Assembly: GCA_028386065.3 (NCBI GenBank)
Contig: JAKUCV010004507.1
Coordinates: 1-64,000, forward strand
Length of the DNA stretch: 64,000 nucleotides
Source of the DNA: Turnera subulata
Taxonomy: Eukaryota > Streptophyta > Magnoliopsida > Malpighiales > Passifloraceae
Reading direction: 5' to 3'
Shown: piece by piece, positions 1 to 64,000 of the stretch
Layout of the letters: the number at the start of each line of letters is the position of its first letter
How positions within the stretch are numbered: position 1 is the stretch's first letter
Program-made: the position numbers and the translations under genes
The notes under the pieces: model-generated
Database searches by the model: none
The model's input: the letters and a program-made list of their open reading frames with translations, nothing else
Told to the model about the DNA's origin: nothing

Positions 1-1194
1 GCAAACAAGTTCCAAATTTGTCACGTCAATTCCAGCTTACAACTAAACTAATTAAGCAAGCTTGATGATGACCATAATGGACGTATTCCAGATATTGCTG
101 TTACAAAGGACAAGAGAAATGCTGGCAGCTTTTGTAATTAATTCTTTAATCAGAAATAGAATCTAACCCTCCAATTTTCAGCCCTGATTGCAATTTTTTA
201 TTCAGGAAAGAGAAATGTCGAAAGACTAATTCTTGGACCTCTAGTCCAGTGGAGGCCATTACTTTTTGTTCTTTTTAACTTACAACTAAGCTAATTTAGC
301 CTAATCAATCAATCACATGGGATTGCAAATTTTTAGTCAGGAAAGAAAATGTTGAAAGACTAATCAATCGATCGCATGTGACTTCCTGCCTTTCTTGTCA
401 ATTCTTGGACCTCAAGTGGAGGCCATTACTCTTTCTTTTGTCAAAATTTTTTCTGTTCACCTTAGATTCTGTCCGGATCGTGCATTTGATGAAATTGGAA
501 TTCTAGTGAGGATGTGGTGTCCCCTTTGGCAATTTTTCCGGGGTCTATCCCATTGCCATCCTACATGATACTCTCTATGATCGAGTTATTATGACAATAA
601 AAAATAAGCACTTTCTAGTAATAAATGATAAACTTTCCACATAAATATACACCTTTTAAATGTTTCCTTACTTTCTAAAGACGTACTGTCGCGTTCCACC
701 AAAGAAAAACACGAATTGAATTGTTTTGTATAAAAGGTCTCTTACAACTTGCAAGGACGCTTTCTCTGAAAAGATCTTTTCTCTTTTTGTTTTTTCATCT
801 TCCAGTGCTTGGAAGGTAATACATTAAGAAATAGATCATTTATCCCTTTTTTTGGAAAAAAAGAGATCATTTACCCGTGGGGGTACTGTAAAGTAACACA
901 TCTTTTGCTGTAAAAGAATTGTTGCATTGAATACATTTAATCCCTTACAATAAGGATTGCATACACACATATACAAATACTGCTGTCAAAAAATTTTTTT
1001 ATCCCAGTCCCAAATCAATAGTGGCAACAATTAATTGCCAATGTTGTCCTAATAATTTGTATTTCATATTCCACCTCCCTCAAATATTATGCTAATGAGC
1101 ACCAACCTCATCATCCCCACAGCAGAAAGTAGTGCAGCTAGCTAGATTTTGAGTTGTGTTCAAAATTTTTATCAACCTTGGCAGCAACAACTGG
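1..1194. other. Intergenic DNA downstream of the ZIFL gene
   Basis: I see no coding region. The stretch holds imperfect direct repeats: the phrase around 'cttggacct..gtggaggccattact' occurs near 225-265 and again near 400-435, and 'acttacaacta' phrases occur near 37 and 278. The last few hundred bases before 1195 probably contain the 3' untranslated region of the minus-strand ZIFL gene, but I cannot fix a polyadenylation site. Confidence 0.5.
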
Positions 1195-4100
1195 TTAGCT
1201 GAGTTCTGTTTTCTTTTGCTCCTGTCTTTGAGCAAGGAAAGGTTTGAAGGTTAACAGCACTCCAAGAGCCTCAACCACATTCAGGATGAAGAACACCATG
1301 TGATTACCTGCATTTATACATTATACATTGTTCACTGTAAGGTTGATTCAAATTTCAATCAACTTTTTCCTCTCTTTTTTTCTCCCTTTTGTCACTAAGG
1401 AAAACTAAGATGAGGTTCATACCTGGAAGGAATGAAGCATGAAGACGTTTTTGTGCCCATGAAAATCTGAAAAGAACCATTAATGCAGGTCATGAAATAG
1501 TATAGAATTATTGTATCGAATTAGTAAATGTCTTACAGCTTTTCGGATTACGAGGAAGAAATATAATCAATAGAACAAGAACACTTACATAGCACCACCT
1601 CCAGCTGGGCCAGCTGCTTTGAAAAGAGACATTCCTGTCATAGCAATGCCATTGGCTGCTCCTCTTTGGTGTTGATCCTGAGGTTCAATGAGAGTACATC
1701 AGATGTAGACAAATGTAGGGCGGAGAACAACAAACTTGCAATGAAAGTGAAATTCTAGGAAATTTTACAGAATCAAGTAAACCAAGATAGGGAATTTACC
1801 ACAGCTTTGTTTTGCAGAATGAACAACCCAGTTATGATCGATACCTACTTGTGAACAACAAAACAAATAAATCAGGAGAAAAGAAAAGGAGTTTTATGTC
1901 AAAGAATGGCTTTTTTTTGCATCTACAGGCCATCGTTTTAGAGATACATGCATTATTCACTTCCAATTGCTTCCCTCTAGGAATGAAAGGTTCCTATATC
2001 TAATAATGCAGAGGTAAAAGGAATGAAACATCATGATCCTTTAACATTTGGAATCCTTTAAAAATTAAACTATCAATCTTAGCTCCAATATGCCTGAAAA
2101 ACTAGTGTGTATCCTTAGTCTTTTACTTCTGACTCAAAACATACTGTTAATATACTGCAAATGGAGTTCAGCATAGCAATGTACAGTGCCAATTTCTGAC
2201 TTATTGGAGAAAACATCAGATGGAGAGGCTTATGTCATATTGTGTGTAAGTGAGAGAGAGAGAGTATCAGTTTAACCGAATTCTAGCTTTCTTGGTTTGT
2301 TGGCGTCATTTCTAAGTCTGAACATACGATCAGTAAAGAATTGCTAGCTCTCAACACACTTACCGATAGAAGATTCTTTAATATAGATGCAAAATTGATC
2401 AGCACACTAAGACCAATCCCTGATAGAAAGGCTATAAAAGGGTAACCAGTCAACAGCAGTATGGATAGAACCTGAATATTGGCAATTAATCAGAAACTAT
2501 GTCAATTGCAGCTCATTGCGATCAATATATGCAAAAGTGAATTAGGACATTGAAATATTTACCCCTGCAATGCGAGCAACTTTGATTGGACCAAGAAGCC
2601 TCTCCAAATGAGGATACAAAGATAGCTGAAAGACAAGCAGGCTGAAACCTAGTAACGGAACAATTTGTCAGTGACTTTCATGCATTTTTCATACAAGAGA
2701 AGAAATGCCCCTTCATAGTCATTTTGAAAAGGTCCTTCAAATATTTGGGAGCAGCAAGGCTGAATAGGTAAAAGAATCTAGAGCAACAATGTAACAATAT
2801 CTGTTAAACTACATACCTGAGACTGCAAGAACTTCACCAACAGCTTCTGTTGTATAGCTCAAGCCCCCAAACTTTCTGGGACTGACAGCCCACAATGAGA
2901 ATATCTGCAAATGAAACATTGGCGCCACATATAGTCTTTCATACAGCTAGAGAAGATAAGTAAGACTAAAAACATAAAGCTCATCCAAGTGGGAATGAAG
3001 ACGAGTATTGGGTGCAGGTTGCAACTGTTATGTCAGGAACTTATATTGGGGGTGACAGTGAAAAGGGATGGATAAAGCAAGAGATTTACCTCTGTGTAGG
3101 CCATATCATGTAGAGAGAAAACGCAGTAAACGATGATAGATGACATTAGAGGCCAATTCTTGATCAGACTGTCTTCAGAAGTCGACTTCTTTTCTTCTTC
3201 TCCTTCTCCTTTGGATACAGCCGATGCAGTTTCCATGGCATCATACTTATCACCGTTTTCATGATGCATATGCAGCGATTCCTGTTAAATTTAGAGAAGA
3301 AATATTTGGCACGGGAACTTAAGAGGCCAAAACCAGCAATCCTAATACATAGTTAATGTAAATTCACAAGATCTCTTTGAAAGAACATAACAAAGAAAAT
3401 AGAGTGAGATTTGTACCGGAAGCCAACAGGTAGCAATGGTGACAGCCAATGCAAACAGCGATATAGCGCAGCAAGGTAAGAAGTAGGGAAACCTGCACCA
3501 TAAGTGATTTCATTTTTAGGAAGAGGATCATGCTACTGGAACATTATGAGCCATTTCAAAAGCTTCATGCAACTAAAAGTAAGTTGTTGAAACTCACTGA
3601 CCTTCCAAAGAGAGAATCCTTGGGAAACAAATTTGGATATTTTTCTGCAGGCTGAAACACCACATTGTCCACAACAAGATTTTAGAAGAGCAATTTCTCT
3701 CCAACCAAAAACAAGGAAAATGAGAAGAAAGATAGTGAAAATGCAGGACATGATAACAACCTGGGCCAGGAAACCTCCAAGAGCAGGGCCAATTATCAAT
3801 CCTATGCCCCATGCTGTACTAACCTGGAATGACTTGTATTTATTAGTTTCATCAGGAAGCAATAAGTATTCAGATGCATAATCCCATGATTCTCACCGTT
3901 GACAATCCTAATGCATGGTGCTCTTCCCGGAAAATTTCAACAGCATATGCCTGTTGAGGAACGAAATCAGCATTGATATGCATATATAAGCATAGACACA
4001 CTAAAAAGAAGTCGTGTAACTATACAAAATGAGAGAAGAAAGAAAGAAGCATCGGATAGAACTACAAAACTAAAATTTGAAGCTAAGTATTTCAGCAATG

Positions 4101-5323
4101 CCCTGTTAATGATAACAGTTATTGAAAAGACTATTTGGAGGAAAATGCTACCTTTATTGGACCAAGTAAGCCATTCAAACTCCCAAGAAGAAACCTTGTA
4201 GCAATCGCCATCCAAAAATTTACACTTAGGCCAAAAAGTGTGTTGAAGATAACCCTGAAAGAAACGGATATTTAAGATATGAATGAAACAATCAGCTTTG
4301 AAAGTGAAAGAATTATCTGAAGTTGACCATAGAAACATGAACTTCAAATTCGTAGGAATTTGATGTACACTCACACTGCAGTGGTTCCCATGATTATGAC
4401 TGGTTTTCGGCCATAGCGATCAGATACTATTCCCCAGAATACAGATGTCAAAGCTCTGCCCAGCATAAATGAGGATCCTGTTAAAAATGTACAAGGGTAG
4501 CGAGGATGAGCTCATCAAGCACTAATTGTGTTAACTTTTGAAATACACTTTTACAAAGAGTCAAGTATGCAGAAAAAGCTTACCCACATATCCAGCATAG
4601 AAGCCAATATCTTCTTCTCGTTTTGCTATACCAAAGTCCTTTATCTGCAAGCAGATGTCCAACCAGAAAATGTAAGAGGTTACTGTATGAAAGAAGTCCC
4701 TTATCGTATTTCTTGAAGTTTTTACAGAATTACACATTAAAGTTAGTCCAATTATACTATTTCGCATATCATTGTCAGATTAGAGACATGTGCTCATTGA
4801 AGGATAGGCTCTGCAAAGAAAAAAGTGCAGAGTTTTCCATGAGAAGGTGATGATTATGAATGCATTTGTTAATACACTCACCATGAAATACAGAAAAGGA
4901 AATAGGGATGATATCGGGAGTGCTGCAAAGAAATAACATAATCAGGGTTAAACAATGTTTTCTCTTCATAAAAAAAAAAACTGATATCAATGGACAAAGA
5001 AAAGAAAAGACAAAAAGGAGCGACAGGGGAAGAGAACACAGAGGAAGTGTGGAAAACAGCACTTTTTCACATAATAAGACTAGCAGGGGATTAACCATAA
5101 ACCTTCTCCTAAATAACGTCAATTAGTGTAGTCATAACCTACATGTTTTAACACAAAATCTAGAATGGAAATGCTTACCTGTACAAAGCACAATGACCCA
5201 TATGGAAAACAACTCCCGGAGAGGTGTTCCCCTCCTCAGCTCTTTGAGCTGATCAACTTTACATCCTGGGCAATTCTCATAGTATTCCTTCTTCAACAGT
5301 GTCTGTTTATATTCTTCTGCCAT
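1195..5323 (-). CDS. ZIFL: ZIFL-type major facilitator (zinc-induced facilitator-like transporter), 17 exons
   Basis: The gene appears complete. Exons on the minus strand: 5323-5179, 4922-4882, 4644-4584, 4477-4375, 4254-4152, 3950-3897, 3823-3761, 3651-3602, 3492-3417, 3281-3090, 2904-2817, 2648-2563, 2471-2364, 1844-1800, 1677-1589, 1466-1423, 1307-1195. All junctions are GT-AG, and the exons sum to 1461 nt (486 residues plus TAA), the usual ZIFL length. The start ATG opens MAEEYK, with the family's N-terminal CPGC at residues 18-21. The MFS loop motif [12 protein letters not shown] lies near residues 97-108. A charged, His- and Glu-rich central loop sits at about 233-265 between the two membrane halves. 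Plant ZIFL proteins are proton-coupled carriers in vacuolar or plasma membranes, linked to zinc, potassium or auxin handling. The substrate here is not readable from sequence. I see no frameshift or stop, so it looks functional. Confidence 0.93.
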
Positions 5324-7119
5324 TTCTATGAGCTCAAACGGAGCTGAAGGATTAAAAAAACTTCAGCCCGGCCAAAAGCACCGGCCTTGTTCTCCTCTCT
5401 CCCGTGTGTGCAGAATCCAATCTTGATATATCAACGCCGATGCTGCTCTTCCAAATCTACACCGCCATGAAAGCAACCAGGCACAAAAGAAAAGAACCGA
5501 CAGAGAGAATTAAAAAACATGTAAGAGAGAATGAGAATCATTTCCCTCGTCGTGGGATTGCATGTCCTATAATCACACAACGCAATACTAAAAACCATTG
5601 TAATGGTCTATCAAAATACGTACTTGGGACACTTAAATTATGTGTCTGGTTATTGGTTCGTGTTTGTTGAGGCGAAACCGGAACAGAAGCCAACCCTGTT
5701 TAGAATGTGCAGGTGATAAGATGTATCAGGAGAGATTAGTGTTTGGTCTGGGCGGGATACTACTCTTTTAGAAGTAGTACTCTTTTTATACATTAATAAA
5801 AAAATATATATAAGGAACAGATCAACCCAGAAATGGCAGGAAAAACATTGGCAATCAATAGGAAGGAACTAACTTTATATCCTGAATTAAACTTTGGGGC
5901 ATGGGCATCATTGCACGCGTCATCCCCCAGCTCCCGGTTCACTGGCATTTAATGCAGGAAAGGGAGGTACACGCACATAGGCAGCCGCAGTCGTTTGTTT
6001 TTATTTTTTCTTTTACTTGTTTGATGTTAATAATGTTTGGTTGTCTTTTCTTTCTTTCTTAAAAAAAAAATTTGAAGGAAGCCAAAATCAAATAGAACTC
6101 GTAAACTGCTGGTAGTATAAGAAAGAAATAAGAGAGTCACTCACGGTCACTACTACTACTACTAAAGTTTGTTATAAAAAATAATACCATACCCATTCGA
6201 CATGATATGACGCAGAGTCAGAAATGGTTGCTAATAATTAGAAGGGATTCATCATATACGGAATGGAATTGTTCTCTTGTTTGTTTTCAATTTATTGTAA
6301 ACAAGGATGGATTTGAGCCAACAAAGCATATAGTTACGTTACGTGCCTTATACATTAATTATTTTGGAGTATTTATTTAACCAGAAAGTTTGGTTAAAGG
6401 AGGGAAAGGGGGAGATGAGCCCATTTGCCAAAACAGAAAACAAACAAAAAAAAAAGGCAGAAATCATCCAACCGGACCGAAGCCTGAAATTTAAGACAAA
6501 AGCTAAGCAGTTAGTACGTTACGTCCCTATAGATTTGGAAAAAGCAAGCCCGACCAGAGAAATTTTGGCAGCATCCGAGGAATCCATAGTGCTGTGGTCC
6601 GCCCGCCTCGTTCACATAAATACTACTGATTCGAGTCACCTCAGCATGATTTGATGGGTGCTAATCATGATGTAGTAACAGGAATTTAGGGTCTCCTAAT
6701 TAATAAGGTTAATGACACTACTTATGTCTTCTTTTAAAAAACGTGGCACTACTTAGGTTATTTTCAAATCGGAAAAAAAAAAGTATGATTTGATGGAGAA
6801 AATTCTGAAAATGAAAATCGGAAACAGTTAAATTTTGTGTATTAGGATTTGGTGGATGTGGGAAACTAGAGACCCACGAGCATTTAATTGCATGGTACAG
6901 AGAAAATGAGAGTTGCATTGCAGGGCTACGGTCAACAGCCATGCATGGCGTTTTGTTGCAGTGAATATGTCGTCGTCTTCGGGGACGATACCCGGACGCT
7001 GTCAAAAACCAATAATTGATACGCAAACGACGAGGGTGCATTGAGTGAAGCCAGCCAAAGGCTTCGATTGCAGCAGATTACGCCTTCTAATCTCCCATTC
7101 AGAAATCGACAATTGTGGG
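5324..7119. other. Leader and promoter region of ZIFL, then intergenic DNA
   Basis: 5324-5760 probably holds the ZIFL 5' leader. Beyond that I see no supportable gene. A phrase near 6085-6105 (caaaatcaaatagaactcgt) recurs near 56775. The segment near 6390-6500 resembles segments near 49310-49400 and 57330-57420, so parts belong to a dispersed local repeat. Confidence 0.4.
5782..5790 (-). promoter_or_regulatory. Putative TATA box of the ZIFL gene
   Basis: On the minus strand this reads TATAAAAAG, about 460 bases upstream of the ZIFL start codon, within an AT-rich stretch. The position is compatible with a long 5' leader. No cDNA evidence is available, so this is only a candidate. Confidence 0.3.
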
Positions 7120-7343
7120 GTTTTTGATATCCAACCCAGAAATCATCTCATCCTCTCAACTCACGTACCCATTTAAAACATCGTACCTACACTAGTTAAG
7201 TATATATATAAAAAAGGTTAATTTATGCATATAATGCACGTCAAGTATATATGTAATATGTAGCTACTTTATATGTAAGATCACTTGAATAAGCTACGTG
7301 CCTGCCTTGCTTGCATATATATTATATTATATATATACTCAAA

Positions 7344-7455
7344 ATGAAAGTTCTAGCTACTTGTAGCTAGATTGATGGTCATGTTTTGTGTATCTGACAT
7401 ATGAAAGTTCTAGCTACTTGTAGCTAGATTGATGGTCATGTTTTGTGTATCTGAC
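7344..7455. repeat. 57-bp direct tandem repeat, two units
   Basis: Unit 1 starts at 7344 and unit 2 at 7401. Both begin atgaaagttctagctacttg and are identical over the 55 bases I compared. The copy at about 8440 has only one unit, so this duplication is younger than the larger segmental duplication around it. Confidence 0.85.
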
Positions 7456-7839
7456 GCATCTATATTTTAATTTGGACTATGTATCAATTAGTGTCAGGAT
7501 CAATGGCTTGTTGCGGGCAGCCAGCCTCACGCATGGAAAAACTTTTAGATTGTAGGGGACGAGAGATTCATAATTAGGACCATCTATATATATTAGAATT
7601 TAGATCCAATTTCCTGCCGGTGCATTATTTTTTGCCCAACTGATCAATGAGAATATTAGATATAAAGATACTCTGATCTGATACACGTGATTTGCTTATA
7701 AAAAAATGTATAAATTGTAACTTGGAGGCCAAGGGGTTGTTGGCAATATTTGCCGGTAAAGGGAAAAAAATAGTGAATTCAATCTGTATAAATATAAGAA
7801 CCCAGTGCGATTAGCCACACAATTGACTAATAATTTTAT

Positions 7840-8040
7840 ATGGTTTTGCCATTGTTTTTTTTTTTTTTGGCAGGAATGATTAGTCAAGTGTGGCTAATTG
7901 TGTATATAAGAGGACCTGATGCAAAACGTGGTTGCATGTGGACAGTGAAGACAGTAATTTGGAGGCCACTTGACAATCTGCCTCTGGACTACTTGAAAAT
8001 TCTGTGGCTGAGGTTTGTTTATCTACCAAATTAGACTACT
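7840..8040. repeat. Dispersed segment shared with 49610-49700
   Basis: The phrases 'gattagtcaagtgt', 'aagaggacctgatgc', 'aaaacgtggttgcat' and 'gtggacagt.aagacagt' recur in the same order near 49612-49690. No protein is recognisable. It belongs to the set of segments that this window shares between its left third and the 48-50 kb region. Confidence 0.5.
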
Positions 8041-8962
8041 AATTGTTGTATTATAGCTCTTCCTTTCTACACTCTTTTTCATCCATGACAGGTGTGAACT
8101 GAGAACTGCAGCGTAGAAGGAAAAATAAAAACAAAACTCAAATCACTACCCTTAAAGATCAGGGCCCCCCCCCAAAAAAAAGAAAAAAAAAAGAAAACTC
8201 AAACCAGATTTTCTGGCCTGCTGTTGCTACGGGCCTTTTACAATGATGGGGTTTTGATCCATCTCAGAAAATCATTTCATCCTCTCACCTCACCGATTTA
8301 ACACATTCTACCTACCCTAGTCAAGTGAAAAAAAGGGTTAATTTATGCATGTAATGCATGTCAAGTATGTAGCTACAGTGCAGCTTTATGTATGATCACT
8401 TGAATAAGCTACTGCCTTGCTTGATATATATACTCAAAATCAAAGTTCTAGCTACTTGAGATTGATGATCATGTTTTGTATATCAATTAGTGTCAGGATC
8501 AACACCACATTGTCAACGACAAAATTGCGGGCAGCCTCTGTTTCCTGCAAGAAACAAGTTTTGACTTTAATTGTAACTTATTTTAATTTAATTCCTCCGT
8601 TGAAAATACTCGGAATATAAAACCAAGTTTGACCCTTCATGTCTGTTACCTTTTGAGAAACTTGCAACTCACGCATGGGAAATCTTAGACTATAGGGGAC
8701 GGAAGATTCATTAGGATCATCTATATATATTAGGAGTTAGATCCACATAAAAGCATTTTCTGTCCGTGCATTATTTTTTGTCCATCTGATCAATGAATAT
8801 TAAGATACTCGATACACATGATTTGTTCATACTAAAAAAATATATATATTATATTAATTTTTTTTTGTTTGAAACCTGATGTAACTAGAAAATAGAATCC
8901 ATCCGAAGTCTCTTGGGCCGAGAAGAATCAAAAACCAAAAGCCCAATGAATCCTAGGCCCAC

Positions 8963-10310
8963 GATCTAAAGATTGGATGCCTCTCAATGTCCTTCAAGCT
9001 AGGACTGAGCAAACGGTCGGTGCGGTACCACCGTACCGATTCCAAATCGGTACGAAAATTCCGACTACCCCTCAATACCGACAATTACCGATGGGGTGGA
9101 TACCGTGCCGATTTTATGCCGCTCCTATCAAATACCGGCAAAGTTCGGTCGATATCTGCGGTATACCGATACCGAGCAGTAAAATTACAAAGCAAATTTT
9201 AGAGAAAAAAATACTAACAAACTAAATTTCGTGATGTTTTTCAAGAAATAATACAAAGTTGCTCTGAAAAAACATGAATAATATTAGCATAAGGACTAGC
9301 AAAGCTTACAGCAACCCTAGAAAATAGATAAACTTAGTTCGTAAATTTGGAAAACATGAAGAAAATTCCCAGACCACATCCCTAAAATATGAACAGAAAG
9401 AAAAATAGGCCTGAACACTACAATTTCTTTCTTTACGAAATCGTATTGTTTCTGGTTCAAAAAAGAAATTGTAATGTTTAGGCTAATATTGTGTTCTTTT
9501 TTTTATACCCATAAAAAACTTAAAAAACCTCACCCAAAACCAGATCTACTATTGAATATACAAATAATGAAAGAGATATAAAGAAGTGGGGAGAGGAAGT
9601 GGAGGAGAGGGAGATGGCCAGTAAAACCCGGGGTTGTTCCTTTTGATGGCCCGTTATGTCTTGCTATGGATTGGAGGAGCATGGTGGTTTTGTTTTTATG
9701 GTTTGATAGAGGAGGTGGCGCCGGCAAAGAGGATCTATATAGGAGGCGGCGCCGGCATGGTGGTTTTGTAGTGGGACTGGGGAGATGGAGACAGTGGTTG
9801 GTTAGAATAGGCGGCCGGCGGCAGAGGCCTGTGAGGGAGAAAAAAAAGAGAGAAGGTTCGAGAGAGAAGAAAGTGGGAAAGGGGAGAGAGAGTGTTGTGA
9901 GAAAATTAGGGATTTAGGTTTTTAGAGAGGTATTTATATGTCGGGACGGTAGCGGTATACCAACATACCGACCCAATCATACCGCTGCAGACCCGTCATT
10001 TCTCGGCACGGTATGATACCGACCAACCTTTTATTTTAAGGTAATCCTCCGACCGATACCGTACCGAAATGGGTCGGTACCGGTTCGGCCCAATCGGTAC
10101 GGTAAATTTGCTCACCCCTACTTAAAGCTGAAGGTATGGCCCCATGGAAGAAGTTCTTCCTCATCCACAGAATCTCCAGTCTTACACAACTTCCAAGACT
10201 GCTGGGGATGGCACCAGATAACATATTGTGAGAAACATCTAATGCACCTAAATTCACCAAATTTCCAACTTCATTTGGAAGGGTACCGCTCAAATGGTTA
10301 TAGGATTGTA
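8963..10310 (-). pseudogene. LRR receptor-kinase fragment split by a hAT element
   Basis: On the minus strand 10310-10121 encodes leucine-rich repeats with the plant LRR spacing (NHLSGTLPNEVGNL, then LSGAIPSSLGSCVRLEILWM). The reading breaks at the element 9000-10120 and resumes at 8999-8963 as LRGIQSLD, the usual next repeat in subfamily XII receptor kinases. Without the insert the two parts are in one frame. A closely related fragment lies at 40470-40575. Only about 75 residues are left and there is no kinase domain, so this is a dead fragment. Confidence 0.7.
9000..10120. mobile_element. Non-autonomous hAT-type DNA transposon (about 1.1 kb)
   Basis: The left end reads TAGGACTGAGCAAA and the right end, reversed and complemented, reads TAGGGGTGAGCAAA. 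These are imperfect terminal inverted repeats of the plant hAT type. An 8-bp target duplication flanks it with one mismatch: cttcaagc at 8992-8999 and cttaaagc at 10121-10128. Subterminal regions are dense in alternating cggtac/gtaccg motifs, another hAT habit. The middle is AT-rich, then a purine-rich block at 9560-9910 with open frames of low complexity. I see no transposase. Confidence 0.75.
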
Positions 10311-10751
10311 CCACGGAGGTTGTTAAGGGTACCGCTGTCACCTTTCTTATTTCAATGGTAAATAAAGCTACAAGGCTAAATAATTGACTTTTTATTTTCT
10401 TCCATCCTGTGGAGCTTGGATGGTTCCATTGCAAGTTGACTTGTAAAAAGCAGGAAGGCCAAACTTTATTGAAATTATAACATCAACCACACATATTGTG
10501 TACAATTTTTTTTTTCATATCACGCCCCAAAGAAATACACTAAATATTTTCCCCTTCGTTTCTTCCTGCGGTTTGTTTCCTGTGTTTTTATTAAAGAATT
10601 GTTCTTAGTTGTTGTTGTGTGTGATCGTGTGATGATGATTTCTTGATCAAAGGAAGTTTATTTGTGTCATATTCTTAGAGATTTCTGGATTTAGTTTCTT
10701 GACTTTTGTGGGTTTTGTAATTCAATTGGTCTCTGTGGAGGGTGAGTTAGA
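10311..10751. other. Region upstream of an unidentified broken gene
   Basis: No coding region is supported. The T-rich stretch 10540-10750 may be the original promoter and leader of the pseudogene starting at 10752. Confidence 0.3.
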
Positions 10752-11223
10752 ATGATGAAGGATTGCTTGGAGGAGATGCGCAGGTCTTGGGGTGAATTGC
10801 TGCTTAAAGGAGCTACTGGTCAAGACGAGTATAGAGGCATTGAAGAGGATAATGCTCTGGCAAAAGAGGTTTTAATGATTTATCTAATTTGCTTCAGCAG
10901 AGAAGACAACAGAACCAGCAGTACAGAAACCTTTGCTTTAACAGGAAGAAATCAGCAAGAAAAGGAAAGAACCCTTGACAAGTGAAAGTGAGGAAGGTGG
11001 CAAGAAGAGTAGAGAATCGGCAGAAAAGTGCTGATCCCAGGACTTCAAAGAACGAACCGCATAAGGCTGTAAATTTGGTGCTACGTACAAAAGATTCCAT
11101 CATAGAGAAAGCCAAGGGTGTCAAGTCAAGGATACGGCGGCTGCTGCTGCTGCTGCAAAGAATACTGTCAAGGGATTTAACATGGAGCTTGCCAATCGAA
11201 GAGAGGAAATCAAGAGGTATATG

Positions 11224-11846
11224 TGTTGGTGAGTGGGTTCCTCCTTTTTGTGGGGCCCACTACTAGTATTAATGGAGCACTAATTGTTATTAGTGGAGCA
11301 GTTAGTGAAGCACTAAGTGTTTTGCAGAATAGTCCTTGAAATTCTTGATTTCTGCAAATTGGTCCCTGACGAGATGCCTATAAATAGGCTTCTCATTTGC
11401 TCTTCAAATTATCCCATTCATTCACAACAAGAGTGAATAAGAGAAGAGAGTGAGAGATAGAGAGAGTGTTGGAAGGAGGGAAGAAATTTAGGAGAAAATA
11501 TTCCTTAATATTTTCTCAAATCCCCTCTTAAATTAGGAAGTGACAAAATAATGAGAAAAAATATCTTAGGGGTATTTTTGACAAATACTTGGGAAACACC
11601 TTGTGAGATACTATTTTGGATAGAACTCTAGGTTGATTATACCCCTAAAATTTAGGGAAGTCTCTCTTGTAAGCCTACTATTTTATAGTGGAAATTTTTT
11701 CGGTGGGATCGGGATTGTGGACGTAGCCCGGTATTTGGGTGAACCACGTTAAATACTGTGTGTCATTTATTTCTTTTTGTCCTCCACTTGTTTATTTCCT
11801 TGTGAGGTGATATTATTTCCGCAAGATAGTGCCACCGGGCCCAACA
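11224..11846 (+). repeat. Copia-1 5' LTR
   Basis: Begins TGTTGG and ends CCAACA, the usual inverted ends. It contains a TATA-like 'cctataaataggc' near 11378-11390, the probable promoter. A degenerate primer site with 'agtagcggagcag' follows. Confidence 0.93.
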
Positions 11847-12114
11847 ATTAGTAGCGGAGCAGAAGGTTTGTGCTTTGTCAAGTGCAAGGTTGTGAATTAA
11901 TGCACTGTGCAAGTGAATCCTGTTTAGGAGACTGGGTTTTAAGTGAACCTTTGTTCCTCCAGTCTTTCCTGGGGATTTATCTTGGAATGATAATTCTGTC
12001 TTAGGAGATCGGCTAGGCCAACTTTCCTAGGAATTATCGAATCAGTTCAATTCACTACTTGTACGGGCACTATTCACCGCAAGGAGTTTCCCAGATCGAG
12101 GAGCTAGTCAGTCT

Positions 12115-13740
12115 TTGATCCAGATGGAGGCGAGGATAAACAAGATGATTACTCTAGACGGCACTAATTACCACTTATGGAGAAACAAGATGAAGGATCT
12201 CCTATTCGTGACGAAGATGCATTTACCGGTGTTCAGTACGGTAAAACCTGAAGAAAAGTCAGACGAGGAGTGGGAGTTTGAACACATCCAAGTCTGCGGT
12301 TATATATGGCAATTTGTTGAGAATAATGTTTACAACCACGTTTCTGACATTGAGCATGCTAGAACACTGTGGGAAAAGCTCAAAGAATTATATGCCTCAA
12401 AGACAGGGAACAACAAGCTATTTTACTTGACGAAGCTGATGCAAGTAAAATACCAAGAAGGCAGAATGGTTGCAGATCACCTTAATGAGATGCAAGGGAT
12501 CGTGGACCAACTTTCTAGCATGGGCATAAAATTCGACGATGAGGTGCTTGCTCTTATGGTCTTGGCGACACTCCCAGATTCATGGGAAACCTTGAAGGTT
12601 TCAATCACAAACTCTGCACCTAACGGTGTCGTGAGTATGGCAACCGTCAAAAGTGGCATTCTGAATGAAGAGATGAGACGAAGAACACAAGGCTCGTCTT
12701 CTTCACAGTCAGAGGTCTTGGCTACAGTGACGAGGGGGAGAAGTCAGAACAAGGGTCAAAGCAACCGAGACAAGAGCAGAGGAAAGTCCAACAAATTTGC
12801 CAATGTTGAGTGCCATCACTGCAAGAAGAAGGGCCACATCAAGAAATTCTGCCGACTCTTCAAGAAAGAACAGAAGAAGAATAAAGGCAAAGATGTGAAG
12901 AAAGAAGAAAGCAGTGATGATGAAGCGAATTCTCTTGGAGAATTCAATGTTGTCTGTGATGATGATATCATCAACCTTACTATCCAAGAGTCAAGCTGGG
13001 TAGTTGATAGTGGTGCTACTATTCATGCTACACCACGGAGAGAACTCTTCTCTTCTTACACTCCTGGTAATTTTGGGACTGTAAGAATGGGAAATGATAA
13101 ATTCTCAATGGTCGTCGGCAAAGGAGATGTTTGCCTAGAGACCATGAACGGGATGAAGCTGCTTTTGAAGGATGTCAGGCATATTCCAGATATGCGTCTG
13201 AATCTGATCTCTGTTGATAAGCTCGACGAGGAAGGTTTTTGTAATACCTTCTACAATGGTCAATGGAAGCTCACCAAAGGCTCGTTAGTGGTGGCACGAG
13301 GTACAAAGGTGTCAAAGTTGTACGTGACCCAGGCAAAGGTTCCTCAGCATGATGTAAATGTTGTGGAGAACGACAGCCAAGTTCAGCTGTGGCACAGACG
13401 CCTTGGACACATGGGTGAGAAGTCAATGGTGAAGCTGGTCAAGAAGAATGTTCTGTCAGGATTGAATCAAATCCAGCTGAAGAAGTGCAGTCACTGTCTA
13501 GCTGGTAAGCAAAATAGAGTTTCTTTCAAGAGCTTTCCTCCTTCCAGAAAGAAAGATGTGCTAGAACTGGTACACTCAGATCTGTGTGGGCCTTTTAACA
13601 AGTCCCTTGGTGGTGCCCAGTATTTTGTGACCTTCATTGATGATCACTCACGGAAAACCTGGGCTTACACATTGAAGTCTAAAGATCAAGTGTTGTCAGT
13701 CTTCAAGCAGTTTCTAACTATGGTGGAAAGAGAGACATGA
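12115..13740 (+). pseudogene. Copia-1 GAG, protease and N-terminal integrase
   Basis: An open stretch of 541 codons. GAG (Ubn/Retrotran_gag type, starting LDGTNYHLW) fills the first part. The zinc knuckle CHHCKKKGHIKKFC lies near 12811-12852. The aspartic protease shows VVDSGATIHAT near 12997. The GAG-pre-integrase motif HRRLGHMGEKSM and the first part of the integrase core (VHSDLCGPF, FIDDHSRKTW) follow. The frame ends at a TGA (13738-13740) in the middle of the integrase core, so the integrase is truncated. The catalytic motif TDNGGEY lies just beyond the stop. Confidence 0.9.
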
Positions 13741-16139
13741 AAGAAGCTGAAGTGCATCCGGACAGATAATGGTGGTGAGTACACAGGTCCATTTGATGTT
13801 TACTGCAAAGAGCATGGTATTCGGCATCAGTTTACTCCACCAAAACTCCACAGTTGAATGGCTTAGCTGAGAGGATGAACAAAACTTTGATTGGGAGAAC
13901 CAGATGCTTACTCTCTCACTCGAAGTTACCACAAGTCTTTTGGGGTAAAGCACTACTTACAGCGGCTTATGTGCTGAACCATTCACCTTGTGTTCCTCTT
14001 CAGTATGAAGCTCCAGAGAAGGTGTGGTCAGGAAGGGACATATCCTATGATCACTTACGAGTATTTGGGTGAAAAGCTCATGTCCACATTCCAAAGGATG
14101 AAAGAAGCAAACTAGATGCCAAGACAAGACAGTGTGTATTCATCGGTTATGGCCAAGACATGTTTGGCTATAGGCTTTATGATCCAGTAGAGAAGAAGCT
14201 TATCAGGAGTCGAGATGTTGTCTTTATGGAGGATCAGACCATAGAAGACATTGACAAAGCAGAGAAGTCTAGTAATGATCTAGAGGAGTTTCAGTTACCT
14301 CCAATAAAGATACCGAGACAAGTTGGAGATGATGTTCAGGATATTCATCCTGAAATTCCAGATGATCCTGCTGAAGATGAGCCAGCAGATGCTATTGAAG
14401 ATGATGGCAATGATGATGTAGCTAATGATGATGCAGCTAATGATGATTCAGCTAGTGATGACCCACCTCCACCATCAAGTAATTCTCCTTATCGCACAAG
14501 GTCCGGAAGAGCCGTGTAACCCTCTACTAGGTACTCTCCAAACGAGTATTCATTACTCACTGACGGGGGAGAACCAAAAAGCTATGATGAAGCTATTAAT
14601 GATGAGCATAAGGAGAAGTGGATTCAAGCCATGCAAGAAGTCTACTTTAGGAACGTACTCTTGTTCTGTAAACTCGACCACTTCGACGGATTTCCGTTCT
14701 CTCGAAACTTTTTGTTCACCCACAAGTCCTAGTTCGTACTTCTCGTGTCAGGTGAAGGTTCTAAGTTTCGTTCTAATCAACAGTTTCCAAAGTCAGTTTC
14801 TTTTCCCTAACTGAAACTACTTTAGAAGAGTGGTGTGGTAAAGATGACCTCAATCCGCACGGTGCTGGGATTAGCTGTAAGTCTCAACCTGGAGGTTGAA
14901 CAGATGGATGTTAAAACAGCCTTCCTACATGGTGATTTGGAAGAAGAGATATACATGGAGCAGCCAGAGGGTTTCCAGCGGAAAGGAAAAGAGAATTACG
15001 TTTGTAGATTGAGGAAGAGCCTTTACGGCTTAAAACAAGCCCCAAGACAGTGGTACAAGAAGTTTGAGTTAGTGATGTGGCAACAGGGATACAAGAAGAC
15101 TACTTCAGACCACTGTGTATTCGTCTAGAAATTTTCTGACGATAACTTCATCATCCTATCGCTCTATGTGAATGATATGCTGATTGTTGGCCGAAATGTT
15201 TCCAGAATCAACAGCTTGAAAGCACAGCTAAGCAAGTTTTTCGCCATGAAGGACTTGGGGCCAGCAAAACAAATTCTCGGGATGAGAATTGTTCGAGATC
15301 GACAAGCCAAGAAGATATGGCTGTCCCAAGAGAAGTACATAGAGAAGGTACTTCAACGGTTCAACATGGATAAAGCTAAAGCAGTCAACTGTCCTCTTGC
15401 TAACTACTTTAGACTAAGTCCTGAGCAGAGTCTATCTACGGATGAGGAGAAGAAAGAGATGGAGCGGATTCCATATGCCTCAGCAGTGGGAAGCTTGATG
15501 TATGCCATGGTATGTACCCGACCAGACATTGCTCATGCAGTCAGAGTGGTTAGCCGATACCTTTCGAATCCTGGTAAAGAGCATTGGAATGTTGTCAAGT
15601 GGATTCTCAGGTATCTTCGAGGAACTTCCAAAATGTGTCTATGTTTTGGAGAAGACAAGCCAGTGCTGGTTGGATACACTAATGCAGATATGGCTGGTGA
15701 TGTTAGTTCCAGAAAATCTACATTAGGATACCTGATTAATTTTTCAGGGGGAGCTGTGTCATGGCAATCAAGGTTACAAAAGTGTGTTGCTCTGTCAACT
15801 ACAGAAGCCGAGTTCATTGCAGCAACGGAAGCATGTAAGGAGTTATTGTGGATGAAGAAGTTCTTAACTGAACTTGGTTTTTCGCAAGACAGTTATCAAC
15901 TATTTTGTGACAGTCAGAGTGCTATCCATCTTGCGAAGAATGCCTCTTTTCATTCCAGATCGAAACACATAGATGTGAGATACAACTGGATTAGGGATGT
16001 GCTAGAGAAGAAGCAATTACAACTCGAGAAGATCCATACAGAAGAGAATGGATCTGACATGCTGACAAAGACACTTCCAAGAGGGAAGTTTGAATACTGC
16101 CGTGAAGCTGCCGGACTGGTGGATCCCCCCAACATGTAG
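13741..16139 (+). pseudogene. Copia-1 C-terminal integrase, reverse transcriptase and RNase H, broken
   Basis: After the TGA at 13738 the integrase continues with TDNGGEY. A single-base loss near 13842-13850 then shifts the frame. In the new frame the integrase end is clear (GLAERMNKTL), with further stops at 14070-14072 (TGA) and 14517-14519 (TAA). Block 14641-14834 is unreadable as written (separate entry). RT resumes at 14835 with QMDVKTAFLHGDLEEEIYM and SLYGLKQAPRQW, meets a TAG at 15126-15128, then shows the catalytic box as YVND (15165-15176) instead of YVDD. RNase H follows (STTEAEFIAA, SKHIDVRYNWIR) and the frame ends at 16139. The element cannot act on its own. Confidence 0.88.
14641..14834. 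other. 194-base block complemented in place inside the Copia-1 RT
   Basis: As written, no frame on either strand resembles a Copia protein. Replacing each base by its Watson-Crick partner without reversing the order yields an open frame in phase with both flanks (codon boundaries at 14640 and 14835). It contains the standard Copia RT N-terminal features, including a tryptophan motif (NKWVF) and KARLVVKGFSQ. The normal reading stops in the middle of a GAG codon at 14640/14641 and resumes with GTG GTA AAG at 14835. The edges are good to about one base. A true inversion would read as a reverse complement, which this does not. Confidence 0.92.
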
Positions 16140-16155
16140 TCGGAAGGGGGAGAAT

Positions 16156-16778
16156 TATTGGTGAGTGGGTTCCTCCTCATTGTGGGGCCCACCGCTAGCA
16201 TTAATGGAGCACTAATTGCTATTAGTGGAGCAGTTAGTGAAGCACTAAGTGTTTTACAGATTAGTCCTTGAAGTTCTTAGCTTCTGCAAATTGGTCCCTG
16301 ACGAGATGCCTATAAATAGGCTTCTCATTTGCTCTTCAAATCATCTCATTCATTCACAACAAGAGTGAATAAGAGAAGAGAGTGAGAGATAGAGAGAGTG
16401 TTGGAAGGAGGGAAGAAATTTAGGAGAAAATATTCCTTAATATTTTCTCAAATCCCCTCTTAAATTAGGGAGTGACAAAATAGTGAGAAAAAATACCTTA
16501 GGGGTATTTTTGACAAACACTTGGGAAACACCTTGTGAGACACTATTTTGGATAGAACTCTAGGTTGATTATACCCTTAAAATTTAGGGAAGTCTCTCTT
16601 GTAAGCCTACTATTTTATAGTGGAAGTTTTTCCGGTGGGATCGGGATTGTGGACGTAGCCCGGTATTTAGGTGAACCACGTTAAATACTGTGTGTCATTT
16701 ATCTCTTTTTGTCCTCCACTTATTTATTTCCTTATGAGTTGATATTATTTCCGCGAGATAGTGTCATCGGGCCCAACA
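16156..16778 (+). repeat. Copia-1 3' LTR
   Basis: The same length as the 5' LTR (623 bp), ending CCAACA. The first dinucleotide is TA instead of TG, a change that would harm integration. About 30 substitutions separate it from the 5' copy, mostly transitions. Confidence 0.93.
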
Positions 16779-16876
16779 ATATGTGGGTGTGGCAGTCCTA
16801 GTGATTGTTGCACTGAGGGCCTATATTGCTTACAGCTATCGACCATCCGGAAGTACAGGCGCCAACGACCAGTGAT

Positions 16877-18050
16877 GATCACACCATTCACTGAAATTTA
16901 CTTAACTCTGGACTAATAAAGGCTGTCACATCAATTCTGCATAGTATACTGAGATGTTCTGATATTGTTAAATAATAAAGTTGTTTATCCTGAAATTAAT
17001 TTCATTTCACTAAGTAAATTCTTTGAGCTTTTAATTAAACTTCGGTACTGTACCATCTAGTCAATTCGCATAAAGTACCGAAACTAAAAACCTCAGTTTG
17101 TTCAAAAGAAAACGTCCCACCAAAGAACTATATGAGATTCATAGATTCTCCCTTCTTAAGTCAGACTAGGAAAACTTAACATTCAATGAGACGTAATAGT
17201 AAGAGCTGCCAAGTAAAGCTGAAGATTTAGATAAAGTATTTGCAGCATTGATGGTTTAAACTTGCAATATTTGTTTGTTAAAAAGGAGCGCTCTGGTTAT
17301 ATATACATGCTTTGCAACCATTGCATTTAAAGGCCAACAACCAAAAATCCAAGGTTAGTATATCTTACTGATTTAATTTTAGAGGGTAATAATCACTTAA
17401 TCAGATTAAAAATCATTGTCTACTTCAACATAGCTGCAATTTCATATGAACATGTTTGCACAATGGACATATACTATGTATCAATTGAAATGATTATTGC
17501 AATTTTTTTAACCATTTACTTCTATGACTAATTGTTAAAACTCACGTACTTAGACATTTTCATTTCTGAATTCCAATCCGATAATTTCATTTTTTTTCCT
17601 TTGATGGGTCAGAAACGATAATTTGGAAATATGGACCATGAGCTTAATATTAGATCTCTGATATTGGCACTAGTAAAGATTTCTTCCATTAACTATACCA
17701 AAAGTTACAATTACTCGAAACAATATCAATTGTATAATGTAACTAAACTCGCTGGTGATACGCCATGGAACGACTTTTAGGCAAAGGAAAGAAGCCCTGA
17801 ACGTTTGTAAAGAAATCAAGTCACATCTTATGATATGAAAAAGGAAAAATCCATTAACAAAGCCAAAAGCAACCGAGAAAGCATATTAGCTAGCAGCCAC
17901 AAGAAAACCATAAGCCAAATCTTCTTCTGATTGTATGGAAGGAAATAAATGGAAGTAAAGCCCTTAGATTTATGAGAAACATTTTCATTTGGAAAGAAGT
18001 ACCTAAGAGAGCTAGCTCCCTGAACAAGAATTAAAGATCAGTGTGATCAT
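16877..18050. other. Intergenic DNA upstream of RTM2-like copy 1
   Basis: No coding region is supported. From about 17487 onward the sequence is duplicated at about 45990 onward, so the second half is the promoter side of the duplicated RTM2-like locus. The 16900-17400 part is unique within the window as far as I can see. Confidence 0.45.
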
Positions 18051-18082
18051 CATGGCTGGATTGATTCAGAATTAGCAGGATA

Positions 18083-18756
18083 ATGGTTTTTACACCAAAA
18101 TCAGAATGGAAAGAGGAAGATAAAGCCCTTATGTTACGTGTTTATCTTCCCGGTAAGTAAGTTTTTTAGTATCTCTTTTTCCTTGATATATAACCAATAC
18201 TATATATTAATTAATGATTCAAGAAGGCATTGATTTGATGCCCAAAAAAAAAATCAAAAATCGTTGAAAATAATATTGCTTGTTTCTCAGATACTTGATA
18301 GCCTTATTTTTGTTAAATGGTTCAGGTTTCACTGAGAAGCAAATTAGTTATAAGATAGAGAAAAGGTGGCGTTACATCAAAGTCAATGGTGATCCAAAAA
18401 CAGTGTACTTTGATGTATCTTTTCACCAGATCCCAGAAAAATATAACCTGGAGTCTGGACGAAGTAAAAGCACAGTTTAGTGGAGGAATGTTCATAATCA
18501 AAATTCCAAAAAATTAATGCTGATGAACAGCAAATTGCTTCCAGGGAAGAAGAACAGGCCACAACAAGCCAAGCCGCGACACCTGCTCCTCAAGAAGCTG
18601 CAGAAAAGGAAGGAAGCAGAGCCTCAAAAAGTGGAAGACAAAGCTCCCAAAGAAAACGAGGGATGGAATATATGGATGTTAGTTTCAGTGATTATAGCAA
18701 TTGGAACTTGTATAGTTTACAAATTAGTTGTTGAGTCGTCTAGGAAGCAAAACTGA
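18083..18756 (+). pseudogene. RTM2-like HSP20-domain membrane protein, copy 1, broken
   Basis: Exon 1 is 18083-18152 (MVFTPKSEWKEEDKALMLRV) with a GT donor. Exon 2 starts at 18326 after AG, and the join is in phase (LPGFTEKQISYKI). This is an alpha-crystallin/HSP20-like domain as in Arabidopsis RTM2. A Lys/Glu/Gln-rich linker follows, then a C-terminal membrane anchor (MLVSVIIAIGTCIVYKLVV, near 18675-18731). Two lesions break it: a frame change near 18450-18460 that leads to TAG at 18478, and one extra A in the A-run near 18510. Copy 2 at 46631 carries the first lesion too. RTM2-type proteins are linked to restriction of virus movement in phloem, but function here is unlikely. Confidence 0.75.
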
Positions 18757-20012
18757 TAAATCAGATGTACCAGGCTAGGCATAGTGATACGATAATCCCA
18801 TTTTAATAATAATCATGTCATGTGTATGCGTAATTGGATCTGTTAATTGATTTCTTTGAGCAAAAAAGGCATATATTCACTTTTGGAGAACATATTATGT
18901 GTAGTAAGCACAAGTGATGCATTACAATTTCCCTGCAACTAATTTGGCGCGAGTTTCTCCATGTCTTCTCGCCATAAAACAAATGTAAAACACATTAAGC
19001 AGTAAGTAGTAACCTATTTGTCTGTCTTTCTTTGATAAAACCACAAACCTATTAATAAAGTAGGATAGATACACATAACTTTACTCCATAATACAAAAAA
19101 GCTACCATTTTTTTTTTGAACTAAAAAAAGGTCAAATGATACTGAGAGTTAAAAGGTCTTGAATTCGAGTTATTCAATAAAACAATGATTTTTTTTTTAA
19201 TCCAAGAATTATGAATAAAATTTATAATTTTATATATTAAGGACCTTTTTTTGGTATGGTTGCAATTACCATTATTCAAATTCGACCAAGAAAAATTACC
19301 ATTATTCAAGCGATACTTTTTGCGGGACTCCACTATCACAACCCAAATTCTGATAAGAAAATGCCATCAACCCCATGTCCCTCCTGGGGTACTGGGCTTA
19401 TATCATTCTTGGGTACCAGGAGGAGGCAATGGCCCATCACATAAAAAACCTTTATCCTCCGCCCAAGTTACTCTGAACAGAAACCAAGTCCATGCCATCA
19501 GTATACAAAAATCATATATATACGGATTACTCTCGGACATTAGGCAATACATCCAGGCTAAGATTAAATGATTCTTTGAAACTTTTGTAGACCTAAATAG
19601 AACGAATTTTCTTGAACAATGGACACGCAAGAACTTGCAAACCAAGGCATATAAACAAGTGTACTACACCATGAAAATTACCGGCAGAGTAAAGAATTCG
19701 CCTAATATCGCACAGAAGTTATCGTCTCACAGTGCACCAAGTAAAGAACAATCAAAACCCACATCAAACCAATCAGGAAACGCTATGGTATTCCCGTCAA
19801 GAAAACCACAAAATCAAACTTTCAGTTTCAGCTATAAAAAAGTTTTATACATGACCATATATATATATATATATATATATATACTCAAAGGAAGAGAAGT
19901 AATTGGATATTACACACAATCTTATATCCGTTAAATATGAAGAAATTTTGGTTAAGGAAAGCAAAACCAAAAAAAAGAAATACTTTGTGTTAAAGCTGTA
20001 TAGGAAGGAAGG
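18757..20012. other. Intergenic DNA with a (TA)n run
   Basis: The first 320 bases continue the duplicated block shared with 47300-47640. I see no gene after that. A (TA)n microsatellite of about 26 bases lies at 19857-19882. It is roughly 130 bases upstream of the next RTM2-like gene and could affect its promoter. Confidence 0.5.
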
Positions 20013-21210
20013 ATGATTCCACGAGGTGGATATAGGGGAGCATTAATTCCAAATCGTCAACAACAAGCCACCCGTCCCCGGTGTGACGACGAGTCGTTCC
20101 AGCCAAAATCAGATGTTTATAGGGAGGTTGATGGCACTCTAGTATTTCGCATTCATGTCCCCGGTTGGTGCAATTTGGTTAAGTTTACTTGGTTTACAAT
20201 TTTGGGTTCATTTTCTTTTTGTTGTTTTAAATTGTGGCTACTTAAATATTGAGTTATGTGCAGGGTTCGTGAAGGAGGAAATAAAGGTCAATGTAGTTGA
20301 ATCCTTAGGTTACATCAGCGTTCAAGGAGAGAAGGAGCGGATACATAATTCACGCCTGAGATTCAATACATTTCATAGCGTTCCTATAGGGTATAACTTG
20401 AGCCAAGCCACAACACAGCTTGATGGTGGCATTTTTACCATCAGAATTCCCAAGAACAAGACTGTTTCTGCTGAAACTAGTCCTGTAGGACTAGAGGCCT
20501 CATCAAGCCAGAAGAGTACTCGTCCAGTTGAAGGTAGTACAGGAAAACCTGAAGAAGGAAAGGTGACAGAAGTGAAAGATATAAGCCGGCCTTCAATTGG
20601 GGGGTGGGGGGTTGTAGAAAGCAGAAAATGAACCAACATCTCAAAAGGGTCAGGATGGAGCTCCTCAAGAAGCTCATGTATCTGTTGATATGGCTGGGAC
20701 TAATGTTGCGGAGAAGACAGAGAGGGCAGATAGTGGAGGCGGAATTGTTGATCAAAAGGCAGTCCAAATGAGCCAAGCAGATCAAGAAGTAGGACAAGAC
20801 AGGCAAACCTGAGAAGGTTGCAGGCTTGACCTTGGTGGAGGTAGAGGGAAATGGTGAGAAGAGTGAGGGTTCACCAGTAGCTGAGAAAGTGGTACTATGA
20901 ACAAGGAAGGAATATGGAAAAGGAGAGTACTGAACCAAGTGGTGTTGTTCCCCGTAGGAAAGAGAATAATAAAAGTGAAGATGCTTTTGGTGAAGTTAAG
21001 GAGAAGCCTGAAGAGGATAATATTAATGGCAGGGCCTCAAATGCTTCGAATATCAAGTCTGAGAATCACCATTCTGCCGTAGGAGCGCATGAAAAGAAGG
21101 AATTACTGATAAATATTTGTGCCGCGGTTACAGTAATTGTGGCTCTTGGAGGATACATAATTCACTATAAGCTAAACTTGACCCTGTGTATGTATGCAGC
21201 AGTTATGTAA
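20013..21210 (+). pseudogene. RTM2-like HSP20-domain membrane protein, longer paralogue, broken
   Basis: Exon 1 (20013-20163) encodes MIPRGGYRGALIPNRQQQ and the start of an HSP20-like domain. After a 100-base GT-AG intron, exon 2 (from 20264) continues in phase with PGFVKEEIKVNV and ends the domain with GGIFTIRIPK. A long polar, Glu/Lys/Ser-rich linker follows. The linker frame fails after a G-run (near 20600-20610) and again near 20810-20900. A final open stretch (20914-21210) ends in a membrane segment, LLINICAAVTVIVALGGYII. The architecture matches RTM2-like proteins: HSP20 domain, disordered linker, C-terminal anchor. The homopolymer at the first break means a sequencing error is possible there. 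Confidence 0.65.
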
Positions 21211-22058
21211 CTTTTCTTTTTCTCTCTGTGGAAGAATCTGCATGCCCATCAATGCAGAAACTTTTATTATTACTACTAGACATTATGTGCTCAAGGTATA
21301 AGCATTCTAAGGGTATGTTCATATGGTGGATTTTGTCCTAGGACAGTATTATAAGTACAAAGAACTTGCCATGATTAAGAATTTGCTAAGGGAGTTCATC
21401 CCTTGTCATATATGTATAATTGGATAGGATTACTTCTAACAGGTCCAATAAAACCTTAGTGGATGGTTAGACAAACCATACAGACAATTAAGTATGGCAC
21501 TAGATATGTATTGGCTATATAGGCTACATTCGAGCCTAAAACTTGTTCTGCCTTGATATTCCTTACACAAACGTGCAGACCTCTATGAGGCTAATGCAAG
21601 GATTACCTGAACCCAACACTGACAGCTAGTGTTCAAAAAAAAAAAAAAACACTGACAGCTAGCTAATCAATTCAAGATATTATTTTTGTCTTTAGTTCTT
21701 TCAACAATCTTTATAGAGCTGACGTTATTGTGTCAATCAATACCAACTTGGTTTAATGAATTTAGTTTCACAAGAATTACAACTGTTATGACCTCCATTA
21801 ATGTAACTTGGACATGATATGAAATTTCCTTGACAACTTTTTTCCAAGAATGTCAAATACCGGGACATGGTCAACACATTTTTGAAACTCAATTAAAGAA
21901 ATGAACCAAACCAAACCTTAGTTCATCTAGCTAGGAGGCTCCGCACGTTTTGTTTCTTATGTTGGGCACTCTTCAAAGTTATAGAAAGCTATATAAAGCC
22001 ATTAAACCCCAAGAGCAAGACATCTCATTCTAGCTCAAAAGTCTTGTTCTTCTTTGGG
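21211..22058. other. Intergenic DNA
   Basis: No coding region is supported. The phrase 'caacactgacagct' occurs twice near 21616 and 21650 and again near 48405, part of the local shared repeats. 21900-22040 probably includes the promoter of the XTH remnant. Confidence 0.4.
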
Positions 22059-22185
22059 ATGGCATTTCATCTGACCTCAGTTGATGCCAACTTCGCTAAC
22101 AACATGTACTTCTACTGGGGCAATCCGAATTCTGCCATTCAAGGCAAAGGTGATGATCTTCAACTTGTCTTGGATCAAACCTCAG
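22059..22185 (+). pseudogene. XTH (xyloglucan endotransglucosylase/hydrolase) first-exon remnant
   Basis: The exon reads ANFANNMYFYWGNPNSAIQG then DDLQLVLDQTSG and ends at a GT donor (22186). This matches the N-terminal beta-strand region of XTH proteins, just before the first intron. The usual signal peptide is short or missing. No exon with the catalytic DEIDFEFLG motif follows in the next kilobases. It is therefore an isolated exon and cannot make an enzyme. Confidence 0.65.
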
Positions 22186-22602
22186 GTAATAGTATTTCTT
22201 ATGTTTATTGTTACCACATTATTGAAACCGACACAAAAACAACAAAGACAACTCATCCAATTCAACCAACCAGGTCTAGTATTACATTAGTGTATTTAGG
22301 TTGATTTTAGCCACTTCCTTAAGAAATTAAAATATTAAGAAAAAGAATTAAAGGTTAGACAAGAAGAAATTGTCTGTCTTCAAAGGGTTAGATCTTGGCG
22401 TGCCCATCAAAATCCACAAAAGATTAATATTTTCATAACAAACATATGTTTTGGAAAAAAATTTAAGGAAGCTAAAATAAAGTGTAGATATTTTCTTAAG
22501 ATCTTGATATTTTAAATAGTAACCTCAATAAAATTCTTTTTCTGTTTCCCAAAATTTAAACCCAATCTAAATATAAATTTTGTGTTATTTTAATTTTTTA
22601 AG
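22186..22602. other. AT-rich segment shared with 56810-56945
   Basis: No coding region. The part near 22485-22600 resembles 56815-56945 ('gtgtagatattt', 'taagatctt', 'caatctaaatataaatttt'). Confidence 0.45.
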
Positions 22603-22867
22603 TGTTTCTCTAAGGGTTTATCAACTAGAACACCGTCTAAGGCAACTTAAACGGCAACATGATCTTCTTTCCACTATGGGCTTTACTCAGTTCTCCAACC
22701 CCAGGGACAGGAGGTTGACTGAGGAAGAGAAGCAGCAAGAGTTGGAAATTTTGGCCAAATAAATTGCAGAATTAGAGGCTCTAATTCCAGAGGAGAAACT
22801 TCTATGCCAGCCAATGGTTGCTTACCTGACGTTTACTAATCCTCCTCCTCCTCCTCGTCAACCTTAA
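22603..22867 (+). other. Coding-like fragment of unknown origin
   Basis: One frame reads QLEHRLRQLKRQHDLLSTMG, then an acidic helical stretch (LTEEEKQQELEILAK), one TAA, more of the same type (IAELEALIPEE) and a proline-rich end. It looks like the end of a coiled-coil protein with one stop codon. I cannot assign a family. It begins right where the repeat shared with 56.9 kb ends. Confidence 0.35.
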
Positions 22868-23219
22868 AGGCCACTTTCTCTCCCTCCCCCTCCTCTGTTC
22901 CTCTCTAGCTCTCTCTCCCTCTCTTTCTCAAAATTCTCTCTCTTTTCTCAAATCTTTGTTTCTCTTCAACCTCCTCTTTGAATCCTAAAGCACAACTCTC
23001 TCTACCTTCTCAACTCTGTTCCTCACGCGAAAATGGATTTCAAGGTGCTTTTTGATGTTTTCTCATTAGTTATGCTTCTCGGCGATTAAAGACGCCCTGC
23101 TCCTAGCTTACTCTCTCTTGGTCTTAGGGATATATATAGTGGCTGAATCAGATTCTTCAAGGCCATTTTCCAGTGTATCCAAGGACAAGATTTCTTTTGG
23201 GACGTAAAACTCTATTACG

Positions 23220-23425
23220 TTAGATATTTAGGACTTAGCCTCCTCTTTTAAAATTTGTAGAGTAGCAAACTCTATGGCGGACCGGTTAGTTAAAAATGTA
23301 AGATCCAGTGGCTGTCGTGTGTAAACTGGATCTCTTATCGGCCAGCTCCCTTGTATGTTTTGATGCAAAGGGATGCACCCTCTGCATATGCTTAATGAAA
23401 TCGTTTCATGTTCAAAAAAATGTCG
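23220..23425 (+). mobile_element. Tail of a LINE-type retrotransposon (RNase H end)
   Basis: 23258-23327 encodes RVANSMADRLVKNVRSSGCRV followed by a stop, the RVT_3/RNase H C-terminal pattern seen in plant LINEs and LINE-derived proteins. A short 3' tail ending 'aatgaaatcgtttcatgttc' and an A-run follows. Upstream it is too decayed to read, and I found no target duplication. Confidence 0.4.
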
Positions 23426-23604
23426 GATGCTACTAAGTAGAAAGGAGGGGTGGTGGGTGGAAAATTGCCAACATTTTAAATATGATTTGTAAGTGAAAAA
23501 ATATGCCACTAAGTTCTGGAACAAATCCTTCATACTATACTACTACTAATAAAAGAAGAAAAGCTGATGCTATAACAAGACCAAACTAGACTGGTCTATT
23601 CACA

Positions 23605-23902
23605 ATAGGTGGTGGAGTATGTCACGGGATGGGCCCCGAAGGCACACAGGAAGCCCATGAGCCCAGGATGTGTGCGAGGTGGTTGGGCTTATCATATTTA
23701 AATTTGAAGTGGCCATTCAAATTTAAATAAAGATAGGTGCTTGTTTGAATTTAAGTTAATTTGAATATTAAGTATGATTTAAATTAGTTTGAATTTAAAT
23801 GGGGTAGATAAGATATAAAAGGTTGGAACTCTTATGTGTAGCCTATAAATAGTGCATGACATAGGAGGAAAAAAGTATGGGAGTGTATTGTATTCTTTCA
23901 CC
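23605..23902 (+). repeat. Left terminal repeat of the Gypsy-like element, preceded by a polypurine-like motif
   Basis: 23620-23902 matches 27086-27368 closely (tgtcacgggatgggcc start, 'gcctataaatagtgcatgac' TATA region). The 14 bases just before it (aataggtggtggag) also match the bases before the right copy. After 23902 the two copies are unrelated. So only the U3-like part is shared. Confidence 0.8.
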
Positions 23903-24211
23903 TATCTTTATTTAATTTGTTTATTTCAATTTCCTTGTAAAAGCAAGTTTTGCCATTGTATTTTTGGGAAATACTTGTAATATTTGCTTAAAAGGGGTTG
24001 TTGGAAATTGGGATAACAAGATTATTGTGTGATTTTTGTTGTAAGCACTTTGTTGAAGAGTTTGCGGAGTTTGTTGAGTAGGAATTTGCTTTACCATAAT
24101 TTACTTGAAGGGGGAGTACTTTGGTGCTGTGGGTTACACGGTTCTCTTGTGGGAGTTTTGTTTTCCTTATGTTCATATTGAGCAGGGAATTAGCATCATA
24201 ACCTTGGTGAT

Positions 24212-25270
24212 TTGGTAAAGATGGTTGGGGCAACCATTGGGGAAGAAGGCATCTTTGGTGGACGCCTAGACAAGCTTGAAGATCGTATCTCTAACTGTGA
24301 AGCTAGTAATGAGGGAATGACTGGTGAGGTACAAGCACTCAGGTCGCAGTTCACAGAGCTCGATGGTGGTTTCAGTAGAGCATTAGCAGAGATAGTTGAC
24401 GAGCTTGTAGAATTAAGGTCGATGCGTGATGATTTGAAGCTATGCAAGAGGCAACTTACCATGATGGAAGGAGGTGTGCCACTTCAACAGCAGCAGATGC
24501 TGCCCAAGATCGATATTCCAAAGCCGAAGGAGTACGATGGGACGAGGACAGCAAAGATAGTAGATGTCTTTCTGTTTAGCTGTGAAGAGTATTTTGATGG
24601 CTTAAATATCACGGATGAGCAACAGAAGGTGAAGATCGTGGGGAGATAGTTTACTGATTCTGCAGTGTTATGGTGGCGACGGATACATACTACTGGTGAA
24701 GGGTGCAAGGATTGGACCTAGGATCAGTTTAAACAATAACTAAAGGACCAATTCTATCCGGAGTATGCTGAGAGGGAGGCACGAGACAGGTTGCGAGCAT
24801 TGAAGCACGATGGTAGTATAAAAAAGTACGTCAATGAGTTTCAGGAGCTGACTTTCGAAATCCCTTCAATGACTGAAGAAGAAGGATATGGTGCATTCAT
24901 AGGTGAAATTCAAAGGTGGGCAAGAACCAAGGTCGATGATCGACATGCAAGGACACTAAAGGATGCATTCCAGATTGCTGAATCATTGACGGAGTATGGC
25001 AAGGAGTCCAATCCCAGTTCTTCGAAGGAGTGCACGAGTGGGAGTGAGGATGAAGCCATAACTTTTGCACCGAAGAAAAGAGACAAGAAGTCCAAGTGGG
25101 GCAAGTCTAATGGTTGAAAAATTACGGAGATAGAATGCTACTTGTGCAAGGGAGCTCACAAACTCTACGACTGGCCATATAGAAACAAGATTAGTGCAAT
25201 CTTGAAGGAGTCAGCAGGGGATTCCTCGGGGGAGGAAAATGCCGAAGAGGAGCAAGTCAGGATAGGGTCA
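24212..25270 (+). pseudogene. Gypsy-like GAG region, degraded
   Basis: A start region with a coiled-coil (LDKLEDRISNCEASNEG) is followed by KIDIPKPKEYDGTRTA and a retrotransposon gag core (YPEYAEREARDRLRALKHDG), with stops at 24647, 24718 and 24739. The C-terminal zinc knuckle reads CYLCKGAHKLYDW, where a tryptophan replaces the last cysteine. It lies just before the protease array. Confidence 0.75.
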
Positions 25271-26351
25271 TTAAGGATCTTGAATGCATTCCAAGTTAAT
25301 GGACCAATGCCAAAAGAAGGATGCATGTTTACAACAGTGCGGATTGGGGAGCATGAGATTAATGCTTTGATTGATACTGGTGCTACTCACAACTTTCTTG
25401 CAGGTGATGAAGCAAAGAAGCTGGGCATCACAATTACCAAGGAGTTGAGCAAAATTAAGGTAGTCAATACAACTGCACAACCTATCGTTAGTGTGGCACG
25501 AGGTGTAGAGATTAACTTGGGGGATTAGCGAGGCAAGATCTTAAGGATCTTGAATGCAGTCCAAGTTAATGGACCCAATGCCAAAGGAAGGACGCATGTT
25601 TACAACAGTGCGGATTGTGGAGCATGAGATTAATGCTTTGATTGATACTGGTGCTACTCACAACTTTCTTGCAGATGAAGAAGCAAAGAAGCTGGGCATC
25701 ACAATTACCAAGGAGTTGAGCAAAATGAAGGCAGTCAATACAACTGCACAACCTATCCTTGGTGTGGCACGAGGTGTAGAGATTAACTTGGGGGATTGGC
25801 GAGGCAAGATCTTAAGGATCTTGAATGCAGTCCAAGTTAATGGACCAATGCCAAAGGAAGGACGCATGTTTACAACAGTGCGGATTGGGGAGCATGAGAT
25901 TAATGCTTTGATTGATGCTGGTGTTACTCATAACTTTCTTGCAGGTGATGAAGCAAAGAAGCTGGGCATCAAAATTACCGAAGAGTTGAGCAAAATGAAG
26001 GCATTCAATACAACTGTACAACCTATCATTGGTGTGGCACGAGGTGTAGAGATTAACTTGGGGGATTGGGGAGGCAAGATCTTAAGGATCTTGAATGCAG
26101 TCCAAGTTAATGGACCAATGCCAAAGGAAGGACGCATGTTTACAACAGTGCAGATTGGGGAGCATGAGATTAATGCTTTGATTGATGCTGGTGCTACTCA
26201 TAACTTTCTTGCAGGTGATGAAGCAAAGAAGCTGGGCATCAAAATTACCGAGGAGCTGAGCAAAATGAAGGCAGTCAATACAACTGCACAAGCTATCCTT
26301 GGTGTGGCACGAGGTGTAGAGATTCACTTGGGGGATTGGCGAGGCAAGATC
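25271..26351 (+). repeat. Four tandem copies of a 270-bp retropepsin-domain unit
   Basis: Units start at 25271, 25541, 25812 and 26082, each opening ttaaggatcttgaatgca. Each encodes about 90 residues including GRMFTTVRIGEHEINALID and the protease active-site loop. The loops read DTGAT, DTGAT, DAGVT and DAGAT in order, so units 3 and 4 have lost the threonine. Unit 1 ends with TAG in place of a tryptophan codon. Unit 2 has one extra C near 25574 that changes frame. Units 2-4 are open as one frame, joined by ILRILNAVQVNGPMPKEG. Normal elements have one such domain. Confidence 0.92.
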
Positions 26352-27074
26352 GAGTTGACCGTGGTTCCACTTGACGACTATCCCATGATATTAGGGATGG
26401 ATTTTTTTGAGAAGACAAATGCGTCAATTCTCGTGGATACTGGCCAGATTCACATACCGAGAGGCACGAGTACTTGTGTGGTGCAAACTAGGCAAGAGGG
26501 CAGGAAGGCGAGGAAGAAACTTTCTGCAATCGTGCAAAAAGATCACACAGAGATACAAGAGGTGAGTAGGAAAGCAATGGAAGCAACAGTGACACCATGT
26601 GTTGTGGCACAGTTGGCGGGAGTGGCAGGAGCCACAAAACCCTTGAAGGTTGATTTCTTAGAGGAGATCAAGCTTGGAGGTGCCTCACCAAAGGCAGGTC
26701 TAGAAAGTGAAGACAAGAAGAAAAGTTCTTCACAAGGAGACTGTGATGGCTATGGTGGTGGAGACCATGTGGAAGCACAAGGTTACAAGAAGAGTGACCA
26801 AGGTGCGTGTTCGTGTGCAGTGGAATGGCAACCAGAGATGGCCAAATCAAAGGAAGTTTGGAGGTCTAAGAGATGGTGGATTCCAAGTACTTCAAAGAAG
26901 ATTATGGCGCACAGGAAAGTCATTCATTGGCTTGGACAAGGAGCTCGAGTACTCAGTCCTTTGCAATGGAAGGAGTGTCCAAAGGCAAGGTGGGAGTGTG
27001 AGCATCGGACGAAACAACTCCGGGAGCGAGTTGCAATGCACCATCGGATTGCAACGAGGACGTTGCAAGAATAG
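25554..27074 (+). CDS. Open frame: three protease domains plus unrelated tail
   Basis: A 506-codon open frame covers protease units 2-4 and the usual exit from the domain (VVPLDDYPMILGMDFF, the second conserved protease motif, near 26360-26408). A lysine- and tryptophan-rich tail follows, with no recognisable reverse transcriptase, although an RT normally follows here. The frame stops at 27074, 12 bases before the right terminal repeat. The long tail may be a deletion junction read in a chance frame. I doubt that it makes a working protein. Confidence 0.5.
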   Translation: MQSKLMDPMPKEGRMFTTVRIVEHEINALIDTGATHNFLADEEAKKLGITITKELSKMKAVNTTAQPILGVARGVEINLGDWRGKILRILNAVQVNGPMPKEGRMFTTVRIGEHEINALIDAGVTHNFLAGDEAKKLGIKITEELSKMKAFNTTVQPIIGVARGVEINLGDWGGKILRILNAVQVNGPMPKEGRMFTTVQIGEHEINALIDAGATHNFLAGDEAKKLGIKITEELSKMKAVNTTAQAILGVARGVEIHLGDWRGKIELTVVPLDDYPMILGMDFFEKTNASILVDTGQIHIPRGTSTCVVQTRQEGRKARKKLSAIVQKDHTEIQEVSRKAMEATVTPCVVAQLAGVAGATKPLKVDFLEEIKLGGASPKAGLESEDKKKSSSQGDCDGYGGGDHVEAQGYKKSDQGACSCAVEWQPEMAKSKEVWRSKRWWIPSTSKKIMAHRKVIHWLGQGARVLSPLQWKECPKARWECEHRTKQLRERVAMHHRIATRTLQE

Positions 27075-27509
27075 GTGGTGGAGAATGTCACGGGATGGGC
27101 CTCTAAGGCACACAAGAAGCCCATGAGCCCAAGATGTGTGCAAGGTGGTTGGGCTTATCATATCTAAATTTGAATTGGCCATTCAAATTTAAATAAGATA
27201 GGTGGTTGTTTGAATTTAAGTTAATTTGAATATTAGGTATGATTTGACTTAATTTGAATTCAAATAAGGTGGTTAAGATATACAGGGTTTGGACTCTTAT
27301 GTATAGCCTATAAATAGTGCATGACATAGGAGGGGAAAAGTATGGGAGTGTATTGTATTCTTTCACCATTAATATAATACAGAAAGCTTCTCCCAATTCT
27401 TTTCTCTCTGCTCTTTTCATTCTCTCCATATCGGTGTTTTTAGGTTGATCAAACTGAGGCTTGAACTGCACGGGCATCTTCCGCAACCCTAAACTCTGTG
27501 CCCGTAACA
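27072..27509 (+). repeat. Right terminal repeat of the Gypsy-like element
   Basis: Begins aataggtggtggag then TGTCACGGG at 27086. The first 283 bases match the left copy. The rest (27369-27509) ends cccgtaaca, which pairs loosely with the start. It includes 'taatataatacagaaagctt', typical of an LTR R region. Confidence 0.7.
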
Positions 27510-29019
27510 AAAGCCCCCTTTGGGCTGGATGACATGGGGCTAACTCTAGCCAGGAGGCTGAGGGTGGCCATGGCCCCCCTGAGTTTCTAGATTTCTCATT
27601 TAAGTCCTATACCATGGCCCCTCTTGAAATTAATTTTTTCATGTAAGTCCTTATTATTAGGAGAAAAAATATATGTTGGCCCCTTCTAAAATTTTTGTCT
27701 AACTCCGCCACTATCTAGAGCCACTAAGGCAGACAGTTTGGGCCAGGTCACCCACGTACTAAGTCGTACATATTAATTAAGTTGTATACCTATAGTCTTT
27801 GTCTAGCCTACTCATTAATCATATTATGCAAGGAGATGACAACAAAGTACTTTTACGTTATACTAATGTATTAAAGCACTCTGACCCCTGCTTTTTCAAA
27901 CATTAGGGTTGACAAGAATCACCTCAACTTGACAGCGAAGAGCTGAAAGGATCATGTCATCCATGGTGACTTTTCATTTCGCAAAATGTTAAACTTGAGC
28001 GGACCTTGATGTTTTAATTAATACCTCATCAAGGTCCGCTTTCCTTCTCTCTAGTTTTCTCCTCTTCAAAATTCAAAATGGGGGTTGCCATGAATGTTTC
28101 CTTCTCCTCGTCAATGCTGGTAAGGGCCTGCAATTAGGAAATCCGTATATATATGTACAGAAGATCCCCATCGAGGAACATCCTTCCAGAACATCAAGCC
28201 TGGATATAAAGAGCAAGAAAATCTTGCTAACCTGTGAGCTAGTTCCTTGTAGTTACAAAAGAAACTTCCTAAGTTGGAAGACAAAGGGTCTCATAGCACT
28301 AGCCTTATAAAATACTTGGAAATTTGGACATGTTGAAAAAAAAAACGTACATGATGCCATTCATTTGTATTCCGTTTTAGAATTAAAGCAATGCTTATTG
28401 TGCTCTCATCAAGTTCACATACACCATTTAATTAATTTGTTTGATCATTTAAAGATGGTAAAGCATTTAATTAAAGGACACACATTATACAATGCACAGC
28501 CTCAAACCTGATCTCGTATAAGAAGACTTTGCCTTAGATAGCTTAATTCCACACATTATATTCATGACTTGAATGTAGATAGCTTCAGATACAGAAAATG
28601 TTTATACCTCACTATCTTATTCTCTTGGTATTTTTCATTGTTAACCATACCTCCCTGGCTGCTAGTAATAAACCAACCAACACAGTTTAGGATTCATTTC
28701 GGCATTACAAAACTAGTGTCTACAAAAGGATTGGTGTGATTGGGAAAATCAATCAGTAAAGCGATTCCTAACATTGGAACATCTCGATCATCTAAAATAC
28801 TAACAGAAGCCGAGAGGTGCTCTACGCATATCATCTAAAACTCTACTGCCATCTATTTCAAGAGGTTTCTCTGGTTCTCTTGTAGCTTCCGGCTCATAGC
28901 TTCCCAAATTGCTTTTAACCTAACATAGTCAAACAGAAATTAATTTACCAAAAGGAACGACTGGAGAAATCAATGAACATAATAAGCATGGTAGGAGGAA
29001 ACAATGAAAATTTGTTCTC
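27510..29019. other. Intergenic DNA with small dispersed repeats
   Basis: 27525-27715 resembles a common dispersed plant repeat with ends like 'ggctaactctagcc' and 'aactccgccac'. 28165-28325 is a copy of 41740-41895 (ggaacatccttccagaacat to ccttataaaa). No gene is supported. The GH3 pseudogene begins at 29020. Confidence 0.45.
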
Positions 29020-32000
29020 TCATGGCTGTTCTAGTATAAAAATAATACCGGCCAAGTACAATCCGAGAATGATAGAAACAACGACCATAAGCACATATGG
29101 TCGACCTGAAACAGCAGCAGATGTTGACCTAGAAACAATACCAGCAACTTAAACAGTATCCATGTGTAAAACCAAGTTCTCTCTGTGACGATGAAACAAT
29201 AGTGACAACGATTAATAAACTCTGAACTTGCAGCACAGAACACAGCTTAAAAGTGTCATAAGTTGGAGACAAAGAACAATGCCAACATGATAAAATAAAG
29301 CAATCTCCCAACACAACATTGTACAAGAATTGGCGTCCATGGAGCAGGAGAACATTCATCCAGGACAAAAAAGACACAGAAAAAAAGAAGCTAAAAGACA
29401 TTTACCTTCCCACTATGCTTTGGACCAGACTTAGTTGTAAGTCCAAAATCAAAGGGAAAGAGTGGATCATAGTGTGCATCACCCACATTCATCGGTAGTT
29501 GGTCCACTGTTTTAAACCATGTTCTTGGGAGCTTTCCAGTGAATCCATAGTCTCCAAAAAGGACATATGTCACACCTTGGCCCTCCGTGCCAGGTAACCA
29601 ATTAGCTGCCAACAGTGCATCAATTGAGGAGACATATGGCTCGATTACAATTGGCCTGCCAGATATGATGACTACAACACACTTCACAGTCCCGCAGACA
29701 TTACTGATCACGCTTGGACCAGGATCTTTCATTGTGAGGTCCTCGCTGTCTCCAGCACTCTCAGCGTAAGGCGGCTCGCCAACAACAACAATAGCATATG
29801 CAAAGTTATTAGACTTAACAAATTTGGTATCAGGGACCTCTTGAAAGATGATTTCCATCTTTGGATCTACGGCAGATTTTATGACATCGAGGATGGTGGT
29901 TCCGATCAATGGAATAAAATAAATGAATGATGAGGAATATGTTGTTTCCAAGCAGAACCGATTCAAGGAATGAAAACCAAGCTCATTGTAGAATAACTAC
30001 ATTGCCTTTTATACTAAGATTAGCCAATGCTCACATGTTATTTCCAAAGCTTATGGTTCTGCTACACAAATTAAAAGCATGTTAGACAAAGGATACCTCT
30101 TGAGTAGTGGTTGCCATCGAATCCCTGCCAATTAATTGTCCACCCGCCACATTGATAGCCCAAATTGTCAGCATGAGTACCAGAAACTAAGATCTTTGAA
30201 GCTTTCTTTGGAAGGGGGAGTAATGGATCAGTTCCATTTTTTCCATTCTTCAGCAGCACAAGTGATTTGTTGCCAAATCTCTATGACTCTATGTGCCTAG
30301 ATATTTAGGAGGTGGTTTATCGTCATGGCATTGTTGCTTTGTTACTATAAATACAAAGTATCAGCAAGGATTAGAATCTCAATGCTGTACATATCGTTCA
30401 TCTTACTGACCTGGCTTCCGAGCTCAATGACTAGGCTTAGATCAGCCAATGGTTTTTCAAAGAGACCCAAGCTGAACTTGACAAGCAAAATCCTTTCCAC
30501 AGCATCATCAATGCGACCCATTGGGATGACATTGTTCTTGACCAGGTAAGTGAGATCATCAATGAATTCGGTATGATTGAAAGGAAGCATGACCTGATGG
30601 GCAAAAGAACAACGTTTGACAATTGTAGAGCTAAAAAGAGTTCATCAGAGTCCAATTTGAAATTGTTGGAAAACCGCAGCTGCTAAACATATCAATCCAT
30701 GCTTTAATTGCAGCATGCACAGAGCATGTGTAGTTTGAATGTGGTGGTGAAGTAATCCTGTCAATACCTTGCCAATCCGAGATCACAAACCCCTGACAGC
30801 TCATTCAAGACACCAAAATTGTTCAGTTTGCATGGGATAGTAGCAGTCAGGGTTATGTATGCATGGTGAAGTAAAGACAAGCTTCATGAGATCCATTCAG
30901 TAGAAAAAATAGAAACACATAGCAAATGCTTACAATCAGTAATTACCAAAATGTGGCCCCTTATAATCAGAGACTAAAACACCATGCTGGTATTCTCAGA
31001 ATGTTGCTCGTTGCATATGATAGGACGAGAAGCATAAAATTGTTAGCTTCATCATGGCATAGATTGTTATTTTGTTAAAATAAACTTATAAGATAACCAA
31101 TCACGCTTAAGAAATAAGAGAGCAAGCTGAAGATAGTCAGATATATTGAAGAACCGAACTGTATCTATATTGCAGTTTATCTGATCATACTTATGCTCAT
31201 CCATCTTGAGGAAGTAATAAAAAAATATAAGAATGATGCACCGTCCAGTTAAGTATTATATTCACATGTAACAGCTACAAAAGTTACAGATGCTAAATCT
31301 TTGTTCACTCTTAAAAGTGCTCAATTTGCAGACAGGACCACACACACACATACGCACAATGAAACTATGACAGGTATTGAAACTGGTAGACGAGCTTAAC
31401 CTTAAACTTAAGGGTGTCCTTGAGGAATCCAGTAATTAGCTCACGATTTGCATGCATCTTTTCCCCATTCCAACTGGAGGAGGAAACCATGATTGTTGAA
31501 ACACCCTTGATGACTGAATCAGAATAGGCAGGTATGTGCATGCTCAGCAATCCATGTCTGTCAATCAGTGTGTTGTTCTTGTTGATCCCCTTGGTTGTCC
31601 CACCATCACCCACAAAGTGCTTTGCACAGACTGCAACCTTATCTCTGAAATGAAGATGATAAAAATATGGGTCTAAGGCAAATGTAATTCGGATGGCACT
31701 AATGCATTTTGCATCAGTATGAAAATGATCAAACAGAGACCGGGAATTTTTAAGTTTTCTGTCTATGTACTGGATCATGAAACAGAATGACATACACTAA
31801 ATCATACAGTTAGCAAGATTCAGTTTTATATCAATTTTATTACTACATCCTATGATGCAAGGTAGGAATGCACTCTGAATAATTTTGAAATCAGAATAAA
31901 AAACCTGTCAAAACTATTGATTCAGATGCTTTTTTTGTAACCTTAAAAGGTAAACCACAGATTATGAATTACAATTATCTTTGACAAGTTCATACCTTCG

Positions 32001-33654
32001 ACCTATAAATGGCACTCCCTTCCGATAATCAGGAGGAGTATCTACTTGTAAACCAAGAATAATCTCTGTCATCGACTCCACAACTTTGTGATCCTCGCTA
32101 TAGCTTTGATAACATCAACCCCATCTTGGATCTCAACAAACCTTTACAGAAGACAGTGGAAAACAAGAAGTAAATAACAAAAAATTTGAACTCACTTCAA
32201 AACTTCAAATATCCAGTAGAACAGATATACTCAATTTTTTTTTTTTATACTAATCTATACTCAAGTTTCATGGACTGGTTTTGCATTATGCCATTTACCG
32301 CAACACATGGAGCAATGACATAAGGAATCCCTGTAGCTCTAACTTCAATAGCAGTAGCACTGCCAATCCTCTCTACTAAGTCAGGATCCCTGTGTGTCCA
32401 CAGCATATATAGCAAAAGTAGAGCTTCCTGCCACACTGCATATACTATGGACTGCAATGCACAATCAATTTATAATTACACGGTGACATGCACATGCTTT
32501 TTTTGAGACCTTTAAAATTTGAATGCAAAACCGATTCACCACATCAAAATCTAGACTTGCCTGGTAGCTCCAAGTCCAATGTTGTGGGAAAAAATTGTAG
32601 CATTGTAGACATTGTTATGGCCATGAACAGCATCAATACCATATTAACCCAATCCTCAGCACTGGCCTCAGGAAGTGGAGCACTCCCACCATCACTCAAT
32701 ACACTACCTGTAGCAAGCAAACACACTTGGTTCATTTGCACTAGATCAATTGGTTTCAGGGAAAATTCAACTTGGAAATTATTTCATTGGAGCAGATTGA
32801 TGATAACAGTATCCTGTTTCTTTTACAACTGTTACTCTGCCACTGATCAACCCTTGAAGCAAAAAAAACGGATGAACGCAATCCAAGGGAAGAAAGCATG
32901 AGCAACCAAAGCACGCAAATGAATTATTGATAAAAACAACTTACTAGTGTGTGATGCCAACATGACTACCTATTTGGTATCAAAAAAAAAAAAACATGAC
33001 TACCTATTACTTCATCAATTTGGGAACCACATCTGACACACATATCACTATGGTATAATATTTCCCCACGTAAGATATCTAAGCAATAAGCAATGTCTTG
33101 GCATGACACTTCAATTCATAGTAGGTGACTGAAAAAATCGCTTCATATTATCATACACTCTGTTTTTCTCAATTAGCTTCAGCTGATTTACAAAAGACCT
33201 CAAGCAAAACATTTAAACAAGGGAATGCCAAATAAATCTCATCACCCATCAATCATCACTACCCCAAACAATTCCTCACACAAAACACCTACATTACAGA
33301 CAAAAGAGGAAAAAAAAAAAAAAAGGCAAAGAAAGGAAACGACATTGTTCCACCATTGCAAATACAAAAACACAGGAGAGTACAATAAAATACCCAAGTA
33401 ATTAATTAATTAAACAGAAGAGTAGTAGTAGCAATGGAGTATGTCTGCATAACCTCGGGAGTAGCGGTTAATCTATCAATCTGAGCCATCTGGCTAATCT
33501 TCTCCTCCAGGCTCATCCTACTCATCAAGTCCTGAATCCGACCCTTCACCGCGACTTTATACTTCACATACTCCACTTCAGCTCCTCCCCCAACCGTCAC
33601 CGTCCACACCAGTACCACCGTCAACCACCACAGAGCCCCTAAAACCCTAGCCAT
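29020..33654 (-). pseudogene. GH3 beta-D-glucan exohydrolase / beta-glucosidase pseudogene
   Basis: Exons on the minus strand: 33654-about 33420 (signal peptide, then RIQDLMSRMSLEEKISQMAQ), 32707-32561, 32389-32299, 32141-31996, 31644-31401, 30792-30688, 30593-30411, about 30293-30097, about 29902-29406, 29128-29020. GH3 motifs remain: KHFVGDGGT, the nucleophile box [21 protein letters not shown] and WLPGTEGQG. The last exon encodes a hydrophobic tail (VLMVVVSIILGLYLAGIIF), as in wall enzymes with a membrane or GPI anchor. Lesions: no donor after exon 1, a frame-breaking deletion in exon 2 (VNMV joined to IDAVHG out of frame), two TGA in place of arginines at the start of exon 4, no proper donor after SDW exon 6, a frameshifting deletion after HRDLA in exon 8, and CG instead of AG before exon 9. 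Exon 2 uses a GC donor. It cannot encode a full enzyme. Confidence 0.85.
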
Positions 33655-34703
33655 TTATCTTCTTCACTCCCCCCTAAAAAAACTCTTATATCATAACCTG
33701 CACCACCACAACCAAAAAAAACACAAATGTATCATTTCATAACCGAAACAACTCGATTTCTCCAACTTTCCTACTCATGATCCAAAAAAATAAAATAAAA
33801 TAAATCCGAGAGAAATTAAAAAAAAAATAAAAGAAAAAAAGCAGTATCGTTATTTCGAGAGGTGGTGAATACTGTAACCAACTCAACGTTGCCGTGCATT
33901 TTCTCGGGGACAAAAACGGCAGCGTTTCTCTCTGTGATCGAGTTGAGAGAGAGAGAGGTGAGTGTAGTAGTTACTTACTTTGCTGCTTTGGTAGTAGTAG
34001 ACTAGTAGTAGTAGCTGGAAGGAAGTAGTCAAAGGAGGAGCAGAGAAAAGCAGTGAAGTGAAGTGAAGTGAGGTGGTAGATTCTAATTTCTGAGAGAAGA
34101 GAGGAAATAAAATGCTACTGACATTGTTTTAAGCAGTTCAAAAACAAAAAAAAAAACTAATAAAAAGAGTGAAAAAAGTTGGTTTGGTTTGTTTTGATTT
34201 TGTGGTTTGGTTGCTTTTGGTGTGCAGTAACTGAAGCTGCAGGAGAGTACAGAGAAAGAGAGAGTGGATTTTATGAGTGGGGTGGTTTGGTCGGTGGCGG
34301 TTCTGTTTGTTACGTGACGTGTCAACCCCGGTGGTTCCTTCCTTGTTCCTCGACGGCCATGTGAACGACGGTTATTCCTCGGGGAGCGATAATTATTCGA
34401 TAGTAAGCTACTAAACGTTGTCGTTTCCTGTTCAATTAACCTAATAGGGGCTAATCCAGTTTGAATGAATCGGCCCACTATAATAATCTTAAGGATGGGC
34501 CTAGCGGCCTGCTATTTTTTTTTAACAATTCTGTTCGTCCAGATTTTGTTTTATGCTAAAAAAATGCTGCTGTTGTAGAATATGGGAAACAAATCTTCTT
34601 TTCATTTAAACTTAACTTTGTCTAATGTTCTTGTTTATTTAGAAGAGAGTAGAACTGTACAAGTGTAACTACATAAACTAATGAAATTAAAGAAATTTGG
34701 TCC
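33655..34703. other. Former promoter region of the GH3 gene and flank of Copia-2
   Basis: 33840-34110 is rich in A-runs and GA/AGT microsatellites, as often seen near plant start sites. I see no gene. The last five bases (ggtcc, 34699-34703) are the left target duplication of Copia-2. Confidence 0.5.
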
Positions 34704-34916
34704 TGTTAGAGATAAGACATCTATCAGGTTGTTAGGCTAATCCTTGTGAATAAGATAACAGTGCATAGCTGTAGTTTATCTATGTAGCTTCTATCCTAGT
34801 ACTAGACTTATCATAACAGAATTGTATTCCTATGGTAACACTATAACAGTTAGTATAATACAGTGATGAGGGCTACCTGTTCTGTGTGCCTTTCACTAAA
34901 CTCTTGTGTTTCCATA
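34704..34916 (+). repeat. Copia-2 5' LTR
   Basis: Starts TGTTAGAG and ends TTTCCATA, if the exact 5-bp target duplication is used to set the edge. The end is therefore TA rather than CA. It is 213 bases long. Confidence 0.9.
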
Positions 34917-34942
34917 TGGTAGCGGAGCCATACTAGTCTTAG

Positions 34943-37900
34943 ATGGCAACCGATCCAAAGGCTGTTGAGAGTCCAGCTTCTTCAAAAACTAGTTCTTCCA
35001 AATCAACCACAGTTACAGTTCCAAAAATGGCATCCCTAGATCCAGCCACTCACCCTTTGTCTCAAGTCCATCATCATATCTCAATCAAGCTGACCGAAAC
35101 AAACTACGTGTTTTGGCGTGCTCAGATGGAACCATTCTTGGTGGGGCAAGGCGTGATGGGATACATCAATGGCTCGATTTCTTGTCCTCCTTCCATGGTA
35201 CCATCTGAAGACGCTGGTGGAGAGCTACAACCGAATCCACTCTACCAGCAGTGGATCCAACAAGATAGCTTGATCTTGAGTGCGATTCTTTCGTCGGTGA
35301 CTCTAGATGTGTTTTCAACAGTTGTGAACAAAAAGACATCACGTGAGGCTTGGGAGGCGCTGGAAGAGACCCTTGCGTCTCCAAATAACACACGAGTCAT
35401 GGCCATTCGGATGGCGTTGCAGAGGTTGGAGCAGCAGTCTGAAGAGCCGGTGTCACGGTTTCTGCAACGTGCTAAACGCCTTGCAGATGAAATGGCAGCA
35501 TCTGGTATGCCATTAACAATTAATGACTTTAATGTTTATGTTTTTCGTGGTTTAAAGGCAGAGTTCAAGCCACTTACAGCATCTCTGCAAACTCGCCTCG
35601 AACCAGTCAAGTTCTCTGAATTGCAGAGTCTTTTAATGAGTCACGAATTTATCTACGATGACCCTGTTAAAGCCCTGAATATTGAGTCATCGAATTCTTC
35701 TGCTGCTGCACCCGCGGCCCTGATGACAACACCTACTCCTACAGCACATCTGGCACAGCGTGGTTCTCTTCCTCCTCAGGGGCAGAATAATCGCGGTGGT
35801 CGTGGAGGTAATCGTGGCCGCGGGGGGAAGAACTGGGGCCGTGGTCGAGGCAATTACAACTATAATTATGATAATCGTTCTTCCTGGAATTCAAACTGGA
35901 ATGGAGATGCCCCACGTCCTCGGTGTCAGATTTGTGGAAAGTTCGGGCACACTGCCCTGAAGTGCTATCAAAGGAATACTGGTGCGCCACCTGCTGCCCA
36001 TCTTGCCACTAGTACACCTCCAACACCGACCTCTTATGCCTCTTCTATGTGGTATCCAGATACGGGAGCGAGCCACCATGCTACACCGGATTATCATCAG
36101 TTCCAGCAATATGATGATTATCAGGGACCTGATTCGTTGCAAGTAGGTAATGGTGCTCAGTTATCAATTGCGGGTATTGGCTCTCACTCTCTGTCTACAT
36201 CCTCTAAACCCTTGCATTTATTCAACATTCTTCATGTTCCAACCTTAACTAAATCACTTCTCTCTGTCCAAAAATTCACACAAGACAATAATGTGTTCAT
36301 TGAATTTCACTCTGATTATTTTTGTGTCAAGGACAAGGATACCAAGACAACATTGTTCACAGGCCCGAGCATTAATGGCTTGTATCAAATGCCCTCACTC
36401 TCTGATCATGGATCGTTTAGAGCCTTCCTTGCTGTTCGGGTGGCACCATTGGTTTGGCACAGGCGGTTAGGGCACCCTCATTCTCGTGTTCAACAACAAC
36501 TTTTGTCCCAGTAGTCTCTTCCTGTTTTTCGTGAGTCTAGTGTGCTCTCTTGTCCTCACTGCCCCTTAGGCAAGCAGAAAAGGCAGTCTTTGCCTCTTAG
36601 TACTAATCGAGTCACATGTCCTTTAGAGTTAATTTATAGTGATGTTTGGGGGCCATCCCCAACATCGAGTAGTGATGGTCATTTTTATTACGTTGTGTTT
36701 TTGGATGCTTTCAGCAAATTTATTTGGTTCTTTCCAATAACTCATAAGTCAGATGTGTTTTCTTGTTTTCTTTTGTTTCAAAAGCGAGTTGAGAAGCAAT
36801 TTTCTCTTAAGATTAAAGCAGTTCAAACTGACTGGGGTGGAGAATACAGGAAGTTGAATAAGTTTTTCATAAATCAGGGTATCATTCATCGTGTGATGTG
36901 TCCCCATACTCATGAACAACAAGGTGCAATTGAAAGAAGACACCGGCATATTGTTGAAACCGGTTTAACGTTAATGGCTACAGCTAATATACCACGTAAA
37001 TTTTGGCACTTTGCTTTTGAAACCTCAGTTTATTTAATAAACCGGTTACCTACTCCTGTTCTACAGAATTTATCTCCTTATCAAGTTTTGTTTAAGCAGA
37101 CCCCAGATTACTCTTTTCTCAAGGTTTTTGGTTGTTTGTGTTTTCCACTGCTTCGCCCTTATAAAAAGCATAAAATTGACTATAGAACAACTCCTTGTGT
37201 TTTTCTTGGGTACAGTTCTTCCCACTTGGGATATCGTTGCTATGATTTTGATAAAAAGAAGTTTTATATTGCCCGGCATGTCACATTCCATGAGAATGAG
37301 TTCCCTTTTAATAACAAACAGATTTCCTCTCAATCATCAATTCCCACGTCGACCTGGACTACTGTGCCTTTAACCGTGTTTTTCCCATCCTTGCAGCAAG
37401 GTAAGTCTTCTAATCTAATCCCATCTCCTACTCCAAATCCTTGTCCACCACCTCGTATCAGCTCTAGTCCAACACAGAGTCCTACTTCAACACAATCCTC
37501 CCCTCAACACACACATCAGTTACCCGAGACGCCTAGTCAACCTACTATATCTTTCCCCACTCATACATCCACACCAACATCACCACGCCCTAGTGTCGAG
37601 CCTGCACCAGATTCTTCCTCCTCTCCATCGTCCTCTTCGACTTCTCCAACTGTCACACCTCCTGCGTCCCCTCCAAAACACCATTCCATGGTACTACGTC
37701 CAAATCGTCGTCCTCCTTCTAAATACTTGCCCTCCAATCACCATGTTGAGACTGTTACCAAACCCGAACTTGATATTGAGCCTACTACTTTCTCTGCTGC
37801 TAACAAGTTTCAGGTTTGGAAGCAAGTAATGCGCGAGGAGATGGAGGCCTTGTGCAACACTAAAACATGGAATTTGGTCCCTTATACCAAAGGGATGAAT

Positions 37901-39307
37901 CTTGTTGGCTGTCGTTGGGTATACCGCATCAAGCGAAAGGCAGATGGTAGCATTGATCGGTATAAGGCGAGGTTAGTGGCAAAGGGTTATCATCAATAAG
38001 CAGGTGTTGATTATGGAGAAACTTTTAGCCCGATAGTTAAACCGGCAACGATCAGGGTGGTCCTCTCTTTGGCATTGACTTGGAATTGGTCCATTAAACA
38101 ACTTGATGTGTGCAATGCGTTTCTGAATGGGTTCTTGAAGGAGCAAGTGTACATGGGGCAACCTCCTGGTTTTGTTGATCCTACAAAACCTCATCATGTC
38201 TGTCACCTTCAAAAATCTTTGTATGGTCTCAAGCAGGCTCCACGTGCTTGGTATTCACGGTTAAGTGAGTTTCTCTTACAGCAGGGTTTTCAGGTCTCTT
38301 ATTCTGAACCTTCTCTACTCATTTACAATCAGCACAATATTCGGGCTTATCTCCTTGTATATGTGGACGACATAATTCTCACAGCAAGCAACACAGTCTT
38401 TTTGAAGGATTTACTCCATCGGTTGAGCACCACTTTTGCTTTAAGGGATCTTGGCGAGCCTTCATACTTTCTTGGCTTGGAGGTTCATCGAACTGCCACT
38501 GGTGTAGTGTTAACACAAGAGAAATATGTTCGCGATTTGTTAAAGCGTGCTGGAATGGAGTCTTGCAAACCAGTTACCACGCCAGCTTCTACTTCACAGG
38601 TTTTGCGGGCTGAACAAGGAGAGTTTCTACCCGACCCCTCTGTCTATCGACACCTAGTCGGATCATTGCAGTATCTTGCGATTACACGTCCTGATATAGC
38701 CTATTCTGTAAGTAAAGTCAGTCGCTTTATGCATAAGCCTACACAGGAGCATCTTGTAGCAGTCAAGCGTATTTTGCGCTACTTAAAGCACAGCATTCAT
38801 CTTGGTTTATGTTTTCGCCGGCTCACAGATAATGCACTACAAGTCTTCACAGATGCCGATTGGGCTGGTAGTTTAGATGATCGCCGTTCGACAGCCGGAT
38901 TCTTTATCGTGTATGGTGGAAACTTAATTGCATGGGCCTCTAGGAAGAAGCGGACGGTGGCGAGGTCATCTACTGAAGCCGAATATAAAGCCATGGCTGA
39001 TGGGGTAGCAGAACTCATGTGGATCAAGACACTGTTGCGAGAACTTGGTGCTCCTGCTAGTAAACCAGTGTTGTGGTGTGATAATTTGGGGGCTACATTC
39101 TTGAGTCGCAACCCTATCTTGAATGCCCGGACCAAGCATGTCGAAATCGACTATCATTTTGTGAGAGAACAGGTTACACAAGGACATCTTCAAGTGCAGT
39201 TTATCAAAAGTGCAGACCAACTAGCTGATGTGCTCACTAAGCCGTTACCAACAGCTCGTTTTCAACAGCTTCAGGCCAAACTCAACCTTGGTTCTAAACC
39301 GGGTTGA
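34943..39307 (+). pseudogene. Copia-2 gag-pol, one frame with two stop codons
   Basis: A single frame of 1455 codons runs from 34943 to 39307, broken only by TAG at 36512-36514 and TAA at 37997-37999. Order: GAG with an RGG-like glycine/arginine stretch (35790-35850), zinc knuckle CQICGKFGHTALKC (about 35924-35965), protease (WYPDTGASHHAT), GAG-pre-integrase (HRRLGHPHSR), integrase (SDVWGPSP, TDWGGEY), a proline/serine-rich spacer, RT with intact YVDD (38360-38371), and RNase H (STEAEYKAMADG, KHVEIDYHFVREQ). The first stop falls between protease and integrase, the second inside the RT fingers. No frameshift was seen. Without readthrough it cannot make full Pol. Confidence 0.93.
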
Positions 39308-39320
39308 GTTTGAGGGGGGA

Positions 39321-39533
39321 TGTTAGAGATAAGACATCTATCAGGTTGTTAGGCTAATCCTTGTGAATAAGATAACAGTGCATAGCTGTAGTTTATCTAT
39401 GTAGCTTCTATCCTAGTACTAGACTTATCATAACAGAATTGTATTCCTATTATAACACTACAACAGTTAGTATAATACAGTGACGAGGGCTACCTGTTCT
39501 GTGTGCCTTTCACTAAACTCTTGTGTTTCCATA
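39321..39533 (+). repeat. Copia-2 3' LTR
   Basis: 213 bases, the same start and end as the 5' LTR, with four substitutions (two adjacent near 39449, two single). Confidence 0.92.
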
Positions 39534-40575
39534 GGTCCTCCTGATCAGGTGCAGCTTTGCTTGTGGAAAATCTGCAGAGCAAGAAACTCCAATCTCAATT
39601 ATAGAAATTAAGCCCTCATCAACTTTGTGATCTTGGTTGGCCTCCTTTTGAACAATGTCTGGCAGTAGAATGGGATCCAAATCTTTAACCTTTTTACACT
39701 AAGACCAAAATGATTATGAGAAGAACACAGATGTATAAAGAGATATTGGAAAGCATTGTACTTGGTACTTACCAGGAGCAGCATACCCACCAACTGTGCC
39801 TCTTACTCCAATGGAACTTGTTTGACCAGCATGGTTGGTGGGTTTTGTAAGAAATTTTACAAGTCCGAAGTCACCAACATGGCCTGTCATCTCATGATCC
39901 AAGAGGAGATTGCTTTTGCTTCAGATCACAGTGTATTATCTGTGTCTGGCATTGATGGTGAAGGCAATCCAATGCGCTGGCCACATCAATGGCAATGTTT
40001 AGTCTTTGACGAAAACTCAAAGCCTTTGGTACCTCATATCCTCCGTGCACTGTTGGTGATGGATGCAACCATTCCTCTAGGCTGCCATTAGCCACGTACT
40101 CATAAACCAGTGCCCCTAAAGTCATTTCCATTATAGTCAGTACCTGAACATACTGTAAGAATCCTGACAAGGTTCCGGTGTCTGATATTCCGTAAGGCCT
40201 CGCACTCGGCTATAAAACTCTTGGATGCTCCAGGATGCAGGAGGTTGAGCACCTTTACTGCAATTAACTTCCCGTCCTCTTCGAGAGTTCCTCCACAAAG
40301 CTTGGTGTTCCCCATAACTGAAGTTGCACTTGCATTCTTGAAAATTCCTTGCTCTGGTAGCAGACCCTCGAAATCGTTGAAAGAAAGATTCAAACCTCTC
40401 AATGAGTTAAATTCTTCGAGAAAAGATGCAATTTGACGGGTCAAGTTGTTCAGAGAAAGATCTAGAAATTATTTAAAGCTGAAAGTATGGCCCCATGGAA
40501 GACGTTCTCCCTCACCCACAGAATCTCCAATCTTACAAAACTTCCAAGACTGCTGGGGATGGCACCAGACCTGAG
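39534..40575 (-). pseudogene. Subfamily XII LRR receptor-like kinase pseudogene (EFR/Xa21 type)
   Basis: Read on the minus strand from 40575: LRRs ([20 protein letters not shown]), the capping region ([20 protein letters not shown]), then directly the kinase start ([20 protein letters not shown]). The transmembrane and juxtamembrane part is deleted. Kinase continues with [25 protein letters not shown] (a non-RD kinase, typical of pattern-recognition receptors), a frameshift near 39900, GDFGLVKF, and after an intron or gap a C-terminal piece (DPILLPDIVQKEANQ, IEIGVSCSADFPQAK) at about 39690-39538. Copia-2 cuts into that last piece. Family members recognise microbial or peptide ligands at the cell surface, but this one is dead. 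Confidence 0.8.
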
Positions 40576-40665
40576 TTGCATGAAACTTGCAGGCTCTATA
40601 TCTCCTCACATTGGCAACTTGAGCTTGGTTGCTTCAAGGCTTTATTCAATAAATCCCTGAAGATC
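40566..40665 (+). pseudogene. Inverted N-terminal LRR piece of the same receptor-kinase type
   Basis: On the plus strand this reads DLSCMKLAGSISPHIGNLSL, the first LRR of subfamily XII receptor kinases, and stops after a few divergent residues. It abuts, head to head, the minus-strand LRR part ending near 40575. In an intact gene both would be on one strand with several hundred residues between them. Confidence 0.6.
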
Positions 40666-40694
40666 AGCTTCAAATAGGCAACCTACAAAGCAGT

Positions 40695-40877
40695 AGAAGA
40701 GCTCTTTTGACCTGCCTTTACAGACCAAAATCCTCAATTACTCTGCAAAGCCGAAAAGAAGAGCTCTTTGACCTGCCTTTACAGACCAAAATCCTCAATT
40801 ACTCTGCAAAGCCGAAAAGAAGAGCTCTTTGACCTGGCTTTACAGACCAAAATCCTCAATTATTCTGCAAAGCCGAA
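40695..40877. repeat. 62-bp tandem repeat, three units
   Basis: Units start at 40695, 40757 and 40819 with agaagagctc and end with 'ctctgcaaagccga'. Only a few substitutions separate them, so the amplification is recent. No open frame spans the array. Confidence 0.88.
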
Positions 40878-41324
40878 TCATGGCTATCTAGGCTAGGCCT
40901 CTGCAATGCCATTAATTATACAAGAGCTTTGGCTTTACGAATCCCAAACATCCCCCAAGAGGCTGAAAAGCTGACCAACATTTTGTAATTTATTATGCTT
41001 GCATGTTCATATGCGTGAGAGGGGAGAGGGGGAGAAAGAGAATAAGTACGAGTGGTGATGTTGTTACTTCCCTTTAAGAGGTAATTGGCGATTTAGGAAC
41101 TGTAGACATGACTGCCATGATTTTTAACTGCTAACCTTTCAGTTTGAAGTTTCTTATGAGTCATGCCTTGTATATAGTTCTTGCCTTTTGCATGTATCTA
41201 CACATGTATCCATAACTACTTATGCAAACAGATTACTGTAAAGAGGTCGTATAACATGCTCTATTCGTTGGACTTGATTCTACCTCATAGTTTTTGCCAT
41301 CTGCTCGACCATTTTATGCAGAAA
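40878..41324. other. Intergenic DNA
   Basis: I see no coding region. It separates the receptor-kinase debris from a helicase scrap. Confidence 0.4.
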
Positions 41325-41500
41325 CTCATCTTTGAGAGGCCTCCTCCTGATGTGCGTAAGATAGTTCTTGCGACAATCAATGATGCAGTTTTCGTAGTTG
41401 ATTGTGGGAAAGCAAAAGAGACCCTTACGATGCTCTGAACAACACTCCTTGTCTGCTACCTTCTTGAATCTCTCAAGCTTCGGCTAAGCAAGTAAGCTAC
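41325..41500 (+). pseudogene. DExH-box RNA helicase fragment
   Basis: Reads [18 protein letters not shown], then a short deletion removing the conserved ETS-type motif V region, then [14 protein letters not shown]. After a frameshift near 41427 it continues [13 protein letters not shown], a stop, and ISQASA. This matches the region around helicase motif V in DEAH/DExH helicases (HrpA-like). Only about 55 residues remain, so it is a scrap. Confidence 0.7.
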
Positions 41501-41739
41501 CAATGGTCATAGTTTAGTTTAGATTTGTATTTGCCATTATACTTGTCATGCATATTACGTTTCAGGCCGTGTTAGAGAAAACTTGTTATATTTCAGTTTT
41601 CCCCCATAGAGATTAAAGTATCAAAATTCATTGTGATGAGGATGTGTAACATTTCTTTGGATTCAGTACTTTCATCTGTATGTACATCAGTATGACTGTG
41701 TTTCAATCTCTCTTATTCCTTCTTTTCTATAACATACGT

Positions 41740-41900
41740 TTGATCCCCATGGAGGAACATCCTTCCAGAACATCAAGCCTGGATACAAAGAGCAAGATAA
41801 TCTTGCTAACCTGTGGGCTAGTTCGTTGTAGTTACAAAAGAAACTTCCTAAGTTGGAAGACAAAGGGTCTCTTTAACACTAGCCTTATAAAAACACTTGT
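41740..41900 (+). repeat. Segment duplicated at 28165-28325
   Basis: About 150 bases, from 'ggaacatccttccagaacat' to 'ccttataaaa', match 28171-28315 with a few substitutions. An open frame here (ending near 41958) has no recognised family. Confidence 0.7.
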
Positions 41901-42398
41901 AAAATTTGTTGCCAATTTACTGTTAAAAAGGTTATTGGACTACTCCCACTTTCAATAAGAGCAATTGTACATTCTTCTCATGCTAATGAATTGAGGGACT
42001 GAATGCAAATATAACGATTGGTTTCTCTAGAAAAGATGAATTGAGGGACTAAATGCAAATATATATATAAAAAAATTATATTCTAACCCAACTTTAATGT
42101 ATGTTATTATAGTGACGACCGGTGATTAACTAAAAAAACCGCAAAGCACATACTCGTCAACAAAAGCCTCTTGCTGAATAAAATGTGCGTTCCGTATCCC
42201 TTTTTTTAAAAAAAAAAAAAAACATCTTGCTTATCAGAGGATGTACGTACATGGTGTCATTCATATGTATTCCGTCTCATCAAATTAACATACATGTGAG
42301 ACAAACCTCTGAGGAGTCAGGATCATCATGGAGACAACAATGTCAAAATTAATTAATTTCTTTGGTTGGCCATACATGGAAGGCATTCTAACTCAAGA
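41901..42398. other. Intergenic DNA downstream of the F-box gene
   Basis: A 'gaattgagggact.aatgcaaatata' phrase is repeated near 41988 and 42037. No coding region. 42300-42398 likely contains the F-box 3' untranslated region. Confidence 0.4.
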
Positions 42399-43703
42399 TT
42401 AAAGTAAGAACAGGGAGTCCGTATAGGAAAACATTTGTTGCATAGCAAGAGTGGCTTCGACATGATAATGATGCGGAAATATTTTATGTTGTTTGAAGAC
42501 GGCCGAAGGAGGGTGATCGTCGTTGTCATTATTAGTAGTCTCAGCCGAGATGATGGCATCGGTGTGGCAAAGATCCAAAAGAAGAAGATGGCCATCATGT
42601 GTAAAGACGTCTAGTGGAATTCCCCCGTAAGGTAGATCTCGCAGCAACAATACTTGTACCAAGCTCCAGCTACTACTTTCATCAACACTACTACTACCAG
42701 TACTACCATAGTATCCTTTCAACACCCATACCTCGCAATCTACTATCAAAACAGAATCCAAATCAGAATCTTGAAACCTTCGGGTACGACGCAAGATGCA
42801 AACCATGTCTTTATAGGTGCAAAGATGCATGGATCCTACTAATCTTAAACCTTCACCTGCACCACCGTACAATACCGGTAGCTGCTCTTTGGAAATAGTT
42901 CGAAACTGATTGCTATCGAAATCAAATGAGACGATGAACATAGTATCATCCTCTTTCTTCTGCACCAGCCAATGTGGATTTCCATCAAAAGTTATGTGAC
43001 AGTGATAATCGTGTGGACCCAAAGGGACAAGGGTAGTAGTTTCATGAGTTGATAACGATTCCCATGAATCAGAGGCGAGAGAGTAAACATCAACATCCTG
43101 AGATGCCATCTCACCCGTTCCTGGATCAAATAGAGTCACCATGTACACAACTTTGAAATTTTTGTTGGTTTGGCAAAATCCAAATCCAATTAAAGGCCGC
43201 TCACAGTCTGGACCAGAACGAGCAGGGAGTGCTTTGACCTTACGGATTGAGGGGTTCCACAAGTAAAGACCAGAATCATCATCCATCACCAACACTAATC
43301 CATTATATGAACCAATTATTATGGTGCATGATTTCCCCATGCATGGATTGTCCAGTTCCTCGTACTGCATTAAGCTCCTCCCATCATGAAGTGAAAGGCA
43401 CATGTATGGTGAACCTAATTTGCCCTTGTAAGTACTATCGTTATCATTAGCTCGTTCCTCATCATCATCCGCCGCCGCCAATAATAATGGAAGAACAGGT
43501 CTAATCCGCCGGTTGACCAGATAATTACAACTAGTACCAGACTTGTTGTGGTGGAAAGAATGCAAATCATTCAAGTAAAGACTATTGTCCAAGATTAAAC
43601 TCTGCCATGATTTGTTGAGGCACATGAACCTAACAACAGATTTGACCGGCATTCTTCCCATTATGTCAAGACACACCTCATCGGGCACCAATTCAGTCCT
43701 CAT
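42399..43703 (-). CDS. F-box protein with F-box-associated (FBA) domain
   Basis: An uninterrupted 434-residue frame in one coding exon, as is usual in this family. The F-box is at residues about 5-45 (VPDEVCLDIMGRMPVKSVVR, then CLNKSWQSLI). The FBA-type beta-propeller region follows: GSYNGLVLVMDD, LYLWNPSIRKVKALP, GFGFCQTNKNFKVVYMV, then VDVYSLASDSWESL and GNPHWLVQKKED. Such proteins pair with SKP1 and CULLIN1 to choose targets for ubiquitination. The target cannot be read from sequence. A 260-base intron sits in the 5' leader just upstream of the start codon (43996-43737, GT-AG). Pieces of this gene are scattered at 47660-47930, 48530-48796 and 57488-57681. It looks functional. Confidence 0.88.
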   Translation of the reverse strand: MRTELVPDEVCLDIMGRMPVKSVVRFMCLNKSWQSLILDNSLYLNDLHSFHHNKSGTSCNYLVNRRIRPVLPLLLAAADDDEERANDNDSTYKGKLGSPYMCLSLHDGRSLMQYEELDNPCMGKSCTIIIGSYNGLVLVMDDDSGLYLWNPSIRKVKALPARSGPDCERPLIGFGFCQTNKNFKVVYMVTLFDPGTGEMASQDVDVYSLASDSWESLSTHETTTLVPLGPHDYHCHITFDGNPHWLVQKKEDDTMFIVSFDFDSNQFRTISKEQLPVLYGGAGEGLRLVGSMHLCTYKDMVCILRRTRRFQDSDLDSVLIVDCEVWVLKGYYGSTGSSSVDESSSWSLVQVLLLRDLPYGGIPLDVFTHDGHLLLLDLCHTDAIISAETTNNDNDDHPPSAVFKQHKIFPHHYHVEATLAMQQMFSYTDSLFLL

Positions 43704-43736
43704 CGTCGAGCCTTGTTAAATACACACTAGCTCCTC

Positions 43737-43856
43737 CTGTAAATATTGTATTAGCAAAGATTAATTCAGATCCCAAAAACAATCATTAATTAACCAATTA
43801 AACAAAATTGTAACATTGCTATATTGCTTCCAAAACGCAAAGCAACAGTAGAATCA

Positions 43857-43898
<42 letters not shown>

Positions 43899-43996
43899 TG
43901 CAATAAGAATTGGGGATGGAGGCGGATTGAATTAACAATGAATTAGCTAGTATAGTTTCGATAAAAAAGAAAAATTAGCTTAGTATAGAAAAATAC
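43737..43996 (-). other. Intron in the F-box gene 5' leader
   Basis: On the minus strand the donor follows AATTAACAG (43997) and the acceptor TTTACAG precedes GAGGAGCTAG at 43736. It contains a pure (TA)n run at 43860-43896. The 3' half is copied, inverted, at 48600-48760, in which the acceptor is kept. Confidence 0.6.
43860..43896. repeat. (TA)n microsatellite
   Basis: About 18 TA units inside the leader intron of the F-box gene. The length is likely polymorphic. Confidence 0.95.
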
Positions 43997-44141
43997 CTGT
44001 TAATTAAGGAGGGTTGGGAGTGATCACGAACAGCAAATTTGCGGATGAAGACAATTAGACAAGATTATAATAGAGGAGAGAAAGGATTGCTCGCGCAGGT
44101 CGAATGCGTAAGATTTGTGGAGACAAGAAATACATGTATTG

Positions 44142-44149
44142 TATTTATA
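44142..44149 (-). promoter_or_regulatory. Putative TATA box of the F-box gene
   Basis: TATAAATA on the minus strand, about 145 bases upstream of the leader intron donor. A second similar 'tatttataatgtctt' block at 44218-44232 is a local duplication of this promoter piece. Confidence 0.45.
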
Positions 44150-44599
44150 ATGTCTTTGTTATTTTCTTTTATAGGCGGCCATCCAAAAAACCAAGCCTAT
44201 TAGGACTTGGATTTATGTATTTATAATGTCTTATTATAGGCGGCCATTAAAAAAAAAACCAAACCCCATTAGGACTGGGATTAAAATTTATTATAATTAA
44301 CTATCCCCAACCGTAGTAACATACATACATGGTTCATGGTCCAACCACGGGCGACGCTAGCGGGTTCCCTAAATAAATACTTGAAAAATTATTTAGGGAA
44401 AAAGAGAGAAAAAAAAGAGAAAAAAAAAATATATAAGCTAGCTGTATATTGACCAAATGTAAAAAAAAGAAAAAAAACTAAGAAACTACAATTACTTTTG
44501 GACAAATCTTAGCGAGCACTCAAAAGAAAAAAAAATTACAAATTGTACCACGAAAATTCCTAACCCAGATTTTTTTTTTCACATGGAAGATACAAGAGA
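44150..44599. other. Upstream region of the F-box gene
   Basis: 44145-44200 and 44215-44280 are an imperfect duplication (ataatgtctt, aggcggccat, ccattaggac). A-rich runs follow. No gene is seen. Confidence 0.45.
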
Positions 44600-44870
44600 G
44601 AAAAACCTCATGATAACAAGAAGCAAACTGCAGGTAGCAGGAGCAACAACACAGCTGCCTCCCAAAAGAGCAAAAGATGGGATTCGCTTGACTTTATAAC
44701 CCTCCCTCCAAGAGTAAAAAGACCAGCCATTGCATCGTTATCTACAAAACTTGGACGCTCAAAAGAAACATTAGAATGGGGCTGATGCTGTTCTACGAAG
44801 TTGATATTTTGGTTCCGGCACCGGAACAGACGGCAACAGATTCTCCAGTTCCTGCAAGTTAAGGGCAGCA
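44600..44870 (-). other. Exon-like fragment with C-terminal hydrophobic tail, unidentified
   Basis: On the minus strand a frame reads SNVSFERPSFVDNDAMAGLF, then a polar stretch and LLLFWEAAVLLLLLPAVCFLL before TGA (44610-44608). It is preceded by an AG acceptor-like site near 44850. It looks like the last exon of a tail-anchored or GPI-anchored protein. I cannot name it, and the upstream part (ELENLLPSVPVPEPKYQ) is in another frame. Confidence 0.35.
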
Positions 44871-45030
44871 ACTATGAGAATGGTTCCAGGGATATGATGT
44901 AGCAAAGAACAAAGAATTGGAACTTGAAAAGCCATAGGTAGAAACATAATCTCCCATTGGCAATTCAAGTGAATATGGACTTTTCCAGAGATGGAATTAT
45001 GGACCTCTCCAAGAGATGGAATACTTATCC

Positions 45031-45175
45031 AAATAAGAAGAAAGGCTTAGAACATCTAAGTAGGAGCCAGGAGACTACAGGAAATCAGAGAATTGTCTTT
45101 TGACAAATAAGAAAAGCTTAGAACATCTAAGTAGGAGCCAGGAGACTACAGGAAATCAAAGAATTGTCTTTTCAC
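45031..45175. repeat. 73-bp direct tandem repeat, two units
   Basis: Units start with aaataagaa at 45031 and 45105. Both carry 'cttagaacatctaagtagga' and 'gagactacaggaaatca', with a 2-base indel and one or two substitutions. Non-coding. Confidence 0.88.
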
Positions 45176-45411
45176 AGCAAATTCATTTTCTAGCATTCCT
45201 AAGATTGTAAGAAACCACAACATAAATCCTCCAAGGATCAAGACATATAAGATAGGAAAGATCCAGTCCATATTGACATTGCGCCAACCGTAGTGCCTCT
45301 ATCTGCTAATAAGTCTGCCTCATGATTAAAAGTTGGATGTTGGTTATTGCATATCTTGCATAGTTTTCATCCCATCAGATCAAGTATTCCACCAAACGAA
45401 CATGGAGTTTC
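45176..45411. other. Intergenic DNA
   Basis: No feature is recognised. Confidence 0.3.
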
Positions 45412-45989
45412 TTAAAATAAACTTATAAGATAGCCAATCACGCTTAAGAAATAAGAGAGCAAGCTGAAGATAGTCACATATATTGAAGAACCGAACTGTA
45501 TCTAAATTGAGGTTTATCTGATCATACTTATGCTCATCCATGTCGAGGAAGTAATGAAAAAAATATAAGAATGATGCACCGTCCAGTTAAGTATATATTC
45601 ACATGCAACAGCAACAAATGTTACAGATGTTAAATCTTTGTTCACTCTTAGGGACTAGGGTGATATATTCTGCCACGTGAAAAGTGCTCAAACACACACA
45701 TATGTCACAATATTGAAACTATGACAGGTACTGAAACTGGTAGATGAGCTTAACCTTAAACTTAAGGGTGTCCTTGAGGAATCCAGTAATTAGCTAGCTC
45801 GCGGTTTGCATGCATCTTTTCCCCATTCCAACTAGAGTATGAAATTAACCATGATTGTTGAAACACCCTTGATGACTGAATCAGAATAGGCAGGCATGTG
45901 CATGCTCAGCAATCCATGTCTGTCAATCACTGTGCTGTTCTCGTTGATCCACTAAGGCAAATGTAATTCGGTGGCACTAATCATTTTGC
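45412..45989 (-). pseudogene. Truncated copy of the GH3 gene around exon 5
   Basis: Matches 31070-31705 (intron 5 and exon 5 of the GH3 pseudogene), including motif regions [19 protein letters not shown] and [12 protein letters not shown], with small insertions (for example 'gctagctcgc'). About 85 bases, including the KHFVGDGG part, are missing near 45948. At 45990 it changes directly into the block copied from the RTM2-like locus. It has no function. Confidence 0.8.
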
Positions 45990-47645
45990 AATTGAAATGA
46001 TTATTGCAATTTGTTTAACCATTTACTACTATGACTAATTGTTAAAACTCACGTATTTAGACATTTTCATTTCTGAATTTCCAATCCGATAATTTCATTT
46101 TTTTTTTCTTTTATGGGTCAGAAACGATAATTTGAAAATATGGACCATGAGCTGAGTTCATACCAACTATCTCGCTTAATATTAGATCTCTGATATTGGC
46201 ACTAGTAAAGATTTCTTCTATTAACTATACCAAAAGTTACAATTAATCGAAACAATTTCAATTGTATAATGTAACTAAACTCGCTGGTGATACGCCATGG
46301 AACGACTTTTAGGCAAAGGAAAGAAGCCCTGATTGTTTGTAATGGAATCAAGTCACATCTTATGTAATGAAAAAGGAAAAATCCACTAACAAAGCCAAAA
46401 GCAACCGAGAAAGCATATTCTAACAGCCACAAGAAAACCATAAGCCAAATCTTCTTCTGATTGTATGGAAATAAATGGAAGTAAAGCCCTTAGATATATG
46501 AGAAACATTTTCATTTGGAAAGAATTAAGTACCTAAGAGAGCTAGCTCCCTGAACAAGAATTAAAGATCAGTGTGATCATCATGGCTGGATTGATTCCAG
46601 AATTAGCAGGAAACTCCAAAACTCAGGCTAATGGTTTTTACACCAAAATCAGAATGGAAAGAGGAAGATAAAGCCCTTATGTTACGTGTTTATCTTCCCG
46701 GTAAGTAAGTTTTTTAGTATCTCTTTTTCCTTGATTTATAACCAATACTATATATTAATTAATGATTCAAGAAGGCATTGATTTGATGCCCAAAAAAATT
46801 CAAAAATCGTTGAAAATAATATTGCTTGTTTCTCAGATACTTCATAGCCTTATTTTTGTTAAATGGTTCAGGTTTCACTGAGAAGCAAATTAGTTATAAG
46901 ATAGAGAAAAGGTGGCGTTACATCAAAGTCAATGGTGATCCAAAAACAGTGTACTTTGATGTATCTTTTCACCAGATCCCAGAAAAATATAACCTGGAGT
47001 CTGGACGAAGTAAAAGCACAGTTTAGTGGAGGAATGTTCATAATCAGAATTCCAAAAATTAATGCTGATGAGCAGCAAATTGCTTCCAAGGAAGAAGAAC
47101 AGGCCACAACAAGCCAAGCCACGACACCTGCTCCTCAAGAAGCTGCAGAAAAGGAAGCAGAGCCTCAAAAAGTGGAAGACAAAGCTCCCAAAAAAACGAG
47201 GGATGGAATATAAGGATGTTAGTTTCAGTGATTATAGCAATTGGAACTTGTATAGTTTACAAATTAGTTGTTGAGCCGTCTAGGAAGCAAAACTGATAAT
47301 CAGATGTACCAGGCTAGGCATAGTTGTTGAGTTGATACAATAAATTTATCCCATTTTAATAATAATCATGTCATGTATATGCGTAATTGGATCTGTTAGT
47401 TGATTTCTTTGAGCAAGAAAGGCATATATTTCACTCTTGGATGAATATATTATACATAGTAATTAAGCACAAAGTGATGCATTACTCTTTCCCTGCAACT
47501 AATTTGGCGCGAGTTTCTCTAAGTCTTCTCGCCATAAAGTGCCAACAAATGTAAAACTCAATAAGTAGTAACCTATTTGTCTGTCTTTCTTTGATAAAAC
47601 CACAAACCTATTAATAAAGTAGGATAGATACACATAACTTTAGTT
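45990..47645. repeat. 1.6-kb segmental copy of 17487-19078
   Basis: From 'caattgaaatgattattgca' to 'gtaggatagatacacataac' the sequence follows 17487-19078 with few changes. It includes the whole RTM2-like gene and its flanks. The left edge is fused to a GH3 fragment and the right edge to an F-box promoter fragment. Confidence 0.88.
46631..47296 (+). pseudogene. RTM2-like HSP20-domain membrane protein, copy 2, broken
   Basis: Exon 1 is 46631-46700 and exon 2 starts at 46872, with the same phase and domain as copy 1 at 18083. The frame change after YNLE (near 47000) is shared with copy 1. Copy 2 has the intact linker run (IPKINADEQQIASKEEE) but loses a base near 47190 (KAPKK), and TATGG has become TATAAGG, giving a stop before the membrane anchor. 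So each copy has private lesions plus one shared one. The shared lesion predates the duplication or marks a site I misread. Confidence 0.75.
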
Positions 47646-47930
47646 CACAAAGTAGGATAGATACATGTATTTCTTGTCTCCACAAGTCTTACACATTCCA
47701 ACTCCAACAAGCGACCAATATATCCTTTCTCCTCTCCTATAATCTTGTCTAATTGTCTCCATCGGAAAATTTGTATCCTTTCCCCTCTCCTATATTCTTG
47801 TCTAATTGTCTCCATCGGAAATTTTGCAGTTCGTAATCACTCCCAAGCCGCCTTAATTAACATGAATTGATAATGATTCCCATGAATCAGGGATGTATTG
47901 AGGGGTTCCACACGTAAAGACCAGAATCGG
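47646..47930 (+). pseudogene. F-box gene fragment A: inverted promoter piece plus coding scraps
   Basis: 47660-47860 matches the reverse complement of the F-box promoter and first leader exon (44000-44140), with an internal duplication ('cctctcctat.atcttgtctaattgtctcc' twice). 47868-47925 then carries two short coding scraps in the opposite sense ('gataatgattcccatgaatca' and 'attgaggggttccac.agtaaagaccagaatc'), matching 43050-43072 and 43227-43273. Confidence 0.7.
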
Positions 47931-48529
47931 TGCCATTCCCTTTCGTGTGATCAGAACAGAAAAGAGTAACCAAGCCGCATTTTATTCCCATGAAAATGCT
48001 TGATTCATGATTGAGACAGAAAACAACAACAGAAAACAAACGACTCTTTACTGTAAATTAGTGAAAACGAGACAAGACATCGTGGTGGACTGGTGGAGAT
48101 GCGAAAGCTATGGAAGCCGAGAAGATGAGGGCACCAGGCAGGCCATAAAAAAAAAAAAATTATTTTATATTGGACGGATGAGGAAGGAGTCAGCTCATTT
48201 CTCCACTTTTCCCCTCATACAATGTTAGTTCGAGCAAAATGAGGTTAATTTATACTCCTTTTGCTCACACATTTATTACATGGTACCTACCCACCCTAGT
48301 TAAGTAAATCATGTCAAGTATGCACTCAGAATGCACTAAGAATGTTCTAGCTACTTACTTTTTTGTTTGTGTTTTTTGATCACGAAGGTTCCTTACCTGA
48401 CCCCCAACACTGACAGCTACCTAATTCAACGTTAATTCAATCTGCCCCATCCCCGATTCTTTTTGCACTTATAATTGAGATTTTGTACGTGAGGATTCTG
48501 TCTCTTTTCCTTTTACCGATATCCCTAAG
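47931..48529. other. Intergenic DNA of repeated pieces
   Basis: Contains fragments similar to 8240-8440 ('acctacccaccctagtt..agt', 'atgtcaagtatg', 'ttctagctac') and 21610-21665 ('caacactgacagct'). No gene is supported. Confidence 0.4.
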
Positions 48530-48796
48530 CAGATGTATCATCAGTTCCTACTTCTCCTCCGGTTTAGTGTGTATATATTATATGATTTGATTCTATTGTT
48601 GCTTGCGGTTTTGTTTTGTTGTCAATTTGTTGCTTTGGGTTTTTGGAAGCAATATAGCTATGTCACAATTTTGTTTAATTGGTTAATTAATGATTGTTTT
48701 TGGGGATCTGAATTAATCTTTGCAATACAATATTTACAGGAGGAGCTAGTGTGTACGTAACAAAGGCTCGACGATGAGGACTGAATTGGTGCCCGA
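48530..48796 (+). pseudogene. F-box gene fragment B: inverted leader intron and first codons
   Basis: 48600-48796 is the reverse complement of 43681-43860: the intron end, the acceptor ttacag, the leader exon gaggagctagtgtg, and the first codons ATG AGG ACT GAA TTG GTG CCC. It then jumps to a segment also found at 8897-8960 (cgaagtctcttgggccgaga). Confidence 0.8.
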
Positions 48797-50518
48797 AGTC
48801 TCTTGGGCCGAGAAGAATCAAAACCAAAAGCCCAAAAAATCCTAAGCCCACTATCACATAAATAAACCAGCCTCCCCCCAAGGATTCTCGTGAAAGATAA
48901 ATTTCTGGGGATCCAGGGGAAAATTCGGGAACTTAGAAATCAAGGAGTCGATGGCAATACTTGCTGCCAAAAGAAAAGAAAAAATTAATAGTGAATTCAA
49001 GCAGTATAAATACTCATTGTATATGTAAAGGACAATGGCAGATTGAATACAAAATGCAAACCTATTTTCATGGTTATTTTTCAAAATTAGAAAAAAGGTT
49101 AATTTATGTATATAATGGTTGCTACTAAGTTCGCTTTGACCACAAGTGTAAACTGAATGGGAATTGTTGTTTTGTTTCTTTTCATTTTTATTTAAACTAG
49201 GATGGATTGAACCAACAACAATCACGTGCCTTCGGCTTCTATGATTATGTTGGAAAAAGAAATGTTAGATTTTGTAATTTTTTTTTACGGAAAAAATTGG
49301 TTTGAATGAAGGAAGGAGGATATGAGCATGCCATTGCCAAGACAGAAAACGAAAACCAGAACTCATCCACTCCAACCAATTAACCAGGGCTGAAACCTAA
49401 ATTACCCCTAAATTAATATTTACCCGAATGAGTGTTAATTACCTGCTAGTGTGTAGACACACATACACGCATTTCCTGCCCGTGCATTATTTTTTGTCCA
49501 TCTGGACAGTGAATATTAAAATCAAAATGATCGATATATGATTTGTTTATACCAAAGAGAACTATATAAATTGTTTTTTTTGTTTATTTATTTATTGGAA
49601 CCATATAAAGTGATTAGTCAAGTGTAGATAATAAGAGGCCCCTGATGCGTGCAAAACGTGGTTGCATTGCATGTGGACAGTCAAGACAGTGATGAGTTAA
49701 TCTATAATATCAAGACTAAAGAGAAACCAAAAAAAAAAAAAGAAAAAAAAGAAACTTCTCTGTATGGTCTGATCTATAATACGTTCATTTGTGTACGTAG
49801 CATATCAGGAGAAGCAAAACAATATGGACCTTTTCTGAAAGCAAAGCGAAGATGAATTCGAACTTGGATAAGAGAAATCACACATCGTTAAGACTTAAGA
49901 TGGGGTCCAAAATAAGAAAACAAAACTTAAATCAGGTTATCTTGCCTGCTATGTGCTATTGCTATGGGCCTCTTCTTTTAAAAAAAAAAAGTCATTCAAA
50001 AGGCATGGCTACATGGGCAATTATGGGTTTGCCATCTTTTTAACCATGAAGATGATAATCCACCGAAGAGGCGTTGTTCCCTGCCGGGCCATATAATTCA
50101 AACCCAAACAATTTAAATACTGGACGACTAAGGATTGGTCCCTTGATGGTCTTCAATTAAGTAACATTCTCTTAAAAATTTTAAACCCAATGGGGGGGGT
50201 GTTGGGAAATGAGAATACAAAGGAATGAGCACTACTGAATCTGGATGGACGGACACCAGAGATTCATTGGCTACGCTACACAGTGACGAGCTAATCACAC
50301 AGACCATTGGACACCACGACTACCACGGATGGCATAATCAAATTGAATACATTGCAAAAATCAAAGTGCCTTGGAGTATCGCCACTACTGTAAAGGAAAT
50401 TTATTTTCAATCTGTATCTTTCAACAAAATTAGTAGAGATGTAAATAAAATGGTGAATTACATAGCCAAGCAGGCGAACAAAGGCACAAATGTATCCCAT
50501 TGGCTTATCCTATCAATA
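48797..50518. other. Intergenic mosaic shared with the 6.3-9 kb region and 57.3 kb
   Basis: 48797-48850 matches 8897-8950, 49310-49470 matches 57330-57480, 49480-49560 resembles 8755-8850, 49612-49700 matches 7880-7960, and 49900-49980 resembles 8125-8240. An open frame at 50225-50533 has a weak RNase H-like tail (SRDVNKMVNYIAKQANKG), perhaps from a LINE. I do not support it as a gene. Confidence 0.5.
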
Positions 50519-50528
50519 GAATATTGGA

Positions 50529-50820
50529 GGTAAAAAAGTTTTTCTTGTCCCTTCACTTTTTTGTTTTCACAATTGTTGTCCCTCTTCCTTTTTTTTCACT
50601 CAACATGTCCCTGAACTTTCATTTTACCGGGCCACCATGTCCTTTTGACCCCCAGCAGCCGGTTGGAAGCTGTGGCGCTGACACGTGTCCGTGGGGCCCA
50701 CTCCATCTGATTCTATTTTTCTTTTTTTCTTTTCTTTCTTATTTTCTATTTTTCAAAAATCCTTTTTATGTTTTATTATATTAGTTTTTGTAATAAATTG
50801 AAGAGAAAAAAGAATTTATT
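50529..50820 (+). repeat. Left terminal inverted repeat of the Pack-MULE
   Basis: About 292 bases. It contains a 'cggttggaagctgtggcgc' stretch and 'gacacgtgtccg', a palindromic G-box-like ACGTG core, then a T-rich part. Confidence 0.9.
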
Positions 50821-50964
50821 GTTTTATTTTTATTTACCAAAAACAAATGACTCAAAGTTTTAAAAAAATAAAATGAAGTGCTTTTTTCTTAAGTTTTATT
50901 CACTCTAAAAGATTTTTTAAGAACAAAATTATATTAAAGAAAAAAATATTAAATAAATTACTCT

Positions 50965-51390
50965 TTTGAGGGTGAAGTTCTGGAAAACGGGAGCCGCGTG
51001 AGTGAAAGAGAAGCCACAGTCCACGACCAGGCTGCACTGGGCTTTGGAGACCAGCCCGTAAGGGCGGCGGCTGGCCTCGTAGAGGTGGGCCAGCTTGGGG
51101 GGATCGGCGACGAAGAGGGACTTGAAGCCGAAGTCCTCGAAGACGAGCTCGTCGGTGGCGCGTTGGATGGAGGGGAGGGCGAAGAGGGGCTCGGTGAGGA
51201 GGAGGGAGGAGGAGCAAGGGTTGGTCTTGAGGAGGGAGGAGAAGAGGTGGTGCCAGATGTCGCGCTGGAGGTCCGGGTTGATGAGGTAGCCGCGGTCGAT
51301 GGGGCGGCGGACGGCGGCGGAGGTGAGGTCTTCGTCCGGGGGAGGGGTGGGGGAGGGGTGGAGGAATTTCTTGGAGGAGAGGGGGCGGTA
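50965..51390 (-). pseudogene. ARP6: Captured exon fragment of actin-related protein 6 (ARP6)
   Basis: A frame of 142 codons is open across the whole captured part but has no start codon. It reads YRPLSSKKFLHPSP, LTSAAVRRPIDRGYLINPDL, LLLTEPLFALPSIQRATDEL, VFEDFGFKSLF and CSLVVDCGFSFTHAAPVFQ. This matches the N-terminal third of plant ARP6, a subunit of the SWR1 complex that deposits H2A.Z. The first residues of the protein and everything past FTLK are missing. GC content is far above the surroundings, with C or G at nearly all third positions. It could make antisense or small RNA against the parent gene. Whether the parent is in this genome cannot be seen here. Confidence 0.85.
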
Positions 51391-51395
51391 GAAAT

Positions 51396-51687
51396 AATAA
51401 ATTCTTTTTTCTCTTCAATTTATTACAAAAATTAATATAATAAAACATAAAAAGGATTTTTGAAAAATAGAAAATAAGAAAGAAAAGAAAAAAAGAAAAA
51501 TAGAATCAGATGGAGTGGGCCCCACGGACACGTGTCAGCGCCACAGCTTCCAACCGGCTGCTGGGGGTCAAAAGGACATGGTGGCCCGGTAAAATGAAAG
51601 TTCAGGGACATGTTGAGTGAAAAAAAAGGAAGAGAGACAACAATTGTGAAAACAAAAAAGTGAAGGGACAAGAAAAACTTTTTTACC
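51396..51687 (-). repeat. Right terminal inverted repeat of the Pack-MULE
   Basis: Mirror of 50529-50820. Only isolated differences are seen. Confidence 0.9.
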
Positions 51688-51706
51688 GAATATTGGAACT
51701 ATAAGC

Positions 51707-51847
51707 TTTTTTTTTTATTACAACGATACCCTAAATCTAACCAAATCCCATCCTATCCCTACTAATTTCCCACACCCTAGATCGAACTAAGGTGGCCTTG
51801 CACCAGGCAAGATCTTTGTGCCACTGCGCTCCTACGATCGCGCTGGC
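51707..51847 (-). mobile_element. tRNA-related SINE
   Basis: On the minus strand the head has box A-like (gcgcagtggcacaaagatct) and box B-like (ttagttcgatcta) motifs about 30 bases apart, and the element ends in an A-run (T-run at 51707-51716 on the plus strand). A 12-bp target duplication with one mismatch flanks it: ggaactataagc (51695-51706) and ggaactatatgc (51848-51859). About 141 bases, transcribed by RNA polymerase III if active. Confidence 0.78.
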
Positions 51848-52030
51848 GGAACTATATGCTTTGACTAAAGAAAAAAAATTAATTAAAATTGACGGGGCAA
51901 TCCAGGTAACCAAAAACGGTGGGAACTTCATAATGTGAAGGAACTAGATGCTTTGACTAAAGAAAAAAATTAATTAAAATTGACGTGGCAATCCAGGTAA
52001 CCAAAAAGGGTGGGAACTTCATAAAGTGGT
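51848..52030. repeat. 92-bp direct tandem repeat, two units
   Basis: Units start ggaacta at 51848 and 51940 and share 'tgctttgactaaagaaaaaa' and 'ggcaatccaggtaaccaaaa'. The SINE lies at the left edge of unit 1. Confidence 0.9.
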
Positions 52031-52390
52031 TTCACATCAAGAAAATAAGACAGTTGAGAGCACTGTACACTCACTCAGTGCATGTATGACTTCAAATGCC
52101 CAGGCCAAATACAACTTGTTTGATCAAACCATTGATGCTCATTGCAGTCAGCTTCATCATATCCTAGCTAGGATCACAAGAAAAAGACATAGGTAGGTAG
52201 CTAACGTAAAATTCAATTACGGTCATTCCTAGGTTTATTACTTATGTGGTAGTTTCAATCCATCATCTCTAAACCATATATTGACAATCGATAAAATTAA
52301 TTAGTAGCATATAGTTAAAAAAAATATGATTGGTACATTATCAACCGCGCGTTTAGACAATACGTTCATTATTAAATATTGCTTGGGTTG
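52031..52390. other. Intergenic DNA
   Basis: No feature is recognised. The last five bases (ggttg, 52386-52390) are the left target duplication of the next element. Confidence 0.45.
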
Positions 52391-55300
52391 TGAAGCGCCC
52401 CGACCCGTATTTATCGTATACAGTAAACACGTGCCGGAACTGTGACAACCCAACCCAACAAAGCCCAACAGACTGCGTATAAAACAATAAACTGGCCAAC
52501 GGCCCAATATCAAAAACTGTAAACCGGCCCTTCGGCCCAACATAGAACTCGTCACCCGAACCCCGGGGACATCAACAACAACAACCATCCGGCCCAATGG
52601 CCCAATCACAACATACACACAGCAGTAAACTCAACATTATGCACAGCGGAAGACTTATGACTCACATGACAACAAATGTAAAGCCCAATGCAACTAATGG
52701 ATCCGAGTCCTGTCCGAGGGTACGCATCAGCTCGCCCTGTACGTTCCTGCACTACAAATAACTCATCCTACGGGATGAAACCCTGCAGGCGAGGGGTGAG
52801 TCCGAAACGCTCACCGACGAAAGATAAACAGTGATATATTCAACCATAATACTTTCGAAATTAACACAACGATCACATCAATAAACACAACCAATCACAT
52901 CACAAGGAAACTGCCATAGCAACTAACACATACTACACGACAGAGGAATCCAACTCAAACATCACATCAGAGGAATCTCAGTGAATCATATCAAAGCCAA
53001 GTCCAAAAGAATACTTTTTAATTTTTATTACCAATTTTATCTTCCGGGCCCCGTCACTGGACAAGCTAGGGTCGTACCTGGTTATTAACTAATTCTAGAT
53101 GCCAGGCCCCACCACAATCCGGGATCAACATCCCCATATCTCAAATCCGGGATCAACATCCCCATATCTCAAATCCGGGATCAACATCCCAATATCACAA
53201 ATCCGGGATCAACATCCCAATATCACAAATCCGGGGTCAACACCCCAACCAACAAACCCTCTGGCAAGACACCACAGAACTAGTCTCTAATCATCTAGTC
53301 GTACCACTACTTTCCAAGTGACAATTATATCATCATCTCACTTTCAATTTCAGTTCCGTTTCCAATACTCATTATTCTTTTCCCAATTATCCACATTGTC
53401 CAGTTTATCATCATCCTCTACACAATATCACAAATCTAATAACTCAGTCTAACATCAACAACAACAACATCACAGCAGTCATAATCATCACAAATTAATT
53501 CTCAAGCTCAACCAATCCGCAATTTCATATCACCAATTACACACAATTAACAGTACAACAATTATTCACAGTATCCACATGATCAATCCACACAGCCCAG
53601 CAACAGCAACAACATTCATGGCAATCAAATAACTAACAAGGGTCATTTCAACGGTTCAATCAAACAACAAAGCATACACAGTAATACGGGCACATATCAA
53701 GGTTTATCCATCCTCACCTGGTATGTCTCTGAAACTGCTATCCGGTCAAATCCCGATACCCTATATGTACATATAGGAACACAATAATCACTCATAATGC
53801 GCAAACAAAATGATTATGCATGATGCCGGTTTAGATATTGTTACGCGGCTTGTCTTATACCAAGTCTAATTCCTATTATTTCCATGTTTTTCTTTAATAT
53901 GAAATTAGCCTCTTTAATCGATATACCAGTCATACTCGATCTTTAAGTTGAAAACCGAACCCGAGCTCCAAGCCGATATCCCGGCCCTTTAGCCTTTTGT
54001 CAATAAGGGAAAACATAAACATATTAAATTACATGTATATATACGTATATTTATACATAAATCGATACTAGATTATACGTATATCTGGTGTGACCATATT
54101 TATACATATATAGTAGGTAATTTCCATTTTACCATATATATATTTATGTGATAAATAAAATTGTAACTTCTTTATTTAGCTAAACATGATTTAGTAGGTT
54201 ATATATATATATATATATAGTCATTTATGTGTATGTGTTTATAATTCATAGATAATCATATATATGTTTTTAGTTTACATTTGACAACTAAATCAAGTTA
54301 ATAAGTATTTTTGGGCCTTTAATTATCAACAGTCCAAGTATGAATTAAATAAACCGGATTACTATAGGTCTTTCTAATAGTCCAACAAAGAATAAAATTA
54401 TAAATCGAATTACAAAACATAAATGGAATTAAGGGTTAATATTTGATTAATTAAATTAAATCTTTATTTTAATTAAAACAATTAAGAGTCTGGGTTCATT
54501 AACGTTCTTAGTCCGTTAGAATGTATTCGTCCCGAGAACATGGGCTTTGCACAATCGGCCCGTTTCCGAGCCTAACTTGTAATCCGCCCAAACCCGAGCT
54601 CAACAATGCATACGGTCCAAGGAATTACCCCAAAGGTCCGTTTTCCGGGCTCACCGGAAAAAATCTCGAGGCTTCGCCGGAATAAACCCGAGACTGCCGG
54701 AATCCTCGCCGGAATCACTGTTCACGGCAGCAAGGGATGCTCACGGTTACTGTTCACGGCTGCACCAAAACACCTCAACGCCTCTGTATTGCTCACCACC
54801 ACAACAACAACATCAACACTGCACCCACTGCCAGCTCCACCATAAACATCCCAAGCACAGCCATCAACCCAATTACAACAACAACGCAAAACCATCAAAC
54901 GCCATTACCAGCAATCGCAGACATGAAAACCGGTTAACAACTAGCAGAAATTGAGAAAAGAAAAGGAAGACTGGAAGAGAAGAGAGGATCTGTTTCGGCC
55001 TTACCCACACTGCCACGGGGACGGCAACAGCCATGCCAGAGGCGAGAGCGGCGATGTGTGTAGGTGGTGACAAGAGGATGAAAGCACGACCCGGTTGGCT
55101 GCGACGGCGGTGCTGCAGCGAAGGGGAGCGGCGACGGCGGTGGTCGCGAGGCGCGGTGGCTGTCGGCACTAGAGGGAAGACGACGATGGACAGAGAGGCA
55201 GATCGGGGCGACAGCATGGCGAGGACGAACAGCAGTGGTCGGCGACGGCGGCGTGTGTGGAGGGGAGATGACAGAGGCCCACAGCAACGGCGGCGTTTGA

Positions 55301-56162
55301 GCGACGGGTGGCGGCGGCGGCTTGTCTAGTTGCAGGCAGAGGAGGTGCAGGCGGCATCGATCCGTGGCCGAGGAGGAAGGAGGCGACGTTGGTGGTTCGA
55401 GGGCGGTGGTGGCGGATTTGGGAAAACAAAGGAGGAGGGGAGGACGGGGAGGAGATAACGGCTGTGGTGGTGAGGGAGATGTGAGGGAGAGGACGAATCC
55501 AGAGGGGGAGGAAGAGGGAAGGAGGGAAGATGATTGCAGGAGAAAGAAAATGGAAGGCAGAGAAATAATTGAGAGGGAAGGAAAAAGACAGAAAAAAATA
55601 ATGGAAAGAAGGAAGTGGGGGCTAGGGCGGCGGCTGAAGGAGAAAGAGAGGGGAAAAGAAAGAAAAGAAAGAAAAGGGAAGGAAAAGAAAAGGAGAAGAA
55701 AGAAGGAAAAGAAAGAAAGAAAGAAGAGAAGTGGGGCCCGCGCGGCTAGGAAAAACCGGGAGAGAGGAGAAGAAACATAACCGGAAAGAGGAAGAGGAAG
55801 GAAAGAGAAGAAAGAAGAGTGGCTCGGGGCAAGCCTCATTTGACCGGTCCGGATTCTCGCGTCGGAATCTCGTAGACGCAGGGGTACTCCCGTCTTTCCG
55901 ACAAATCCCGTCCTGAGTCCAAAAATACAACTTGGGCTCGGAAAATCCGATTAACTCTCCTGAACGTCGTCCAAGTCTCGGAACTGGAAATCGAGGCTCG
56001 GTTAGTTAGGAAGATACTCCCGAGTGCGGGAAAACTCTTGGTTTCGAAAAACGACTCCCGTTTTACCGTGAATTAATTACCCAAGATTAATTTAACAGTA
56101 AATCACGGTAAGACGACTTCTACAGTCCCGGTAAAAATCCAAATTTTACCCGAGCTGTTACA
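52391..56162. mobile_element. Very long solo LTR (3.8 kb) or LARD-like unit
   Basis: Begins TGAAGCGCCCCGACCC and ends GAGCTGTTACA, i.e. TG...CA, with the 5-bp target duplication GGTTG on both sides (52386-52390 and 56163-56167). There is no internal pair of direct repeats and no protein domain, so it behaves as one LTR left after recombination. Starts of this kind are common in long-LTR plant Gypsy families. The second half carries a purine-rich, GC-rich block (54930-55900) with long but low-complexity open frames. Confidence 0.7.
53116..53248. repeat. 28-bp tandem repeat, nearly five units
   Basis: aatccggg recurs at 53116, 53144, 53172, 53200 and 53228, each followed by gatcaacatccc. Early and late units differ (ccatatctca versus aatatcacaa). 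It lies within the long LTR. Confidence 0.93.
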
Positions 56163-57487
56163 GGTTGAGGACCAGTATACTGAATACATAAAGTAATTAG
56201 CTAAATTCATACCAACACTAAAAAAACCTGATACTATTTTTATTTCTGGTTAGATATATTTTTGAAGTATCTAACCATAGATGACATCACAACTAATTAA
56301 TTATTTGTTACAGAGCATTAAAGTTTGCAAATTTATGACATCACAAATTTATGCTGGCAATTTCTTTTGTCGAAAATTTATGTTGACCGTTGGCATGCAC
56401 TCAATTGCCATAAGCCAGTAAAGGACTCACAAACATCCTCTAAGCCATTTCCTTATAAGTCATTGTTTTTTTTTCCTTTTTTTTGTCATTGGTATTAATC
56501 GATATTAATTTATCAAATTACAGCGCTCCATAACTTTACAAATGCATGCCAGGTGGAGTGTAATACCAATATGCCCTCTTATAAGATAGTTCCACATCGT
56601 CGTGCAATAATTATTAGAAATTGTAGCATCTTTTGATGGATTTTTTAAATTTTCTATGTTGCGATATGTAGCTTTTCCATTTCTCTAGTTAGTAAGTTTT
56701 TCTAGGTTGTGATATATCTTTTCCAGTTCTCTGTTTGGTAAACCAGGCTACAAAGATGCTAAAATATTTGAAGATGCTAAAATCAAATAGAACTCGTGCA
56801 CGAGCAAATGATGAAGTGTAGATATTTTATTAAGATCTTTAGGCTTTGGATAAGAACATCAAGTGAAATTATTGTTTTGTTCTCTAAAATTTTAACTCAA
56901 TCTAAATATAAATTTTGTATTATTCTAAATTTTTAGGTCTTTTTCTATGTAGTTATATATAACAAAGTGTTGATAAAAGAAAATTTTACTAGCCTTTATG
57001 AACCACACGATGCTCTTCTGGACACCCATATATGGCACATCACTGGTCTGCAATGGCCACATAAACCATAATAAAGGGAGAGGTTTTCGACTGTGACACG
57101 TGAAGGGCAACAGAGGGAAGCTCCCATTTAATGCCTATCTTCTTTTATAACTTTCTTATTCTATCAGGAATATCTTTAACATCAAAACTGACATAGATTA
57201 TCAGTTTTTCAGTTCAGTGACAGTTTTTTTAGTAAGGGATTTCACATCAACCATCAAATGATGAGTCTGTAGACCAAAATCCACTTAAAATATCAACCAA
57301 CTCCATTAACTGGCACTGCCCCTAAAGGAGGAATGAGTATCCCATTACCAAGACTGAAAACGAAAACCAGAACTCATCCAATCCAACCAACCAGGGCTGA
57401 AGCCTAAATTACCCCTAAATTAATTTATACTCGAATGCCCAAAAATATAACCTATACCTGCTAGTGTGTAGACACATATACAAGCAT
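56163..57487. other. Intergenic DNA with shared repeats
   Basis: 56770-56945 resembles 22440-22600 and 6085-6110. 57330-57480 matches 49310-49470. 'aggttgtgatat' and 'cttttcca.ttctct' phrases are repeated near 56660-56735. No gene is supported. Confidence 0.45.
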
Positions 57488-57681
57488 ATGGATTGAGGGG
57501 TTCCACAAGTAAAGACCAGAATCATCATCCATCACCAACACTAATCCATTATATGAACCAATCATCATCCATCACCAACACTAATCCATTATATGAACCA
57601 ATTATGGTGCATGATTTGGCCATGCATGGATTGTCCAGTTCCTCATACTGCATCAAGCTCCTCCCATCATGAAGTGAAAGG
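57488..57681 (-). pseudogene. F-box gene fragment C with a 41-bp duplication
   Basis: Matches 43227-43398 of the F-box gene (coding for SLMQYEELDNPCMGKSCTII and YLWNPSIRK on the minus strand). A 41-base segment (atcatcatccatcaccaaca and onward) is present twice, at about 57524-57564 and 57565-57605. It is cut off at 57681/57682 by the Tat element. Confidence 0.85.
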
Positions 57682-57708
57682 TGATATAACCAAGAAATTT
57701 GTATACTT

Positions 57709-58108
57709 GAAAATCAACAAGAAGGAAACTAGGAAATTGAGAAAGATAATTTTTATTGATAGAAAGGGTGTTTAAAGTGAATAGAGAAGGGAGGACTCTC
57801 AGCCCCTAGCTTTTTTTACAACGCTCCCTACCTTAGGGTTTTAAGGCCTCTCTTAGTGTTTTTATACATTAGTCCTCACGTCCCACTCATCCTAAGGTCA
57901 CTATTTGCGAAAATCAACAAGAAGGAAACTAGGAAATTGAGAAAGATAATTTTTATTGATAGAAAGGGTGTTTAAAGTGAATAGAGAAGGGAGGACTCTC
58001 AGCCCCTAGCTTTTTTTACAACGCTCCCTACCTTAGGGTTTTAAGGCCTCTCTTAGTGTTTTTATACATTAGTCCTCACGTCCCACTCATCCTAAGGTCA
58101 CTATTTGC
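57709..58108. repeat. Perfect 200-bp tandem duplication in the Tat 3' LTR
   Basis: 57709-57908 and 57909-58108 are identical in my base-by-base comparison. Each unit contains, on the minus strand, the TATA-like TGTATAAAAACAC (near 57860-57875 and 58060-58075), so the probable LTR core promoter is doubled. Confidence 0.92.
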
Positions 58109-58672
58109 GTCCATCTCCCCACATCGTGTGGCTCTCCTTTATTCCTCTTCAGCAAGACACCTCTTGTACAGCTGTCCTCCATATTTCAGCTACTCAGGAA
58201 TATTCCACACGGACCCTATTTGCTGACGTTCCCCTATGACGTTTGGGGTTCCGTGAGATGGACCTTCCCCCTTCCTTCTTCTGCCGGGTCCGGGTCTCCT
58301 CATTGCATTGGGCCTTCTCCATGATGGGCCCGTCCATACCAAGAGCCCCTCAAGTGGAGGGTTAAGGGTTCCGTCTTTTCCGCCTCTTCAAATTTTGAAT
58401 TTCCCCTTAATCCCTTCACTTGCTGGTCTCCAAGGTTTCCTTCAAATCCGACGGTTCCACTTTCCCCATCTCTCTGTCGTTTCACTATGTCCTTTTTGGG
58501 GTCCACGCCTTCGGTTCCTATTGGCAGTTTTGGACAGTTCCGGGTAGGTTATTCCTTCTTATCTCTTTCTTTCTTCTCTTTTATACTTATTTTTCTCCTC
58601 TTCTTTTTTCCACCTCCCTCTCGTTTTTCTTTCTTATCTTCTTCACCGTTTCTCTTCCTTTCGTCGTTTACA

Positions 58673-60625
58673 ATGTCCGCCGATGACTTGGCCATCCCTC
58701 TTGAGACTTCGATGTTGGCTACCTATGAGGAGAAGTTCGTCTCTTCCTCTCTTAAGGGATAGTTCTCACTCAGATCTGCCTGCCATGGGGAATCCTTCCG
58801 CTCCTATCCTCGCCATAACCAGTTTCTCATGTACTGCTTAGTGATTGATTCTAGGGTCACGCTTCTGTTTTTCCCTTTTGTGGTGGATTTTTTCAAGACG
58901 GCTGAGGTTGCTCCTATTCAGTTGGCTCCCCTGTCCTGGTTCTTTTTTGCCGCCTTTGAGTTATGGTGTTTTATACACAAAGTTGCTCCCACCGTCCCTG
59001 TCTTCTTTAAGTTCTTTCAACTTAAGAATCTGAACGAGGAGGGTTCTGAGATCGTTTACTGCTGTCGGCTCAGTGCTCAGGGTCATTTTAGCGACATTTC
59101 TAAAGGCAAGAAACCCTTTAAGCAAGGTGTCGTAAAGGTGATTGTGCACGAGGGGTCTGTTGAGGAAATATTGGGTTTTCCAAACCATGTTCGCCCTTTT
59201 GATTCCAGCCGGTCTGTCCCTGGGAAGCTTTCCGCTTCTGAGGAAGCTTCGTATAGAGTTTTGAAGCGCGACAAAAGGGGCCATAATATTCTCTTCTTTG
59301 CTCAGAAGAGGGGCCTGATCCCAGAAGTGGTCCTGGGTTCTGGAGGTCCCTTTACCTTCTTGTCTGCTTGCTTCTTATTGATTTTTCTTGGCTTAGTTGC
59401 TTTTCGTTGCAGATCCCTCTTCTGACGTTTTTTTTTACGTCTTCAAGCAACTGTCAAAGGTATCCAAACCACCCTGTCCCTTGCTGAGCTTGCAGATCTT
59501 GAGTCTACCATGGTGGGAGAAAAGCGAAGCTGATCCCTAGGGTCCCAAGTCGTATCTCCTTTTCGTGAGAAGGTGCGCAAATAGGAGGACTCGCTTTTGG
59601 GGTCTCTTGCTCTCCCAATTGATATTGACGGCGCTAGTAGTTCAGCTACCCTCCGTGCATTAATTAATCAGGCGGCAGGTGGCCTGTCACCCTCCCTTGC
59701 TCCGGGGGCTTCCAAACGTCAAACCCGTAGTAGCTCCAAGAAAGGGTTCTTTATCCAACCTGCGGACTCGAGCAAAAAGAAGTGCAAGTCCGAGGTCAAC
59801 CTCCTTCCTTTGGGGAATCATCCCATGGCTTCCTCTAGCAAGCCCCTCCCCTCTGGTCAAGGTTCGACTCTTCGCTCTAGCGTTCCCTTAATCGTCGAGG
59901 ACCTGAATGACATGGATTTCCCGGACCTCATCCGGGTAGTGGACAGCTATGCTCCCGGAGGGATGCCTGAACATGCCTTGTCCACCTTCTGCCGCCGGGT
60001 CTTTGATTCCTGTCCTGACCTTCAGAAGAAGTATGAGGAGGTTCCTCCTAACCTCTTTGCTTCGCTTATTGCCTCAATTCTCCAGGTAGCCCCCGATCCC
60101 TGATTTCTTTCAACGGCTTTGGCCATATTCTTCCTGGCTTTGAGTGCTTTGTCTTTTGATTATTTGTAGACTGCCTTTAGGGCTCATTCTATCACAGCTC
60201 ATAGTAAGAAGATGTACCTAGCAAAAATGAAACTTGAAGAGAAGTATAATCGTTTGGTTACTGTTTCCAAATACGAGAGGGAACGTTGTCGTTTTTTTTA
60301 GGAGATGGTCACTGCTGCTGCCGTTGAGAATGCCAAAATTGAGAAAGAGCTTGAGGTCCTTCGAGAGACCTTTGCTGCTCAGAAATTGATTCACATGGAT
60401 CGAATTTCAGACCTCGAAAAGACCCTGAATTCCTTTGGTGCTCAAGTGACTGGCTACGTGGAAAGGGTTACTGAGTTTCATTGCCAGCAGGTTCGCGAGA
60501 AGTATCTGAATGACGATGGTTCATTCTTGACTGCCATAATCATCCATCCTCCTACTATGGTCTCAGTGTACAAGTTTGAGGACTTTTCTGAACAAAGAGG
60601 AAGAGGAAGGGACCCTGAGCGATAA
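58673..60625 (+). CDS. Antisense extra frame of the Tat element (putative gypsy-type transposon protein)
   Basis: Starts MSADDLAIPLETSMLATYEE. One in-frame TAG (58760-58762) follows, then 58763-59345 with FPFVVDFFKTAEVAPIQLAP and LSWFFFAAFELWCFIHKVAP, the pattern of the plant 'putative gypsy type transposon' domain. An apparent intron 59346-59412 (GT-AG) restores phase. Later parts (59597-60085, then 60170-60625 after a second GT-AG intron at 60086-60169) encode a serine-rich linker and a coiled coil (KMKLEEKYNRLV, AAVENAKIEKELEVLRE), with a stop near 60300. It lies opposite to pol between pol and the LTR. Function in the family is unknown. This copy is damaged. Confidence 0.6.
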
Positions 60626-61640
60626 ACCAGAGGATGATCCAGTAGACTCCAAGTCCCCAGAGGTACCCGACGCGGCTGAAGTCGACTCTCCTCCATTAGG
60701 TGACGGCTTAGAGAAAGGAGACGACAGCCTCCTGGCTTGACTCAGAACTCTAAGGATCCCCTTCGCCGGTATTCAGGACCCTGTCTCTGGTTCCAAAGAC
60801 CCTGCTGAAAATTAGGCCTTGCTGTTTATTTTTAATTTCGTCAACCGTCTGTTTATGTAACCTGAACTTTCTATTTTGCCGCCTTGAGACCTTTGCCAAT
60901 ATCCCTCTTGTACGGGTATCTGATACGATCTTGTTATTCCCTGGGCATCCTTATTGTCTACTTATTGTGTCCATGTGCCCCCTTGTGTTTTCTTAATCTG
61001 TAGTGTCTATTCCCTTGGTATGTTTTATGTTCAACGAAAATTCTGATCTTCTTTCAGCTTTGAGCTCTCCTCAAGCCTTTTCTAGTTGTTTATCGAGGGT
61101 TCTCCCCTCTTTACTTTCTTATTTCACAGCGTTCAAGGCTTTTTCAAAGCCCTATTCTAAGGATTTTGTTAATTTAATGGCCTTTACCCCTCCATGGGTC
61201 ATTTATGTACTCTTTAGGCGGCCCGGTCGCCTTTTGGGTACCAATTGGCCTATGAATTCTTGATCCTTTCACGGGATTTCTCGTTTTCTTTTGCCATCTT
61301 ACAGGCCAGTGAGGGACTTAGAGTTTCTTTGCGACTCTATTTAGGTCTTTTCTTTGCCACCCCCTGGGCATTTTGTTTACATTCCCTTAGGCAATCTTCT
61401 TGCTCTAAAGCGGGCTTTTGTTTTTATGTTGACTCTCATGATATGCAATGCATGATGTAATACTAATTTGAATGAACTAAATGAACCCTATATGCCTATA
61501 TGTATTGAGAAAAGCAAACAACCATTCTTGCACAAAGTTCTTTCAAGGGCACTCAAAGCCTCATTTCATTCATCTCTTTGATTCAAATATTTACATAGGC
61601 TTCTCAGATTGTGCCTTTTCATTCAACTCAAAATAAACTC
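60626..61640. other. Spacer between the antisense frame and pol of the Tat element
   Basis: T-rich sequence without a convincing domain. Open frames at 61003-61263 and 61245-61460 look like chance. It probably contains the 3' ends of both transcripts. Confidence 0.45.
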
Positions 61641-62630
61641 TTAGAAATCTTGCGGTGAGTCTGGCATATGAAACAGCTTCAGGAGATCAGAGTTCCATGC
61701 ATGAGGTAACATCTTCCCACTCGCCCCCTCTAGGTGATAGGACCCCGAAGTTATCACTCTTGCAACTTTAAAGGGACCGTCCCATTTTGGATCCAGCTTC
61801 CCTTTTCTGGTCTCCCCTGTGGCTTCTACTTTTATGAGCACAAAATCTCCTACTTTGAAGGTTCTACTTTTTACCCTACTGTTATGGTACCTTTCTGCCT
61901 TTATCTTATGGAGTATGGCCTTTTGATGGGCCTGATCCCTAGTTTCTTCAATGAGGTTTAATTCTTCTCCCATCACCTCATCATTTTCCGCCTGGATGAA
62001 CTCTTGGGTTCTGGCCGTTTTGAACTTCATTTCCACGGGCGTTACTGCCTCAATACCATAAACCATCCTATACAGAGTTTCTCCAGTTGTAGTTCGCTCA
62101 GTAACCTTGTAGGCCCACAACACGTCTTCCATCACCTCTGGCCAGTTACCCTTTGCTTTCCCAATTTTTTCCTGATTCCATCTAGAATGATTCTGTTTGA
62201 CACCTTCGTTTGGCCATTAGTTTGTGGATGGCTGACAGAGGAGAATTTCAGCTTCACCTCGAACTCTTCACAAAATTCCCTAAGCTTATTACTATCAAAC
62301 TGGGGCCCATTATCCGTTATAATAGCACAAGGAACTCCAAACCTCCCAAAGATATTCCGTTTGAGGAAAGCGACCACCTTTTCGGCTGTGGTTTTCTCCA
62401 GAGCTACCGCCTCTACCCACTTGGTGAAATAATCAACAACCACCAGGGCGTACCTTCTTCGACCTTTTGCCACTGGGAAAGGACCCAAGATATCCATTCC
62501 CCATTGAGCAAATGGCCAAGGGGAGTCTATATAACTTCTCAATGTCGACAGGCTCCTTGCGACCCTGCCATGAATCTGACATGGGGTACACTTCTTCACA
62601 AGTCCTGGGAGTCTGCTATGATTGACGGCC
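61641..62630 (-). pseudogene. Tat element integrase, broken
   Basis: On the minus strand: the end of the zinc finger (KKCTPCQIHG), the core with the first two catalytic aspartates (QWGMDILGPFP, IITDNGPQFDS), then PQTNGQTKVSNR, where the usual catalytic glutamate is a lysine (codon near 62206-62204). A frameshift near 62132-62150 follows. The rest (LWAYKVTERTTTGETLYRMV, then the GPF/Y-type end LDPKWDGPFKVARV) runs to a stop at 61641. Two independent lesions make it inactive. Confidence 0.85.
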
Positions 62631-62916
62631 AGAAATACCTACTCTTGATTACCCTCCTTACCAATGACCGGGCCCCTGCATGCATCCCGCAGATACCCTG
62701 ATGAATTTCATTCAGCACCTCTTGCCCCTCAGCCTCTGTCAGGCATCTAAGCAATGGACTTCCAACTCCTCTCCTGTACAGCTGCTTTCCATCCTAAGTA
62801 TAATTTCCAACCTTCTGAAATAGCATTCTAGCTTCCTCATGCTCTTCCAGCACCCTCCCTTCTTCGAGGTATTGGATAAATGGATCCCATCCAGGTGCTT
62901 TCGCCTTCTATCACCA

Positions 62917-63384
62917 TCAATTGTCCTCTCTCCTCCATAGAGGGTCTATCAATTTCTTCAATCGGCACCTCCTTTGGCAACTCTGTACCCTCCTGCAAGA
63001 GCAATTTCGATAATGTATCAGCTTCTTGATTTTGATCCTTGGTACATGCACCAGAGATACCTCCAATCCTTGTTTCCTCATTTTATCCATCAAACCCCTT
63101 ATCAACAAAGAATATTTCATCAAGTGGGTTTCCTTTACCCCAAACGTTCCTGTGATTTGAGCCACTACCAATTGCGAGTCGGAGTGTACTTCCAGCCTTC
63201 CAGCCCCTATCTCCTTTGCCAACCTCAAACCAGCTAGCAATGCCTCATATTTAGCTTGATTGTTTGTGGCTTCAAAATTCAATTTCAAGGCGTACCTTAC
63301 TGTGTCCCCATAAGGACTTTCGAGGAGGAATCCTGCCCCAGCACCTTCCTTGCTACTAGCTCTATCCACATAAAGAATCAACAC
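62917..63384 (-). pseudogene. Second (plant-type) RNase H of the Tat element
   Basis: Reads ILYVDRASSKEGAGAGFLLE, NNQAKYEALLAGLRLA, LEVHSDSQLVVAQITG. The catalytic D, E and D are present. A TAA sits just before it, and the frame is lost near 62970. This type-I RNase H next to the ordinary one marks the Tat lineage. Confidence 0.85.
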
Positions 63385-63393
63385 CCCCTGAAT

Positions 63394-64000
63394 TTACTCC
63401 GTTGGCTCTTCTAAGGGAGAAATTCCTTCCGCCAAGAAATCAGCAAGGGCTTGAGCTTTAATTGCTGTTCTTGGGTAGAATTCGATTTCGTGCTCACTCA
63501 ACTCCACGCTCCATTTTACCAAGCGCCTTGCAGCTTCTGGCTTGTGCATTATGCGCCTCAGGGGCTGATCAGTTAATACTATAACTCTGTGAGCCTGAAA
63601 ATAAGGCTTCATTTTCCTAGCTGACATCACAATTGCATACACTAGCTTTTCAATCTTTGGATATCGGGGTTCCGCACCCTACAAGACTTGACTTGCGTAA
63701 TACACTAGGTACTGCACACTTGACTCCTCTCTCACCAACACCGAGCTCATGGTTTGTTCTGTGATACCCAAATATAAGTACACGGGTTCTCCTTCCTTTG
63801 GGCTTGCCAAGGTTAGAGCTTTGGCCATATAATCCTTCATTTCAGCGAACGCTTTTTCACACTCTTCCGTCCACTGAAAGTTCCTCGCCTTCCTCAATAC
63901 CTCGAAGAAGAGTAGCTCTCTGTCAGCTGCCTTAGAGATAAAGTGCTTGAGAGCCGTCAATCTTCCCGCCAACCTTTGTACCTCCTTTACTATTCTCGGG
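63394..64000 (-). pseudogene. Tat element RT end and first RNase H
   Basis: On the minus strand from the window edge: RVQRLAGRLTALKHFISKAA, ECEKAFAEMKDYMAKALTLA, VREESSVQYLVYYASQVL, then TAG (63681-63679) where the frame otherwise continues with KMKPYFQAHRVIVLTDQPLR and LVKWSVELSEHEIEFYPRTA to LADFLAE. All in one frame except for the stop. The RT catalytic box lies beyond 64000. Confidence 0.85.

Follow-up and report, generated by a model that had tools for sequence, protein, structure and literature searches.

The window, i.e., the whole 64,000-nucleotide stretch of the Turnera subulata contig JAKUCV010004507.1 that was analyzed, contains a decayed plant-type Copia retrotransposon. At 14641-14834 within this element, 193 or 194 bases of the reverse transcriptase (RT) coding sequence are replaced by their in-place complement, with the order of the bases unreversed. 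The following features were annotated for the element:

5′ LTR, 11224..11846, forward strand: 623 bases, TG...CA, with the target site duplication ATATG at 11219-11223.
ORF from gag to the start of the integrase, 12031..13740, forward strand: ends with TGA at 13738-13740, followed by a frame change.
Integrase end and SH3-like region, 13797..14519, forward strand: two ORFs with stops at 14070-14072 and 14517-14519.
Unaltered upstream coding sequence, 14520..14640, forward strand: adjoins the block and is in phase with its complemented reading.
Complemented block, 14641..14834, forward strand: in-place complement of Copia RT coding sequence; the printed readings are without Pfam match.
Unaltered downstream RT, 14835..15128, forward strand: in phase, RVT_2 profile positions 56-154, in-frame stop at 15126-15128.
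RT end and RNase H region, unaltered, 15129..16139, forward strand: RVT_2 profile positions 159-242.
3′ LTR, 16156..16778, forward strand: 623 bases, starts with TA and not TG, with the target site duplication ATATG at 16779-16783.

The paired LTRs, the ATATG on both sides and the gag and pol regions in Copia order, with the integrase before the RT, assign the element to the Copia LTR retrotransposons. The Pfam families Retrotran_gag_2, Pol_BBD and gag_pre-integrs were found above the cut-off in 12031..13740, and SH3_retrovirus in 13797..14519 (E 2.5e-21). The integrase core was matched below the cut-off only, by rve in the first and by rve_3 in the second of these regions. For the RT end and RNase H region, at least 6203 matches were obtained among 7990 candidates scored, and the 120 matches listed are 62-83% identical, apart from one with 49%. 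The two LTRs differ at 31 of 623 positions, or at 30 of 623 if the frame is shifted by two bases, 27 of these being transitions. Outside the block, the decay of the element comprises four stops and one frame change, and apart from the block it looks like an ordinary old copy. A second Copia element is located at 34704-39533, with LTRs of 213 bases that are 98% identical; its RT is readable as printed and contains one in-frame stop.

The block and 400 bases of flank were translated in four versions, namely as printed, as complement, as reverse complement and reversed. The complement is the sole version that is open throughout the block and in phase with both flanks. Its frame runs across both block edges with zero bases gained or lost. 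As printed, the block has stops in the frame of the flanks and the RT frame of the element is lost, and its reverse complement, which a DNA inversion would leave, contains stops and encodes no RT. The complemented peptide fits the Pfam family RVT_2 (PF07727) at profile positions 1-57 with an E value of 4.9e-17 and 62.8 bits, at a curated cut-off of 31.6. The profile is carried on by the unaltered downstream ORF at positions 56-154 (E 1e-29) and then by the next ORF at positions 159-242, so that the complemented reading occupies the positions expected for a Copia RT of the type that is called TNT 1-94-like in plants. What sets the locus apart from a Copia RT is that these 193-194 bases are printed as their in-place complement and thus encode no RT. 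The initial annotation, which had been made from the letters of the window, had described this parallel complement in phase with both flanks, the motif KARLVVKGFSQ in the complemented frame and the exclusion of an inversion. All three are borne out: the first by the translation, by Pfam RVT_2 and by the scoring of 144 translations described below, the second by the presence of the motif in the stop-free complemented frame, and the third by the stops in the reverse complement.

The comparison of the complemented block with known proteins, which had been proposed along with that annotation, revealed the similarity to Copia RTs as well. In a large protein set, 500 matches among 560 candidates were found for the complemented peptide, and every one of the 120 matches listed carries PF07727; the protein match comprises 66 residues with an E value of 2.6e-30. 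Some of the relatives are named "retrovirus-related Pol polyprotein from transposon TNT 1-94." Among the matches listed, P0002 has the highest identity, 92% over 92% of the query, and the named hosts include Acer saccharum, with 83% identity to the complemented peptide. Just downstream of the block, P0002 agrees with the element in 42 of 44 residues, as counted by eye. Because P0002 is very close downstream of the block too, the block seems to be original sequence of the element and not a patch from another family. The identity of the complemented block minus that of the downstream part is -5.5 points, and the range is -15.9 to -1.7 in the 25 relatives for which 60 or more residues of the block and 90 or more downstream residues could be aligned, so that no extra divergence was found. 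With a looser cut of 26 relatives, the mean identity is 70.1% in the block and 76.0% downstream. In public databases, two of the plant-type Copia proteins, P0006 and P0177, are assigned to Corynebacterium sp. MC-13 and MC-10, and these entries are probably plant contamination of the Corynebacterium assemblies.

The printed readings of the block do not belong to RVT_2. Its longest printed open frame has neither a Pfam match nor a candidate homolog in the large protein set. For 14641-14811 as printed, no Pfam family was found, and the longer ORF gave weak hits only (E 0.09 and 0.19). At a threshold of E 1, Pfam also gave no match for six further stop-free printed pieces of at least 20 residues, taken from both strands. 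The earlier statement that neither strand gives a Copia protein could thus be confirmed. A separate gene in the printed block was considered and is ruled out by the missing Pfam matches and by the longest frame without homolog. Close DNA relatives were found neither in viral_contigs nor in genome_contigs; the latter contain two distant loci with 31-32% identity (L001, L002). A PDB search resulted in one match, which is non-significant.

The letter map was examined by scoring 144 translations (24 letter maps, two orders and three frames) with a profile built from 142 relatives spanning the block. For this, 240 proteins had been fetched, of which 159 have a match to the block peptide. The in-place complement reaches 130.6 bits and is ranked first among the 144 translations; the runner-up scores 19.7 and belongs to a map that shares letters with the complement. 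The profile leans towards the complemented peptide, since 113 of its 142 members were found with this peptide and 29 via the unaltered downstream ORF; the Pfam RVT_2 match is independent of it. Inversion, plain reversal and every other letter map were rejected by the reading of the frames and by these scores.

A scan of the whole window with the same profile in all 144 readings resulted in two matches: the block in its complemented form (119.4 bits) and 37829-38065 of the second Copia element in the printed reading (73.7 bits). In a tblastn search of the 240 proteins under the 24 maps, full-complement similarity is confined to 14637-14900, i.e., the block and an alignment overrun. Letter maps with two unchanged letters, or with letters in common with the complement, produced many trivial in-place matches, which were set aside. 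The comparison of the window with its own complement revealed no second block and one short match, a mirror-like self-match of 33 bases at 629-661. By the probes used, the block is unique in the window: no second complemented block is present among its repeats or RT-like regions, which are what these probes see, so that they would miss a complemented block located in unique sequence.

Both edges of the block are sharp. The codon at 14640-14642 is Glu in 125 of the 129 relatives with a residue at this position, which requires 14640 to be unaltered and 14641 to be complemented; a later start would lead to Val and an earlier one to Gln, each of which occurs in 1 of 129. Judged by these codons, the left edge is 14641. 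At the other end, the codon at 14832-14834 is Pro in 118 of 141 relatives, and 111 of 141 have Val at the codon that follows; complementing one base past 14834 would give Leu, which is found in 1 of 141. Since CCA and CCT both encode Pro, the right edge is 14833 or 14834, which makes the block 193 or 194 bases long. Of the exact coordinates given initially, 14641-14834, the left one stands and the right one is uncertain by one base. A direct repeat of 9 bases, CTACTTTAG, is located inside both edges at 14642-14650 and 14817-14825, at offsets of 1 and 9 bases. It was given no weight, because a shared 9-mer was also found in 125 of 9106 pairs of 40-base stretches sampled from the window with the same spacing.

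The dinucleotide content was used to ask which reading of the block had evolved. The printed block contains nine CpG but not a single GpC, and in the complemented reading the two numbers are exchanged. Between the LTRs and outside the block, the observed/expected ratio of the element is 0.44 for CpG and 0.89 for GpC. Windows of 194 bases with no GpC and at least nine CpG were found in 22 of 63806 cases, all of which overlap the block, whereas at least nine CpG alone occur in 489 of 6381 windows and, inside the element, in 2 of 373. The CpG excess alone is not unusual, since elsewhere (near 55845-55939) windows of 194 bases have up to 14 more CpG than GpC; it is the combination of no GpC with at least nine CpG that is unusual. 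A Poisson comparison with the element's own rates gives about 567 to 1 for evolution in the complement reading, a figure to be read in the light of codon use, which also shapes these counts. CHG counts (6 printed, 5 complemented) do not separate the two readings. Because of the contrast between CpG and GpC, the block has probably not been resident for long in the printed form, and long residence in the DNA as printed appears unlikely from its composition.

The time since insertion was considered by means of the LTRs. Eight CpG sites are shared by both LTRs and two are present in one LTR only, which corresponds to a survival of 0.89 per copy, and the probability that nine CpGs would show no decay if the change had followed the insertion is approximately 0.35. 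Of the GpC sites, 12 are shared and 6 are present in one LTR only, so that changes were more frequent here than at CpG. Owing to the high survival of CpG and the lower stability of GpC in the LTRs, a real change since the insertion stays compatible with the data.

The feature is most likely not part of the genome. In recombination, inversion and template switching, the strands that are moved are antiparallel and the products are reverse complements; as DNA strands pair antiparallel, no known recombination yields such a block. Since no established DNA process would yield it, a data-handling error or a deliberate edit is most likely, and we consider it very probable that the block arose when sequence text was processed by computer, and not in a cell. 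In one form of this explanation, the sequence text would have been edited deliberately. In the other, a reverse-complementation would have been left half-done, i.e., a minus-strand read or contig patch would have been reversed and the complement step skipped. Either form would lead to exactly the printed text at this locus with its length unchanged, and minus-strand text that is only reversed agrees with the printed block letter for letter. The deliberate edit and the software fault are together regarded as the most likely origin, and neither is preferred. We know of no named tool with an in-place complement defect. Phrase searches of the literature showed no report of complement faults among the records listed, and such reports may still exist. 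The initial annotation had named assembly, file handling or a deliberate edit as likely causes, and the same view is reached here, with the reversed-only minus-strand text reproducing the block. Its further statement that no known recombination route makes such a block stands; by computer it is easily made, as text that is only reversed gives the block.

With an artifact of colour-space decoding as in SOLiD-type sequencing, all bases between two colour errors would likewise appear as the exact in-place complement. A sequence and its in-place complement have the same two-base colour code, and for this reason one wrong colour, or a wrongly chosen first base of a contig, would be followed by the parallel complement until a second matching error occurs. 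In the two-bit colour code, the printed and the complemented version of a 400-base stretch differ at two colours only (14640 and 14834), and each of the two differences has the value that swaps A/T and G/C. According to a review, colour-space reads are most accurately translated by aligning them to a reference (PMC3472021). Such a fault, however, predicts sibling blocks under the A/C+G/T and the A/G+C/T maps, and neither of these two other colour maps gave a match in the self-comparison, in tblastn or in the profile scan, which cover the repeats and RT-like regions of the window. In addition, a window of 64 kb without N and with several tandem arrays seems unlike a short-read colour-space assembly. 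We consider a colour-space origin very improbable.

A real molecular event would require "swinger" polymerization or parallel strand copying, perhaps during the reverse transcription of the element, and subsequent fixation. The A↔T+C↔G rule with abrupt switches has been claimed for DNA records of several laboratories (PMC4942731), and parallel-direction DNA synthesis in PCR was claimed in a paper of 2014 (PMC4304224). Moreover, the block sits in an element that is reverse-transcribed, and the CpG check based on the LTRs is compatible with a change since the insertion. On the other side, the contrast between CpG and GpC opposes long residence as printed, and to our knowledge there is no established chemistry by which long DNA would be made on a parallel template with a sharp edge at either end. 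As far as the account given in PMC4942731 goes, only its own author calls those records swinger-transformed, and there as well as in PMC7027195 sequencing artifacts are mentioned as possible, though both argue against them. We thus regard an event in the cell as very improbable. This applies equally to its specific form, in which a polymerase, plausibly the element's own RT, would have copied approximately 194 bases in parallel or with full exchange of A/T and G/C and the product would have been fixed in a plant chromosome.

Ordinary biology misread, i.e., an inversion, an unrelated insertion or random decay, can be practically dismissed even for an element decayed elsewhere by four stops and one frame change, as the frame is restored neither by the reverse complement nor by plain reversal, whose scores are both far lower than that of the in-place complement, the printed readings lack a Pfam match and the longest one a homolog, and random decay cannot give a 66-residue match of E 2.6e-30 under one exact letter map.

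The initial annotation had called such a block, if confirmed in reads, without known precedent. This does not hold, since DNA of this kind is already in print: Seligmann's "swinger" DNA is defined by the exchange A↔T+C↔G, at that time the sole rule reported for DNA according to PMC4942731. By its letters the block conforms to this definition, i.e., a continuous exchanged stretch that is contiguous with regular sequence. In the mitogenome record of Kamimuria wangi, a swinger 16S rRNA gene is embedded in ordinary sequence (PMC4942731). As far as that case is described in PMC4942731, it shares with the block the letter rule, the ordinary surroundings and the sharp switches; it differs in that a mitochondrial rRNA gene is concerned there and part of a coding block in a retrotransposon here. 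In our view, the Kamimuria wangi 16S and the Copia block both fit a data-handling fault.

If the block is the product of a computer operation, as we prefer to read it, it represents a class of fault that is missed by ordinary searches. As such a block has no match on either strand, it seems to be unique sequence or an orphan stretch. Scanning for in-place complements against repeat or protein libraries would be a cheap means of detection in any assembly and could be used to re-examine published "swinger" DNA. Should the block prove to be true in reads, antiparallel templating would no longer be the sole way of copying long DNA, and the swinger claim would become testable at one locus.

Further repeats were noted in the window. 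At 25271-26351, there are four tandem copies of a 270-base unit with 95% matches, whose consensus unit, inspected by eye, seemingly contains the aspartic-protease-like motif LIDTGATH. At 57709-58109, a unit of 200 bases is perfectly duplicated in tandem (100% matches), which is either very recent or an assembly duplication. The fold-back at 50529-51687 consists of 296-base arms that are 99% complementary and a spacer of 567 bases, with GAATATTGGA on both outer sides, and is possibly a mobile element with its target duplication.
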